This document shows positions 1-64,000 of a stretch of DNA of 64,000 nt, in pieces (position 1 is the stretch's first letter; each line of letters opens with the position of its first letter). The notes under the pieces are model-generated. The model was not told the origin of the DNA. It saw only the letters and a list, made by a program, of their open reading frames with translations, and ran no database searches. This stretch comes from Acrasis kona (Eukaryota; Heterolobosea; Eutetramitea; Acrasida; Acrasidae): assembly GCA_026419775.2 (NCBI GenBank), contig JAOPGA020000309.1, forward strand, positions 30,254-94,253, written 5' to 3'. The translations under genes were made by a program, and so were the position numbers.

Positions 1-428
1 TCGAAAGAAGTGATCGCATATATGATTTGAATGAATTGATGACAAATGCCCAGTCGTGTCTTTTACGTTACGAACATCACAACAATGTCGCCACACAAAC
101 TGCCAGAGACAAGGCGGAAAGAGTGCTTGCTGAATTAAAACAAGAACCAGACCGTAACAAGAGAATACACATTGCCCAAACTACATCCGTCAGATTTCTT
201 CCAAAGAACATGCACACCAAGGTCACTGCTTGGCTTCAGGGCGACGAATACAAGGCAGAGCTGTTTCAATTGTACTTGTTGCAGTTGATTAATGATGGAG
301 TGTTGCTTCCGATGCAACCCGTGGAGTATTATTTGAATTACGTCCATGGTAAAAATATATCCAAAATGATTAACGCTGGCGAGCAAATCAAGAAGAACAA
401 GAAAAAGTCATCATTTTTGTGGGATTAA
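1..428 (+). CDS. Hypothetical protein, 3' end only
   Basis: The frame is open from the first bases of the window, with no stop and no convincing start, so only the C-terminal ~140 residues are present. The visible part is polar and helical-looking, with a short hydrophobic stretch (AELFQLYLLQLINDG) and a lysine-rich tail (KKNKKKSSFLWD) just before the stop. No family is recognised. The stop lies 6 bp from the stop of the convergent V-ATPase subunit d gene, so the two 3' UTRs must overlap. Confidence 0.6.
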   Translation, partial: ERSDRIYDLNELMTNAQSCLLRYEHHNNVATQTARDKAERVLAELKQEPDRNKRIHIAQTTSVRFLPKNMHTKVTAWLQGDEYKAELFQLYLLQLINDGVLLPMQPVEYYLNYVHGKNISKMINAGEQIKKNKKKSSFLWD

Positions 429-434
429 TGTATT

Positions 435-1516
435 TTATTCATAAATGTTGATATATTCTTGAACTCTGTGCTTTTGGTCTTGTTTGATACATTCCGCAAT
501 CCACATCAAATTACTAATTTCTTGTTCCCTCAACTTGACAAATGCATAAAACAATCCATATCCGAATGATTGGTGGAACGCATTCTTGTTTAGCTCCACG
601 GCACGCTTCTTCAACAAACTCTCCAATGATACTTGTTTGCTGACTTGTCTTAACATCTCGCTGTATAATGGGTATGGCTTTAATTCGTTAGCCAAGTAAG
701 TGTCATCCTCTGCGTCGCTCAATTGGTCGTGAATGTCCGCGAGTTCACCAAAGTTTGGATATAACATTTTTCTGCGATCCTTGGTGGTCTTTCCGCCAAA
801 GCTTTGACGTGTGATGGTCAAGACTGCACGATCAGCTTCGAATTCCAAGATTTCTCCCATGATCTCTGCAGTGACGCCTCCCAAGTTTTGAACAAAATCA
901 TAAAAAGTCTCGAGGTAGTTCTTGTACAACATACCACGAATCTCTTCTGTGGAGTGGTCGTCAAAGTCGCGCTTGTCGGTTCTTGTGAAGAACTTTCCGA
1001 TGGGCGAGTCGGCCAAGACGATTTCGTACATGTCGTCTATGCTCTGAGCAGCTGTTAGTGCACCAATAGTTTCGAACATTCCAAGAGGATGGCATTTGTA
1101 CATCAATTCAAGAGCACCTCTTCCATTACGGACGGCAGTAATTAGTTTGAGTACGTTCCCAATCATGTACTCGTAGGTGATGAAGTCAAGGAATGTGGAT
1201 AATGGCTCTACAGCATGGAAACGAAGCTCATTAAACTCCCTAACCAACTTCTCAGTTGCCTTCTCGGTAATGACACCAGAGTTTAGTGGTGAAGGCTCGT
1301 TTTGAAGGAAGTTTGAATAGTCTGTGCTTGATAAATGCATCTTCATATCTATTTGAATGAGAACAAGTGTGAAAAGAAAAATGTACCATCTAGGTTATCG
1401 CATTCTGTCAAGTTGTTGTAGTCGTGTTGGGTCAATAGACCAGCACGATATCCGTGTACTTGAGCTTCAAGCCCGCCGTCGTTAATATTATAGAATAGGG
1501 GGTTTCCGTGAGTCAT
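435..1516 (-). CDS. VMA6: V-type H+-ATPase subunit d (V0 sector)
   Basis: Subunit d of the membrane V0 sector, which couples the central rotor of the vacuolar proton pump to the proteolipid ring in endomembranes. Two exons: 1516-1387 and 1348-435, separated by a 38-nt GT-AG intron in phase 1. The spliced product is about 347 aa, close to the usual ~350 aa. Exon 1 supplies the conserved N-terminus (LFYNINDGGLEAQVHGYRAG). Exon 2 carries HLSSTDYSNFLQNE, LSTFLDFITYEYMI, ILEFEADRA and GLFYAFVKLREQE...WIAECI, all typical of ATP6V0D/Vma6. Without the intron the frame would start at an internal Met after the splice junction and miss a conserved block, so the spliced start at 1516 is preferred. Confidence 0.93.
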
Positions 1517-1670
1517 TCTATACGGAGTATGCTATCGAAGGTTCGAAAGTCTCGGCTCAATTCAAAGTCAACCAATAAATAGTCAACGAACGAATACATC
1601 GCTCCGATTGTAAGAGAGCATGAAATAGGCCACAAAGCAACAAAGAAATGAAAAAATTATAACTCTTGTT

Positions 1671-4600
1671 TTATTCACACAATTTTACAAATTCGTCCAC
1701 GCTGATCGTGTCCTGGTTAAGACGATTGAAATCATCCTTCTTGAGCTGCACATCAGCCTTGTCTGCAGACAAGGTATTCAAATAATAAGTATTATTATCG
1801 CCCTTATTTCCATCCTCTGCACCATTCGGCTCCTGTTCATTATTTAACGTTGTTGTTTGACACAAGCAATCATCAATCAACAAGAAGCTACCAGATGTCT
1901 CCGTCAAAATTCTTTCGATACTTTCCATCATTTTAATCATGACCTTATAACCACATTCTTGGAACAATCTCAACACCTTAATAATACGATCGGTGTCAAA
2001 CAAGGAATCTTTGGTGACTTGTTCGTGAAAAGTGAACAAGACGCTACAGTCAACAGTTCTACCAACACTTTTAAATTTTTTATTCATGGTGGCCAACTGC
2101 TCCATATTTTGTAATGACAAGTGAGGTTGACACAGCACTTCGGCACATTTATTCCAGGAATGAACAGGAAACACCGCCTGCATCTTGTTCTCTATACAAT
2201 CCTCCAACTCTTGACTTCTCAATCGATGTCGATCATAAAATTGTGAATAAGTCTCAATCCTTCCCATGCTATAAAATGTGGTCAACACATTTTCATAAAA
2301 CATGTTTAATTTCTGAAATTTATCAAACAACAAACGATTAGCACGATCAGTTAGATCCGCTTGATTCGTGGTGGGACTGGTGCGTTGGACGGCCAACATG
2401 TTGGCGAACCGATTTCTAAATCCCTTCAAGATTGGATTCAAGTGATGTTGAATGCTCTTCACATTCTCCAACGTATCAAAGCTCAACAACGGATCGGTGA
2501 CCGCCAGAAAGGCCTCTTGATTATTGTAGAGCGTGGTTGCATTGAGCGGCTGAGCAGCAGCCGTCGCAGCGTTAGGCACGTCTTGTATGTTGTTCAGTAT
2601 CAAATACTCATGTAAAGGAATGCTGGTGTGCATCAAGTACGTCCAACAAGAGTAGTACATATCTGCAACGGTCTTTCTATTAAACACCAATACGCTCTTC
2701 GGGTATTCATCCTGTCTCATCAACACGTGACATAATCTAGAATCAATAATTGCAAAATTATGAGGAATGTCGTTTCTGTTCTGAGTCAAATCTTCCAAAT
2801 AGGCAACCCTAACGTCCACTCCTCTGCTCTTGTGAAATTTCATCAATTGTATAATGTCGGATTTGTGATTCAACTCGTCGCCTCGATTCACCAGAAAGAT
2901 TCTCTTCGCGATGGCATTTGGATTCTTGCTCAGCATTTGATTGTTCATGTTGGCCAGTTGATGCTTGTGAGCATTGCTCCACTCGTCCACAGGTCTATAA
3001 ACAGCCAAATAACTAGTTCTGGCGGTGTTCATGATCTCCGTCAAATTGACGCGATGAAAAGAGTAGTGATCGCTTCGAAGCACCAATTTACGATGAGTCA
3101 ACAAACTAGATTGAGCATCTTGATAGAATTTACTGACCTGATAGAATTTAATTTTTAATAAATTCATCAGGCTCTCGCTGGTGTGAATGTCTCCCAAGTT
3201 CATGTTTTGCATGTAATCTTCGTACACGCTCATCAGGGAAGTGACGCGATCCAATTCGGCAATGTATCCGCTGAGCATTCTTGGAAAGAACATGAATTGT
3301 CCGTCGTCTAATTCAATCTTTCCGAAATTAGGTACTTGAGTGCCATCGCTTTCGGCCATGACTCTTGTTTGAATGTAACTTCCTAATTGATCGGCGGTGT
3401 TGAAGGGTTGTTGTTGAGTGCTTCCGAATCTCATGGTGGTTAGCGCGTTGAGCAGGTGCTTGCTGAACACTCCCTGCTTGACTCGTTGTTGAGCGTCGCT
3501 GGTGGCACATATCAATTGAACGGATCGATTACGTGCATAATGATCGCTTGACTGCTGGTGATGGGTGACGTGTGATGCTGGTGATTTGATCTTGAACAAG
3601 GTACCACTATACAATGTGTCCATAACGTAATAAATGTGTTTGGATGCAAATATGCGATGATTGATGAACGTCGAATGGGAAATGCCAGTGTTGATGATTC
3701 GATCGGGGTCGCAATCGTATGGACAAATGTATGATTCTTGATGATGATTTGCGTTGGGATAGGTTTGATTCAATGTGTGACCTGCATAGTAAATCAACAA
3801 ACAATCCTCCGCAAATGTCTTTTCGCTCACTCCGACCATCAATTGAAGAATGTTTTCTCTCGTCGCTTGTTCGTTGAATAAAGTACACACGGTGAATCCA
3901 TAATTCTTTTCCAAAACATTTGCAATGTTGGTCGCATCGTTGATGCTTGTGCTCTGATTGAGTAATTTTTTTGATTTGTATTTGCTGATGGCAATCACGA
4001 TGGCCCATTCCCTTCTGTAAATACTTTGGACGTGATGTTCGTTGTTGCTGTTGTTGAGCTTGGCCTTTTTGTTGGGCGATTGAGCAGGTGGCGGTTGCAT
4101 GGATTGATTCTTTTTGGTAGATGAAATGTTTGCATCTACTTCGATGGTCGGAATGGATTGTTGTTGGTAATATTCGAACGTTAATTGTTGTGAATTGGAT
4201 AACGTGATATTTCCGCTTTGTATTCGTATGGGATAGTGTCCTTCTTGTTGTTGTGGTGGTACCTTGACTATGAATGCATTATTGTTTATTTGTTGTATTT
4301 CGGATTCGACATCTCCAAAGTAGACTTTGCTCTGATTCACGTTGCCACTGATTTCAATTTGAGCGTTTGTGATTTGAAGAAAGACTAGACCTCCTCCATT
4401 AAGGGGCGATCGCGTCGGTGAAATGTAATAAGCAACGTTGAGGTTTGGTTGTGATTGTTCGTGAAGGATTGGAGAGTGACTAGAAGTCGGTGTGGTTGAA
4501 TTTGATTCTTCATCATGGTGGTGATGATGTTGTTCCTTTTTGACAGAATCATGATGTTGATGGTGATGATCCATGTTGTGATCCATGCCTTCTTCGTCAT

Positions 4601-5846
4601 CGTCTTCATCCACATTGTGATAATCATGTGCATCCTCTACTTTCCTCTTTTTTGATTTTGTTCTTTTGGAATTTGTGTTGGGCGTGCGCGTCTTGTCGTC
4701 CTCTAACGATTGCTTCTTTATGCTTCCGCCTACTTCCATGGACGAAGAGGATGATTTGGCTTCCTTCTTCATTGGCTTTCCACAATTAATTGCAAACTTT
4801 CTGTAAGAGTCAATCTTGTACAGTAACCACGAATCAAACATTAACTTGAAACGTAATTGACAATTAGTCTTGTTGTTGCTGACGACTCTTGCTTTTAATG
4901 ATACAAACCGAACGGTGGCGGATGATGGGGATTGTTCAACGTGGTAACCCTTCTTGATGTCCTCTTCGTCGAAGAGTTGTCTCATTTTCGTCGAACTTAC
5001 ATCTTTTTCGAGTCCCTTGTCTTGCTCTTGACCAGACATGACTAGATCAATCTCTGCAAATAATCCATTCTTATCGTAGCAGTAATTATTTTGTTGTTCG
5101 TTTACTTTGCTACGAAGTAGTTCCAAGTCGATGAATAAATTGTTTCTGGCACATACTTGATGGAACGCCTCTACTTGGTCTAGAACAGGATTACGCTTTA
5201 TCACCATGTTTATGATGGTATCTACCCATACGCGTAGTCTACTTAAATCAATTTCCATGCTGACGTCGAGTGGTGTCCTTCGCTTTTTTGTAACGCTCTT
5301 GCCACCAACGATACACACGGGTATACTATCGTCCTCAATGCTTAGAATAGGTGGACCAGTCCTAGAGAGGAATTCTGACCATGATTGAGCGGAATTTATA
5401 ACTTGTGTATTCGGTACTGGATTGGTGGCCTGCTGTATTGTTTGTTGTTGCTGTTGTTGTTGCTGAGTTTGTTGTGGTTGGGGTAGGACGGGTTGGTCCT
5501 GTTGTGTAGCAAACAATTGACTGAAAGAAGGACTTGGAGTAGTCATACGTGCAGGGTTACTATACTCACTTAAAAAATCTGGTGTGGGCTCTCTACCACT
5601 GTACCCAGGGCCAAATGCTTGCTGTTGCTGTTCAAACGTCATCGAATTTAGTGCCATGTAGTAGTTTAGAGAATCAGTATCTATTGTTTGTTCAAAATCG
5701 CGAAGTGATGCAAGTGTCTGATTATAATTTTGTTGCTCTTGTTGATTGAAAATTGAATCAGTGCTGGAATAATATTGCGGATTGTTTGGAGGTGTCTCGG
5801 GGTAACTGAATATAAACTTTTGTGGACTTTCCTCGGTCGTTTTCAT
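1671..5846 (-). CDS. Gln/His-rich IPT/TIG protein with inactive caspase-like domain
   Basis: Intron-free gene for 1391 aa. In order: a Gln/Pro/Ser-rich N-terminus with polyQ (~125-140); a conserved-looking helical segment (~150-360); Lys-rich NLS-like stretches (TKKRR, KRTKSKKRK); a His/Asp-rich linker; an IPT/TIG-like immunoglobulin fold (~475-562; GGGLVFLQI, KVYFGD, FIVKVPP, GHYPIRIQSG); a caspase/paracaspase-like domain (~612-840; WAIVIAISKYK, LLIYYAGH, VMDTLYSG); and a ~550-residue unassigned C-terminus. Clan CD proteases have His in the YAGH block (kept) and Cys in the D-x-C-x-SG block. Here that residue, 745, is Leu (TTG at 3612-3614), so peptidase activity is unlikely. The mix suggests a nuclear regulatory or scaffold protein. 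Caspase-like fold confidence is high, TIG moderate, role unknown. Confidence 0.8.
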   Translation of the reverse strand: MKTTEESPQKFIFSYPETPPNNPQYYSSTDSIFNQQEQQNYNQTLASLRDFEQTIDTDSLNYYMALNSMTFEQQQQAFGPGYSGREPTPDFLSEYSNPARMTTPSPSFSQLFATQQDQPVLPQPQQTQQQQQQQQTIQQATNPVPNTQVINSAQSWSEFLSRTGPPILSIEDDSIPVCIVGGKSVTKKRRTPLDVSMEIDLSRLRVWVDTIINMVIKRNPVLDQVEAFHQVCARNNLFIDLELLRSKVNEQQNNYCYDKNGLFAEIDLVMSGQEQDKGLEKDVSSTKMRQLFDEEDIKKGYHVEQSPSSATVRFVSLKARVVSNNKTNCQLRFKLMFDSWLLYKIDSYRKFAINCGKPMKKEAKSSSSSMEVGGSIKKQSLEDDKTRTPNTNSKRTKSKKRKVEDAHDYHNVDEDDDEEGMDHNMDHHHQHHDSVKKEQHHHHHDEESNSTTPTSSHSPILHEQSQPNLNVAYYISPTRSPLNGGGLVFLQITNAQIEISGNVNQSKVYFGDVESEIQQINNNAFIVKVPPQQQEGHYPIRIQSGNITLSNSQQLTFEYYQQQSIPTIEVDANISSTKKNQSMQPPPAQSPNKKAKLNNSNNEHHVQSIYRREWAIVIAISKYKSKKLLNQSTSINDATNIANVLEKNYGFTVCTLFNEQATRENILQLMVGVSEKTFAEDCLLIYYAGHTLNQTYPNANHHQESYICPYDCDPDRIINTGISHSTFINHRIFASKHIYYVMDTLYSGTLFKIKSPASHVTHHQQSSDHYARNRSVQLICATSDAQQRVKQGVFSKHLLNALTTMRFGSTQQQPFNTADQLGSYIQTRVMAESDGTQVPNFGKIELDDGQFMFFPRMLSGYIAELDRVTSLMSVYEDYMQNMNLGDIHTSESLMNLLKIKFYQVSKFYQDAQSSLLTHRKLVLRSDHYSFHRVNLTEIMNTARTSYLAVYRPVDEWSNAHKHQLANMNNQMLSKNPNAIAKRIFLVNRGDELNHKSDIIQLMKFHKSRGVDVRVAYLEDLTQNRNDIPHNFAIIDSRLCHVLMRQDEYPKSVLVFNRKTVADMYYSCWTYLMHTSIPLHEYLILNNIQDVPNAATAAAQPLNATTLYNNQEAFLAVTDPLLSFDTLENVKSIQHHLNPILKGFRNRFANMLAVQRTSPTTNQADLTDRANRLLFDKFQKLNMFYENVLTTFYSMGRIETYSQFYDRHRLRSQELEDCIENKMQAVFPVHSWNKCAEVLCQPHLSLQNMEQLATMNKKFKSVGRTVDCSVLFTFHEQVTKDSLFDTDRIIKVLRLFQECGYKVMIKMMESIERILTETSGSFLLIDDCLCQTTTLNNEQEPNGAEDGNKGDNNTYYLNTLSADKADVQLKKDDFNRLNQDTISVDEFVKLCE

Positions 5847-6116
5847 GATTTGAAATGTATTTTTTCTTTCTTTGTTGAGGTGTGATAAACGGATTGAAAC
5901 TTCAATTTGAGAAAGTTGGTTTGGAATTTCTTAGACTCAATTGACACTGTACAGAGGAAAATCTATCAAACAATAAGGTAAAAAGCACGAAAATGCTGCA
6001 AACAAACACCATCACAGAATGCACCATGGTAGATCCATTCTGCTACATAAAAAACTTCTTCCTTACAATTAGTCAACTATTTTGCTCTGACCAATAAAAA
6101 ACCAGAAGAAATCAGC

Positions 6117-6553
6117 ATGTCTCTCTCCGCTAAACTATCACACATTGGAGTTGTTGCCAGTGGACCTGCTTTGGGTGTAATAGCAGCAGTTTTTGTCGCC
6201 GCCGTTGTCAAGTCAAACAGCGCACCCGCCCCTGACCTCAAAAGAGGTAGGAAATCTATACAACAACCTTATTAATAGCATAATAGTCTCAAGGAACGTC
6301 GCAAATGGATATTTCCGTCTTGACAAAGGAAAATCAGTTAAAGAGGCACAATCAGTAATCTGTGCAAACTTACCAGCAAAGGAGCAAGAAGCCGTAATAT
6401 TTTTACATGTATGATTAACTAATAATTTTAAAGTGCAAAGAACTATGTGAGAAATTCCACGAAACCTACGTTCAATCAAACAGAGACTTGAGCTTCAAAC
6501 CATCAACAGAAGATGAATTCCACAAACTACTTGCTGGAACTGAAGAAAACTAA
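6117..6553 (+). CDS. Small membrane protein, three exons
   Basis: Assembled by splicing: exons 6117-6246, 6287-6408 and 6434-6553, with introns of 40 and 25 nt. The 25-nt intron contains an in-frame TGA and a TAACTAAT branch-like motif. The spliced product is 123 aa. Residues ~8-32 form a hydrophobic Gly/Ala/Val segment (IGVVASGPALGVIAAVFVAAVV), followed by a soluble part with several Cys (VICANLP, CKELCEKF). I recognise no family; a single-pass mitochondrial or ER protein is possible. The start at 6117 is the first ATG in the open frame and is the only one that keeps the hydrophobic segment. Confidence 0.65.
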
Positions 6554-6743
6554 TGTAGTTATTGAAGATTAATTAAGGGGTTTTATGATTATTAAATTTA
6601 ATACATTTTCACATTCTTTGATAAACAAATTTTGATACATTCCATCATTCCTCGAGTTTGGTATGCTTGTTGGTGTACTGACAGTTTGTCATAATTTTTT
6701 TATATTCCTTACAAAATCAATTCAAATAACCGCGCAAACAGTC

Positions 6744-7582
6744 ATGGTTTATCTGAAAGTCAAGAGGAGCGAAACTGATATTTTTCTTTACGAAGCTAAA
6801 CATGATGCTCCACTAGACCAAGTAGTCAATGGTTGCGTTGCTGTAAATAATCAAGTCGCAAGATTACAAGAAGTGATTCATAACGTGGAAGATCTAGTCA
6901 AATATGGTCCTGCCAGACCTCCAGAAAAAGTGGGCCTAGACGATGAAGAGGGAGAAGTAAAAGATCCAACTGCACGTCGAATTGGAATCCGTACGTAATT
7001 TTATCGTCCAGTTAAAGATCTGACCTTAACAAAGCACCAGCAAAACAAAATATTGAAGAGATATCAAAATGTGTTGACAATGCTAAATCTGTTCTTAACA
7101 GACACGTGGATAAAAAAGAGGCACTGACACTTGAAACTCTCAAAGACTTGATGGCGGATATATCAGGATCCATCACAAAAGCATACCTAAGCAATCCTCT
7201 TCCAGCATACGATCCCATCACAGAATACTTATTCGATGATTTCAAATCAGAACAATATCTAGATCAAGACACAACGTCAATGTGGTTTGCAGGAAAAGAG
7301 CTGCAGAGAAGTGGAAAATTGATGGACATCAAATCCGTGGGAAAGAACGACAAGAGCGTCATCATTGTCAAATTACAAAAGAAGGGTGGAGGAGCACCTG
7401 CGAGAGAAACTGGTGTCACGGAAGAGATGCAGAAGAATCTAATGTCCTACTATTACAAAAAGCAAGAGGAGGAAAAGAAACTGATGGACGATGACGATGA
7501 CTCACATTTTAATAGCGAATGGTCCAATCCAAGCGGTTTAAAGAATCATTTCCAAGGCATCGGCAACGTATCGTGGAAGTAG
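6744..7582 (+). CDS. CFAP298: Cilia- and flagella-associated protein 298 (C21orf59/Kurly family)
   Basis: Ortholog of CFAP298, a cytoplasmic factor needed for axonemal dynein arm assembly and ciliary polarity. Exons 6744-6994 and 7018-7582 flank a 23-nt intron (GTAA...AAAG), the shortest I place here; 271 aa against ~290 in human. The N-terminus MVYLKVKRSETDIFLYEA matches the family start, so ATG 6744 is chosen over the in-frame upstream ATG at 6663. Diagnostic C-terminal blocks: PLPAYDPITEY, MWFAGKELQRSGKL, VGKNDKS, KKGGGAPARE, MSYYYKKQEEEKKL, DDSHFNSEWSNPSGLKNHFQGI. It ends 34 bp from the convergent NOP56 stop. Confidence 0.92.
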
Positions 7583-7616
7583 TTGAATTAAAAATTGCAT
7601 CTATTTACTTTGTAAA

Positions 7617-9290
7617 TTATTTTTTAGATTTTTTTTCTTTCTTATTTTTCTTGTCCTTTTTATCTTTCTTGTCCTTCTTTGACTTTTTATCCTTCTTGTC
7701 TTTCTTTTCCTTCTTGACTGGCTCTTCGTCATCTGATGAATCGGAATCGTCCTTCTTTTCCTTCTTGGACTTTTTCTTTGGTGGTTCGTCTTCGCTATCA
7801 GAGTCATCCTTCTTTGACTTTTTCTTGTCCTTCTTCTTGTCTTTCTTTTCCTTGACTGGCTCTTCGTCGTCATCTGATGAATCGGATTCAACCTTCGTTT
7901 TCTTCTTCTTGTCCTCCTTCTTGCTCTTCTTCTTTGGTGGCTCTTCCTCGGTATCATCAGCTTTTCTCTTCTTCTTTGATGAAGAATCGTCGGACTTGCC
8001 GTCTGCCTTGATTTCAGCGGCAACTTCCCTCATGACGTCTACATTCTTTTGTAGAGTGACGCCCTCGCCACCCTTTTCATAAAAGTTCAACCTCTCCTCC
8101 ACTTGATCCCTCAATCTCTCGCCAAACTTGCTGGTGGCAGAGTCTTGGAAGGAATCTATACGAACGGCAATGCTGCACTTGTTGGCCAAGTACCTGCTCA
8201 CCTTTCCCTTGTTTTGTTTGCTGGCGCGACCGATGAACGAAGAGTGATAGATCAGTCCATATTTGGGCGTGTTGCCGCGTGTCTTGAGCGCCCTGAACAA
8301 TGCCTTCTCTGCACCCAAAATTTGAACGGTGCTCGCGGGGTACTTGCTCAAGTTGATCATGCTTCCTGCATGGGCAATCAAACGAGCGCCGACTTGCTCT
8401 CCCAATAGACAGGTCAAGTTGGGCGCGACGTTGTGCATCTTTGTTTGTAGGTAATCGTACAAGTTCTTGCGGTATTCTGCAATGCTGACCACCTTCTTTG
8501 CGAAGGAGTCCAAAATGATGAGATCGAATGGGGCAATGTCGGTTCCCATGCTGCTGCGTCCTAGCGTTACGATTTCCTTGCTGACCTCTTCGTCCTTGGT
8601 AATGTCTGTGAGGGCGTCGACCATCTCGTCGTTCAAGTTGCTCTTGCTTCCAATCAACTTGACCAACTTGGCGTATTGTACGTTATCCTTGACCACCTTG
8701 TTCAATTCGGGGAAGTGCCACCCGTACCACTCTCTGATTCTCATGGAATAAGTGTTTAGATCCTTGTCCAAAGTGTCCAACAAGCTGATTGATTGGATGA
8801 TCATGTTGTCCGCCTTGTTGACGTTGAACTTTACTTTGGCGCGAGAGTATGCGTGACCCAAACCCAATTGTGCCTTCTCTACGTCGCCCTTTTCGACGCC
8901 GTCGATGAATTGATGGAAATGCATGCGCACGCCGCGGATTAATTCTTGTGTGGAATCGTCGGTGAAGCATTCTACTTTGGAGAGTTGCTCTTGGATGGCA
9001 CCTCCTAATTTTGTTTCGAGGATACCAAGTTTGACTTTCTTGGTTCCGAGGTGCATTTCTAAAAAGTTGCTCAAGAAGGGATGTAGAATGCCTTCTGATA
9101 CATTGTTTACGTTCTCTAAACCGTGTTCGGGGCTCTCGAATGGTGCGAATGCTACAAATTTGACCATATCACTTAATTTGCTAAAATCAGCCAAGCTGCC
9201 GCGAATCTGCTTGACAGCGATCTCCTCTTGTTTGTGACGCTCAAACAACGCATAACCTAACGCGCTTTCGAATAATAGATATGAAGGCAT
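7617..9290 (-). CDS. NOP56: Nucleolar protein NOP56 (box C/D snoRNP core)
   Basis: Core protein of box C/D snoRNPs, guiding 2'-O-methylation of rRNA in the nucleolus. Intron-free, 557 aa. Family blocks are nearly unchanged: AQLGLGHAYSRAKVKFNVN, NMIIQSISLLDTLDKD, REWYGWHFPEL, GEQVGARLIAHAGS, LSKYPASTVQILGAEKALF, RGNTPKYGLIYHS and SRYLANKCSIA. NOP56 rather than NOP58 is indicated by the N-terminus (YLLFESALGYALFE, VAFAPFESPEHGLENVNNVSEG). From about residue 425 the tail is a long Lys/Asp/Ser/Glu tract of KKDKKKSKK- and DSDSEDEPP-type repeats, as in other eukaryotic NOP56 proteins. Confidence 0.96.
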   Translation of the reverse strand: MPSYLLFESALGYALFERHKQEEIAVKQIRGSLADFSKLSDMVKFVAFAPFESPEHGLENVNNVSEGILHPFLSNFLEMHLGTKKVKLGILETKLGGAIQEQLSKVECFTDDSTQELIRGVRMHFHQFIDGVEKGDVEKAQLGLGHAYSRAKVKFNVNKADNMIIQSISLLDTLDKDLNTYSMRIREWYGWHFPELNKVVKDNVQYAKLVKLIGSKSNLNDEMVDALTDITKDEEVSKEIVTLGRSSMGTDIAPFDLIILDSFAKKVVSIAEYRKNLYDYLQTKMHNVAPNLTCLLGEQVGARLIAHAGSMINLSKYPASTVQILGAEKALFRALKTRGNTPKYGLIYHSSFIGRASKQNKGKVSRYLANKCSIAVRIDSFQDSATSKFGERLRDQVEERLNFYEKGGEGVTLQKNVDVMREVAAEIKADGKSDDSSSKKKRKADDTEEEPPKKKSKKEDKKKKTKVESDSSDDDEEPVKEKKDKKKDKKKSKKDDSDSEDEPPKKKSKKEKKDDSDSSDDEEPVKKEKKDKKDKKSKKDKKDKKDKKNKKEKKSKK

Positions 9291-9661
9291 AGTAAATTCA
9301 AAGATTTGTATGACACAAGTGCAGTGATTTCACAATTGTTTTCACACAATGAGGTTGACCTTATTCAATGATGCTTACAATGGATGTTCAAGTAATTCCT
9401 AAAGGTTGTCGTGAGTGAGAGTACTCATCGCATTCATTGTTTGGTACGCGTGCAAGGGTTTGTTTGCGAAATGTTGTGATAATATGTAACTAGTATCGTA
9501 TTTAAACAAAATAGATGGTAATGAAGCTAAATTAGAGAAGAAACTAATTAGAAAAATCATTTAAAGTTGGATGAACTTACACAATGATTAGATTAGGCAT
9601 TTTCAAAGGCATAATTAGAGTGAATGCAATATAATAAGTTAATTTTAAACATCAATCAACT
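9291..9661. other. Intergenic: NOP56 upstream region
   Basis: AT-rich sequence between the NOP56 start and the tRNA gene. It should hold the NOP56 promoter. I see no ORF with protein-like features, RNA gene or clear repeat. Confidence 0.5.
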
Positions 9662-9750
9662 GCCCGTGTAGCGCAGCGGAACATTTATTCTAGTTAAAGC
9701 GCGCACCCCTCCTAAGGGTGAGGCCCAGGGTTCGATCCCCTGCTCGGGTG
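9662..9750 (+). tRNA. tRNA-Arg (anticodon CCT) with enlarged D-loop
   Basis: The cloverleaf reads from sequence. Acceptor 9662-9668 pairs with 9743-9749 (one G-U, one U-U mismatch), with discriminator G 9750. T8 and A9 follow. The D-stem GCGC 9671-9674 pairs with 9699-9702. Anticodon stem CACCC/GGGTG (9704-9708/9716-9720) holds loop CTCCTAA with anticodon CCT at 9711-9713. The variable loop is 5 nt and the T-arm is CAGGG-TTCGATC-CCCTG. Internal promoters fit box A (TAGCGCAGCGG) and box B (GGTTCGATCCC), and a T5 Pol III terminator follows. The D-loop is 24 nt (9675-9698) instead of about 8-11, as if ~13-14 nt were inserted after AGCGG. There is no intron at the usual site beside the anticodon. 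Confidence 0.85.
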
Positions 9751-9755
9751 TTTTT
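9751..9755 (+). terminator. Pol III oligo-T terminator of tRNA-Arg
   Basis: A run of five T directly after the discriminator base, the usual RNA polymerase III stop signal. Confidence 0.75.
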
Positions 9756-10067
9756 AAATTTACAGCGTTTTACACCAATCACGCTTGTTCGGTGGAATGT
9801 TTTGGTAAGGCATGATGTACCTGGATATTCTGTTTGTTGGCTCGCACACAAGTATCTTGATGCAATGTTTGGTGGTCCAAACTTAAGGCGTTCACGAGAA
9901 CAATTTCGGCAGGGAGTGAAACGTACCAGATATTTTATTGCCTAACGTTCTAAGATAGATTGCTGTTCTTTCTAACTGTACTGTGTATCTATTTTTGTCG
10001 GCAAAAAACAATAGGGCTTGTTGAAGTTTTATTGTAATGAGCTCTTTTATTGTGTGCAAGTTTCATC
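9756..10067. other. Intergenic between tRNA-Arg and XPD
   Basis: About 310 bp with no supported gene. It includes the presumed XPD promoter. A short open frame overlaps the tRNA and has no protein-like features. Confidence 0.5.
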
Positions 10068-12488
10068 ATGAAAATCCAAATCGATGACCTCATTGTTTAC
10101 TTCCCCTATGAGTTCATTTATAAAGAACAATATGAATATATGACAGAATTATATAGAGGGATTAAATCGAAGGGTCATTGCTTGCTTGAAATGCCTTGCG
10201 GAACTGGAAAAACAGTCTGTCTTCTATCGTTGATCACGTCGTACCAATATGCAAACCCAGAAACAGCTGGAAAACTAGTGTACTGCACAAGAACTGTTAC
10301 AGAAATGGAAAAAGTTCTAGCGGAGTTGAAGGCATTAATCAAATACCGTAAGGGAGTACTAGAGGAAGACAATGCAGCAAACAATGGAACAAATCTAGTT
10401 GCGATAGGGTTGAGTAGTAGGAAAAATCTTTGCATTCACCCAACTGTATCACTAGAGTACGAAGGCTCCAAAGTAGATTCAAATTGTAGAAACTTGACAG
10501 CAAGTTGGATCAGAGATCAAGCACAAGCCTTTCCCAATCCAAAAGAGGCTGGTATAGAGTTGTGTGACTATTTTGAGGAATTTGAAAAATCTGGCATTCA
10601 AAGCATTCTGCCTGACGGTGTATACACACTCTTGGATCTAAAAGCCTTCGGTAAGCAGTACGGCTGGTGTCCTTATTTCTTGGCAAGAAGGGCGGTAGAG
10701 TATGCCAACATTGTTGTTTATAATTATTCCTACATGCTTGATCCAAAGATCGCACCTCTAGTAGGCAAAGCCCTTTCCAAAAACAGCATCGTTGTGTTCG
10801 ACGAGGCTCACAACATTGATAATGTGTGCATAGAGGTTCTATCCGTGAACATCAACAACCACGTGATAAAGAGCGCCCAGAATAATTTAAAAAAGTTGGA
10901 AGAGAAAATCAACACGATGAAGCGCAGCAATGCCGACCGTCTCAAACAAGAATACAATCGCCTAGTAACCGGATTAGCAACGCCAGGCGTCGGTCAACAA
11001 AACCTCGTCAACACCGATCTCAACAACACCGTCCCCGTGCTGCCCCAAGACATTATGAACGAAGCAGTGCCAGGAAACATTCGCAAGGGAGAACATTTCA
11101 CGAGCTTCTTGAGGAGGTTTATTGATTTTGTGAGGTTGAGACTTAACGTGGACAAGGTGATACAGGAGAGACCAGAAACATTCTTATCGTCGCTCAGCTC
11201 GAAAACAAGCATAGAACAAAAGACCTTACAGTTCTGTGCGGAGCGCATGAATTCGCTGCTCAACACGCTGGAGGTCAGGGACATTCACGAGTTCAACGCC
11301 ATCAAGGTGATCACCGACTTTGCCACGCTGGTCGGTACCTACGAGAATGGATTCACCATCATCATCGAACCACACGACGAACGCACGCCCGCCATTCACG
11401 AACCCGTCCTACAGTTCTCGTGCATGGATGCGAGCATTGCCATATCCAAACCGGTTTTCGAGAGATTTGACACGGTGATATTGACCAGCGGTACGTTGAG
11501 TCCCTTGGACAAGTATAGCAAATTGCTACAGTTCACTCCGGTGGTGAGCAGGAGCTTGCCCATGAGTTTGACGAGGGATTGTATATGTCCGTTGGTGTTG
11601 ACGCGTGGAAGCGATCAGGTGGCGGTGAGCACGAAATATCAAATGAGAGGAGATCCTGCCGTGGTGCGTAATTATGGAAGTTTGTTGGTGGAGCTGAGCA
11701 AGTACGTACCCGACGGCATCATTTGTTTCTTCACCAGTTATCAATACATGGAGGACATTGTTACCATATGGAATCAAATGAACTTGTTGGACCAAATTAC
11801 TCAAAATAAACTTATTTTTATTGAAACACCAAACACTGCGGAGACGAGCATTGCACTCACCAATTATCGTAAGGCATGCGATAGTGGCAGGGGAGCGGTG
11901 TTCTTGTCGATTGCACGTGGAAAGGTGGCCGAGGGTGTTGATTTTGATGGTCATTATGGTAGGGCCGTCGTCATGTTTGGCATTCCGTTTGTGAATACTG
12001 AAAGTAAAATTCTAAAAGCACGTCTAGAGTACTTGAAGAAGAATTATAGCATCCAAGAGGGAGATTTTTTGACTTTTGACGCCCTGAGGCATGCATCCCA
12101 ATGTATTGGTAGGGTCATCCGAAATAAAAGTGACTATGGTTTGATGATTCTTGCCGATAAAAGATACAATCAACCTGACAAACGAAACAAGTTGCCCGAA
12201 TGGATTGCCAAGAGAATAACACAGACACAGTTGAACTTATCCACGGATACATTGATTGGGTTGTGCAGGCAATATCTGAAGGATATGGCCCAGCCATGGT
12301 CTGCCAAACAGCTGCTGCTTTCCCAAGCTGACGTCGAGAAGCTGGCGCAGAGGAACAACAAGTTGAAGGAGCAACAGAGATCTGAATATGAGGCTGCTTT
12401 ATTGAATGGATCCCAAGCACAAATAGATCCTATGGATGAGGATATAAGGAACGCCGAAGAAGCAATGCAGGAAGATGCAAACGATTAA
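10068..12488 (+). CDS. XPD: XPD/Rad3 helicase of TFIIH
   Basis: 5'-3' DNA helicase of TFIIH for nucleotide excision repair and promoter opening. Intron-free; 806 aa from the ATG at 10068, which gives the conserved start MKIQIDDLIVYFPYEFIYKEQ. Walker A is MPCGTGKT and Walker B is VVFDEAHNID. The four Fe-S cluster Cys are present in KNLCIHP, SNCRNLTAS, GIELCDYFEEF and YGWCPYFLAR. C-terminal helicase motifs include LTSGTLSPLDKY, FFTSYQYME, GRGAVFLSIARGKVAEGVDF and HASQCIGRVIRNK. All elements needed for activity appear intact. Confidence 0.97.
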   Translation: MKIQIDDLIVYFPYEFIYKEQYEYMTELYRGIKSKGHCLLEMPCGTGKTVCLLSLITSYQYANPETAGKLVYCTRTVTEMEKVLAELKALIKYRKGVLEEDNAANNGTNLVAIGLSSRKNLCIHPTVSLEYEGSKVDSNCRNLTASWIRDQAQAFPNPKEAGIELCDYFEEFEKSGIQSILPDGVYTLLDLKAFGKQYGWCPYFLARRAVEYANIVVYNYSYMLDPKIAPLVGKALSKNSIVVFDEAHNIDNVCIEVLSVNINNHVIKSAQNNLKKLEEKINTMKRSNADRLKQEYNRLVTGLATPGVGQQNLVNTDLNNTVPVLPQDIMNEAVPGNIRKGEHFTSFLRRFIDFVRLRLNVDKVIQERPETFLSSLSSKTSIEQKTLQFCAERMNSLLNTLEVRDIHEFNAIKVITDFATLVGTYENGFTIIIEPHDERTPAIHEPVLQFSCMDASIAISKPVFERFDTVILTSGTLSPLDKYSKLLQFTPVVSRSLPMSLTRDCICPLVLTRGSDQVAVSTKYQMRGDPAVVRNYGSLLVELSKYVPDGIICFFTSYQYMEDIVTIWNQMNLLDQITQNKLIFIETPNTAETSIALTNYRKACDSGRGAVFLSIARGKVAEGVDFDGHYGRAVVMFGIPFVNTESKILKARLEYLKKNYSIQEGDFLTFDALRHASQCIGRVIRNKSDYGLMILADKRYNQPDKRNKLPEWIAKRITQTQLNLSTDTLIGLCRQYLKDMAQPWSAKQLLLSQADVEKLAQRNNKLKEQQRSEYEAALLNGSQAQIDPMDEDIRNAEEAMQEDAND

Positions 12489-12583
12489 ATATTGTAATCT
12501 TGTATAAATCTGGTCAATTCGTTTTTTATCTTGATATTATTTTCGTAGTGACCGTCAATTGTCATCTACAAGCAAAGTCCAGC

Positions 12584-13851
12584 ATGAAGTCTAGTGCAAC
12601 ACATGATAGGAACAAAAAGATTCTTTTAGAACTACTCAAGGAACCTGGCAACAAATACTGTGCCGAATGTGGTGCTCGTGGACCTTTGTGCTGGGCATCA
12701 GTAAACCTCGGCATCTTCTTCTGTACAAAATGCGCGGGCGTTCATAGAGGTATTGGTGTACATATTTCATTCGTAAGAGGGGTAAATTTGGATCAATGGG
12801 AGGACAAGCACATGGAAGTAAGATTACTTTGACAAGGAAATTAACTTTATACGTTTAGGCTGTTACTAGGATTGGTAATGAAAGATCCAACGCAATATAT
12901 GAAGCCGGCATGCCACCAAATAAGAAACCAAATGAAAATAGCAGTCCTCGCGAAATTGAAGAATTCATTCGTCAAAAATACGAAAAGAAGAAATGGGTTG
13001 TTAGAAACGGCTCCGATGATAATCACAGAGAAAGTAACCAAAGAAGTCGTCAACAGGAGGAACCCAAGCAGAACGCTAGACCAAGAAGAGAAATCGAGTA
13101 TGATGAACACGAGACACGCAATCGCGAACCTGTAAGACAACAGCAACAACAGCGCCAACCAAGTCGCGAACAGCCACAACATCACTCAAACCAACGCGAC
13201 GAATACAAGGAACACCGTCAGGTCCAACAAAAACCCTCTTCAGGCTTTTCAAACTTGAGATCGAACCCAACCAGCCAACAAACACAGATCGCTCCACCCA
13301 AGCAAACACAAAAACCCGATTTGTTGGCATTCGGAGACATGGCATTCGATTCTAAAAACAGCAACGAAGCCTCGTTGGATGATATTTTCGCAGGTGCATT
13401 CTCGTCAAACGACAATCAGCAACACCAGCAACAACAGCAACAGCAGCAGCAACAAAAGATCAACACCCAAAAATCAGCGCAGAGCAACATTTTAAACATG
13501 TTCGACAAGCCCATGGTTCCTACCTCACCACACCAAAACCAACCACCATTCGGAAATCCTCAGCAACGCGGTCCTCCAATGATGATGCCACCTCAATACG
13601 GACACCCACCGCTTCAACCTTATGGTCAACATCCTCAACAATACGGACACCCAGGAGCTCCTCAAATGTATGGACGACCTCAGTATGCACAGCCTCCGCC
13701 CATGCAATATCAACAGCAACAACGCGGCCCCATGATGAACCAACCATTCCCACAACAGCAACAACCTTTCCAGCAGCAACCAATCTATAACCAACAACGG
13801 CCAATGAACGGACTGCCAATGAGTGGAATGCAACAACCAAGAGGGTTTTAA
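12584..13851 (+). CDS. ArfGAP with Gln/Pro-rich tail (SMAP/AGD5-like)
   Basis: Predicted GTPase-activating protein for Arf GTPases in vesicle coat dynamics. Exons 12584-12817 and 12859-13851, with a 41-nt intron (GTAAGA...TTTAG, phase 0); 408 aa. The zinc finger is CAECGARGPLCWASVNLGIFFC..C with the following AGVHRGIGVHIS block, so the arginine finger is kept. Exon 2 continues the domain (AVTRIGNERSNAIYEAGMPP). The C-terminal two thirds are low complexity, rich in Gln, Pro and Asn, with DLLAFGDMAFDS and DDIFAGAF segments that resemble clathrin/adaptor-binding motifs. Domain order fits SMAP-type ArfGAPs. Confidence 0.9.
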
Positions 13852-13892
13852 ATAAATAACATTGTTTTTATACAGACAGCATTAGATTTTTA

Positions 13893-14972
13893 TTACGCCC
13901 AAACTCTCATGGTGTGGTCCCAAGATCCTGTGCATAATGCGGTTCCGTCTGGTGATACAGCCAAGCAGCTCACCCTATTCTCGTGGTCTGTTAGGTGTTG
14001 TAATGGTTTTCCTTTCAAAGTATCCCAAACGATAACCTTCTTGTCGTCATAGGCAGCAAATAATAGTCTTCCGGAATGACTGAACGAAATGCTTGTAACA
14101 CCCTCTCTAATGTTGTCAGCTGTGTACATCATAAGTTCACGGTCAGCTCTGAGATCATATAGACGGCAACTAGCATCATCAGAACCAGTGGCAAACGTTT
14201 GACCGTTAGGGAAGTATTGCACAGAATTAATGTCTGATTCATGTCCGACAAATGTTTGAACACATCTTCCACTTCTAACATCCCAAATCTTAGCGTGGGC
14301 GTCGCAAGCTCCTGAGACAAATAGGTTTGGATCGGGCGAAACGCTTACACTCATTACATCTCCAGTATGTTCTGTAAATTTTTGGATGGGAACTCCTTGG
14401 TCTACGTCCCAAAGGATGCAGCTCATGTCTCCTGAAGATGTCAAAATTGAACGGTCTGTGATGAATTTACAGCACGACAAGTAACCAGTATGAGCGCTTA
14501 ACTCTCTTTGTACTTTTATCTGTTGGTTGTTACCTGTCGGGCTTCTCAAATTATATACGCTGCACATGTTGTCGAGACCTCCACACGCTACATAGTTACC
14601 TGATGGTGAATAAGCGCACGTCATGACCCAGTGTGATTGTAGAGGTATGGCGTGGATCTTGTAAGTGGTTAGGGCGTTCCAAACTATAAGTTTTCCATCT
14701 TGACTGGCACTCACAACCTGTCTATTGTCCTGACTCCATGCTAGAGAATAGATTTTTGCAGAATGGCCCCTAAGAATCTTTCTTCCCTTGATCTTGAGGG
14801 TTGGAATATCAGATACGTTACAGTTCTCAACTGCGCGATGTTAAACAAAAAAACAAAGTGGTATCATACGCTTCGCGTCGTTGGTAATTTCTCTGTTTTG
14901 CTTTATTTGTTCATTAAGCCGTTTTGCCTCTTCTTTCGCTTGCTGAATAGCCTCTTGCACGCTGGTTGCCAT
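13893..14972 (-). CDS. GNB: Heterotrimeric G-protein beta subunit
   Basis: Seven-bladed WD40 Gbeta subunit that partners Ggamma and receptor-coupled Galpha at the plasma membrane. Exons 14972-14870 and 14830-13893, with a 39-nt intron in phase 1; 346 aa, the normal length. Exon 1 encodes the coiled-coil N-terminus ([17 protein letters not shown]). Exon 2 carries [90 protein letters not shown] and [11 protein letters not shown]. It is convergent with the ArfGAP, stops 41 bp apart. Confidence 0.95.
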
Positions 14973-15225
14973 TCCACCTACACCAACGTTTGTTTATTGT
15001 TGAGAAATTGTACAAATGATGGTCGACGTCTGACATTTTTGAACGTTGAGTAACATTGATTGGTAGTTTAATCCCGGCGCCTAATTTAGACCACTAGTGA
15101 AAACCAAAACATTAAATTTTATGAACTTGTGTTCTCACAAATAATTATTATAGAAGAACGAGAACCTTTGTTATTTGTCTTATCAGCTGTTGTCAAGATA
15201 TTATGAGTAGAAAAGAGTTTTAAAT

Positions 15226-16918
<1,693 letters not shown>

Positions 16919-17034
16919 GAAAATTGTAAAGCAATGCAGTCATGGTAAACAACACAAGATTAGAAAATAAACAAAGACAGGTTAGAACGTAGTTTCGTGG
17001 ATAAAACAACAACAAGATAACAATACCATTAATT

Positions 17035-17352
17035 TTACTTAATATTTTGAAGTGGTTCATTTCTGTTACGAATGTTGAGTGTCAAAAAGGACCTATCAAG
17101 TAATTAATCATTTAATCAAATGATGACGTACCTTCTAATGCCGCAATCATCTATAACACTCGCTAAGATTTGCCTGCAATCATCTGGGATATTGTCCCTC
17201 TTTATGTCTCTACCGCCAACGCACTGCTCGAAAATATCAATTTTATCATTACATTCTTTTGCTCCTTCGTTTTTGCTATAGTATACCTCATCGTCGTAGT
17301 AATAACGACGAATCTCTCCGAAGCCCTGTGCTCCTCGGTTTTCTGTACTCAT
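17035..17352 (-). CDS. Small twin-Cys protein, COX6B/CHCH-like
   Basis: Exons 17352-17132 and 17092-17035 with a 39-nt intron; 92 aa. The core has a Cys pair spaced CX9C (CNDKIDIFEQC) and a second spaced CX10C (CRQILASVIDDC). That spacing is known from COX6B and related CHCH proteins imported by the mitochondrial Mia40 pathway. The N-terminus is Tyr/Asp-rich (RRYYYDDEVYY). Without splicing the frame would end six residues after the junction; the spliced frame adds RSFLTLNIRNRNEPLQNIK. The COX6B assignment is tentative because flanking residues are not clearly conserved. Confidence 0.6.
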
Positions 17353-17392
17353 TTGACTTGTTTAGTTGAGCTAATTACAACAAATAGAAAAT

Positions 17393-18367
17393 TTAAACTT
17401 GTTCTTTATTGTGTGTTGGACTTTCAATTTTCACATCATTTACCTTAAAGTAGTTGTATAGAGTGACCCCTACAACAGCAACTAGGCATCCTAGAATATT
17501 CAAAAATGAAACAGGGCTGTTGAATAATAGCACGCTCAACCCCACGGTTATGATTACCTTGAGGTTACCAGCCACATTGAGTGTCAAAGGACTTGTATTA
17601 TTTACCACAATAAAGGTACTCCAATTTAAAGCGAAGGCTATTAAACCAGAACCGACTAGAATTATGACAGATACAGCATCGCCGACATACTTCCAATTCA
17701 ACCACGTGTTAGGTGTTGTGAATGGCAGTGTTTCAAAATATAATGCAAATGGTATAAGCATCAAAGCACTTGGTGGTGCCATATTGAATACTAGATTCAA
17801 TGAGTTGAGTTTATTCTTCCCACTTAGTAGTTTTCCAACCATAATAGTTTGAACAGCGGTTGTAACTGACGAGAACATTGTGAGTAGGAATCCGAATGTT
17901 TCAAATTCAACATCAGTAGCACACGAACCTGCCACTCCACCAACAACCAAAACTACAGATGCATAGACACGCCATGATAGTCGCTCATCTAGAAAAATGA
18001 ACGAAAGAAATGCGCTCCATGCCGGGACACTTGACTTGACAATCTGATTGAATGCGACACTAACAAAGCTCAAAGAGAAGTTTCCTAAAAGTATATTCGC
18101 GCTGAACAATACCGACAAGGGTATAACTCTCTTCCAATATATCTCCTTGCTTACTTGTTGCTTCTGCTCCGAATAAAAACTTAAAACTATCGCAGATCCG
18201 ATTGAACATATTATCATATGTATGAATGTGAGTGTCAGAGGGAATTTAAATTCTAAGACCTTGAACAGGTACTTATTTAAAAGTAGGGTGGAAATATTGA
18301 ATAGATACCAAACGAGTATTGATACAACAGCCTTGCTATAGGTGTTTGGTTTTGTGTTAGCGTACAT
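17393..18367 (-). CDS. Triose-phosphate/nucleotide-sugar transporter family protein (SLC35-like)
   Basis: Multi-pass antiporter of the TPT branch of the drug/metabolite transporter superfamily, expected in Golgi or ER. Intron-free, 324 aa, about ten hydrophobic segments. Family features: VWYLFNISTLLLNKYLF near the start, KFPLTLTFIHM, LLGNFSLSFVSVAFNQIVKSSVPAWSAFLSF, FLDERLSW, and ALNWSTFIVVNNTSPLTLNVAGNLKVI. The last block is the substrate-site region typical of SLC35E/C-type carriers. The substrate cannot be read from the sequence. Confidence 0.88.
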   Translation of the reverse strand: MYANTKPNTYSKAVVSILVWYLFNISTLLLNKYLFKVLEFKFPLTLTFIHMIICSIGSAIVLSFYSEQKQQVSKEIYWKRVIPLSVLFSANILLGNFSLSFVSVAFNQIVKSSVPAWSAFLSFIFLDERLSWRVYASVVLVVGGVAGSCATDVEFETFGFLLTMFSSVTTAVQTIMVGKLLSGKNKLNSLNLVFNMAPPSALMLIPFALYFETLPFTTPNTWLNWKYVGDAVSVIILVGSGLIAFALNWSTFIVVNNTSPLTLNVAGNLKVIITVGLSVLLFNSPVSFLNILGCLVAVVGVTLYNYFKVNDVKIESPTHNKEQV

Positions 18368-18432
18368 AAAAGTTGTTTTTGTAAATTATTGGTAAACCAA
18401 TTTTTTTGTAACAAACCAAATTTGATATAAAA

Positions 18433-20488
18433 TTATTGGTTTATTCTGGACTCCCTTCTCTTTTTGATTGTGTACTTCATCAAGAATATCAACGTAGTAG
18501 GGCATATTCCACTAATTCTGCTTGCCGCGCCCAAGGTTAAAGGTTTGTGCTTTGATAGTTTCGTCTTCTCCTCTGTTGATAACACAGGTAGGTTAATATA
18601 GTCCAAATCATGCGGTAACTCCAATTCTTCGTTAGCACGATAAGCGGCTAATTCTTTCTCATGTGAGCGTTTGAACTTTGCATATCTACATTCACTCTCA
18701 ACAGATTTTGAGTCTCTTTGATTCAAATTTTCTAGTTCCAAAACTAATGCCGTGGCTTCACCAGAAAGTTTCTTTCCATCATATTTGGCAGAGGGACATT
18801 GTATGATTTGGTCTAAACTATCAACAACACGTTCGATATTCATGTTTCCATCAGTGCAGCTGAACAACTCGACTGCGTTCTTTCTGTCCTGGCTTGTGCC
18901 AAAACCATCAAAATCTTTAATGAGACTGCACCATTGAGGCGCAGGTAACGATAATTTATTTAATACATTGATTGATTTATTTACCGCATCCCTTCTCTGA
19001 ACTACACTATCCATCACATCATGTCCGACAAGTCCATATTCCAATGCTTTTTGGGTCAACCTCAGATCAGCATTGTCCGCCCGCAAATAAAGTCTATATT
19101 CTGCTCTGGAAGTAAATATTCTATAAGGTTCATCGACTCCTTTCGTAACCAAGTCATCAACAAGTACTCCTATGTACGCCTCCGATCTGTCCAAAATAAG
19201 ATCTTGACCGGTAGTGACGCCAAGCCCAGCATTGGCACCTGCAATAATTCCTTGTGCCGCAGCCTCCTCATAACCAGTCGTTCCGTTGATTTGGCCAGCT
19301 AAGTAGAGTCCAGGGATGCGACGTGTCTCTAGTGTGAATTTTAATTCGCGTGGATCCACGTAATCGTACTCTATCGCGTAACCATATTGACAAATTCTGG
19401 CGTTTTCTAACCCGCGTATGGTTTTGATAAATTGTAACTGTAAATGTTCGGGTAGTGATGTGGAAATACCATTTGGGTAAATCAATTCGGAATTAATTCC
19501 TTCTGGTTCTAACCAAACACGATGAGAATCTCTACTTGAAAATCTAGAAACTTTGATTTCTATACTCGGACAGTATCTTGGGGCAATGCCTTTTCCGTCG
19601 TTCCCCGTAAAGTCAATCTGGATAATGTTCATGAGCATCTCTTATAATGTCATGCGTGTCTGTGTTTGTAAAAGTCTCATAGCATGGCTCGTTGGTAGTG
19701 ATGTGTGAACCTCTTTGTGCAAAAAATGTGTTGGGATCGTGCTGGAATGAAAAAGGTTCCACGAAGGCGTCGCTGTGCTGAGGTTGTAGCGAAGAAAAGT
19801 CGATTGAATCTCTAAATATACGAGCAGGTGTTCCCGTTCGTAATCTGCCCATACTGAGCCCCATGCTGTACAGACGGTCAGATAGTCCGATACTGGGAGC
19901 GTCGCCTTTTCTGCCAGCTGGTATACGAACATCTCTTCCCATGTGTATCATTCCCTTAAGGAAAGTTCCTGTTGTGATGACGGCACTTGAACAGGAGACC
20001 GTAGTGCCGTTCTGTAGTATGACGCCGTTAACTCGTCCATTCTCATCTAACTTTATATCTTCCACTGACGATTCTGTGACGGAGAGATTTTTTAGTTGAG
20101 AAATTTCATGTTGCATTCGGCGAGCGTAGAGTTGTCTATCTATTTGAGCTCTTGGACCATGTACTGCGGGTCCTTTAGAAGCATTTAGCACATTATAATG
20201 TATCATCGCGTGATCAGCAACCTTTCCGATTAAACCACCAAGTGCGTCGACTTCTTTCACGATAATCCCTTTGCCCACACCTCCTATACTGGGGTTGCAC
20301 GACAGGGCTCCAACAGTGGAAAATTTGTGCGTTACTAACAATGTTTTCGCTCCAGTTCTTGCCGACGCGGATGCGGCTTCACACCCAGCATGACCACCTC
20401 CAATTACAACAACATCATAGTCTCTTTTGGTTATCGAATACGAACGTGTGCATTTTTTGGTTAAATTGTTCAACACATATCGAAGCAT
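18433..20488 (-). CDS. MTO1: MTO1/GidA tRNA-modification enzyme, with a one-base frameshift
   Basis: FAD enzyme that, with a MSS1/GTPBP3-type partner, installs the C5 group on U34 of mitochondrial tRNAs. The N-terminus ([14 protein letters not shown]) looks like a mitochondrial targeting peptide. Motifs: [22 protein letters not shown] (FAD), [91 protein letters not shown]. The frame changes inside the 26-nt overlap 19613-19638, between DAHEHYPD and DFTGNDGKG. One extra T in ATTGAC would explain it and gives 684 aa, the normal length. No intron fits. Confidence 0.92.
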
Positions 20489-20961
20489 GGATTTTTAATT
20501 GAGTATCTTACAATGGAAATGGTCAAAATTTTTTTATAAAATGTATTATATCACGACAGTGTTTTAGATAGGTCTTCCATCCCATATGTTTCTATTCTTA
20601 TAAACTAGATCATTGATTGATTCGGTTAATTGTTCTGATTTCAAAACAGAAATTCTCTATAGGCATTAATGTCCGTGAGGCCACTTTTAAAGAAAATGGC
20701 ACTTCGTCTGTACAAAGTTGGTTCCAAAGTAGTTGTAAATTAAGCGTATAAACAACCGAATGTTGCCTACCCCCTGTAATAATTGATTTTCATGAAAATG
20801 AACCTATTTGGTTGAATTTGTGTGTCTTGAACATGGCCTGCACCTATTCAAAATGTAACGACAAGGGATCTTTAATTAAAAAACATTAAATCATAAATGC
20901 GATCAAAGTTTGAAAGACAGTTCATCGCCTAGTTTGAAAAGTTGTTACAATAATAGTTGTT
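20489..20961. other. Intergenic, MTO1 upstream
   Basis: About 470 bp, AT-rich, with no supported gene or repeat. It should contain the MTO1 promoter and the MYCBP 3' flank. Confidence 0.45.
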
Positions 20962-21364
20962 TTATTCAGTCTTAAATTCATTCTTAGATCCTTCGTACTC
21001 CTTTTTATGTTGTCAAATAAGTGATAAAAAATAACTATACCTTAAGTTTATCTGTTAGTTCTTTCACTTTTTGTTTTAATTGATCATTTTCTGATTTCAA
21101 CTGGTCGGAGTCATTGCTACTCGGACCTCCTAAATAACTCTTAACGTAGTCAAGGGCATTCTGCGGCCTTTCCGGCTCCTCATATAGTGAAACTAGTGCT
21201 ATAAAACAATGATGATTTGTCGCTCAAAAACAGTTTACTCACCCTTAGTTATAGCATCGACCACTCCGTTCTTCTCTAGGTATTTCTTAAATTCATCCTT
21301 TCTATTGTTTACGGACTGGGATACATTAAAATAACAGAACAAACAAAATTACCTGATATGCCAT
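20962..21364 (-). CDS. MYCBP: c-Myc-binding protein MYCBP/AMY-1 family (FAP174-like)
   Basis: Found by splicing four tiny exons: 21364-21353 (12 nt), 21315-21243, 21198-21041 and 21000-20962, with introns of 37, 44 and 40 nt. The 93-aa product reads DEFKKYLEKNGVVDAITKAL, VSLYEEPERPQNALDYVK and SYLGG, then a coiled coil (SDQLKSENDQLKQKVKELTDKL). This matches MYCBP/AMY-1 block by block. In algae the homologue FAP174 sits in the axoneme and binds AKAP-type scaffolds; in animals it binds AKAPs and c-Myc. Given CFAP298 nearby, a ciliary role is a reasonable inference. The first exon encodes only four residues. Confidence 0.88.
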
Positions 21365-21434
21365 CTTGTTTGTGTTTTACAGAATGCAATGCTTTGGTTG
21401 ATTCTTGTTACAATAAGCGCCAAACAAGGTCTTC

Positions 21435-22317
21435 TTAAAAAGCTACAACACAGGTGCAACAAAAGTACTTTTTAAACTTTTTTACTAAACTACAAGCAGC
21501 TTGCCAATAAACATTTTTGTTTGAACACTCATTATGAAGTTCAATTTCTTTTTCTATAGATTCTACAATTGCACGTTTTCTTGCAAGCTCAGAGTCTTGC
21601 ATTTCTGATTCATATTTTACCTTCAGGGCGTCTATTATCTTTTCTAGTGCCTTTTGTCTGACTTTTAGAGGGACGTGATAGTACGGCGAGGGTGGAATAC
21701 GTGGTTGATTAAAGTCTATTCCTTTGCATCTTTCTGGATCCAACTCAAACTCTACCTTTTCACACTCGACTTCAGGTTCTGGGGGTTCTTGAATTCCACC
21801 AGTCTCAGTTAAGTCATTATCGCTCTCTATGCTTTTAGATGCATCCACTGTATGGTCTTGCACCTCGATCTCATTTGATTCTGCTTCTTGCTTTTGGACA
21901 CTAAGTGCCTGTTCAACCACAAGTCTGCCAAGAAGCTTTCGTTTTTCGAGTGCTTTTTGCTGTTTCTTCAATTCACGATCTTCATTCTCCAGATCCTCCA
22001 TCTTTCTCCTTGCCACTTCTTTTTGTATTCTTTGACGTTCTCTCTCAATTCTTAATTCCTCTTCGGAGGGACCTATCTCTTTTCTCTTTTGATAGTATAC
22101 TTGACAAAGTTAATAATTTTTTCAATTTTAATGAACTACTTTTCAACCATTCAGCTTTTATAACCTCCCAAGTGGCAAAAAATTCTTTTTCTCGTACTGA
22201 AACTGCATCAGGATGGATACTTTCGCAGTTGTCACCCTTCATACAAAAACCTTGATTAGTGTAGGATGAACATATTGTTTTGGTCTCTGGTGTTTCAAGT
22301 TTGGCTTCAAATTGCAT
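21435..22317 (-). CDS. CCCH zinc-finger, coiled-coil protein
   Basis: Exons 22317-22101 and 22072-21435, with a 28-nt intron (GTATAC...GATAG, phase 1); 284 aa. One CCCH finger of C-x8-C-x5-C-x3-H type near residue 16 (CSSYTNQGFCMKGDNCESIH) suggests RNA binding. A long charged coiled coil follows (RIERERQRIQKEVARRKMEDLE...), then an acidic Ser/Glu stretch and a C-terminal block with FELDPERCKGIDFNQPRIPPSPYYH. I recognise no specific family. Its start codon lies 21 bp from the start of the divergent PRP4 gene. Confidence 0.8.
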
Positions 22318-22338
22318 TACAATTCAATTAAAACAAGA
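22318..22338. promoter_or_regulatory. 21-bp divergent start-codon interval
   Basis: Only 21 AT-rich bp separate the ATG of the CCCH protein (minus) from the ATG of PRP4 (plus). Any shared promoter must extend into coding sequence, and the 5' UTRs must be overlapping or almost absent. Confidence 0.5.
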
Positions 22339-23925
22339 ATGTCAACTCAAGGGAACAGGGTTTATATTAGCAGCCTTGCTGATCAGCTTAGGCTTGACAC
22401 TGAACAACCACCACCAGATGTACCTAAACTTGTTGAAGAACCAAAAAATACAACAGTAACCCAACCCGTTGACAGAATGGAGTTGGGAGAGTCTGCCATG
22501 AATGCTATTAGACACAAAAAAGCCCTTGCAAAAGAGCTAGAGTTACAAACAAAAGCACAAAAATTAATTGTTCCAACAGATGATGCACAAGTTCGGAAGC
22601 GTTTAAGGGCATATGGCGAACCCATAACACTGTTTGGCGAAGGTCCCACAGAGCGTAGGGATCGTTTAAGAATGATAATGGCAACTCGCGGTGAAGCTCG
22701 TGTAAATGTAGAGGAAGATCAAATGGACCAAGACCAAGAACAAGAGGAACAAACGGAGGCATTCTATACCCTAGGTCCTAAACTATTACCTTCCGCAAGA
22801 ATGTTCATCGCCCGGTATTCACTCGAACAAGCTTCAAAACGACTCAACAAACAAAAAGAAATATACAACAGCTACGTTGAATCAAAACAAGATGCAATGA
22901 CAGAAAAACCAGATGAGATACCAGAAGAGGTAACAAAAAAGAAGAATTTTTTCGCACAAATCAAAACTTTTGCAAACGTCAGCAGCGAAGTTGGAGACGT
23001 GCGTCCGTTGAGTTCGATATCTATCAGCAATCACAGCGACGCATCCGATCGACAACACGTACTAACAGGTAGTTGGACTGGTATGGTCAAATTATGGTCC
23101 CTCGAAGATTGTAAATCCATACGCAGCTACAAAGCACATGAGGAACGAATCACAGGCGTGGCATTAAATCCAGCGGTGAACAATGTACATTTTGCAACAG
23201 GAGGAGCGGATGGGGTGGCCAAATTATGGAAGTACGATCGCGATCAGGATAAAGAATTAATTCCAACGGATAACGAAAAACCATTAGCTACTTTAAACGC
23301 ACATGCTAGTCGCTTAGGCAAGATTGCTTTTCATCCGAGTGGCTCATATTTGGGAACTACTGGATTCGATTGTACTTGGTGTTTCTGGGACGTTGCAAGA
23401 GGGCAATTATTGTGCGAGCAAAAAGGTCATTCCATGGCTGTTTATTCCATTGCGTTCCATCCTGATGGAAGTCTAGCGTGCACAACTGATTTGGGAGGCA
23501 TTGCTCTTTTATGGGATTTGAGAACGGGAGGAACCATCATGCCGCTTCAAGGACATGTGCATCAAATTTTGAGTGTTGATTTTTCGCCAAACGGGTTTAA
23601 TGTTGTAACTGGAAGCAACGACCACACTTGTAAAGTATGGGACCTGCGCACTAAAAAGTGTGTATATAGCGTTCCTGCACATAATAAACTTATAAGTCAT
23701 GTACAATATGAACCTACCCACGGTAGGTATTTTATGACGTCTTCTTACGACATGACCATTAAACTGTGGAACTCAATCGAGTTTAAATTGGTAAAGACAA
23801 TCAAAGAAATGGATTCCTTGATTCTATGTGCTCATTTGAACAAGACCACAAGTAATAGGGACGTCATCGTGACAGGTGGTTATGACAAGACGTGGAAGTG
23901 CTTTAAGATTGACGAAATAAATTAA
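22339..23925 (+). CDS. PRP4: U4/U6 small nuclear ribonucleoprotein PRP4 (WD40)
   Basis: Spliceosomal component of the U4/U6.U5 tri-snRNP. Intron-free; 528 aa from ATG 22339, the first ATG in frame. The N-terminal half carries the PRP4/SFM motif LRAYGEPITLFGEGPTERRDRLR, the C-terminal half seven WD40 repeats (GSWTGMVKLWSLEDC, TGGADGVAKLWKYD, FHPSGSYLGTTGFDCTWCFWDV, FHPDGSLACTTDLGGIALLWDLR, FSPNGFNVVTGSNDHTCKVWDLR, TSSYDMTIKLWN). Its presence fits the intron-rich gene set here. Confidence 0.95.
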   Translation: MSTQGNRVYISSLADQLRLDTEQPPPDVPKLVEEPKNTTVTQPVDRMELGESAMNAIRHKKALAKELELQTKAQKLIVPTDDAQVRKRLRAYGEPITLFGEGPTERRDRLRMIMATRGEARVNVEEDQMDQDQEQEEQTEAFYTLGPKLLPSARMFIARYSLEQASKRLNKQKEIYNSYVESKQDAMTEKPDEIPEEVTKKKNFFAQIKTFANVSSEVGDVRPLSSISISNHSDASDRQHVLTGSWTGMVKLWSLEDCKSIRSYKAHEERITGVALNPAVNNVHFATGGADGVAKLWKYDRDQDKELIPTDNEKPLATLNAHASRLGKIAFHPSGSYLGTTGFDCTWCFWDVARGQLLCEQKGHSMAVYSIAFHPDGSLACTTDLGGIALLWDLRTGGTIMPLQGHVHQILSVDFSPNGFNVVTGSNDHTCKVWDLRTKKCVYSVPAHNKLISHVQYEPTHGRYFMTSSYDMTIKLWNSIEFKLVKTIKEMDSLILCAHLNKTTSNRDVIVTGGYDKTWKCFKIDEIN

Positions 23926-24018
23926 GCTCAATTTGGTATCCGACAACCGACTTTTTTTTTTACTTTTTATAGAAACTTCTACTTAATAATAACACTTCCG
24001 TTATAAATATACAAACGC

Positions 24019-27000
24019 ATGAATGACGACAAGAAGCCTCAGACACCCTCTTCAGCAAGGAGTGTTATAGATTATAATCATTTAAGATTCAGAAACGCGA
24101 GCGTTACTTCTCCGGGTTCAAATACAGATGTATTTGCTGACTTTATGAATGTTCAATCAATTGATGATAATTCGAAAACACAAAATAAAAGACAAACTCT
24201 GCGAGACATATCACACGAACATTCCAGTTCCCTTGTAGATATTAAAATTCAATCATACAGAGATGACATCAAAGACGACGAACAAAATGATTACGTTGAA
24301 TCACCAATAGAAAACAACAAGGAGGTTGTAGACGAGATTTATTGCGTGATCAGCGAGGAAAACATGAGGAGGTGCGAAGATGCACCAGAGGACGCCGACC
24401 ACCTTTCGTCTCAATACAAAACCAAACAATCCAGAAGATCAAAAATAAAACAAACGTTCAACTTTCAAAACATTAAAGCACAACTCATCAATTGGAAGGA
24501 GAAGGAAAGGCAAAAACATAATACCACAGGTGAGAAGAGCGTAGTGGAGCTGAACCATGATGATGACTTGGAGGAGGCCAAAGAAGTGGTGGGGACTGAG
24601 AAGGCACCAATTGAGTGTTTGGTGATTGTAAATGACAGTAAAGAGAACAAGAGGCTTCGAAAGGTGCAGCCGTCCAACTACATTCGTTCAACGAGGTACA
24701 CCTGGTGGAATTTCATACCAAAGAATCTTTTCGAACAATTCCGCAGAATATCAAACATTTATTTTTTGGTAACAATGATTGTATCGTTGATACCTGGACT
24801 GTCGCCGACAACACCAGTCGCATCCATCATTCCTCTCGCACTCATCGTATTGGCCACTGCTTTCAAAGATGCCATAGAAGACATTGTAAGCGAACGTGAT
24901 GATGTTTCATTTTAACAAGCATAGGTACGTTTAAGAATCGATATCAAGGCCAACAACGAGCCGACGTTAGCGATGGTGGATGGAACGTTTAAAAAGATAC
25001 CCACTCACAAGGTGTCGATCGGACAAATTCTCAAGGTGGAAAAGAACGTGCCGTTCCCAGCCGACATTGTATTATTGAAATCAAGCGACCCAACAGGTAA
25101 ATGCTACGTGGAGACTGCCAACCTCGACGGAGAGAGCAACTTGAAGACCAAAAAATGTATATTACAAGATGCAAGCGATGATCCCGCTCAATTAAATCAA
25201 TTAAAGGCAAGGATCGCAATGGAAAAACCAAACGAAGTGCTAGATCGCTTCCAAGGAAAATTCACGATCGTCGACAATGCAGAACACAAGGGCATCTCTG
25301 TGGATATCGAGAATCTATTGGTGCGTGGAACGGTGTTAAAGAACACCGAGTACATTATAGGAGTGGTGGCCTACGTGGGAAAGGAGACCAAACTATACAA
25401 GAACATGCAAAAAGGAAGAGGAAAGTTTTCACATTTGGATCTACGCATGAATTACTTGTTGATCATCTTGTTGATCGCTCAACAAGTACTTTGTGGATTC
25501 TTGGCCATGTTCAGCGCACTATTCAACAATGCATATGCTGCCAATGCATTCTACTTGTCACCTCTAGGAGACGCTCTCGCCAGTGCCAACTATGTCGCTC
25601 GCAATTGGGTCACCTTCTTCATTCTGCTCAATCTGATCATTCCCATGAGTTTATTCGTATCGTTGGAATTCATCAAAATATTCCAAGCGAGATTGATGGA
25701 GGCCGATTTGAAAATGAGCGAGGTGAGAAGTGGTAAATTAGTAAAAGCACAAGTCAAGGATTCCAATTTGAATCAAGAATTGAGCCAGCTGGACATTATC
25801 TTTTCCGATAAGACGGGAACGTTGACCGATAATTGCATGCAGTACAAGAAATCGAATCTAGACGGAATCACGTTCGACAATGATGAATTGTTACAGTTCC
25901 TACGAAATCACAAACAAACACAAGATCCAATCATTGAAGCAAGAAAGCATCTAATAAGAGAATATCTGCTGTGCATCGTGCTCAACAACACGTGCATACC
26001 AGAGATCATCGACCAACAAACAGGAGAGAGAAACTACAATTGTCAAAGTGCAGACGAGAGCGCACTATTAATTGCTGCTCGTCTGAATGGTTTCATTCTC
26101 TTGGAACGATCGAACAACACCATGATCGTCGAAATACTAGGTGTACAGTACCAATACGAAATATTGGTCACCTTGGAATTCTCTTCGGAGAGAAAACGAA
26201 GTAGCGTGGTGGTCAGAGATCCACAGGGTTACTTGACCGTATACACCAAAGGAGCAGATACGATCATGTTTGGTAGGTGCAGCGCAAATACGCCAGAATC
26301 AATAACCAATTCACAAACGATGAAACAAGCACTAAACACATTTAGCGAACAGGGACTAAGAACGTTAGTGATGGCGAAGAGACAAATCAGCCAAGCTCTT
26401 TTTAAGGATTGGATGGATCGATATCACGAAGCTTCCACTAGCTTGGTGAATAGAAAGTACTTGATGGGTAAATTGAGCAATGAATTGGAGAGGAAATTAC
26501 AATTGATTGGATGCAGCGCCATTGAGGATCGACTACAAATGGGCGTGCCCGAGACGATTCGATTTTTACAACAGGCTGGATTCACCATATGGATGTTAAC
26601 TGGCGATAAGACTGAAACTGCAGTGAATATTGCTTATGCTGCTAACGTGTTGACGAAGAACGAATCCATAGAGATTAGAATTACGGATTCGAAGAATTTG
26701 GAACACTTGAAGCAAAAATTACAAATCGCAAATCAATTCTTGATCAAGAATAGGAGAAAGAAGGCTAGTTTCGCCTTGATTATCGACACCATGGGTCTTA
26801 AATATGTGTTGATGCCCGAAATGCACGATTTGTTTATTGACGTGGTGAGGTTCTGCAAGACGGCAGTGTGTTGTCGATGCACTCCTCTACAAAAGGCAAG
26901 AGTAAGTAAAATGGTGGAGAGGAGATTGGAAAAGAAGGCCATGGCCATTGGTGATGGAGTGAATGACGTGAGCATGATTCAAGCATGTAGCGTTGGTGTG

Positions 27001-27846
27001 GGTATTATCGGAAACGAAGGGTCGCAAGCGGCACGTGCAAGCGACTTTGCCATTCCCAAATTCCGTCATTTGGTGAGGTTGTTGGCCGTACATGGCCATT
27101 ATAATTATGTGAGAAATTCTGATTTTATTCACTTGAGTTTTTATAAGAACATGATTCTTGTTTATTGTCAAATTTTGTTTTGTGTGTTTAGTGGCTACGA
27201 TGGTCAAACGTTGTTCGATTCGTGGATCATTGCCATTTATAATGCCGTGTTTGTCGTGTTGCCTCCGTTGTATAGTGGTACTTTTGAGAAGGATTTGAAC
27301 GAGGAGGAATTGGAGAGCAATCCAAAATTATATAAAGTTTTTAAGAATGATTACTTGTTTAATTACCAAACATTGATTGTTTGGTTGGCTAGACCTTTTT
27401 GGCATGCCTGCGTCTTGTTTTTTGTTCCGTTGATTAGTTCGTTGTGGACGAATTGGGGCGTGTTGGGTGTTGGTGTTCAGGATGATGTGTGGTCGTTTGG
27501 TACCATTACTATTACTGCCACCATATTTGTGGTGTTGATAAGGCATTCTTATGAAATCAAGTATTGGACTTGGATTGCTTTTGTGGTCATGTTGTTGTCC
27601 TTGATTTCTTATCTGGCTGTGGCTCCGTTCATTAGCGCTTTCCCTTCATTCTTGGCAGACTATACGTATTACTTTGTTTATTACATGTATGCGCAGAGCG
27701 CTGCTGCATGGGCGGCGATGTTCTTGGCCGTTGCGTTGTGTATTTTGCCTGACGTTGTTTATAAATTTGTAAAGAGATGGTATTTCCCTGAACCATGGGA
27801 GGTTATATTAGTAAATCAGAATAAGAAGTCTTTAAAGAGAAAATAA
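24019..27846 (+). CDS. P4-type phospholipid-flipping ATPase
   Basis: Aminophospholipid flippase moving lipids to the cytosolic leaflet, normally with a CDC50 partner. Exons 24019-24885 and 24925-27846, with a 39-nt intron; 1262 aa. The first ~190 residues are a polar, non-conserved extension. Then: SNYIRSTRYTWWNFIPKNLFEQFRRISNIYFL, the P4 glutamate-variant loop VETANLDGESNLKTK, phosphorylation site DIIFSDKTGTLTDN, QSADESALL, VYTKGADTIMF, EDRLQMGVPETI, WMLTGDKTETAVNIAYA, AIGDGVNDVSMIQ, and a C-terminal membrane bundle with the YFVYYMYAQSAAAW segment. Catalytic elements are intact. Confidence 0.95.
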
Positions 27847-27973
27847 TGGTCTCAACAGGATTGTGATGAATAAATACATGTTTGAAAAGAATTGTGATGT
27901 CTCTTGTTTACAAAATTGGATCAATTAATGTCGAAACGATTCATGATGTGCTCTCCTGCACATTTGAAAATAG

Positions 27974-28863
27974 ATGACGCAGGCACTCCTGTCCAATGTT
28001 GAACTGCTAAACAGAATATTCAGCTACATATCTTTGCAACCTGAGATCCTAAGCAAACTGTGCTTGGTGAATAGAGTATTCTATTGCATCATCTCTTCAG
28101 ATCAATTTTGGAGGCGGATTTGGTTTAAAAAGTATCCAGGTAGCATGGGTATTATTACTAAGAATTATAGGAGCTCGTATATACTAATGAGACAGTATTG
28201 GAAAACGAAATGTCAGCCAATTTACAAATCAAAGAAGAGGGCATATAACAACCCTTATCACCTTGAAGATAGAGACCACGCTAGAATTGGAATGTTTGGA
28301 GAGGAGGGAGTTGGGAAAACAGCAATTGTTACACGATATACACAAGGTGTGTTCCTCGAAGATTTTGACCCAACTGGTAAATCTAACATTTATAAATTAG
28401 TAACCGTTTAGTTGAGTATAGCTATAGAAAGGTCGTGAAGCTACACGACAACGAGGTTCGTTTAGAAATTTTAGATACAGCCGCTGGTGAAGAGTACTCA
28501 AAAACAGGACAAAAATATCTCCGCATCTGTGATGGTGGAATGTTTTGCTTCTCCGTGTCAGATAGAAGGAGCTTCACATTTATTGCAGAAGAGATACAAA
28601 AAGCACTTCAAATGGATAAACCTGTAATTATGGTAGGATGTAAAAATGAGCTTTCGAGAGCAGTATCATTCCAAGAAGCACAACATTTTGCGCAGCATCA
28701 CAAAATACATTACGTAGAAACCAGTGCAAAAAGAAACACAAACATAACCAGCGCTTTTCAAGTCATGCTAGAGCACATCCTATATCAGCAACTCTATTTT
28801 ATACCTGCCTTCAAAGCAATAGCAAACAAAGAACAAACAAGCAGCAAGTGTTGTGTGATGTAA
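27974..28863 (+). CDS. F-box / Ras-like GTPase fusion with CaaX end
   Basis: Exons 27974-28376 and 28412-28863, with a 35-nt intron that falls between switch I and the following strand; 284 aa. Residues ~5-50 are an F-box (LLNRIFSYISLQPEILSKLCLVNRVFYCIISSDQFWRRIW). From ~104 a Ras-superfamily G domain follows: P-loop GEEGVGKT, switch I around FLEDFDPTVEYSYRK, switch II LEILDTAAGEEYS, G4 GCKNELS (Glu after Lys-Asn, degenerate against NKxD) and G5 ETSAK. The end CCVM is a CaaX prenylation box. The design implies a membrane-anchored Skp1-binding GTPase, perhaps a GTP-controlled ubiquitin ligase adaptor; that is inference. Confidence 0.88.
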
Positions 28864-28895
28864 GATTAAAAAATATTTTGTAAACAATAATTTAT

Positions 28896-31800
28896 TTATG
28901 CAAGTACAAGAGGTCTCATCATCATGTTATCTTCATGTTCGGCAATGTGGCAGTGCCATAAAAATGTACCAACCTTCCGAGCAAATTTCACGAGCACAGT
29001 CGTCACCTCGGAAGGAGGCGCCTGCACGACATCCTTCGGACCTGTTTCAAAAACATCAGGCATGGTCGCAGGACCAATGAGCTGCAAGTTTTTCCCATTC
29101 TCTTTGAGCAATGTGGCGTTGAATTTTTGTCGATGAAGAACTTTGAATGCCGATGTGTGGGTATGTATGGGATGCGTTTCGGGAGCAAAGTTGAAAATAC
29201 GCCAAATCTCCGTGGAGCCAGCCTTTACAATCTCTGTGGGAGGATCTTCATACATGAAATGTTTAATGGTCCCATTCGGAAATCGAGTTCCTTGTACTGG
29301 CATGTCGCTGATTTGAAAATCTTGTATCAACACTACATCTCTCGTTTTAATGGCATCACTAGGCATCAACGAATTAATGGCGTGGACAGGTGCCTCGTGT
29401 AAATGTACTTGTTCGTCCCACATGGCACAAGTCGATTCGTCTCCGTCATTTTCGTCAACCACGAATTCCATCAATCTCCCCTGATGACAAGGATCTACTT
29501 TAGAACCATAAGGATATGGCGTTGGCGCGTCATTCAAGAGAATGATGTCCTCTCCTGCATAATCACAAAAATCAACAAGAATTTCGACGCGTTCAGCAGG
29601 CGATAGAACAACTTGGTCCACGTTGTACACTGGTTGCGAGTGATATCCTTGATCGCTTGCAATGATGGTGAAGGTCATGTTGTTTGAGAATCGTAACCTT
29701 AAAAATCTTTGATTACAACCATTTAGAATTCTTAATCTGTACTTTCTTGTCTTGACCTGTTTGTATGGCCACACACGTCCATTCACAATCACTATTTGAC
29801 CATAGAATGTCATCTGCCACTCATATGGATAATATTGAATGTAGGATCCATCAGCTGTCTTTGCAATGATTTTATCTTGTAAGAATAGGGGAATGTCATA
29901 TTCGCCCTCTGGAAGGTTTAATCTAGATTCGAGAGCGGGTTCTTTGATCAAGTAGATACCGGCAAGACCTGCGTAAACTTGGCTTCTTGTATTTCCGAGT
30001 GAATGGTCGTGGTACCACAAAAAGCATGGAGGTTGTTCGTTGTCGTAGTTTGTGGTGAAGGTTTCACCTGGATCCACTGTATCCTCTGGTAATCCATCAC
30101 TATGTTGGTCGCTGTCATGTCCGTGCAAATGTGTCACTATCCTATTGGTTGTCAACCCAGCAGGAATTGTTTCCACATTCATAAAGGTTGAATTGGCAAG
30201 TAACTTGTTTTCCCAATGGACTCTTGTTTTGACGTAACGATAGTTGACGATGGTAGGGCCGGGATATTGAGATCCATAACCACGAACCAACACTGGAGGA
30301 ATATCGGAGTGAAAAGAGTGATAAAAATCAGTAATGTTGATTCTATACTCGTGTACATTGTGTAGTGTTCTGAATGGAGTGGCCACTTTGGGAATGGGTA
30401 GTTCATCTATGAAGTATCTCATGTTGAACACGGAACTGGTATCGCCTGAATATGGACATTGAGTACCTGTTTGAGTATGTTTATTAGGAGATCCAAATAC
30501 AATAGCCTTCACAATCATGGTAGAATGAACGCCACACCTGAAATACAATTCATTCTTTCCACGCGGCAACATCTGACGAGTGATGGTGACGTTGAAGGTT
30601 GCAGGTCCCTTGGGAGCACTGTTCACTCCCCCATTTAATTCTTGTAAACTATCGGCATCTACTGCTTGGTAAATAAAATGTCTATGAATGCGTGTCCATG
30701 AGATGGTGTCCCCAACTCTCACTGTCAGTACATCTGGCACGAAGACAACAATGCCCTCATTATTCAAAGCAGGATGTACTATGTGCGTCGTTGGAGGCGC
30801 TACAGCATTGCGCTGTGCATTCGGAATGATATCAACATCATATAAACAGATTTTTTTATTACGAGCACTATTGCTACAAATATCAGATAGAATGGTTCCA
30901 TCTGGACAAGCAGTCATCATGTTCGCTCTTCCCACAATTAGTCTCTTTGAAGCAAGTACACCAGAAGAAGCGTCCACTGACATGATACCGTCGGCAGCAA
31001 TTGTCAAGATGGTGTTGTTACCTGGCAATTCAATCACGCTCTGAGGCGTCACCGCCGCACATGTCTTCCACAACAATCTCCCTGATGTCTTTTCAATGGC
31101 ACCAATGTGTCCTCTCACACATGCCAAATCACTTGTTTTATAAACATAGTATGCAGCGGCAGTGTTCACGTCACTAAAAATGTTTGCTTTTCCTGAATTA
31201 CGAAATACTTTACTTCTCCACGCCATGGATCCAGTTTCTCTATCCAACACACAAAACTCACCGTCGCTAAAGCACTCCATACCGATGGTTGTGGAGGATA
31301 GCGATACGATTTGGCTGGAGTCGATCAAGTGGTTTTGGTTTTTCCAATAGTTGTTCATGACTCTTCTGGTCCATTTCAACGTGCCGTCGTATAGATCCAA
31401 TGCGATAATACTACCTGCGTAGTTATCGGGATCTTGACAAGATTGCGCTTGGGAGATATCTGCGTCGCTACACTGCAGCACTCTATTTGGCACGATTGTG
31501 TTGTGCCCTACGAACGCAAACAGTGTTTGAAGGTTTTCATCTACAACTAGAGAACTCCTCACTGCACCTCCGTAATGATTGTTGGGTACTGTTTGGAACT
31601 TCCATATTACTTCCCCATTACTCACATCTAGTGCATAAATACTACCTCGAAGTGGAACGTTTCCTGGTTCATTCTTTTCATTCAAATCGAGTCCAACATA
31701 TGCGATTCCATTATGAACCTCTGCAGATGAGGAAATTATGGAACGTGCAGTGTCGAGAGCCCTGGTCCATATCCATTGACCATTGGTTGCGTTGATACCA

Positions 31801-32168
31801 AATACTTGTGCAGACACTTGGTTACATACAATCAAAGTATTGCAATTCCTGTCACAAGATGGTTGTGAATTGCAGTACGCTCCTTTTGATGATTGTGGGA
31901 AGCTCGTTAGTTTGGTCGACCATAAAAGAGTTCCGTCTGTTGTTTTGAGAGCGTGCAACCATCCGTTGCGTTCTGGTTGCACAGTTACGTATTGATTGTT
32001 TATTGCTGCTGTTGTAGGAGTCGAATATGTATCGCCATACAGGTCGAACGACCACCTTATTCTTCTAGATGTTGTAGTTAATTGTTTTGGTTTAATCCTT
32101 ATGCAACAGCACCCTACAACAAGTAGCGTTATGATAAGGCATGCCTCTAGATTGCCAAGATTTTTCAT
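28896..32168 (-). CDS. Secreted PQQ-propeller / cupredoxin / multicopper oxidase fusion
   Basis: Intron-free, 1090 aa, with an N-terminal hydrophobic signal (ACLIITLLVVGCCC). Residues ~35-440 form a PQQ-type beta-propeller (GSIYALDVSNGEVIWKFQ, GSIIALDLYDGTLKWTRR, CVLDRETGSMAWRSK). Residues ~455-555 form a plastocyanin-like module with Cu ligands (HRHFIYQ; FRCGVHSTM). The rest is a CotA/bilirubin-oxidase-like three-domain multicopper oxidase with all four sites: THLHGHDSDQHSDG, WYHDHSLGNTR, HPIHTHTSAFK and WHCHIAEHEDNMMM. It should oxidise phenolic or metal substrates with O2; the propeller could add a second redox or binding function. Bacterial-type relatives suggest lateral transfer, unproven. 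Confidence 0.92.
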   Translation of the reverse strand: MKNLGNLEACLIITLLVVGCCCIRIKPKQLTTTSRRIRWSFDLYGDTYSTPTTAAINNQYVTVQPERNGWLHALKTTDGTLLWSTKLTSFPQSSKGAYCNSQPSCDRNCNTLIVCNQVSAQVFGINATNGQWIWTRALDTARSIISSSAEVHNGIAYVGLDLNEKNEPGNVPLRGSIYALDVSNGEVIWKFQTVPNNHYGGAVRSSLVVDENLQTLFAFVGHNTIVPNRVLQCSDADISQAQSCQDPDNYAGSIIALDLYDGTLKWTRRVMNNYWKNQNHLIDSSQIVSLSSTTIGMECFSDGEFCVLDRETGSMAWRSKVFRNSGKANIFSDVNTAAAYYVYKTSDLACVRGHIGAIEKTSGRLLWKTCAAVTPQSVIELPGNNTILTIAADGIMSVDASSGVLASKRLIVGRANMMTACPDGTILSDICSNSARNKKICLYDVDIIPNAQRNAVAPPTTHIVHPALNNEGIVVFVPDVLTVRVGDTISWTRIHRHFIYQAVDADSLQELNGGVNSAPKGPATFNVTITRQMLPRGKNELYFRCGVHSTMIVKAIVFGSPNKHTQTGTQCPYSGDTSSVFNMRYFIDELPIPKVATPFRTLHNVHEYRINITDFYHSFHSDIPPVLVRGYGSQYPGPTIVNYRYVKTRVHWENKLLANSTFMNVETIPAGLTTNRIVTHLHGHDSDQHSDGLPEDTVDPGETFTTNYDNEQPPCFLWYHDHSLGNTRSQVYAGLAGIYLIKEPALESRLNLPEGEYDIPLFLQDKIIAKTADGSYIQYYPYEWQMTFYGQIVIVNGRVWPYKQVKTRKYRLRILNGCNQRFLRLRFSNNMTFTIIASDQGYHSQPVYNVDQVVLSPAERVEILVDFCDYAGEDIILLNDAPTPYPYGSKVDPCHQGRLMEFVVDENDGDESTCAMWDEQVHLHEAPVHAINSLMPSDAIKTRDVVLIQDFQISDMPVQGTRFPNGTIKHFMYEDPPTEIVKAGSTEIWRIFNFAPETHPIHTHTSAFKVLHRQKFNATLLKENGKNLQLIGPATMPDVFETGPKDVVQAPPSEVTTVLVKFARKVGTFLWHCHIAEHEDNMMMRPLVLA

Positions 32169-32617
32169 TTTTGGGAAATTGGAAACTCTGGGAACAGATC
32201 TGTTATATAGTGACTAAAATGTACGAATATTCACACCATCATGGACTAGTACCTAAAATGGTATGTAATATGTGATGTTATAATATTCTATGAGACGCGG
32301 ACGGGTTAAAACAACAAAAACTTGTTCATTTCAAATTGATTCTAGGATTCAATACCCCTATCTGTTTGTTATCGTCGCAAGATCCAAATGATGAATATAG
32401 GCTATTCAATCAAATAACCACTGCTCCATAACCACAAGATTCAACATCAATCACCCTGTTATTTGACACCCCTAGGAGAAATACAGATTGTGATGACCTC
32501 AAGATGATTAACAAAGCCCATAAAAAACTAGTTTTAAACAATATACAATCACAGTGATTTTATACAATGTTAACAAAAAGTACAAGCATCTCTCCATTTA
32601 TTGTTTTCATCACTTTA
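32169..32617. other. Intergenic, oxidase upstream region
   Basis: About 450 bp with no supported gene. A TATATAG-like stretch lies just upstream of the oxidase start and may be its core promoter. Confidence 0.45.
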
Positions 32618-34137
32618 TTATTGATGCCACCTTGGCTGGTCCGTCCACCATGGGAGCGAGTCGAACCAATCTTGACCCCATCTCAAATCAGGACATCCCA
32701 TAAAGAACATGACAACCAACGGTAAGATCCAACAAGTCAATAACACATTCAACACACTCTTAAACACCCTGTTGCCTTCTCTCTTTTTTTTATCAGCAAC
32801 AATAAAGAACCCAATAAACCACAACACAAAAAAGATACCACTCACTGTCCATGGTACCCAAATATGAGGGGGAAATGGTTCGTTGAACAATCCACTGCTG
32901 TATTTGAACACGAGCAATGATTCCAACGATATAATTCCCCCTACAATCCATGCATTAGCGCCTAATCTCTTTGTTTTTGGGTCGCTAACGAATTGATAAT
33001 ATTCACGAATGGCTGGCATTCCAACAAAGAACCAAAGTATTAAACGATAAACGTTGAGTGGGTTGCTGGGTGGAACCCATAATTCATATTTTAAAAAGAA
33101 TGCGTTCAAGTCAACAATGGTCATGGCGATCACGATTCCAATCGAATAAAAGAATAGTTTGGGCGAATCGAATGCGTTCCAATTGTATGATGTCCAGTTG
33201 AATGGAGTGAATTGTTCCAAAACCCTTACAATCTTTCCACGAGTGGTGGGAATGTCGCTCACTCCGATCCATAGTGGATATTTCTACACGTGCATTAGTG
33301 AGCATTTGTGAATGTACTTACTTTCATTTTTAAAAGGTCACATAGCCACAGACCGATCATGATTCCAGCATTGTTGCAAATTAAAACATCAACAATGAGG
33401 TGATCCCACCAGCATTCCTTAAAGTTGGCAAGCCAGTGTTGAAAAGTGATCTCCATTACTTCGAAGAAGAGGGAAAGGATCCAACATAGCTTCATGTCCC
33501 GGAATAAGAGAGCTTTTCCTACGTAGCCAATCACGTGGGCAATGATGAATTCGTCCCAGACAACATCCTTGACATTTTTAAAGTAGCTGTCAGGATCGTT
33601 TGGTGTGAATATGTCACACGAGTCACCGTAAGATTTTTCAGGTAGTGGTACACCAAGATCTGGATACAAGTATCTTAAGTATTGTCTGGCGTTATCTCTT
33701 GACTGTTGGATTAGTTTAATGTAGAAGCAGATTTTACTAACCTGAAAGCAGAAAAATGTTAGAAAAGATAAATAGACGATTCCAGCTCCGGTAACGACTC
33801 TCCAAAATGCAGGGTGTGGTCTCAATATAATTCCATCCCTTAATTGAACAGCGCAGTATACTAGAAAAACGGCAACTACTGCGACAATACCCCGTTTTGT
33901 GGTTTGCTCTGTCGTGAGGGCGGCGTCATCCTTTATGAATGAAAAATAAACAATGCTTATGATCAAAAGTAAGAGCACTGTTGCTGTATGAGGTTTGTAT
34001 AAAGCATCTATAAAATGTTCTTCTTGAAGGAAAGGTCTAACTCTTAGTTCGCCATCTTGGTCTTTGCTCTGATCTTTTAGAGTTGCTGTGTGTGGAGTGG
34101 GAACCTTCTTGCGGTTCCTTAGCTGATCCTGCTTCAT
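32618..34137 (-). CDS. PTDSS1: Phosphatidylserine synthase (base-exchange, PSS1/2 type)
   Basis: ER membrane enzyme exchanging the head group of phosphatidylcholine or phosphatidylethanolamine for serine. Exons 34137-33322 and 33283-32618, with a 38-nt intron; 493 aa, near the usual ~470. The ATG at 34137 (MKQDQLRNRKK) is the first in frame. Conserved blocks: RPHPAFWRVVTG, WDEFIIAHVIGYVGKALLFRD, FQHWLANFKECWWDHLIVDVLICNNAG, KYPLWIGVSDIPTTRGKIVRVLEQFTP and DLNAFFLKYELWVP, plus about nine membrane segments. It complements the P4-ATPase nearby, which moves the same lipid; linkage may be chance. Confidence 0.93.
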
Positions 34138-34202
34138 TTCTATTTTTACAAAAGTATCTGAATGAATCAATTGGTTGCAAGGAGAAGTTGGACAGAGTAT
34201 TG

Positions 34203-34493
34203 TTAGTTAAGGATTAATTTATTTTGGGGGTACAACCTTGCAAAACCACCGTTTGGTGTAGCAGTATAAAATTCACAAGCTAAATCACCATCACTGTCCC
34301 TATACAAACACCGACCGTTGGATACTATTGCCAAGTCCTCAATATTATCCAGCTCAATTGGATTGACCATCTCAAATGAAGCAACCTTCTTTACTTCTAT
34401 ATCTTGAGGGTATCTAATTTCTTCCCTACAACGTATATGCCCTAATAATTTATAAAGTCTGTTTAGTGTTCTTGATGATACAAGGTCGGTCAT
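34203..34493 (-). CDS. Small hypothetical protein
   Basis: 96 aa from ATG 34493. Upstream in-frame sequence lacks another ATG. The N-terminus MTDLVSSRTLNRLYKLLGHIRC contains an L-Y-K motif in a basic helix, loosely like mitochondrial LYR proteins, but the rest (IELDNIEDLAIVSNGRCLYRDSDGDLACEFYTAT) does not support a firm call. It is divergent from the D-amino-acid oxidase gene with 70 bp between start codons. Confidence 0.55.
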   Translation of the reverse strand: MTDLVSSRTLNRLYKLLGHIRCREEIRYPQDIEVKKVASFEMVNPIELDNIEDLAIVSNGRCLYRDSDGDLACEFYTATPNGGFARLYPQNKLILN

Positions 34494-34563
34494 ACATCGG
34501 TTGTGTGAATTTTTTTTACAATGCCTCAAAATCAATCAATGGAAGCAATCCGACAATAAAAAT

Positions 34564-35649
34564 ATGCCTTTCTCTATTGTTGTGCTTGGTTCAGGTGTCA
34601 TCGGTCTTTCAACTGCCAACGAACTATTAAAGAGGTTTGGCAATTCCGTCAATGTTGTTATATTCACTGCGGAAAAAATCTTGAATACCACAAGTGTATT
34701 ATCAGGTGCGGCTTGGACACCTGGCTTTGGCATACAACCAATAGACAAGGTCAGAGAGTGGAGTCACACGTCATTGTACTATTTCAGAGAGCTATCTAAG
34801 GAACATCCTACCTGTGGAGTCCGTGTTAGGAGTGGATATCAATTCGGAAAAGACCCCAAAGAGAGGATAACACCACCTCAAGAACAAGTAGATTATGAAT
34901 ACAATAAGCATTGTAACATGAAGCTAATCACACCAGAGAATGACACTGACGGCATGCTGAAAAATACAATTTACGATCACGCCTACAAATATGATGCAGT
35001 TGGATTTGATATGGTGCATCTTTTAAAATTTCTCGAAAAGCAATTTTTCAAGTTAGGAGGACAAGACATCAAGTTGAAAAAAGTGAACAACGTGGAGAAA
35101 GACATTTTCCAACAGTACCCAAATGTGGATTTGGTGGTCAATTGTACCGGTATGGGGTCCAGAGAATTATTCAATGACATCGATATGGAGCCGGTAAGAG
35201 GTCAAGCCATACTTGTTCAAGTCCCACATCACATTGGCGAAGATGTTCAAAAGAAGGTTTCTTTTTACTTTGATGAAACTGAATTAGAAAATCTCACCTA
35301 CATCCTACCCCGTAATGAGGGTAGATATGTACTCGGTGGTACATTTGATAAAAACATTACACACACTCGCGTACTGTCTCACGTTGCAAACTCTATTTTG
35401 GATAGATGTGATAAGATGGTGCCCAGTTTGAAGCTACATGATGCAAAAATTATTGAGCATTGGGTAGGCTTGAGACCTTTCCGTAAGAGTGGTGTTCGGG
35501 TGGGTTTGGATCTCTCTTTCAGCAAACCAATTATCCACAATTATGGACATGGAGGTAGCGGAGTGACTGTTTCTTATGGGACCGCTGTTGAGGTAGTGCA
35601 GATTGCTGAAGGTTTGATAAAATCCAAAACACAAAAATCCAAGCTATAA
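34564..35649 (+). CDS. D-amino-acid/D-aspartate oxidase, peroxisomal
   Basis: FAD flavoenzyme deaminating D-amino acids to 2-oxo acids with H2O2 release. Intron-free; 361 aa from ATG 34564, which places the Rossmann motif VVLGSGVIGLSTANELL at the start as in the family. Other blocks: GAAWTPGF, VRSGYQFG, VVNCTGMGSRELF, EPVRGQAILV, YILPRNEGRYVLGGT, HWVGLRPFRKSGVRVG and HNYGHGGSGVTVSYGTA. The last three residues are SKL, a canonical PTS1 peroxisome signal. D-amino-acid versus D-aspartate specificity is not readable here. Confidence 0.94.
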   Translation: MPFSIVVLGSGVIGLSTANELLKRFGNSVNVVIFTAEKILNTTSVLSGAAWTPGFGIQPIDKVREWSHTSLYYFRELSKEHPTCGVRVRSGYQFGKDPKERITPPQEQVDYEYNKHCNMKLITPENDTDGMLKNTIYDHAYKYDAVGFDMVHLLKFLEKQFFKLGGQDIKLKKVNNVEKDIFQQYPNVDLVVNCTGMGSRELFNDIDMEPVRGQAILVQVPHHIGEDVQKKVSFYFDETELENLTYILPRNEGRYVLGGTFDKNITHTRVLSHVANSILDRCDKMVPSLKLHDAKIIEHWVGLRPFRKSGVRVGLDLSFSKPIIHNYGHGGSGVTVSYGTAVEVVQIAEGLIKSKTQKSKL

Positions 35650-35758
35650 TAAATGACTTTATACCAACTCTACTTTGTTTTTTTGGGTGATGATGGTTTG
35701 GGTCGTGTTTGTAGGTTTACCTCGCAAGCCAAAATAAAAACAATCAACCAAGTTGGTC

Positions 35759-36431
35759 ATGACTGTCATAGATGTTAACGTGGCGACCACATGTGTAATC
35801 GCGTTTGTAGTGGGAGTAGTTGCGACCAAAATTTATGTTTCAAGATATCAACCATCAGCTTCGGTGAAACAACACGACATAAAGACTGTTGATGATCCCA
35901 TACTTCAAGATGATTTGTATAGTGAGGATAGTGAGGACGACGATGATGAATACGAAACGGAGAGCGACGAGGACGAAAGATGCAAATTGGTGTTGGTTGT
36001 GAGGACCGACCTCAAGATGGGGAGTGGAAAAATAGCTGCTCAATGTGGGCATGCTACTTTAGGAGTAATTCAAAACATTTCAGTAATCAATCAACATTAA
36101 AAAGGCATTTAGGGACGTACTCAGAAAATATAGAAAAAACAAAAGCACAAAAAACCATTTAGACTGGCTAAAATCGTGGGGTAACTTTTCATTATAGAAG
36201 AAACTAAACAAAGTAGATGAGTCAGGATGTGCCAAGATTGCTGTACAAGTCAAGTCTTTAGATGACATGGAAAGGATTTACAAAGCTGCAAAGGATGCTG
36301 GTTTACCAGTTCACAAAGTTATCGATGCTGGAAAAACACAAATAGCCCCAAACACGAAAACTGTGGTAGCGGTGGGCCCTGCACCAGAGTCAAAGGTCAA
36401 TCAAATCACAGGATCACTCAAGCTATTATAA
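35759..36431 (+). CDS. PTRH2: Peptidyl-tRNA hydrolase 2
   Basis: Releases peptides from peptidyl-tRNA. The N-terminal hydrophobic segment (ATTCVIAFVVGVVATKIYV) predicts outer-mitochondrial membrane anchoring as in PTRH2/Bit1. Exons 35759-36064, 36105-36180 and 36214-36431, with introns of 40 and 33 nt; 199 aa. An acidic linker (SEDSEDDDDEYETESDEDE) precedes the catalytic domain: KLVLVVRTDLKMGSGKIAAQCGHATLG, HLDWLKSW, KIAVQVKSLDDMERI, DAGKTQIAPNTKTVVAVGP. The second intron must run to the AG at 36213; an earlier AG leaves stops in every frame. Confidence 0.9.
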
Positions 36432-36628
36432 TAAATTTATACTCACCCTTATTCCTCTTTTTTAAACTGTAACACGTTCTAATTCTGTTAGAAGATGTAT
36501 TCTTGTACAACCCTGCACCAAAATGTCTGTTCAAATTCCTGAGTCAAATTCAATTCAAACTTCCATTACAGTTCAAAGAACTCAACCAAATCCACCAATA
36601 AAAGTCAAGTTGATATAAACAACAGAAC

Positions 36629-37026
36629 ATGGTCGGCACACTCCACGTTACCGTTCTCAACGCTGTCAATCTTGAAGGAAAGGATCTTGGTGGCTCTTCT
36701 GACCCATACTGCAAGATTATTTTGAACGGAACAAGCCACAAGACCGACTACAAGAGCAAGAACTTGTTCCCCATTTGGAATGAATCATTTGTTTTCAAAA
36801 AAGTCGACTTCAACGTTGCTGTTCTCGAAGTTGAAATTTACGACCATGACAAGATTACTCGTGATGATCTGCTTGGAAAGAACCAAGTAAGTCTCGCACC
36901 TTTGGAAGGATTTAGACCAATGCGTAAGCTTTTTAATTTGAGACCGACTAATAATGAATAGTTGTAAATCTACCCCTCCAAGCTGGTAAAGGAATGGTAA
37001 ACTTGGTATTAAATGCTGAGAAGTAA
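36629..37026 (+). CDS. Single C2-domain protein
   Basis: Stand-alone C2 domain of 119 aa, probably Ca2+-dependent phospholipid binding. Exons 36629-36923 and 36962-37026, with a 38-nt intron (GTAAGC...CTAATAATGAATAG). Motifs: LHVTVLNAVNLEGKDLGGSSDPYCKI, TDYKSKNLFPIWNESFVF, LEVEIYDHDKITRDDLLGK, then LVNLPLQAGKGMVNLVLNAEK. Ca2+-ligand Asp residues (KDLG, SDPY, YDHDK, RDD) are present. Small plant and protist C2 proteins of this size exist. Confidence 0.88.
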
Positions 37027-37197
37027 AATAAAAGAATAACATTTAGAGACAAACCCGTGTTGTGTTTTTTATTTATCCAGTTTGCAAGTTGCGGATAGAC
37101 AACATTTCTGATTCGTTTTCAATAAAAAGCATTTATTGAACTAGGTACAGATGATATGTGAGAAAACATCAGATGGTGGTAGCACAAAAGTCGTTGT

Positions 37198-39375
37198 TTA
37201 AAAATTGACAATGAACGAAGGCTCGGTCTCAGCATTTAGAAACTTCTTGCCCTTCTTGGTAAGCATTTTATTTTCTCTCAAATCTAAAAATTGTAGATTT
37301 TTTGCAAAATGGATATTTTTTATAATAGCAGGATCATTGACAAGTTGCGTTGAACGAGCGCACAAATGCTCCAAGAACTGAAGCTGCCTAAATACAACAT
37401 CACAAGTCGATAAGTTCGGAATGATTTTGTCGTTAAAACTAATGTCAAGATATAATAAAGGATTAGGGTTTTCGTCACGACACAGTCCGTAAATACTGTC
37501 ATTGTTGATTCCTGTATTGGCCATTGAAATCTTTTTTAAATTTCTCATCCTAAAGACGAGCGCGCCAGCCTTATGACCAATTTTTTTATTAAAAGACAAG
37601 TCTAGTTCCTCGAGCCACCATAAATTATTAGCAATGTGAGTCGCGCCCTGCGCCCCAATGTTGTTATATGACAAGTCAAGTTTTAAAATAGAATCAGAAA
37701 GAACAGACATTAAGATGTGGTTACAATCAAAACCATGATGAGCAATACATAGTTCGCTGAATTTGACATCACGAAGATGTTCCAATAAACTAAAATTAGG
37801 TGCGAACCTACGCTTTTCCTTTATTTTTGTTTTTGCAATCCCAATCATGATTGTTCTGTTTTGTGATTTTGTAATGATCGCTAATTCCGTTGGAGAGTAT
37901 GCATTGGAAGGACGAGGTCCACGAGGTGATTTTATTTTCAAAGCCACAGTCTTCTTTCTTGATATTCCCTTTGCGATTGAGTTAGCCATACGCTCCCTAT
38001 CAAGACCAGTCATTGGAGATACGCTCAAGAGGGAGGCACTAGGATGATTATTATGTTCTAGAGCAGATGCCCACTCCACTCTACTCTTTATGAAATTACT
38101 TGGAACCATATTATCACCATCATCATCTTTATTTGTTGGTTTACCAACATCTTGTAGCATTGAGATGTTTAATTTGACAAGATTCTTTAGAAATAAAATA
38201 CCAAGCGGAAATTCTTGCAGATCATAACCGGACACATCAAGACAAGTCAGACTATTGCTGTGGGTCAAATGTAGCTGATTTACAACCTTATTGATTTCAG
38301 TCTCAGTCAGTGCACAATTAGAAATAGATAGGCTTTGCAAATTAGGGAACGTAAGAGGATGACACAAGAATAAAATTTTTCCATTGTTCAAATCATTGAA
38401 AGATAAATCTAAACATGACAAATTAGCACAATTTACACTACTGATCGGTAATTGATCACCGGATTTATGATTCAAAACCGCTGATAAGGTAAGCGGCGTT
38501 TTTGGTTTATAATCTACAATTTCAAAATGTCTCAATGTGATCCGATTGTTGTTGACACTTAGTGATTTTAGATTTGGTAAATGCCAAAGTAGTGATATGA
38601 AGCAATCATCCTCCATTCTGCAGTGATTTGCAGATAAACTTGTTAGATTGCTGTTGTTCTTTTTTATCCCGTGATAGAATTCATTTTTTGTAATGCTCAA
38701 TTGAGAAATGGCCACACATTCGAAGGCATTTGTATGATCCACAATCAAAGTCAAAAGATTGGGAGCCCTATTGAGGATGGTGTTCAAGTGTTTTAACACT
38801 ACACACGATCCTGATATATTAAGATATGTTAGCGAGGGATAATAATAACTTCTCATGTTTTCCACCACTGTGTCATCAATAATTTGATTTGTTGGTTGAG
38901 AGACGTCTAAATGGGTTAGACGGTCTAATACGTTACTTGATGCATCGAACTTTTCGTAAGGAAGCTCAAAGTATTTTTTGCAAAAGATTTGTGCATTGAA
39001 TGAATTTTCTTTTCGAAATTTTAGAATTAAGCGCTGCACTCGGAATATGGGTATAAATAGTTGGGAGAGGTATAAATGATTTTCAATGTTTTTAAAAAGA
39101 AATTCTTCCTCGTTGTATGTAATGCTTCTGATGATTGTGTATATCGCCCTTTGGGGGTCATTCCGAAAATAACCAAAATATTGTTTGATGGCGTGAATGT
39201 TCATCGAATAGTTATCGTTTGTTTGTAGGAATGAGAAGAAGGGTTTTTTGTTGCTTATTTTATGTAAGTGCCTGTGTAAAGGCACAAATAGGTCTTCAAA
39301 TCTCAGATAACTTAATATAAGCAATTTAACATCCGGTTGCATCCTTACCATCGAGGCGAAAACAATGTTCGTCAT
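37198..39375 (-). CDS. Leucine-rich-repeat protein with N-terminal F-box-like segment
   Basis: Intron-free; 725 aa from ATG 39375. Residues ~10-55 (VKLLILSYLRFEDLFVPLHRHLHKISN) look like a divergent F-box. The rest holds many LRRs (LTHLDVSQPTN, LTYLNISGS, LTSLSANHC, LKSLSVNNNRI, LSCLDLSFNDL, ILKLDLSYNNIGAQGATHIANNLW, LEELDLSFNKKIGHKAG, LKKISMANTGIN). A basic insert (~470-540; RPSNAYSPTELAI) interrupts the array. Role unknown; substrate adaptor of an SCF ligase is one possibility. Confidence 0.82.
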   Translation of the reverse strand: MTNIVFASMVRMQPDVKLLILSYLRFEDLFVPLHRHLHKISNKKPFFSFLQTNDNYSMNIHAIKQYFGYFRNDPQRAIYTIIRSITYNEEEFLFKNIENHLYLSQLFIPIFRVQRLILKFRKENSFNAQIFCKKYFELPYEKFDASSNVLDRLTHLDVSQPTNQIIDDTVVENMRSYYYPSLTYLNISGSCVVLKHLNTILNRAPNLLTLIVDHTNAFECVAISQLSITKNEFYHGIKKNNSNLTSLSANHCRMEDDCFISLLWHLPNLKSLSVNNNRITLRHFEIVDYKPKTPLTLSAVLNHKSGDQLPISSVNCANLSCLDLSFNDLNNGKILFLCHPLTFPNLQSLSISNCALTETEINKVVNQLHLTHSNSLTCLDVSGYDLQEFPLGILFLKNLVKLNISMLQDVGKPTNKDDDGDNMVPSNFIKSRVEWASALEHNNHPSASLLSVSPMTGLDRERMANSIAKGISRKKTVALKIKSPRGPRPSNAYSPTELAIITKSQNRTIMIGIAKTKIKEKRRFAPNFSLLEHLRDVKFSELCIAHHGFDCNHILMSVLSDSILKLDLSYNNIGAQGATHIANNLWWLEELDLSFNKKIGHKAGALVFRMRNLKKISMANTGINNDSIYGLCRDENPNPLLYLDISFNDKIIPNLSTCDVVFRQLQFLEHLCARSTQLVNDPAIIKNIHFAKNLQFLDLRENKMLTKKGKKFLNAETEPSFIVNF

Positions 39376-39756
39376 TGATTTGATTTCAAACGTCAACCTT
39401 TTTACAAAATAACCTAAACGATATCAAAATCTAAAATCTTGTCTTATTGCTGATGAACCCATTATATTTACCAGCATTAAGGCAGCATGAAGGCTTATCA
39501 TATGTATTTCTATTAATAAAGCATTACTTCAAGTTGAAGCTGGCATGGTTAATGGATTACCAATCAATTGAAGAATTACTGTTATGTACAGGTCGAATTT
39601 TTTAGGTAAATATAACAACGCGCGAGCTGTGGTAATAAAAACGTATCGTTACCATAAATCTTATAAGATGTGTTTATTCGTTCGGTTTGAATAAGATACA
39701 GCTATTTAATATAATTTACATAAGCCTCAACAAAGATGCTATCTATATGAACAAAT
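39376..39756. other. Intergenic
   Basis: About 380 AT-rich bp between two genes on the minus strand; no gene or repeat seen. It contains the presumed promoter of the LRR gene. Confidence 0.45.
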
Positions 39757-40161
39757 CTAAATGGGTACATCGCTTCGTTGGAATCTGATTATCGGCTCTG
39801 ATTTAGAATGTTTATCTGTGTTTAGCATGGGTCTTCTACCCCCTATTATAGGACTTTCGACACTGTTAATTGAAGTATGGGTCTCATCGGAGCTGCTTTT
39901 TCTAGTGAGTTTGTTTTTCAGTCTAGCAAATAGATTCTGCTTTCTTAATAGGTTGGTCGGTGAATTGTGTGCAAAAGGGTCTGGAAAGACGAATTCGGTC
40001 ATGTTTTCTTTGAGTTCCAACGTTTTCTTATAGTCTTGACTGTAATTGCAGCTTTGGATGGGTGTATTCTCCAAATTGTTTTGAGCACAGTTGCCAGGAC
40101 TAGTATCGATGAAAGGTAGGGCTCCTCTCCTCCTCGGTGATTCCAGTGGGGTGTGATTCAT
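39757..40161 (-). CDS. Hypothetical disordered protein
   Basis: 134 aa from ATG 40161, single exon. Polar and Ser/Thr/Pro/Asn-rich, with several SP and TP sites (TPLESPRRR, IDTSPGN, NTPIQS, VESPIIGG) of proline-directed kinase type and a basic patch (LFARLKNKLTRKSSSDE). No known domain. The regular amino-acid composition and an intact ATG-to-stop frame support coding, but no homology is recognised. Confidence 0.5.
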   Translation of the reverse strand: MNHTPLESPRRRGALPFIDTSPGNCAQNNLENTPIQSCNYSQDYKKTLELKENMTEFVFPDPFAHNSPTNLLRKQNLFARLKNKLTRKSSSDETHTSINSVESPIIGGRRPMLNTDKHSKSEPIIRFQRSDVPI

Positions 40162-40467
40162 TTCCAGAATATTTTATTATTGTGAAATGAGGTAATTTAC
40201 AAGATAGAGACATAAATATTCATCCGATGACCAAATGCGTTCATGCTTCGATAAAACTTCGAAATTTCAGAACATCAGTCTAATAGCGCTTGTACAGCTA
40301 TAATATGATAGTGCGCCATGCTATCGAGCATTAAAGATTTTAATGAGCATCTGATGCTCGACCATACAAGTCTCCTTATTTGTGTAGCTTTTATAACCGA
40401 TACAACATCAATACTACTGAATTTCCACTTATGGCATTTTTAGTTAATATATCTAGATTTGTACAAA
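40162..40467. other. Intergenic
   Basis: About 300 bp, AT-rich. It contains GATGCTCGA/ATCGAGCAT-like inverted words around 40320-40360 but no gene that I can support. Confidence 0.35.
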
Positions 40468-40653
40468 TTAGGACCACGGTTCACTAGCAAAAGCATTTTT
40501 AACTCGCTGTCTGTAGCAAGCAGTACATATATCTTTATAGCTCGAATCATGCATACCATGTTTGCCAGGAAACTGGATCTCACTCCCACTGATAATCTTC
40601 AAAAGAATGGGTTTTGAAGTCCTGGATATTGTTTTTGACGAGATCCATATCAT
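40468..40653 (-). CDS. Small hypothetical protein, 5' end uncertain
   Basis: The frame is open from about 40790 down to the stop at 40468 but the first in-frame ATG is at 40653 (61 aa). The longer open frame encodes a charged stretch (EINEICRAAKKAPEKKRC) before the Met. An upstream ATG at 40802 could be joined by a 35-nt intron with an unusual GTTTAC donor; this is uncertain. The C-terminus has a Cys pair (DICTACYRQRVKNAF). Function unknown. Confidence 0.35.
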   Translation of the reverse strand: MIWISSKTISRTSKPILLKIISGSEIQFPGKHGMHDSSYKDICTACYRQRVKNAFASEPWS

Positions 40654-40802
40654 AATGAATTTGAACGATTTGGAGGATGTGCATCGCTTTTTCTCTGGCG
40701 CTTTTTTAGCAGCTCTACAAATCTCATTGATCTCAGGTTCGTTTGTTCTGGTAGACGATTGTTCTCTTATATCAAACGAAGTATTTTAGATAGTAAACCC
40801 AT

Positions 40803-41087
40803 CTTCGGAAATAATACTCCGATCTGGACGACAAAATTTCATTCAAAAGCAATACTGATCTAGCTCGAATATCACAGTCATGAATACATTCAGAGTATTT
40901 CTAAAATAGTAGGGATTTAGATGGAGTTAAGGGCTGATTCATGAGTCACTGTAACAAATATAAATGTAATAACAAGAACAATCTAAATTAAACAAATGGT
41001 TTATTGTGAATGTCATTAGGGCATTAGAAGTTAATTTGGGTTTGTTTTGTTCCTATACATCTTCGTATGTACATCTTCAGGTTCATT
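40803..41087. other. Intergenic
   Basis: AT-rich stretch upstream of the small hypothetical gene and downstream of the acetyltransferase; nothing supportable seen. Confidence 0.4.
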
Positions 41088-41546
41088 TTAAAAATGTTCT
41101 TCCATTAGCGAATAATGGCACTTCATACCTAAACTCTCATATGTGCTCTGCGCTTTTTTGTTATCGACGTCTACATAAAGTCGCAGGGCGGCACATTCAG
41201 ATTTGTCTTCCTTCGCCAAACTTCGCACATGGTTGTACATTGTTGTGAATATTTTTTTCCTTCTGTGTTCTGGCTTAACGTATACAGATTGAATGTACCA
41301 ATAATTTTTGCACCTCCAATCGCTCCACTCAGTTGTGATCATCAAAGAACCAACTATTTTATCGTCCAACACTGCTACAAAATATCTCCCCCTCTGTGGT
41401 ACCTCAAAAACTGCCTTTACCCCTCTTAAAAGAATTTTTGGGTCTAAATCAATATTCTCTGATTCTTTAGCCATATTGACGTTGAATTCTGCTATGATTT
41501 CTGCATCATCCTCACGTGCTAACCTTATGGCTGCTCCTTCACTCAT
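41088..41546 (-). CDS. GNAT-family N-acetyltransferase
   Basis: Acetyl-CoA-dependent acyltransferase of 152 aa, single exon. GNAT pattern: IRLAREDDAEIIAEFNVNMA at the start, YFVAVLDDKIVGSLMI (beta4), YWYIQSVYVKPEHRRKKIFTTMYNHV (motif A region), and LRLYVDVDNKKAQSTYESLGM (motif B). The acetyl-CoA loop reads RRKKIF, so the usual Q/RxxGxG/A glycines are not kept, which may alter cofactor binding. Substrate unknown. Confidence 0.88.
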   Translation of the reverse strand: MSEGAAIRLAREDDAEIIAEFNVNMAKESENIDLDPKILLRGVKAVFEVPQRGRYFVAVLDDKIVGSLMITTEWSDWRCKNYWYIQSVYVKPEHRRKKIFTTMYNHVRSLAKEDKSECAALRLYVDVDNKKAQSTYESLGMKCHYSLMEEHF

Positions 41547-41646
41547 GTTAAATATTGTAATTGATTTACTTCAATATATTTTTGTAAACGTTCAAACTGA
41601 GCATTCTAAAATTACGATTACCATAGCACCCATAGAGCCTCCTTAA

Positions 41647-43597
41647 ATGGGATCACAGACAAAGAAGGGTAGGGGTGGGGGATCCTCAAAGCCGGCAAAA
41701 ACTGTGCAGAATACTTACTTCCCCAAATCAATTCATAACAAAAATGCTGCTGGCCCCCATTTTTTCCGGTTCGATGCTTATGGATTAGGAGATGAGGAGC
41801 TAAATAGCATAGTACAAGAGTTCGCGCACAAGAAATTAACTTTTCAATCAATGAAAAACAATGCCGGACTACATTTCTTTTTTCAATCAAATCAATTCAC
41901 AGATCGAGCACTTTCGTACATCAAAAATTTATTGGTGTATCTCAACGGAGGTCAAAGCCACAAATTCTTTATAAAAGAGATGAACCTCTCCGAAAATAAC
42001 ATCACAGGCGGTTGTCTGCACTTGATCTTGAATGAGAAAATCTTTTCATATGATGAGCTTAATTTGTCCTGGAATAACTTGAGTTCAAAAGGATTACAAT
42101 CTATTTCTCATTTTTTAGCAGATGGAGGGAAGATAAAGACTTTAAATCTCAATAAAAATGAGATCGGGAATGACCCCGGTGCTCTTTCTTATCTTTGCCG
42201 AAATGCTTTGATAAACAAATCATGTTCGGTTGAAGCACTGCTCTTGTCAGATAATAACATAAATAGTGTGTATAGTGTATTCACCCCTAGAGAAATTATC
42301 ATGCCTTTAGAGGATAGAATAGATGATGTCATGTGTCTGTGCGCAGTCCTGTATCATAATAATTTCATAACACATCTTGATTTATCCAACAATAATTTGG
42401 GCAATACTGGTTGTGGCCTCATTAGCCGTTGCCTGTCTTCGAAATCTACTTTACAAAAATTAAATTTAGCCAACAACAAAATTGGGGTTGTTGGTTTTAG
42501 AATGATAGCAGAATCCATCTACAAACAACACCACGTTAACTGATATTGATTTATCCTTCAACATAGACCATAAGGATGTAGCTTCGCTCTTTAGCGATAC
42601 AAAATTGAATATAACAGATTATGATGAATGTTTGTTTGCCATTAGTAAAATGCTTATGAAGAATAAAACTCTTAAAACTCTGTCATTAAAGTTATCTCAA
42701 AGTCGCGATGATTACCTAAAAAATAGGAAAGTGTTTTTGGAGAATGACGACCAGATCCAATGGGGTATGGTGTGGTTGTTTAATGGCTTAAAAAGAAACC
42801 AAACTCTCCAAAATTTGACAATTGATAGGAACTATCTACTGCCGCACTCTGAGAACAAGTTACTCAAAACTCTGCTCTATTCTTGTACCGGAATACAAAG
42901 TCTAAGCTTTGACTCGCTCTCATTAGATGACTCCTCTATAAGAGATAGAATTCTTGAAGTCATGACACCAAGGAGACGCAGTGCTCCTCACCACCTTCAG
43001 GAGGTCCCACCAACAAAAAATTTCCTAGATGTCATCCCTGACGACATCCTTCTACAAATTTTAACTTTTCTCAGTCCCAAGTGGCTGATGAGGATGCGTT
43101 TAGTCCAAAGTCAATTTAAAAGTATGATCAGTAGTCAAAGTCTCTGGCAGCAGGTGTCGAAGCTTTATTTTATTTTAAATCAAAATCGAGACAATAACAT
43201 ATTCAGTCATCTATGGGTACAATCTGATGCGTACATGTTGCAATATGATGAATTCCTGAGTGACGGTAACAATTCGCTACAACCAATAATAGTTAATGAT
43301 CTGGTGATTAGCATGGTAAAGAACGGCAGACGCAACAGATTGTGCTTCCACTCAAAAAAACATGGTGTTGTTGCTGTTTATGATTTGTCTACGCAGATAC
43401 ATGAAGTTAAAGACATACCACGTGCTGGAGACCTCAATGAAATATTTGAGATTGATAGGCACGTGGACCATCGCAAGGTGAGATACAGCGAGAAACAATG
43501 GCGCAGAGCTTGGATAACCTTAATAGAAACATATAGATGGAAGAGAACCACGACTGGGAATGGACTGCTTCAAATTGTTGTACGAAGAATAAAATAA
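41647..43597 (+). CDS. LRR/F-box protein with a one-base frameshift
   Basis: N-terminal half: basic leader, then LRRs (MNLSENNITGGCLHLIL, LNLSWNNLSSKGLQSIS, LNLNKNEIGNDPGAL, HLDLSNNNLGNTGCGLI, KLNLANNKIGVVGF). C-terminal half: more LRRs (LTDIDLSFN...), an F-box (DVIPDDILLQILTFLSPKWLMRMRLVQSQFKSMISSQSLW) and a unique tail. The two halves lie in different frames. The switch occurs at ACAAACAACACC (42521-42532): the first frame stops at 42543, while the second resumes the LRR consensus at once. One extra A in AAA (42523-42525) explains it and yields ~649 aa. An intron does not fit any frame. Confidence 0.8.
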
Positions 43598-43608
43598 AGT
43601 TACAAAGT

Positions 43609-45681
43609 TTATTTTGACAAAAAGTTCACAACTCTCTTCATAATGTCCAAGGATTCTTGAACGAATGGATTAAATATCGGAGCAATGTGAGGCAATCCAA
43701 CATCAACAACCACCACTCCATTACCAGTCGACTCAATCTCCTTGCTCAGCAAGGTACATTGTTCGCTGACACGTTCGGTCGTAGAATAAGACAAGAACGT
43801 ACGAGGCAACTCCATGTTGGACAATCCATACAATGGAGATAACTCTCTCAATGTTTCTTCATCATGAGGTAAGTACTTCTTCATGATTTGAACGCTCGCA
43901 TCATTAAACATGACGTCATGCTTCGCATCGCCCTGATGCTTCATGGAGTAATCAATAAACGGACTAAACAACACCATGGAGTGCAACAATGAGTGATCAA
44001 CAGAACCTTCCAAACGAGCGCTCAAACTAATTGCAATTCCACCACCAGCACTCGAACCCATCACGCTGATGCGACGATAACCCAATTCCTTCAAGTGCTC
44101 AAACGCAGCATAACCATCATCGAGTGCATTGGAGATGGAGTGTTCAGGACATAATCTATAATTCAAACTCAACATGTCCACGCAAGAGTCGCTCCACTCA
44201 GCAATAGGTTTATAAACGAATAAACCCTCTTGTGCTTCGCCACTAATGAATCCACCAGCGTGCAAATACAAAATGACCAACTTTTGGGAACGATGCATTC
44301 CCACACATTTGTTGTGATGATCCTCCATCAACAACGAATCATTCAAGATGGATGATTGAGCGAACCTATATTTGCTTAATGGCGGCGCTGCGCTGGTGAT
44401 GCCTCTCATTCCCTTTCGGTATTGAACCAATCCTTCGTCGGGGCGATGAGCATTCGATTCCAAGAATCTGTTGAGCGCTCTTGCACCGCAAGTGAGAGAA
44501 CTCTCTCCGTAAACGCTATTGGATGGGTATATGCTCTCCTTGAAGGTCAAGTAACTCATGCTTGTTTTTAATAAAAAGTGATTGGGAGATCGTAAGTAGG
44601 GACTTGTGGATAGAATGGATGCCGCTGCTACTAGTAACGATACCATGATGAATACGAATCGAAATGATGTGTGTGGTGCTATAAAACTCCAAAAGTTTGG
44701 CATTTGGTCCATCAGTATTTGTTTTTGAACGATTGATTTGCTCGTTAGTGGAGACTCTTCCACTTCGGGTGCGTATACTTGTGGTGGTAGTGAATTGAAG
44801 CTGACTGATTTTTTGTGTTTGTGTTTGGTGAGCATGGGCGCGACCACTACTAGTGGTTCGTTTGGATGATTGTGTAATTGTTCAATGATTGGATGTTCGA
44901 TTACTGGAGCTTGAAATGAACAATGATCGTCTGATGGTTGTTCTGGTACGAAACTAGGATGTGTAATGATGGGTTCGTCCAGATTGATGAATTCTTCTTG
45001 TAGCTGTGCTTGTTTAGGTTCGTGTTGACTGGTGGTGAGGTTTTCTTGATTGACGATTTGTTTTGTTTCGTGTTGATGGGTGAGGTGTTCTTGATTAATG
45101 TTTTCGGTGATTGTTGGTTGTTGACTGATGATGATCGGTGACGGTTCGACTTTTAAAGTGGTGGGTTGGACTTCCCTCACAATCACATTGTGTAGTACTG
45201 TTCTAATGACTGGGACATCGATGCGCTTAATGTAGGTTTGATCCCGTACTTGGGTAATCTCTGGAATGACATGTCGTTCGATGGTTGTCCTATTGACTAC
45301 CTCCTTTACTTCTTCTGGGAGTTTAATTGTTTCTAAGAGTTTCTCTGTTTTGAACTGTGTTTCTGGGGCTCTTGGTAGTTCGAAAGGAGTTGATTGTCCG
45401 ATTACTTCGTATTGTGTTGGGGCTATGCTTTCGTTTGTAATGGTATTTGCTTTTTTATGAATTACTTCCGGCTTTTTTTGTACTTCTATAATTAATTGAT
45501 CGTGAATCTCAGTCACTACAGGTTTATTGACGACAGATATGTTTTTTTGTTCTATAATCTTTTGAACAACTGGTTCGTCAACAACCGTTGTCAAAACTTG
45601 GGTACTTGTCGAGGGCATTGTTGTACTTGTACCATTATTAAGGGGGATTGTATCCAGGGTGTGATCTTTCTCGGCTGTCAT
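43609..45681 (-). CDS. Membrane-anchored alpha/beta-hydrolase (HSL-type esterase) with long repeat-like N-terminus
   Basis: 690 aa, single exon. Residues ~25-300 are a Val/Ile/Glu/Gln/Pro-rich stretch with loosely periodic VVxEIxxQ and PVI motifs. A membrane helix follows (~335-360; FRFVFIMVSLLVAAASIL), then a hormone-sensitive-lipase-type hydrolase: oxyanion LHAGGFISG (HGGG variant), LNYRLCPEHSISNALDDGYAAFEHL, nucleophile elbow VMGSSAGGG, and a C-terminal His in LPHIAPIF. The catalytic Ser and His are identifiable; the acid residue is less clear (TTERVSEQ). Stops 11 bp from the convergent LRR/F-box gene. Confidence 0.86.
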   Translation of the reverse strand: MTAEKDHTLDTIPLNNGTSTTMPSTSTQVLTTVVDEPVVQKIIEQKNISVVNKPVVTEIHDQLIIEVQKKPEVIHKKANTITNESIAPTQYEVIGQSTPFELPRAPETQFKTEKLLETIKLPEEVKEVVNRTTIERHVIPEITQVRDQTYIKRIDVPVIRTVLHNVIVREVQPTTLKVEPSPIIISQQPTITENINQEHLTHQHETKQIVNQENLTTSQHEPKQAQLQEEFINLDEPIITHPSFVPEQPSDDHCSFQAPVIEHPIIEQLHNHPNEPLVVVAPMLTKHKHKKSVSFNSLPPQVYAPEVEESPLTSKSIVQKQILMDQMPNFWSFIAPHTSFRFVFIMVSLLVAAASILSTSPYLRSPNHFLLKTSMSYLTFKESIYPSNSVYGESSLTCGARALNRFLESNAHRPDEGLVQYRKGMRGITSAAPPLSKYRFAQSSILNDSLLMEDHHNKCVGMHRSQKLVILYLHAGGFISGEAQEGLFVYKPIAEWSDSCVDMLSLNYRLCPEHSISNALDDGYAAFEHLKELGYRRISVMGSSAGGGIAISLSARLEGSVDHSLLHSMVLFSPFIDYSMKHQGDAKHDVMFNDASVQIMKKYLPHDEETLRELSPLYGLSNMELPRTFLSYSTTERVSEQCTLLSKEIESTGNGVVVVDVGLPHIAPIFNPFVQESLDIMKRVVNFLSK

Positions 45682-46652
45682 TGTGTTTATTTGATATGCA
45701 AGTTTTATAGATTTCGTACTAAATTTAAAGTGTATCTAATAATAGCTATCAGATATATTTAGTCCGAAAGACAAAATCAACCAAGCTTAAATACTGTTGT
45801 ATTTGTCTTTCTGGACCTTGTTTAGTAGGAAACTTCAAGAGCAATTATGTTGAACAATTATTGAAAATCAGCTCAAATCAGAAAAATTTCAAAACTGATT
45901 TAAATGAGTTTCGTGATACATGAATCTATGCTACAATTTCACATGTCATGCCCAACTGCTCTGTAGCCTAATCCAATCTTAAAGCAACTCGAAAATATAT
46001 TGTCAAGACATTTTCTGCCTTTAGGTTCTCAGTTAGGATTATTGAATAAGAAGGACTCAAATCGCGGCCTATTGGACCTATTAGCTCAACTTTGATTGCA
46101 ACGGGAGATCGCAACAATCATTGTCATAAGGGGGAGGGTTCTTTGATTTTCATGAATATCATGTCAGCATAGGAGTATGGGTGTGTTTGGACAAGAAATT
46201 ATCAGCGATATTGATGGGGTTTCAAAATATTAATCCTTTACTTCTTTATTAACCCTTCTCCTTTTTATAGGAGTTGTTGACTCTGGAGACATATCTAGCG
46301 ATTTTTTAGCTATTATCAGCATACTTCAAATATAAATCAAGTCATGATCATCAGATCAGCATGGAGGTAGGGTAAGGAGATTAACAACTATGTGTAATCA
46401 TTATTCAAGATTATCAAGTTGTGGAATATTGAGGAGGAAAATCAAAAACTCTCTGAAACACTGTAGCTGGAATAAATTATCATTTTTTAGTAGTAGAAAC
46501 ACAAGGGCACAACAAGTGTAAAATGTTCAAGCCTGAGTATCTCTATAGAAAGATTTGAGAAGTCCTTAGAAATAACACAGGTAGTAGCATAATTCAATTT
46601 TAAATGTCCTCGGAGGTATAAAATGTAAATGTTTATAAAATTAATTCAAAAT
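45682..46652. other. Long intergenic region
   Basis: Almost 1 kb without a supported gene, unusual for this gene-dense window. AT-rich with many stops in all frames; no tRNA, tandem repeat or mobile-element signature was recognised. Confidence 0.4.
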
Positions 46653-48236
46653 TTATAATAGAACAGCAATGGCACCAGCAATGGTTCCTGCGGCCAACAT
46701 GTATTTAGATGTATCTGCAGATCCACTGGTCTGTTTCATATTAGCTTCTCCTGATCTACTATTCACTGATTCAACATTACTAGTTGGAGATGCGGTGGTA
46801 GTAGAAGAAGTAGTGGTTGTAACATCTGCCTGTTTTTGTTCCTGTTGTACTGCAACTTCCGCTTGTACATTGACTTGTTCGCTGCTGCTATCGGAGCTTC
46901 TGGTTTTTAAACCACATTTCTTACAAACTGGGCAGTGTAATGAATTTCTTCTCTTTTTTGACAAGTGGTGACCGCATGGACATGGAGTACAATTAGTTGG
47001 TGGATGATTTTCTTTTGGAGGACATGCCTTACAAACTGGGCATTTGGTGGAGTTTCTCCTCTTCTTGGATGTTTCGTGACCACATGGACATACTGGGCAC
47101 GGCTTTGGATCTTTTGCTGGTTTTGGATTTTTCGATGGTTTGGGTCCTTTAGTCGGCTTGCAAACTTTGCATACTGGACACTTGGTTGAGTTCCTTCTCT
47201 TCTTTGATTTCAGGTGACCACATGGGCAAACTGGACAATCAGTCGGTTGTGTTGGTTGTTCTGGACTATTTGGTTTATCTGAAGGTGGACATGCTTTACA
47301 AGTTGGACATTTCATGGAATTTCTTCTCTTCTTTAAAACAGCATGACCACATGGACATGCTGGGCAGTTTGATGGCTGCTTTGTGGGTTTAGGTCCCTTT
47401 GTTGGTTTCGGTCCTTTAGTTGGTTTACAAATTTTGCATACAGGGCACTTGGTAGAATTTCTTCTCTTCTTCGAAATTACGTGACCACATGCACATACTG
47501 GACAATCTGAAGGAGGCCCTGGTTGTAACGAAGTTGGTTCTGGTCCCTTTGTTGGTTTACAAACTTTACATACGGGGCATTTGGATGTGTTTCTTCTCTT
47601 CTTCGAGATCACGTGACCACATTGACACACTGGACAATCAGAGGGAGGTATTGGTGGGGATGTATTTGTTGGGTGTGGTTCTTTCGATGGTTTAGGTTTT
47701 GGATTTTTCGATGGTTTGGGTCCTTTAGTCGGCTTGCAAACTTTGCATACTGGACACTTGGTTGAGTTCCTTCTCTTCTTTGATTTTAGATTACCACATG
47801 GGCAAACTGGACATTCTACTGGTGGAACTGGCGGACTAGTAGTGGTCGGATTAGTTGTGACAGTTGGTGAAGCAGTAGCAGGTGGCTTTGTTGGAGCATT
47901 TGTTGTGGTTGGTGGATTAGTTGTTGGTGCTGCAGTAGTAGGTGACTTTGTTGTTGGTGCTGCTACAGTTGTGGGTGGATTGGTTGGAGCACACGTTGTT
48001 GTAGTGGGTTGTGGTGGGTGAGTTGTAGTTGGTGCAGCAGTGGTCGGTTTGGTTGTTGGAGCACAAGTCGTGGTAATGGGTGCTGGACAAACTTTACACT
48101 CAGGACATGATCCAGTATTCCTTCTTTTAGGTGATTCCACTATTCCGCATGGACAGGGTTTGCACAAAGTGACTGTAGCATGAGTGTAAATAGCAAACGT
48201 GAAAACAAGCACAAACAAAAGTGCCGTGTTCTTCAT
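46653..48236 (-). CDS. Cys-rich eight-repeat surface protein with mucin-like stretch and GPI-type end
   Basis: 527 aa, single exon. A signal peptide (LLFVLVFTFAIYTHA) is followed by a repeat, a Thr/Pro-rich mucin-like stretch (~55-150) and seven further repeats. The repeat is CPxCxCGxxxxKKRRNxxxCPxCKxC, six Cys each, eight copies, joined by KPTKGPKP linkers. The C-terminus is a Ser/Thr-rich stalk (TTTTSSTTTASPTS) ending in a hydrophobic tail (YMLAAGTIAGAIAVLL) without basic anchor, as expected of a GPI signal. A secreted, disulfide-bonded cell-surface or cyst-wall protein is likely. I know no family with this exact repeat. Confidence 0.85.
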   Translation of the reverse strand: MKNTALLFVLVFTFAIYTHATVTLCKPCPCGIVESPKRRNTGSCPECKVCPAPITTTCAPTTKPTTAAPTTTHPPQPTTTTCAPTNPPTTVAAPTTKSPTTAAPTTNPPTTTNAPTKPPATASPTVTTNPTTTSPPVPPVECPVCPCGNLKSKKRRNSTKCPVCKVCKPTKGPKPSKNPKPKPSKEPHPTNTSPPIPPSDCPVCQCGHVISKKRRNTSKCPVCKVCKPTKGPEPTSLQPGPPSDCPVCACGHVISKKRRNSTKCPVCKICKPTKGPKPTKGPKPTKQPSNCPACPCGHAVLKKRRNSMKCPTCKACPPSDKPNSPEQPTQPTDCPVCPCGHLKSKKRRNSTKCPVCKVCKPTKGPKPSKNPKPAKDPKPCPVCPCGHETSKKRRNSTKCPVCKACPPKENHPPTNCTPCPCGHHLSKKRRNSLHCPVCKKCGLKTRSSDSSSEQVNVQAEVAVQQEQKQADVTTTTSSTTTASPTSNVESVNSRSGEANMKQTSGSADTSKYMLAAGTIAGAIAVLL

Positions 48237-48841
48237 GAGTAGGTATGTCTTGTATGTTTTTTTGATACTTTCGTTTAGGAGCTCATGATATTTATAGTCC
48301 CGAGATGCTCTATTTAGGGTGAATTTGATAGCCAGTAAAACAACGACAATAATTGAAGTGCTTTATTAATACAAATAAAAGATTCCTCTACTTATTTGTA
48401 AATTTAAGTCATCTGAATCTGCGACAAAAACTCCGAGTAGGCTTAATCAATACCACTAGTTGCGAGGGTACAAAATCGATCCGTCTCATAATATAACCAT
48501 CACATGAATAAATTTCAACATGTAGGTTTCTTTCTATCTAGAATTCAGAAATAAAACGATAACTCATATTTTGTTAGTTCTTTGGTCAAGCATTTTTCCT
48601 TGCAATAATTGATCAAATGATGAAATCGTGTTAAATTTTAACATTCAACATTGAAAATAAAATCTTCAAATATAATTAAACTTCTTAGAACTAATAACGA
48701 ATCTGTTAAACGTTGTCAATCCTTTTATTGTTCAAACACCGCATCTTTTATTTTTGCTCTTTTTTCATCCTCCATTATTTACTTTTATTGTAAAACTCCA
48801 ACGTCACCCTTCAAAACTTGTCAGAACTAGAGTGACATATA
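48237..48841. other. Intergenic, divergent promoter region
   Basis: About 600 bp between divergent genes (Cys-repeat protein and PTEN). AT-rich; no gene seen. A GATATTTATAGTC stretch near 48290 may be the core promoter of the minus-strand gene. Confidence 0.4.
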
Positions 48842-49990
48842 ATGGCATACCTGACAAGAAGAATTGTCTCCAAGCAGAAGAAAAGGTTTCAAGAAGAAGG
48901 ATTTGATTTAGATTTAACATGTATGTTCACTGCAATTCATAGAGATAACCATGTATTAGATGTAACAAACAATGTGATTGCGATGGGGTTTCCATCAACT
49001 AGTGTTGAGGGCTTTTACAGAAACAAGTTGCAAGACGTCGTCAGGTTTCTAGAGACACGTCACAAAGGCTCATATAAAGTCTATAATTTATGCTCAGAGA
49101 AAGGGTACGACCCAACCCTATTTAACAATCGTGTTGAGCGTTTTCCATTTAACGACCACAATCCATGTCCATTCGAAATGATACTCCCATTTTGCAGAAG
49201 TGTTGATGAGTGGTTGAAGCAGAACAGTAGCAACGTTGCCATAGTCCACTGCAAAGCAGGAAAAGGTAGAACAGGATTGATGATATGCAGCTACTTGATG
49301 TACAGTAGACAGAGGTCCACCGCACCTGAGGCTCTTTCATATTACGCTGAAACAAGAACAATGGACAAGCAGGGTGTCACAATTCCAAGCCAAATTAGGT
49401 ACGTCAAATACTTTGGAGAGTACTTGAGGAACGGCGGTAAGCTACCGCATGGAAATAAGGCCTTGTTTATTGAAAAAATTACAATATCTCACTATCCAAA
49501 AAGTGCAGGACAGATACAAATTTCTGTTAGTGATAAGAGTGACGATAGAATAATTTCATACAGACAAGACGCGAACAATAGTCAACCCGCACAAAACAAG
49601 ATAAACCTCTTTTTAGAACGAGTTGCACTCATAGACGATCTACATTTTGTGGTAAAGGAAAAGAAATTAATATCCACCCCCAAACAACTGTTCCACTTTT
49701 GGATAAACGTTGCTTTCATCAACAACAATTACGTAACCTTATCAAAGTTGGAACTTGACGGGACTCACAGAGATGTAAAGCACAGGGAGTACCATAAAGA
49801 TTTTTGTGTGGAAATTTTCTTCTCTTTGGCACCATATCCATCCTCGGAGGAACAAAAGAAAAGAATCAGAAACGAGTCAAAGTACGAACCCGATCTAAGC
49901 AGTAGGGATAGTGATGAATATTCAGAGGAAGTTGTAGACAGTGATTTAATCAAACAGATGGAACAAGAGTACATCAAAAATAAAAGATAA
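48842..49990 (+). CDS. PTEN: PTEN-like phosphatidylinositol-3-phosphatase
   Basis: Dual-specificity/lipid phosphatase removing the 3-phosphate of PIP3, opposing PI3-kinase in motility and growth signalling. 382 aa, single exon. MAYLTRRIVSKQKKRFQEEGFDLDLTCM matches the PTEN start including the PIP2-binding basic patch. The WPD-type loop is RFPFNDHNPCPFE and the active site is HCKAGKGRTG, identical to the canonical PTEN P-loop with its two lysines. A C2 domain follows (~190-350), then an acidic tail (YEPDLSSRDSDEYSEE). All catalytic residues are present. Confidence 0.96.
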   Translation: MAYLTRRIVSKQKKRFQEEGFDLDLTCMFTAIHRDNHVLDVTNNVIAMGFPSTSVEGFYRNKLQDVVRFLETRHKGSYKVYNLCSEKGYDPTLFNNRVERFPFNDHNPCPFEMILPFCRSVDEWLKQNSSNVAIVHCKAGKGRTGLMICSYLMYSRQRSTAPEALSYYAETRTMDKQGVTIPSQIRYVKYFGEYLRNGGKLPHGNKALFIEKITISHYPKSAGQIQISVSDKSDDRIISYRQDANNSQPAQNKINLFLERVALIDDLHFVVKEKKLISTPKQLFHFWINVAFINNNYVTLSKLELDGTHRDVKHREYHKDFCVEIFFSLAPYPSSEEQKKRIRNESKYEPDLSSRDSDEYSEEVVDSDLIKQMEQEYIKNKR

Positions 49991-49993
49991 ATT

Positions 49994-50816
49994 TTAGAAA
50001 AACATTTTTGGTGCTTCGGATGTTGGAGGTTTTGTGGTAGTTGGTTGTGGTGCTGGGGCCGGCGTTTCGTACTTTTGGACAATGGCTCTTATAATAAAGA
50101 ACAAGCAAATGCCAATTGCAATGAGCAGCGCAAGCACAATCAAAGCCAAAATGACACGATTTGTAATTTGTCTTCTGGTCATGTTTCCGATGAGTTTACC
50201 TCCTCTTTTAACGTCGGAATCTGTATCGTATATTCGTTGGTGGGTTCTTACGATCTGCTCGCCCTGTTCCCTTAAGCTTTGTGATGCTTGTATGCCGATG
50301 GACTCGTTTTCCTCCATTAATTGTAGACTTCTGGCTAAACTGTCACTTCCCCTCTCCATTGATATTTGTGTTGATGCAAGTTTTGATCTATTCCCCCTCG
50401 CCAAAGTATCAATATCCTCCTTACCAAGTAAAGATGTCCTGTCTGTCGCCTCTGTTTTTGAGCTCCTGTTCAACTCGCTTGTTAAAATTTCTAAATCTTG
50501 TTTGCAGGCTTGCACCTTCTTCTTGAGTCGGTCCTTTACTGGTCTATCAACAATTGAGTTGGCCTCGGTGTCCATCTGTCTGATGTTGTCCCTACCATTA
50601 TCTAGCAACTTTTCGATTCTCCTTATTGTTGACTTTTTTTTTTCTGTTGAAATTGAGTGTTTGTGATTCTCACAGGAACATACCTCCTGATTGTGAGCTG
50701 AGTAGAGCTAGGTCCTGTTTTGCAGAGTTTGATGCCTACAACGGTTATTTATGATTATTTCACTTTCTTACATCTTGATAGTCTTGCTCATAACCCCGGA
50801 ACAGTGTTTCGGACAT
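49994..50816 (-). CDS. VTI1: VTI1-type Qb-SNARE with luminal Pro/Thr tail
   Basis: SNARE for Golgi-endosome-vacuole fusion. Exons 50816-50772, 50735-50684 and 50643-49994, with introns of 36 and 40 nt; 248 aa. The spliced N-terminus (SETLFRGYEQDYQDASNSAKQDL...KKKSTIRRIEKLLDNGRDNIRQMDTEA) matches plant-type VTI1. The SNARE helix (SLQLMEENESIGIQASQSLREQGEQIVRTHQRIYDTDSDV) and GGKLIGNMTRRQITNR precede the anchor (VILALIVLALLIAIGICLFFII). A tail of about 30 residues rich in Pro and Thr follows, where most VTI1 proteins stop. The stop is 3 bp from the PTEN stop. Confidence 0.92.
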
Positions 50817-51308
50817 TCTTACACGTGTACTTTTACAAAACAAACAAAGAATTGTAACGAAGTGCTTCGGGATGAACACATTGAAGATGAACATGTTATA
50901 TTGGACTGGGCGAAAAAATAATAGGGCAATGAAATTTGAATCTTCGTGAAGATTTTTGAGACATGGACTGATTTTTATTCAAAAGTCACAAGTGAATAAT
51001 AGAAAGCCAGAGTCATCTGTAACAATACTCAACATTAACGTTATACGAATGATGAAATATTCATCGAACGCTTGGAATTATAATTAACCGAGAAGCTATA
51101 ACTATTTTGAAGACAGTACTGTCCATTTGGGTGGAATCAATACAAGTGCACCACACCTTCTCAGAAGAGTTGAACATTGAAGGAAAAACTATCGATCTAT
51201 CCATGACGGGGCATTTCCAATATTGATGCTTTCGTTACAACAAGCCCACTTTCTTTTTTAGGAGGTCATCCATCAACTTCATTGGCATTTCAGTTTTCCC
51301 AAAGAAAC
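50817..51308. other. Intergenic, divergent
   Basis: About 490 bp between VTI1 and a secreted protein gene. No supported gene or RNA; promoters for both are expected here. Confidence 0.45.
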
Positions 51309-51878
51309 ATGCTCAAAAGTTCAACTTTGTTGTTGGTTTGTTTTGTGTTGTGCTTTTGCACTTGTCAATTTCCTTCATTCTCGTTAGACCAAGCCAAAAG
51401 CTTATGCTTCAGTCAATTCTCAGACAGCACTTTGGCCTTTAAAGAGGTAGACGGAAGAAAAACAACAAGATGCTATGTAATGCTTAGAGGATTGCTTACA
51501 GGAGAGAGAGCATCTATTGATATGGACTTGTTTTTGAATGAAGATGGTAATACCGTCATTGTGGAAGCCGTAAAGGAGACAGTGAAGATACCATACAAAA
51601 CCATCATCAAGACTAGAAAGTTTACGTTTGAAAATGGGTTCTACACCCAACCAGAAAATAGTGTTTTGAACAAATTCATTAGCCAGAATGAAGCTTTAGC
51701 AGAGGAAAAGAGGACTAAAGGATACTCAGAACTACGAACTCTTAACAAGCTTGGAATAACCAAACTTGAATTGCAAGAATTGAAAACCACTGTACCACCT
51801 AAAAAGAAGACATCTTTGGGCAAGAAAATATCCAATTTGTGTTGCAAGGGAAAGAAGAAATGTACCGAAAAATGTTGA
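51309..51878 (+). CDS. Secreted hypothetical protein
   Basis: 189 aa from ATG 51309, chosen because it puts a signal peptide first (MLKSSTLLLVCFVLCFCTCQF). The mature part has a mixed alpha/beta pattern (LCFSQFSDSTLAFKEVDGRKTTRCYVMLRG, EDGNTVIVEAVKETVKIPYKTII) and ends in a Lys/Cys-rich tail (SLGKKISNLCCKGKKKCTEKC) with five Cys. No family recognised; an extracellular or lumenal role is likely. Confidence 0.7.
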   Translation: MLKSSTLLLVCFVLCFCTCQFPSFSLDQAKSLCFSQFSDSTLAFKEVDGRKTTRCYVMLRGLLTGERASIDMDLFLNEDGNTVIVEAVKETVKIPYKTIIKTRKFTFENGFYTQPENSVLNKFISQNEALAEEKRTKGYSELRTLNKLGITKLELQELKTTVPPKKKTSLGKKISNLCCKGKKKCTEKC

Positions 51879-51961
51879 ATAAAACAACTTGTCTCTACCA
51901 AAGTGTGGTTTCTTAAATAACATGGTCAACCTGTCGTTGTTTATAGCCAACTCAATTTACA

Positions 51962-52434
51962 ATGTTGGGAAAAATCATTCTATCCTTCGTTAGCATCTTT
52001 GGTTTGTTTGGAGGATGGCTTGCTGACTTTAATGACGTAAGTTGTTATGAAATTATATACTAATAAGCAAGACACATATTTATAATCCTAATTGGAGTGG
52101 ACATGCAAAATTCCATGTTGGACATACGATGATAATTGGCACTACACTTGGAGTTGCGTCGCTTTATTTCTTATTCATATCAAAAATGGGAACGCGCCTA
52201 GAAAGATTAAACGTATCGACCCTCCTGAATTCAATTTATTGGTTCTCACAATCACTATCCATACTCGTTCCATTTGCTACTTACTTCGATCCGGACTTTA
52301 AGCGAAAAATGCCGGTAATTAACGGATTTCAATTAACACAACTCCATCTTGATATCGTTCTTCTAACATTATGCGCTATCGGATATCTTATAGAAAGAGC
52401 GAACATCAAAAGTGAACATGTCAAAACAAAATAA
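51962..52434 (+). CDS. Small four-helix membrane protein (DUF6640-like)
   Basis: Exons 51962-52036 and 52072-52434, with a 35-nt intron (GTAAGT...TACTAATAAGCAAG); 145 aa with about four hydrophobic helices. Hallmark sequence across the junction: WLADFNDTHIYNPNWSGHAKFHVGHTM, resembling small fungal and protist membrane proteins with an ADWN-THIFNPxWPPHAKFHNGQT pattern. Function of that family is unknown to me. The unspliced frame would lack this block. Confidence 0.75.
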
Positions 52435-52485
52435 AACTCCAAACATTCAATGCTCCTTAAAAAATATAAGAATAGTAGTCAGTTT

Positions 52486-54617
52486 TTATTGTATAATACA
52501 TTTTCTTTGATTTCTATTACCACCGAGAATTCTTGTTACCTCTTCATTGTCATCCTCATGTACTCCGGGTAGTTGATATCTATCTACTTGCTCCACTTGT
52601 TGACCACGCAGCCAATCCTCCTCCCTTATCCTGTAGGCATCATTACTAATCACTTGCTTTTCCATCAACTTTCTAACTTCTTGAATCTCTTCAATTAATT
52701 CTTTATCACAACCCTCCAATTGGTCTTTAAGAGTCTCCAAATTCTTGGCGATCATCTTGATTGCAGCCGTACGCAAACCGATTGCACCACATACCTCTGC
52801 GATGGATACGATATCCACAACATGATCAATGTGCAAGTTTTTTAGTATAACAAACTCTGCTGCTGCCCTCAATTTACCCCAATTGATGCGTGCACCCAGT
52901 TCCAACAAAGCCACGCTCATTTCAGGAGCAATCTCATCGGAGAAGTTATCGACGTACATGTATTCTAACAATGTCTTAAATACATCAGGATTAGCGTCTT
53001 GGAATTTAACAATCTTTTGACTGGACTCGATCATTCCAGTACTAAACATTGCCTTGAAGAAATCTGAACGGAATCCCAAAACGCACTTGTGAGAATAAAC
53101 AATGGTACTGGAGTCATCAAGAGAGAATGCGACGTCAGAATAAAAGTCTTTGGCATTAACAAACATGTTCTTTAAATCTCTTATCAAGTCGTCTCTGTTT
53201 CCTGTTACATATCTACTAGAAGAGGATACAAACACCATGCCGAACAAAGTCAAGATGGCCTTGAATTCATCTAATTGAGAAAGTGGAACTCTTGTTGAAC
53301 TATTGGAATAAACAAAATCTAAAAAAGCTTCAAGCAGGTTTTCCGGAATGTATTCAGAGACGTTCAGTTCCATGTCGAGCTCTGGAGTGGAGCCCAAATT
53401 TTGTAACAAGCCTCTACATTTTTCAGATCTGGCAGCAAGAATGCACCTATGAACTTTAAAGCTCACAGAACCACTTACAATCGTCACGTCATGATGGTTT
53501 GATGATTTTAGAAGGCGTATCAAACCATTCGTTTTGGAAGTAAAACAAAAAACATTGTAACCACCAGAAAAGATTTTTTCGACTTCATAATCTTGTAAAG
53601 ACGAAATCATAGTTGGCTCCGGAACGTTATTTTTGTGTCCGATACCCACATTACCATGTTTATTATAACCCCATGCATAAGCATGATAAGTGTTTGTTAT
53701 GATCCCAAAAGAAGACAAAGTGGAGAAGATGGACGACACCTGCAGACCAAATGTATTGACGTGGGTGAGTTTTACAAATCCTGTCACCATGTTACAATTT
53801 TCGGAAATGTCTCCCGACAAGTAAACTTCTCCGGCATGATTTAAGAGTAGTGTATGTTTGAGCCCACAAATTACATCCTTCCAATTGTGCCCTTGGTACA
53901 TTTCAACGGGTTTGGTGTCGGGTATCGCCTGGTCGAGAGCTCCGTAACTAAACACTTTACCACTTCTCGTCAAGATGGCTGCGTGTTTGAAGCCGCAAGA
54001 TACCTTGACGCAGTATTCAGACGCCAGTGCGTTAATCTAAATTTGATTAGATTTGATGTTTTTGATGAAACTTACCACCTGAGGGAAGCGATGACTGAGA
54101 CCCCAAGTCAAGACTTCTCCCTTGTCCGTGACGCAAGCAGAGTGACTATCACCCGCTGAAATTTGTACAACGGCATATCTGAACAATTGATCTATTTGTA
54201 TGGGAACGGGACTAATCTCTCTTGTAGATTCGCTTGTGTGCACCCAGCCGAACTGCCAAACTCTACCATCGGACGTCATGCATAGCGAATGACTTTTTCC
54301 GCAGGAGGCATCGATTACCCTTACAGACTCTGTAAACCGGACCAGTGATGGCTCTGTGACAATTAGATCACTCTCAGTTCCGAGTCCCAAAGCTCCATAT
54401 CTTCCTCTGCCGACGGAGTATAATCTTCCCTCGTCTGTAACTAGTAATGCTATTGATATTAATATCATCTTGAATGTAGTCAAGTACCATGCCAAAGAGA
54501 AACAGACACCTTCTTGACATTCAATTCACTCATCACAGGAACTTCAATTGGTAGAGTTTCGTCCGTGAGCTTACCAGTGCACATGCCACCGAAGCCACCA
54601 AATCCAAATGCAAACAT
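52486..54617 (-). CDS. RCC1-repeat / BTB-domain protein
   Basis: Exons 54617-54488, 54449-54076 and 54036-52486, with introns of 38 and 39 nt; 684 aa. The N-terminal half is an RCC1 propeller (FGFGGFGGMCTGKL, ALLVTDEGRLYSVGRGRYGALGLG, DASCGKSHSLCMTSDGRVWQFG, ISAGDSHSACVTDKGEVLTWGL, VSCGFKHAAILTRSGKVFSYG, AYAWGYNKHGNVGIGH). Two BTB/POZ modules follow: DVTIVSGSVSFKVHRCILAARSEKCRGLL and DVAFSLDDSSTIVYSHKCVLGFRSDFFKAMFSTGM, with LLEYMYVDNF. Probably a cullin-3 adaptor; the ligand is unknown. Confidence 0.92.
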
Positions 54618-55003
54618 TTCTGTTGTCTTTTGTTCACCCGAAGTTCATCAATTATATTAATCAACCAATCCATTACAACAGCATTCAATTGGAGTTCCAA
54701 CATGAACATTGACAAGGTCGAGATTCTATTATAGTCTTTGCGCACACATCAGCAATATGAAATAGTATGCACAATGATACAATGAGATATTTTTAATCAA
54801 AAGTATTGGGTCAATTATAGTGAAATTATACCTCAATTTGCGTTGAGGAGCGACTATTTCTAGAGAGATATTAAAACAGACTTTTCAATTAAATGTTTGT
54901 TGTTTATTCTTTTCTTAAATGTTTATTTTTATTGTTTATTTTGTTAGTAGATCTAGCTTAAGTGGTCTGTACATATTTCTCTTTTGTCTTCTCAGCATTT
55001 GTT
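54618..55003. other. Intergenic
   Basis: About 385 AT-rich bp upstream of the RCC1-BTB gene. Part of it (54936-55003) may be the true 3' end of the next gene if that gene has a one-base deletion. Confidence 0.4.
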
Positions 55004-55258
55004 TTACTGTACTAATGTCGCGATCGCTGAATGATTTTGTGAAGTGGATACGAATAGTTTCATCTTTGGCACTAACTGTGTCATCTTTTTCCGCTTAGGC
55101 GCCGATTTGCTCGTTTGAGTTCCCACAATGTTGAATGCTTGTTCGTCTTTTATGGTGTGCTGGTACTTTGGGGTGTCTAGGTATGGGTTAAGGATATCTG
55201 GTACGGTGTCTTCATGGAAGTTGTTCTCAACGTCCTCATCATAATCAATATTGAACAT
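55004..55258 (-). CDS. Small hypothetical protein, probably truncated by a one-base indel
   Basis: 84-aa frame from ATG 55258: acidic start (NIDYDEDVENNFHEDTVPDILNPYLDTP), then SKSAPKRKK at an A5 run (complement of 55086-55090). In the annotated frame the last ~25 residues are unremarkable. One added A moves reading to a frame open to 54936 and encodes a charged, basic C-terminus (KDETIRIHFTKSFSDRDIS...LRRQKRNMYRPLKLDLL), giving ~107 aa. The second reading looks more protein-like. Function unknown. Confidence 0.5.
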   Translation of the reverse strand: MFNIDYDEDVENNFHEDTVPDILNPYLDTPKYQHTIKDEQAFNIVGTQTSKSAPKRKKMTQLVPKMKLFVSTSQNHSAIATLVQ

Positions 55259-55724
55259 GTTCGTGTTTGTTGAAATATTTAAAGGAACATCCCGGAATTA
55301 ATTTATAGTTATCTGATTCGTGTCCTGGTTTGAACCTTCAGCGTTTATTACAAAATAATTTGAAGCTTCAAAATATCAGATGGAAGCAAGACATTGACTC
55401 CTACTTTTATGGTCGTAGGAACACAAGGAATTAATCTGACATTCGCTATAGTTCCAACCGTTATGACTTTATCTCGTAACATATTCGTTCACTTGTTGAA
55501 CCAATAGGCTTCAATTTATTAGACTATACAACAATACATTAAATTTCAACACTTGATTCTTCGGCACATCGTAACATTTTCAAACTATAAGTTTATACAC
55601 CAACTTAACCAATCTCATGTTCAACACACATCAACTATCGAGTATAAGAATAAACACGAGCAACGAAAACAGTAAATTTAGACGCCCGCTGAATATATAA
55701 TGCTATTTACTGAACTTTGGACAT
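55259..55724. other. Intergenic
   Basis: About 465 bp, AT-rich, no supported gene or repeat. Confidence 0.45.
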
Positions 55725-57137
55725 TTAGTCCCTATTATAAAATCTACCTGAGTATCCTCTGCTTCTTGCATTCAGACTTGGAGGTTCATACTCACGTGAA
55801 TATGAATCTTCAAACTCTGGTTCGTTCGGTTGTTGGTCATATTCAGTTGCTGGACTTTGGAATCGTGGCGTAATGTTGGCCACATTGGCCAACTGTTGGA
55901 GTTGTGGCGGTACTCTATTCATGATGGGGCTGATGATTCGTCCCATTCTTCGTTGGAATCTTCGAAGTCCGGGAATCTGTTGTCCTTTGTCTTGAGAATA
56001 ATTATTATATACATTGTTCGCAAATTCCTTGGCCTTGTTCTTTACCATCTCCCTTACTTTCTTCTTGATTACTTTACTATTTAATTCCCTCTTGAGGTGG
56101 TTCTTGAATGACCTTCTGACTCTTCCTCTTGCCTCCTGGAAAGCTCTCCTCTTTGCATTCTTTAGTGTCCTTCTCGTGACATTCTTGATGCCTCTACGCG
56201 AAAACTTGAAGGCTCCTTTCTTTCCAAATCTGAGCGCGCTCTTTCCACCGAACTTGGCTCCTGACTTGACTCCAGCTTTTACACCACTCCTGACTCCTGA
56301 TTTGATTCCGGCTTTGATGCCTGCTTTAATACCAGCCTTCATTCCGGCTTTCATTCCGGCTTTAACACCTGTCTTTACTGCATACTTTAACGCTTGCTTT
56401 GTGGCAGTTACTGCAACTGTTTTACCCATACTAGCGGCGAGTGCTCCAGGGTTGGGTATTGGGATCATAGATGCGACGTCTCCAATATCTTCAGCCAGTG
56501 CGATGGATGCCTTTAAAGGATTTTTTTTGAAATCTCTAACCTGTTGCTTCCAACCATTAAACGTTCCGTATTTGTTGCCCAACCTATTGATCATTGTTTG
56601 AGGGTTCATGTCATTTAAAGCGGCACCAACATATGGTATCTTATCTTTTGCTACCTGGCCTGCTACGTTTAATCCTACATAAAGTGGATTTGCAAACTGC
56701 TGTAGTTCATTAAACCCTTTATATGGATTTTTAAGGTAATTTAGCCAGGTATCTTTATTTTTCAAACCGAGAGCCAAGTTCTTGTATCTATTATAGTAAA
56801 GTTTTTCCGTAATGTACAGCTACTCCTGCAACTGGATTTCACCTACATGCTTCAGAATGTTTTTATGAATATTTGCGTCTTTGAGTGTTTTGATGGACTT
56901 CTTTGCTACCCTTTCAACTTTTCTACCCAAATCTTTCATTTTGCCGCCGACACCTTTAATAACATTCTTTTTGAAACCTTGTACAATCTTCTTATTAAAA
57001 CCACGCTTAACCTTATTTCCAAAATTTTTGAACTTTCTTCTCAACTTTTTGATAAATAGTGCATTGGCCTCTGCATCTGCATAGTTAAAGATCAAGATAA
57101 ATATGATCGCACAGATGAATAGTAGACGTTTGTTCAT
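55725..57137 (-). CDS. Secreted Lys/Arg-rich protein with KAGx/KSGx tetrad repeats
   Basis: Two open frames in the same register, separated only by a TAG. The second has no ATG, so they are joined by a 27-nt in-frame intron (56846-56820, GTAGGT...GAGTAG). Exons 57137-56847 and 56819-55725 give 461 aa. Signal peptide RLLFICAIIFILIFNYADAEA, then highly basic helices (IKKLRRKFKNFGNKVKRGFNKKIV). Around the middle is a run of tetrads (KAGMKAGMKAGIKAGIK...KSGV), then SGAKFGGKSALRFGKKGAFKF and Arg/Lys-rich segments, and a Gln/Pro/Tyr tail. A cationic extracellular or granule protein is likely; a membrane-active function is possible but unproven. Confidence 0.7.
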
Positions 57138-57299
57138 GATCAATAGTCTAATTTTAACCTCTGTATTGACCTTTTGCGGTGATTGTAAAGAAGTCAAGAA
57201 AATTTGAAAACCAATTTCCAGGTTTTAATTTCGAGGAGCTAGCAATGTACGATGGAAAGCTATCATTGAATTGGTATTGATATTAGTTTACCTGGTTAT

Positions 57300-57551
57300 T
57301 TAAGCATGGATGTGGACAAGCACTTCTCTAACAAAATACCTGTTAAGAAGACACTCTATGGATGTCTTATTTATTAGTATGTCTCTAATAGATAAATTTA
57401 TTAGTATGTCGCGTGCTAGGCTATTAGTGACGTCAAGTCCTTGAAATTCGTCTTCTATTGCAGTGTCGATAATTACTAGCTTTTTGACGGGCATTGCATT
57501 TTCTTGCTCACTAGAAATTTTATAGAAGCTGTGAAGTACATCAACTATCAT
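57300..57551 (-). CDS. Small hypothetical protein
   Basis: 83 aa from ATG 57551, intact frame: MIVDVLHSFYKISSEQENAMPVKKLVIIDTAIEDEF... with a near-repeat (RDILINLSIRDILINKTS). No family known and no supporting motif beyond plausible composition. Confidence 0.4.
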   Translation of the reverse strand: MIVDVLHSFYKISSEQENAMPVKKLVIIDTAIEDEFQGLDVTNSLARDILINLSIRDILINKTSIECLLNRYFVREVLVHIHA

Positions 57552-57637
57552 GTCGTTGTTTTCGTCAGTTGGTTAGTGGTTGGCGCTACTTGATATGGTA
57601 GGAGGAGGCTGTTGCACTATAGAAGGAATTTAAAAAT

Positions 57638-57651
57638 ATCCGCCGGCGGAT
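57638..57651. repeat. GC-rich 14-bp perfect palindrome
   Basis: ATCCGCCGGCGGAT is a perfect inverted repeat in otherwise AT-rich DNA, ~310 bp upstream of the ENT transporter start and ~85 bp upstream of the divergent small gene. It could be a dimeric factor binding site. Confidence 0.5.
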
Positions 57652-57750
57652 TTATTAAATGAATAAAGATTCGATTTTTTAACACTGTGCAAAGCCGCCA
57701 GCATTGGGAAACTGAGGTGGTTATTGTTTACTAACATCATTGTGTAGGTC

Positions 57751-57933
57751 ATGCGTAAAACAGGCAATATTTATCAGAAAAAAAGGCATTTCACCGAAGC
57801 GGAAGAAAATAAAGATAGAAATGAGGATGAAAAATTGAAGAATAAACAGTGGTGGGATAATGCAAAACGGTTTCTAATACACCCGCAACTCTATATTTAC
57901 CAATGTTGTAGCAAATTTAACCGCGTTACATAA
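57751..57933 (+). CDS. Small charged hypothetical protein, possibly the 3' exon of a spliced gene
   Basis: 60-aa frame from ATG 57751: Lys/Glu/Asn-rich (KKRHFTEAEENKDRNEDEKLKNKQWWDNAKRFL). Just upstream, 57717-57747 looks like a 31-nt intron (GTGGTT...TTTACTAACATCATTGTGTAG), and the preceding frame (FFNTVQSRQHWETE) is open and joins in phase. A still earlier start was not resolved with confidence, so the true 5' end is unknown. Stops 17 bp before the ENT transporter start. Confidence 0.45.
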   Translation: MRKTGNIYQKKRHFTEAEENKDRNEDEKLKNKQWWDNAKRFLIHPQLYIYQCCSKFNRVT

Positions 57934-57950
57934 CAAAACAAGAAGAGGCA

Positions 57951-59417
57951 ATGACGGCACAAGAGGAGCAAGAAGAGCCTGGTGCAGTTGCAGACAGTAA
58001 TACTTCCTGCCTCTCGATACAGAACGAAGTCGAAGAACCTTCGCCGAAAGATATAAAGGACGTGGTGTCATCCACTACAACAGACACCGACCAAGGCCAG
58101 CGTATACATACAGAAAAAGAAGATTATGCTCCTATATGGGGGTATTTTGTTTTCTACCTGTTCGGTGTTGGGGTTGTCATGTCATATTTTACATTCATTT
58201 TGTGCCTTGATTTTTATAGAAAGTAAGTCAGTTGCATTTATATACTTACATTTAGTGTTTTTATAGATTTTGCGTATTTATCTATCGTGTTTAACATTGG
58301 GTTTAATTGTGGCGGATGGGTGACTTCTACATTTTTTGCCCTTCCACTTCAGAGCATAATAAGGTCCCATATATTGATGGTTTTGTTTTTTTGTATAAAC
58401 ATTTTTTGCCTTGTGGTGGCCATTGTATTAAATTATTGTTGCACATTGGACACCGTAAGCGTCATCGGACCACCAAATCGCTTGATAATGAGTCTCTTGT
58501 GCATAGACCTCTGCGTGCTTGGTATTTCGTATGGTGTGTGCTCCTCCTGTTTATTTAGCGTTGTGGGGCCCATAAGTCCAAAATACACTTCTGCAGTCAT
58601 GGCAGGTATAGGGTCTGCCGGTATATTGGTTTCCATTATCAGATTGATTAGCAAAGCTATCGCGTCTGTTGTACCAAGGACATTGTATGTACAAATGATT
58701 GCAGCAAATTGTTTTTTTTCGATAGCCGTCATCATACAAGTATGCTGCCTAATTGCATCGGCATGCTTGATTAAGATGCCATTTACCATCAAATCCATAC
58801 CAAGGAAGCCAAGAAACAAAAAAGAATTGGAAGAGGTGGATTCATTGGAACAGAGTGGACCAGTTCCAAAAGAACCTTTCTCCGACAAAATAAAAGCGTG
58901 GTTTCAAGTTGTTGGTGCCTGCGCACTTCCTGGGAGTTATGTACTTTATACCTTCACGATAACATATTGCATGTATCCAGGGATTATCACTGGCTACAAA
59001 AGTAACATGAATGAATATTTTCAAGCCAGTGGCTTCTTCTCCGCCACAACTCTTGCGTGCTACAGCTTGGGAGATTTTATTGGACGCTTGATTTCAGTGT
59101 TCAGGAAGCTCCATATCATACCCGTAAAGTGGTTATGGACTGTTCTATTGTGGCGCATACTTTTCATTCCTCTTCTCATAGTGTACCTGAGGTATAACTT
59201 GACTATTTACGATCCCCTGAAGATTTTGGCAGCCTTCTTCTTTAGTTTGCTTGGAGGATACTTTGGATCGATTTCAATGATGATGGGGTCAGGTATGGTC
59301 AAAGGAAGAAGATATGCGGGGAGTGCAATGACATTTTGGTTAAATAGCGGAGTTGCACTTGGAGCCATTATAGGAGCGCCTATAGGATATGCATGTAGTC
59401 TAATGAATCAATCATAA
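57951..59417 (+). CDS. Equilibrative nucleoside transporter (ENT/SLC29 family)
   Basis: Multi-pass carrier for nucleosides or nucleobases. Exons 57951-58222 and 58256-59417, with a 33-nt intron (GTAAGT...TACATTTAG); 477 aa. A polar N-terminus precedes TM1 (YFVFYLFGVGVVMSYFTFILCLDFYR). Family blocks: VVGPISPKYTSAVMAGIGSAGILVSIIRLISKA, LACYSLGDFIGRLIS, and FFFSLLGGYFGSISMMMG. A cytosolic loop rich in Lys/Glu lies mid-protein. It ends 10 bp from the convergent LRR gene. Confidence 0.88.
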
Positions 59418-59427
59418 AATGTAAAAT

Positions 59428-60444
59428 TTATTCATTAGTATTTTCAATTACACTTCCCTTTACTGCATTTCCGAGTATACTTTTTAGGTCCGGAGTGGGC
59501 TCGGTTGATGTCTCGCCACCTCGCTCCTTCAACAAGTTTTTGAGTGTTACCAGTTCCTCCTCATCGCCAGTCATGTTGTTATTGTTGAGTTGTATTTCGT
59601 TTATCACACCATTTTCAGAGTTTTGAATACCAGCAATTAAGTGTGACACGCCCTTCTCGCTAATGGAATTCTCGTTCAGAATCAACTTTTTCAGTTTGGA
59701 CAAACCGTTGTGTTGACGCTCAAACGCCGATGCAATTACTTTGCAAGCATCGTCCCCAACCTCACAACCTGTCAAGTCCAAGTACTCAAAGCGGTCTTCT
59801 GACACTAACACTCTAATGTTTTCCGAGTTCATCTCCCACTTTGTTAAAGATAACTGGGTGATGTGTGTCTGCTTGCTCATGAGCTCGGCAAATCCCTTCG
59901 CTATGGCTGGAGTGATGGCGAAACCTCCTATGGTGAGACGATTTAGTTTGCATTTATTGGGTTCGCCAGACCCGGTCTCTGAAGCTAACAATGTTGTTCG
60001 GAGAGTGTCTAGGTTACTTTGGTCAAAAGGATTATAGCTGTCCAATGTGATGATCAATTCCCCGATAATGTCGCAATACATCAAACTACTAAAGATCCGA
60101 TTAATCCCGTTGCTCTCAAATTTGGCTCTCCGAAATCCAAGGGAGAGCGACTGCTGCACCCTCACCCGTATTGTATCTGTATGGTAACTTTTGAAAAAGA
60201 TGGCCGCATTCTTGGCGACCTCGTCACTTAGAATATCTGGTCCTGTGACGTGAAGTCTAGTAACGGATGTGTTGTTGGAGGATGTGAGCACTTGAATAAT
60301 GTCAGTAATACCTTGAGCATCTTTTTAAAGTTAGTATGAGCTGTAAATTAATCACTCACCAATATCGTCGGATTCATCAAACTCGATAGCTTTAACTAAA
60401 TTCTTACCAATACCCTTCTTTATCTTGCTCACCTTATCTCCCAT
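59428..60444 (-). CDS. RNI-type LRR protein with N-myristoylation-like start
   Basis: Exons 60444-60360 and 60320-59428, with a 39-nt intron; 325 aa. The N-terminus MGDKVSKIKKG fits MGxxxS plus a basic patch, suggesting N-myristoylation and membrane binding. LRRs of ribonuclease-inhibitor type follow (LNRLTIGGFAITPAIAKGFAEL, ITQLSLTKWEMN, FEYLDLTGCEVGDDACKVIA, LKKLILNENSISEKGVSHLI, INEIQLNNNNM), then an acidic end. Function unknown. Confidence 0.82.
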
Positions 60445-60632
60445 AGTTAACAACTCTGTTTCGGTCCTGACATGTGACAGTAGACGTTCATTTTGTTGTA
60501 ATCATTGGTCCCATCAATCTTCAACATTCCCCGCGAACGAAAAAATAGGAGTTACCCGACGTCGTGTAGAAATCAACACAATCACACAGTACAGACATAT
60601 AACAACATATCTAGTACCCAAATTTTTATTTA

Positions 60633-61546
60633 TTACAAACCGAGGATTTGATTCTTCTTTGTTTCAAACTCTTCGAACGTCAAAATACCAGCGTCCCTTA
60701 GTTCAGCCAACTTTTCTAAATCATCAAAGCTATTTTCATCAACAGTTGCAGTGCTGGTAAAAGTAATATTTTGGGTAGTCGGTCCAGGCGAAGTTGGTTG
60801 TTGGACAACCTTAACAATGTTGTTGTGGATACTTTTGCCTTGATCATAGGCAATTGATCCACTCATTTGTTGAGTTGTGGCTCCGCGAACACCAGTATCT
60901 TTTGTTTTGACAACTTCGCGGGAGGCATTTAGGCCTGTGGCGTGCTTGAATGACCCCTATATTGTGTTAAAAGAGAAAAGTAAAAAGTCATCGCTCTCAC
61001 CTCGTATTGCAAGCCAACCGTGTTGCTTGAACGTCTTAATTGGTCTTCTGTAAATTGTATGTTCTGTTTCTCTGCCATTTTAACACCTAAACAGGGCCCT
61101 GTGTAGCCGGGTTGCTTCTGAACAACTCCACCAAAGTTGAACAATGCTTGAATCACTTGAGGGATGTTCTTTCCTTCAAATAGATCGACAGTTTGGAAAG
61201 AGTCGTGTGGCTTGAGACCCATGTTGGCGGCTGCTTTTAGAAAGTAGCCCACATTTTCCATTTGCATGAAGTTCAATTTTGAATTGTTCACTTTTGGTAC
61301 AGAACCTGGTTTAATAGCGTTTGCCAACTTGCACAATAGCAGTCCATCCTTGAGACTGTCCTGGAAGTCATCATTTTTAAAACTCTCTCCTGTTACTGCT
61401 TCGATCCAGTATCTCACATTGCCCTCTTTTTCTTTATCATATTTGGCCATTTTTTTTGCTTCAAGTTCCAAGTCCATTCCGTAGATTGGGATGCCATCCT
61501 TGTTTGTCGCAACTTGTGAAGGGTCGTATTGAACGTATGAACTCAT
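60633..61546 (-). CDS. Calponin/transgelin-like CH protein with C-terminal SHOCT domain
   Basis: Exons 61546-61001 and 60956-60633, with a 44-nt intron; 289 aa. One calponin-homology domain of type 3 (KEGNVRYWIEAVTG, LKDGLLLCKLANAIKPGSVPKVN, FMQMENVGYFLKAAANMGLKPHDSFQTVDLFEGKNIPQVIQALFNFG) for actin binding. Calponin-like repeats follow (GYTGPCLGVKMAEKQNI, NTVGLQYEGSFKHATG). The last ~30 residues are a SHOCT module (FDDLEKLAELRDAGILTFEEFETKKNQIL), best known from bacterial membrane proteins, used here as an oligomerisation or interaction tag. Confidence 0.9.
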
Positions 61547-61655
61547 GTTGTTATAATGAGAATAAAGAATCCATCACGACTCCTTTTATATTGTCTATTT
61601 AATTGCAAAAAGGCTTTACATCATACAATGTCTCTTCAGCAGCCATCATCACTAT

Positions 61656-61883
61656 AAACAAACATCTATGTCCCAAAATAGGACAATGGTCTGATTGTAA
61701 TTTCAGGCAACCCGTTGAATGTTACATTGGTCAAAAAGCAAGTACGAAATATAACAAAGTATTAAACAAAAAGAATTTATATGGAAATTGCTATGAAGGA
61801 GCTTGGTTGTTTGCAAAAGGGCTTAAATATATGAATTACTTCACCACATCTAAAAACAAACGTTCATGCCCCAGAATAGGACA
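61656..61883 (+). repeat. Pair of 30-bp imperfect direct repeats
   Basis: Copies at 61656-61685 and 61854-61883 start with AAACAAAC and end with AATAGGACA; I count 25 of 30 identical. Offset 198 bp, a multiple of three. Confidence 0.5.
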
Positions 61884-62101
61884 TACTCGTATGTTGATCA
61901 TCAGTGATCTATAGGATCAAACAGAATTAAGAACTGTTCACTTAAAAATTATGTAGCAAGAAAAGTGAGTATGGCAACATGATGTGTGGGATCATCTCTA
62001 TAAATAGATAAGGTTGTTGTTTAGGAAAGTCCTCAGAGTGTTCAATGATGCCATATCAGATAATATATGTAGTCGTTGGACTGCCACAGATGATAGGTGA
62101 A

Positions 62102-62111
62102 ATATATAAAG
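62102..62111 (+). promoter_or_regulatory. TATA-like element upstream of the TMEM86-like gene
   Basis: ATATATAAAG about 45 bp upstream of the preferred ATG at 62153; matches a TATA-box core and supports that start over the in-frame ATG at 62045. Confidence 0.45.
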
Positions 62112-62152
62112 GTGTTTACTTTCATCAGAATTTTATTATTAGAAAGAATAAA

Positions 62153-63070
62153 ATGTCGAAGAACAATATAAGTTCGGTAGCACCGATAGATGTGGTGTCA
62201 CTCGTCTCAATGGCTGCTCTATCTATGGGTTTTAACCTAATGGGAAGGATAGTAAACAACAAACTAATGGTGCTCATGTCGACACCAATACCCTGCGTAG
62301 TTTTTATGCTGCTTTCTAGAGTTTGGACATTTCATGAGCCAGTAAGATACCAAGGAAATACTTACACCAATCTTGTGGGAGTAGGACTCCTAATATCTAG
62401 TCTCTCTGATGTGCTAATGAGTTTAGAGGTAGAAGAGTATAACGACACACTATTTGTAGTGGCGGTGTGTATGTTTTGTCTAGTGCAAATACTGTATGGT
62501 TCAGCTTTCACATTCTGTGCTCCTTATGTACATGAGGATGGCACTGAACAAAAAGGTATTATAGAGCTGAGATTGAGCAGATGCATACCGTTTGTAATAT
62601 ACTGCATAATGAGCTGGACAGTTGTGATGGTGGGTAGGAGCCTTGACCCAAAATCTACCTTGGTTCTGGTGTATATCACATTGCAGTGTATAACCACATG
62701 GAGGGCAAGTGCAAGAGTGGGAACAATACCTGGGAATGCTATAATGCAGCTGTTTGCGCTGACTGGTATGATATTGTTCACTTTGTGTGACACTATGATC
62801 GCCTTGCATATATTTGCTTACCCGAAAACAAACACTTTGGTAGTCATAGATATGTCAGTTTATTGGGTAGGACAGTTGTTTGTAGCTTTGTCCTGTAATG
62901 AACATCTCAACATTAGCGAAGTTGTTCATTACTCTGCAGCATGTTGCCGTTATGAATTGCAGCAGGAGAAAAAGTTCGAATACACACCTGAATTAATGTC
63001 TCCATATCCTGGTGCGTGCCCGGACAGTCCAATGATGTATACAACAGCATCGTTCAAACAAATTGTATAG
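62153..63070 (+). CDS. TMEM86/YhhN family membrane protein (lysoplasmalogenase-like)
   Basis: Multi-pass protein of the YhhN/TMEM86 family; animal members hydrolyse the vinyl-ether bond of lysoplasmalogens. 305 aa from ATG 62153, single exon, about eight hydrophobic segments. Family-type blocks: GVGLLISSLSDVLMSLE, ALTGMILFTLCDTMIALHIF and VYWVGQLFVALS; the Ser/Asp pairs in these helices are the conserved polar positions. The C-terminal ~50 residues are polar (YELQQEKKFEYTPELMSPYPG) and unlike other members. Activity not provable from sequence. Confidence 0.78.
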   Translation: MSKNNISSVAPIDVVSLVSMAALSMGFNLMGRIVNNKLMVLMSTPIPCVVFMLLSRVWTFHEPVRYQGNTYTNLVGVGLLISSLSDVLMSLEVEEYNDTLFVVAVCMFCLVQILYGSAFTFCAPYVHEDGTEQKGIIELRLSRCIPFVIYCIMSWTVVMVGRSLDPKSTLVLVYITLQCITTWRASARVGTIPGNAIMQLFALTGMILFTLCDTMIALHIFAYPKTNTLVVIDMSVYWVGQLFVALSCNEHLNISEVVHYSAACCRYELQQEKKFEYTPELMSPYPGACPDSPMMYTTASFKQIV

Positions 63071-63413
63071 TTAATTAAACAAACATTATTTAGAATAACC
63101 TTGTTTGCAAGAAGTTCTTGTTTCATGTTAATACAATTGAATGTTGATTGTTTAGATAATAGGTACAATTCGGTTTTTGTTTCTGATAAAATTTTATTGT
63201 TCGAAGAATAAAAAAGAAGAGTCTTACTTCCATTAACAATGAATCTAAACAGCGTTAACCCAATAGACTATTGGTTGTTTGTTTCTGTTTCAAACAAGGG
63301 TTGTGAAAAGCATTAGAACAAGATTTTAGGATGAAGCCAAATCAACTTCTTCCCTAACTTTTGAATCATAGTATTCGCCCACAAATAGATTTTTTACACT
63401 GCATTTGCCCCGT
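63071..63413. other. Intergenic
   Basis: About 340 AT-rich bp; contains only a 22-codon ATG frame (63239-63315) that I do not support as a gene. Confidence 0.45.
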
Positions 63414-63988
63414 ATGGTAAAATTATTTTTACAACCCGATAGAAAGATGTTACTGATTGGTGATATATTAGAGAAGCATAGTGCGCGCAAGCTACTCACA
63501 CTCACACCAGAGAATAGTCTTGCCGATGGTCTTGAGATGATGACACGATACAACATCCATCATCTCCCAATCATTGAACCAGGAAGCAACAAAGATGGTT
63601 CCAACGGTAATTTGGCAGGCATAATATCAGATAGAGATCTAAGACTTAACACCCACTCCCCGCTGCTCTACGAGGGAGCGGAGCCACACAGCCCAAGACA
63701 TAAAAAGGTGGATTCACTTGAGCAGGGCATCAAGGACATGCGTAAGATTGCACGTTTAATATGAATTAACGCAACACAGTGGAGACACTCCAGCGCCATC
63801 GCATTGGTGAGATTATGACAAAAAGAGTAATAACATTAAAAGAAGATGACACTGCACTCAGAGCTGTAACCTTGATGAAAGAGGCAGATATTAGTGCTAT
63901 TGTTATTGTTAAGAATGAAAATCAAGTGCAGGACATTGTAACTAGATCAGACTTGATGGACGTGTTACTTGATTTTCTTAAAAAATAA
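63414..63988 (+). CDS. CBS-domain-pair protein
   Basis: Small Bateman-module protein, expected to bind adenine nucleotides or similar ligands. Exons 63414-63741 and 63780-63988, with a 38-nt intron (GTAAGA...AACACAG, phase 1); 178 aa. CBS1: ARKLLTLTPENSLADGLEMMTRYNIHHLPII and GIISDRDLRL. CBS2: IGEIMTKRVITLKEDDTALRAVTLMKEADISAIVIV and DIVTRSDLMDVLLDFL. The basic start (MVKLFLQPDRK) could be a weak mitochondrial signal, or the start could be Met at 63447. Single-pair CBS proteins such as plant CBSX3 are similar in size. Confidence 0.88.
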
Positions 63989-64000
63989 ATATTATTCTTC

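What the first reader, a model, noticed from the sequence alone, without database searches (positions are those of the whole stretch)
27974..28863. F-box fused to a prenylatable Ras-like GTPase
An N-terminal F-box is followed in one 284-aa chain by a near-complete Ras G domain (P-loop, DTAAGEE switch II, ETSAK) and a CaaX end. The G4 motif is CKNE instead of NKxD, hinting at altered nucleotide specificity. A nucleotide- and membrane-controlled SCF ubiquitin ligase subunit would be a new type of regulator.
Basis: partly seen in the sequence, partly recalled or inferred. Interest (0 to 1): 0.75.

Follow-up and report, generated by a model that had tools for sequence, protein, structure and literature searches.

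The report
F-box fused to degenerate prenylatable Ras
In the slime-mould-like amoeba Acrasis kona, one protein joins a ubiquitin-ligase adaptor motif (F-box) to a Ras-like domain with a lipid-anchor tail, and it belongs to a family of about twenty such proteins whose Ras part has mostly lost a residue that Ras needs to switch itself off.

Summary
Window 27974-28863 encodes one 284-aa chain: F-box-like domain (residues 10-51, above Pfam's cut-off), Ras domain (107-257, 125.5 bits) and CaaX end CCVM, with a 35-nt intron. F-box, P-loop and switch I lie in one uninterrupted exon, so the fusion does not hang on the intron. The organism is Acrasis kona; NCBI's model (AKO1_010770) drops ten switch-I residues, probably wrongly.

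It is not alone. I found 19 F-box-Ras gene models in this genome and 3 F-box-Rho ones; one origin for both types is rejected (AU p=1.5e-5). Of the 19, 16 end in a clear CaaX, 1 keeps Gln61, 11 have Cys for Asn116; only the window protein has Glu for Asp119. It also has G12E, G60A, Q61G.

Best reading: not altered nucleotide specificity, but membrane-tethered, probably SCF-linked receptors built on non-cycling Ras folds. "New type of regulator" is overstated: TbFRP (FYVE-F-box-GTPase), F-box/ARF fusions, Rab40-CUL5 and RhoBTB-CUL3 are precedents. New, as far as searched: F-box-Ras-CaaX, its expansion, and the lost switch residues. Skp1 binding and prenylation are untested; the F-box lacks the usual Leu-Pro start.

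The parts
27974..28863 (+). whole gene, 284-aa F-box-Ras protein (NCBI AKO1_010770 of Acrasis kona, there 274 aa)
28001..28126 (+). F-box-like domain, residues 10-51; predicted helices 9-18, 23-35, 43-53
28139..28282 (+). post-F-box/linker region (residues 56-103), starts GSMGIITKNYRSSYILM; 40 of 48 residues shared with P0002
28298..28321 (+). G1/P-loop GEEGVGKT (A11E, G12E in H-Ras numbering)
28377..28411 (+). 35-nt GT-AG intron, phase 1, after EDFDPT; same place and phase as a 36-nt intron in the unfused Ras gene of locus L018
28474..28494 (+). G3/switch II DTAAGEE (G60A, Q61G)
28639..28650 (+). G4 CKNE in place of NKxD (N116C, D119E)
28717..28731 (+). G5 ETSAK
28849..28860 (+). CaaX end CCVM

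Best explanation
A membrane-tethered F-box protein whose C-terminal domain is a degenerate, non-cycling Ras fold. Proposed mechanism: the N-terminal F-box docks on Skp1-CUL1 (inferred); prenylation of CCVM anchors the protein at a membrane (inferred); the Ras fold, locked in one state or little dependent on hydrolysis, recruits proteins to be ubiquitinated there, possibly Ras effectors or regulators, as Rab40b recruits its effector EPLIN to CUL5 (inferred by analogy). Shown here by sequence: the single-chain architecture, the family in one genome, its retained CaaX ends and its loss of hydrolysis residues. Not shown: Skp1 binding, prenylation, nucleotide state, substrates.
For: Fusion in one exon; F-box above Pfam cut-off. 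A profile of 14 family F-box regions gives 25 PDB matches at E up to 1: 13 are named F-box proteins and 4 more I know to carry an F-box (recalled), best E 0.041. 19 F-box-Ras gene models span both domains, 16 of 19 with a clear Cys at -4. Gln61 is lost in 18 of 19 against 5 of 28 unfused GTPase rows (the unfused rows are mostly the best-scoring Ras/Rab/Rho matches, which favours canonical ones). H-Ras G60A has drastically impaired intrinsic GTPase activity (PMC4867591). Paralogue pair C561/C504: dN/dS 0.17 for F-box plus linker, 0.43 for the G domain; C649/C233: 0.37 and 0.53, so both parts are under constraint. Possible partners are encoded: Skp1, several cullins, not assigned to types, three loci matching the prenyltransferase family PF00432. 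Precedents: FBXL2 needs its CaaX for membrane location and for binding neddylated CUL1 (PMC5627969); Rab40b binds CUL5 in either nucleotide state and its substrate EPLIN preferentially when GTP-bound (PMC8129794). C229, C586 and C995 keep the whole H-Ras effector loop YDPTIEDSY.
Against: The F-box is F-box-like: the Pfam match begins at profile position 7 and the usual Leu-Pro start is missing in the window protein; 6 of 19 family N-termini pass a Pfam F-box cut-off and 2 of 19 (C303, C233) match no F-box model. Unrelated proteins, such as a hemoglobin at E 0.072, lie among the profile's 25 PDB matches. No test of Skp1 binding. The fold searches were filled by Ras structures and did not test the F-box part. 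G60A Ras favours state 1, described as having drastically impaired affinity for effectors, and the window protein has Tyr for Asp38, so it is a poor candidate to bind classical Ras effectors. No expression data were seen.
Confidence: 0.5

Rival explanations
1. Self-destruct tag: the F-box does not recruit substrates but hands the attached GTPase itself to SCF, giving a short-lived Ras-like protein, as its authors suggest for TbFRP.
For: The TbFRP paper suggests that the F-box may be coupled to rapid proteolysis, and full-length TbFRP is rapidly cleaved (PMC3593210). Rnd proteins, which also do not cycle, have a half-life of about 2.5 h (PMC13236570).
Against: A degron role would not by itself explain why Gln61 went in 18 of 19 members while a clear CaaX stayed in 16 of 19.
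Confidence: 0.2
2. A working GTP/GDP (or other nucleotide) switch with altered specificity, controlling SCF activity at membranes.
For: Lys16, Thr35, Asp57, Lys117 and ETSAK are kept; N116C and D119E touch the base-binding motif. C995, the one sibling with both Gln61 and NKxD, may be such a switch.
Against: G12E, G60A and Q61G in the same protein; D119E occurs in 1 of 19 models only; Cys at 116 is found in Rnd3, whose GCKSD was checked against PDB entry 1m7b, a 'small GTP-binding protein'.
Confidence: 0.15
3. A decaying paralogue: F-box and G domain are both drifting and the gene has no important role.
For: Non-canonical residues in both domains; a copy that ends early exists elsewhere in the family (C72).
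Against: Open frame, CaaX, 75% identity with P0002 including the linker (40 of 48) and GEEGVGKT; dN/dS under 1 in the two paralogue pairs with unsaturated dS.
Confidence: 0.1
4. The F-box binds Skp1 or another partner outside any ubiquitin ligase and serves as a scaffold.
For: The F-box lacks the Leu-Pro start; F-box proteins outside SCF are known (recalled, no call).
Against: No positive evidence here.
Confidence: 0.05

Closest known systems
TbFRP, FYVE-F-box-Ras-like GTPase of Euglenozoa (PMC3593210; section 3.1 and passages read)
   Same: F-box N-terminal to a Ras-superfamily domain in one chain; membrane-linked.
   Different: TbFRP has a FYVE domain and ends in VLLD without CaaX; its GTPase is nearest TbRab18 and Ypt6; a single gene; its authors found no orthologue in Naegleria gruberi. 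Here: no FYVE, CaaX present, Ras type, 19 gene models.
Rab40-CUL5 (SOCS-box Rab GTPase; PMC8129794, passages read)
   Same: Small GTPase with a lipid-anchor site that is itself the substrate receptor of a cullin-RING ligase.
   Different: C-terminal SOCS box and CUL5 instead of N-terminal F-box and (presumed) CUL1; EPLIN binding to Rab40b depends on nucleotide.
RhoBTB-CUL3 (PMC13236570, passages read)
   Same: Atypical GTPase in a cullin-ligase complex.
   Different: BTB domains and CUL3; Rho type (domain make-up recalled).
ARF-family proteins fused to F-box or BTB (PMC8358228, passages read)
   Same: Lineage-specific joining of a Ras-superfamily domain to ubiquitin-linked domains.
   Different: ARF domain, not Ras; the passages seen describe no CaaX family of this kind.
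FBXL2, geranylgeranylated F-box protein (PMC5627969, passages read)
   Same: F-box protein with C-terminal CaaX, acting in an SCF at membranes.
   Different: Leucine-rich repeats instead of a G domain (recalled).
Rnd3/RhoE
   Same: G4 motif with Cys for Asn116 (GCKSD); does not cycle, GTP-loaded (PMC13236570, passages).
   Different: Rho type, keeps Asp at 119; no F-box (recalled).

Membership tests
F-box proteins | sequence match to an F-box profile | tested here: met
   PF12937 29.8 bits for residues 1-103, cut-off 24.3; PF00646 stays below its cut-off (16.7 against 20.5).
F-box proteins | Leu-Pro start of the F-box consensus (consensus recalled) | tested here: not met
   Residues 6-11 read LSNVEL; the Pfam match begins at profile position 7. 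Two siblings keep it (C995 LPTD, C675 LPVD).
F-box proteins | three-helix F-box fold | tested here: inconclusive
   Predicted helices 9-18, 23-35, 43-53 fit; the fold comparison covered residues 99-253 only.
F-box proteins | binds Skp1 | not testable with these tools
   Skp1 gene present.
Ras family GTPases | Ras domain sequence and fold | tested here: met
Ras family GTPases | catalytic Gln61 and Gly12/Gly60 | tested here: not met
   G12E, G60A, Q61G.
Ras family GTPases | G4 NKxD | tested here: not met
   CKNE.
CaaX proteins | Cys at position -4 of the C-terminus | tested here: met
   CCVM.
CaaX proteins | prenylation and membrane location | not testable with these tools
   Three loci matching PF00432 in the genome.
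TbFRP | N-terminal FYVE domain | tested here: not met
   No FYVE in the Pfam scan of the whole protein at E up to 1.
Rab40 | C-terminal SOCS box | tested here: not met
   No SOCS box in the Pfam scan at E up to 1.
RhoBTB | BTB domains | tested here: not met
   No BTB in the Pfam scan at E up to 1.

The most novel reading that the evidence does not exclude
Acrasis kona runs a whole family of prenylated SCF receptors in which a non-cycling Ras fold is the substrate-binding domain: proteins that look like locked Ras, bind Ras partners at the membrane (best candidates C229, C586 and C995, which keep the effector loop), and mark them for ubiquitination. Together with the separate F-box-Rho genes this would be a CUL1 counterpart to Rab40-CUL5 and RhoBTB-CUL3, reached at least twice in one genome.
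Probability: 0.3. Interest if true: 0.75.

Novelty: new variant of a known kind. Interest (0 to 1): 0.56.

Why it matters
Small GTPases have been drawn into cullin ligases with BTB (CUL3) and SOCS (CUL5) adaptors and, in trypanosomes, joined to an F-box of unclear role. A family of about twenty F-box-Ras proteins in an amoeba that aggregates into fruiting bodies makes it testable whether a Ras fold can serve as a substrate receptor, and whether ubiquitination trims Ras signalling at membranes in a lineage far from animals and fungi. It also shows degenerate Ras folds keeping lipid-anchor motifs while losing switching residues.

Tried and rejected
Rejected: 'two genes': F-box and P-loop share one exon. 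Rejected as less likely: NCBI's splice of AKO1_010770 (inferred 65-nt intron removing GVFLEDFDPT): P0002 keeps this stretch and the 35-nt intron coincides with one of the unfused Ras gene L018. My first tally took C995 (L043) as unfused; its F-box was found later, so the trees and counts treat it as unfused; the counts in this report move that one row, the trees were not rebuilt.

Led nowhere: three protein searches returned no F-box-Ras protein from another named organism; candidates must share exact words with the query, so this does not show absence. P0002 is the only relative outside this genome seen with the fusion. The fold searches say nothing on the F-box half. The dN/dS script stopped with an error in the sixth of seven pairs; five pairs are complete, three of them with saturated dS (pN/pS 0.28-0.52). 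The free tree does not hold the F-box-Ras G domains together, and the branches there have low support.

Rows dropped: one search printed only models that reached both ends (query start under 45, end over 190, score over 80). For some searches, 11 of 40 loci were left out: three were fused genes already listed, eight were duplicates or broken copies. In alignment A1 the C463 row was cut nine residues short by me (its frame ends KCSIISCQRGCLYT); I count its CaaX as unclear. The C569 model starts inside the F-box; for its F-box letters were taken from the matching copy on C673 (L080). The starts of C233 and C896 and the end of C896 are uncertain.

Full report
What is there. The two exons 27974-28376 and 28412-28860 join to a 284-aa protein; the unspliced frame stops soon after the intron begins. 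An in-frame stop lies directly before the start codon. Exon 1 alone encodes the F-box, linker, P-loop and switch I, so the joining of F-box and G domain needs no splicing. The gene sits between a phospholipid-translocating-type P-type ATPase frame (upstream, same strand, ending 27846) and a PQQ-propeller/multicopper oxidase frame on the other strand (28896-32213). Pfam finds Ras (125.5 bits) and F-box-like (27.5 bits in the whole protein, 29.8 for residues 1-103; cut-off 24.3). The C-terminus is SSKCCVM.

Whose it is. The best database match is AKO1_010770 of Acrasis kona, on a contig of 94253 bases, the length of contig C156 in which the window lies. NCBI's model has 274 aa and omits GVFLEDFDPT, which contains Thr35 of switch I. 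The 35-nt intron is better supported: P0002, a public sequence of unknown species, is identical at 101 of 134 positions, runs through this stretch and leaves the Ras frame right after DPT, and the unfused Ras gene of L018 has a 36-nt intron at the same place and phase. The genome paper (PMC11589745, passages) states introns of 9-95 bp, reports a wealth of Ras GTPases, and has no mention of 'F-box' in its main text.

A family. Searching the genome with the window protein and with two siblings and modelling introns with a small spliced-alignment script gave 18 F-box-Ras gene models that span both domains; a check of 31 loci taken as unfused or left open added one more, C995, making 19. There is also a near-identical copy (C894, of C303) and three copies not modelled whole (C72, C797, C233:67157). 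These are lower bounds: the searches score only the best candidates. Of five family members that NCBI was seen to hold, two models are identical to mine (P0012, P0034) and three differ only at the splice site (P0001, P0013, P0033); P0033 is named 'rasC' and P0012 'Ras-related GTPase', so the fusion is not visible in those names. Three further genes join an F-box to a Rho-type domain (C849, C230, C85). One clade holding all 21 fused G domains in the tree is rejected (AU p 1.5e-5); one clade of the 18 Ras-type ones is not (p 0.185), but the free tree does not hold them together and several intron patterns occur (C995 was counted as unfused there).

F-box quality. The N-termini of the 19 give: 6 above a Pfam F-box cut-off (C156, C561, C504, C808, C569, C675), 11 below it but with an F-box model at E up to 0.2, and 2 without any (C303, C233) (C995 was scanned in a longer piece, C569 from its copy on C673). 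A profile of 14 of them against PDB sequences gives 25 matches at E up to 1, best E 0.041: 13 are named F-box proteins, 4 more I know to carry an F-box (recalled), 8 are unrelated, among them a hemoglobin at E 0.072. This is weak one by one and consistent as a set. The missing Leu-Pro start is a real caution for Skp1 binding.

G-domain anatomy. In H-Ras numbering the window protein has A11E, G12E, G60A, Q61G, N116C and D119E, and keeps K16, T35, D57, K117 and S145-A146-K147. Among the 19, Gln61 is kept in 1 (C995), Cys replaces Asn116 in 11, Asp119 is kept in 18 and Lys16 in 19. In 28 unfused GTPase rows of the same genome Gln61 is kept in 23, Asn or Thr stands at 116 in 28, Asp119 in 28 (corrected for C995). 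The unfused rows are mostly the best-scoring Pfam matches, which favours canonical ones. So loss of the hydrolysis residue goes with the fusion in this sample; the guanine-specificity Asp is lost in the window protein only. H-Ras G60A has drastically impaired intrinsic GTPase activity and mostly adopts state 1, which binds effectors poorly (PMC4867591, passages); this speaks against the window protein itself binding classical Ras effectors. Rnd3 reads GCKSD and is described as GTP-loaded and not cycling in a review (PMC13236570, passages).

Tail. A Cys at -4 is clear in 16 of 19, unclear in C463, absent in C87 and C896. With an assumed 3% chance per protein, 16 or more of 18 would have probability about 6e-23 (computed before C995 was added and with C463 counted in, and ignoring that the genes are related, so it shows only that chance is no explanation).

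How it probably works. The CaaX and F-box, constraint on both parts (dN/dS 0.17-0.53 in the two pairs with unsaturated dS) and the presence of Skp1, cullins and prenyltransferase-family genes make a membrane-tethered SCF receptor the likeliest function; loss of hydrolysis residues makes reversible switching unlikely for most members. FBXL2 shows that an F-box protein can need its CaaX for membrane location and for neddylated CUL1 (PMC5627969, passages). Rab40b shows that a GTPase can be a receptor whose substrate is its effector (PMC8129794, passages). Every functional step here remains inferred.

Novelty. Searches for the combination found TbFRP and ARF/F-box fusions but no F-box-Ras-CaaX protein and no such family in what was listed; papers outside the held open-access library and supplements were not searched. 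Hence a new variant of a known kind.

Noticed in passing
G000:C849 about 46860-48440 (locus L072) and G000:C230 (L071): A 518-aa model joins a 2OG-Fe(II) oxygenase domain, an F-box and a Rho-type GTPase with CaaX end CTVQ; C230 holds a similar frame with a more degenerate GTPase part and no CaaX (not scanned with Pfam as a protein).
   Followed up: partly
window 28896-32213 (-): An 1105-aa open frame joins a PQQ/BamB-type beta-propeller to multicopper-oxidase domains in one chain.
   Followed up: no
G000:C995:65111-65647 (locus L043): F-box-Ras with Gln61, NKxD, full YDPTIEDSY loop and CaaX CLLS: the sibling most likely to be a working switch.
   Followed up: partly
loci L049, L064, L074, L073, L047: Five F-box-Ras models share a phase-0 intron in the first strand of the G domain, i.e. 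at the border between the two domains, which would suit exon joining.
   Followed up: no
window 28347-28411: NCBI's AKO1_010770 model removes ten switch-I residues, as if by an upstream donor; NCBI's P0033 ('rasC') carries 13 extra residues where my model has a 39-nt intron.
   Followed up: partly
window 43028-43159 (+): A second F-box match (39.7 bits) in a 362-aa frame of the same window.
   Followed up: no
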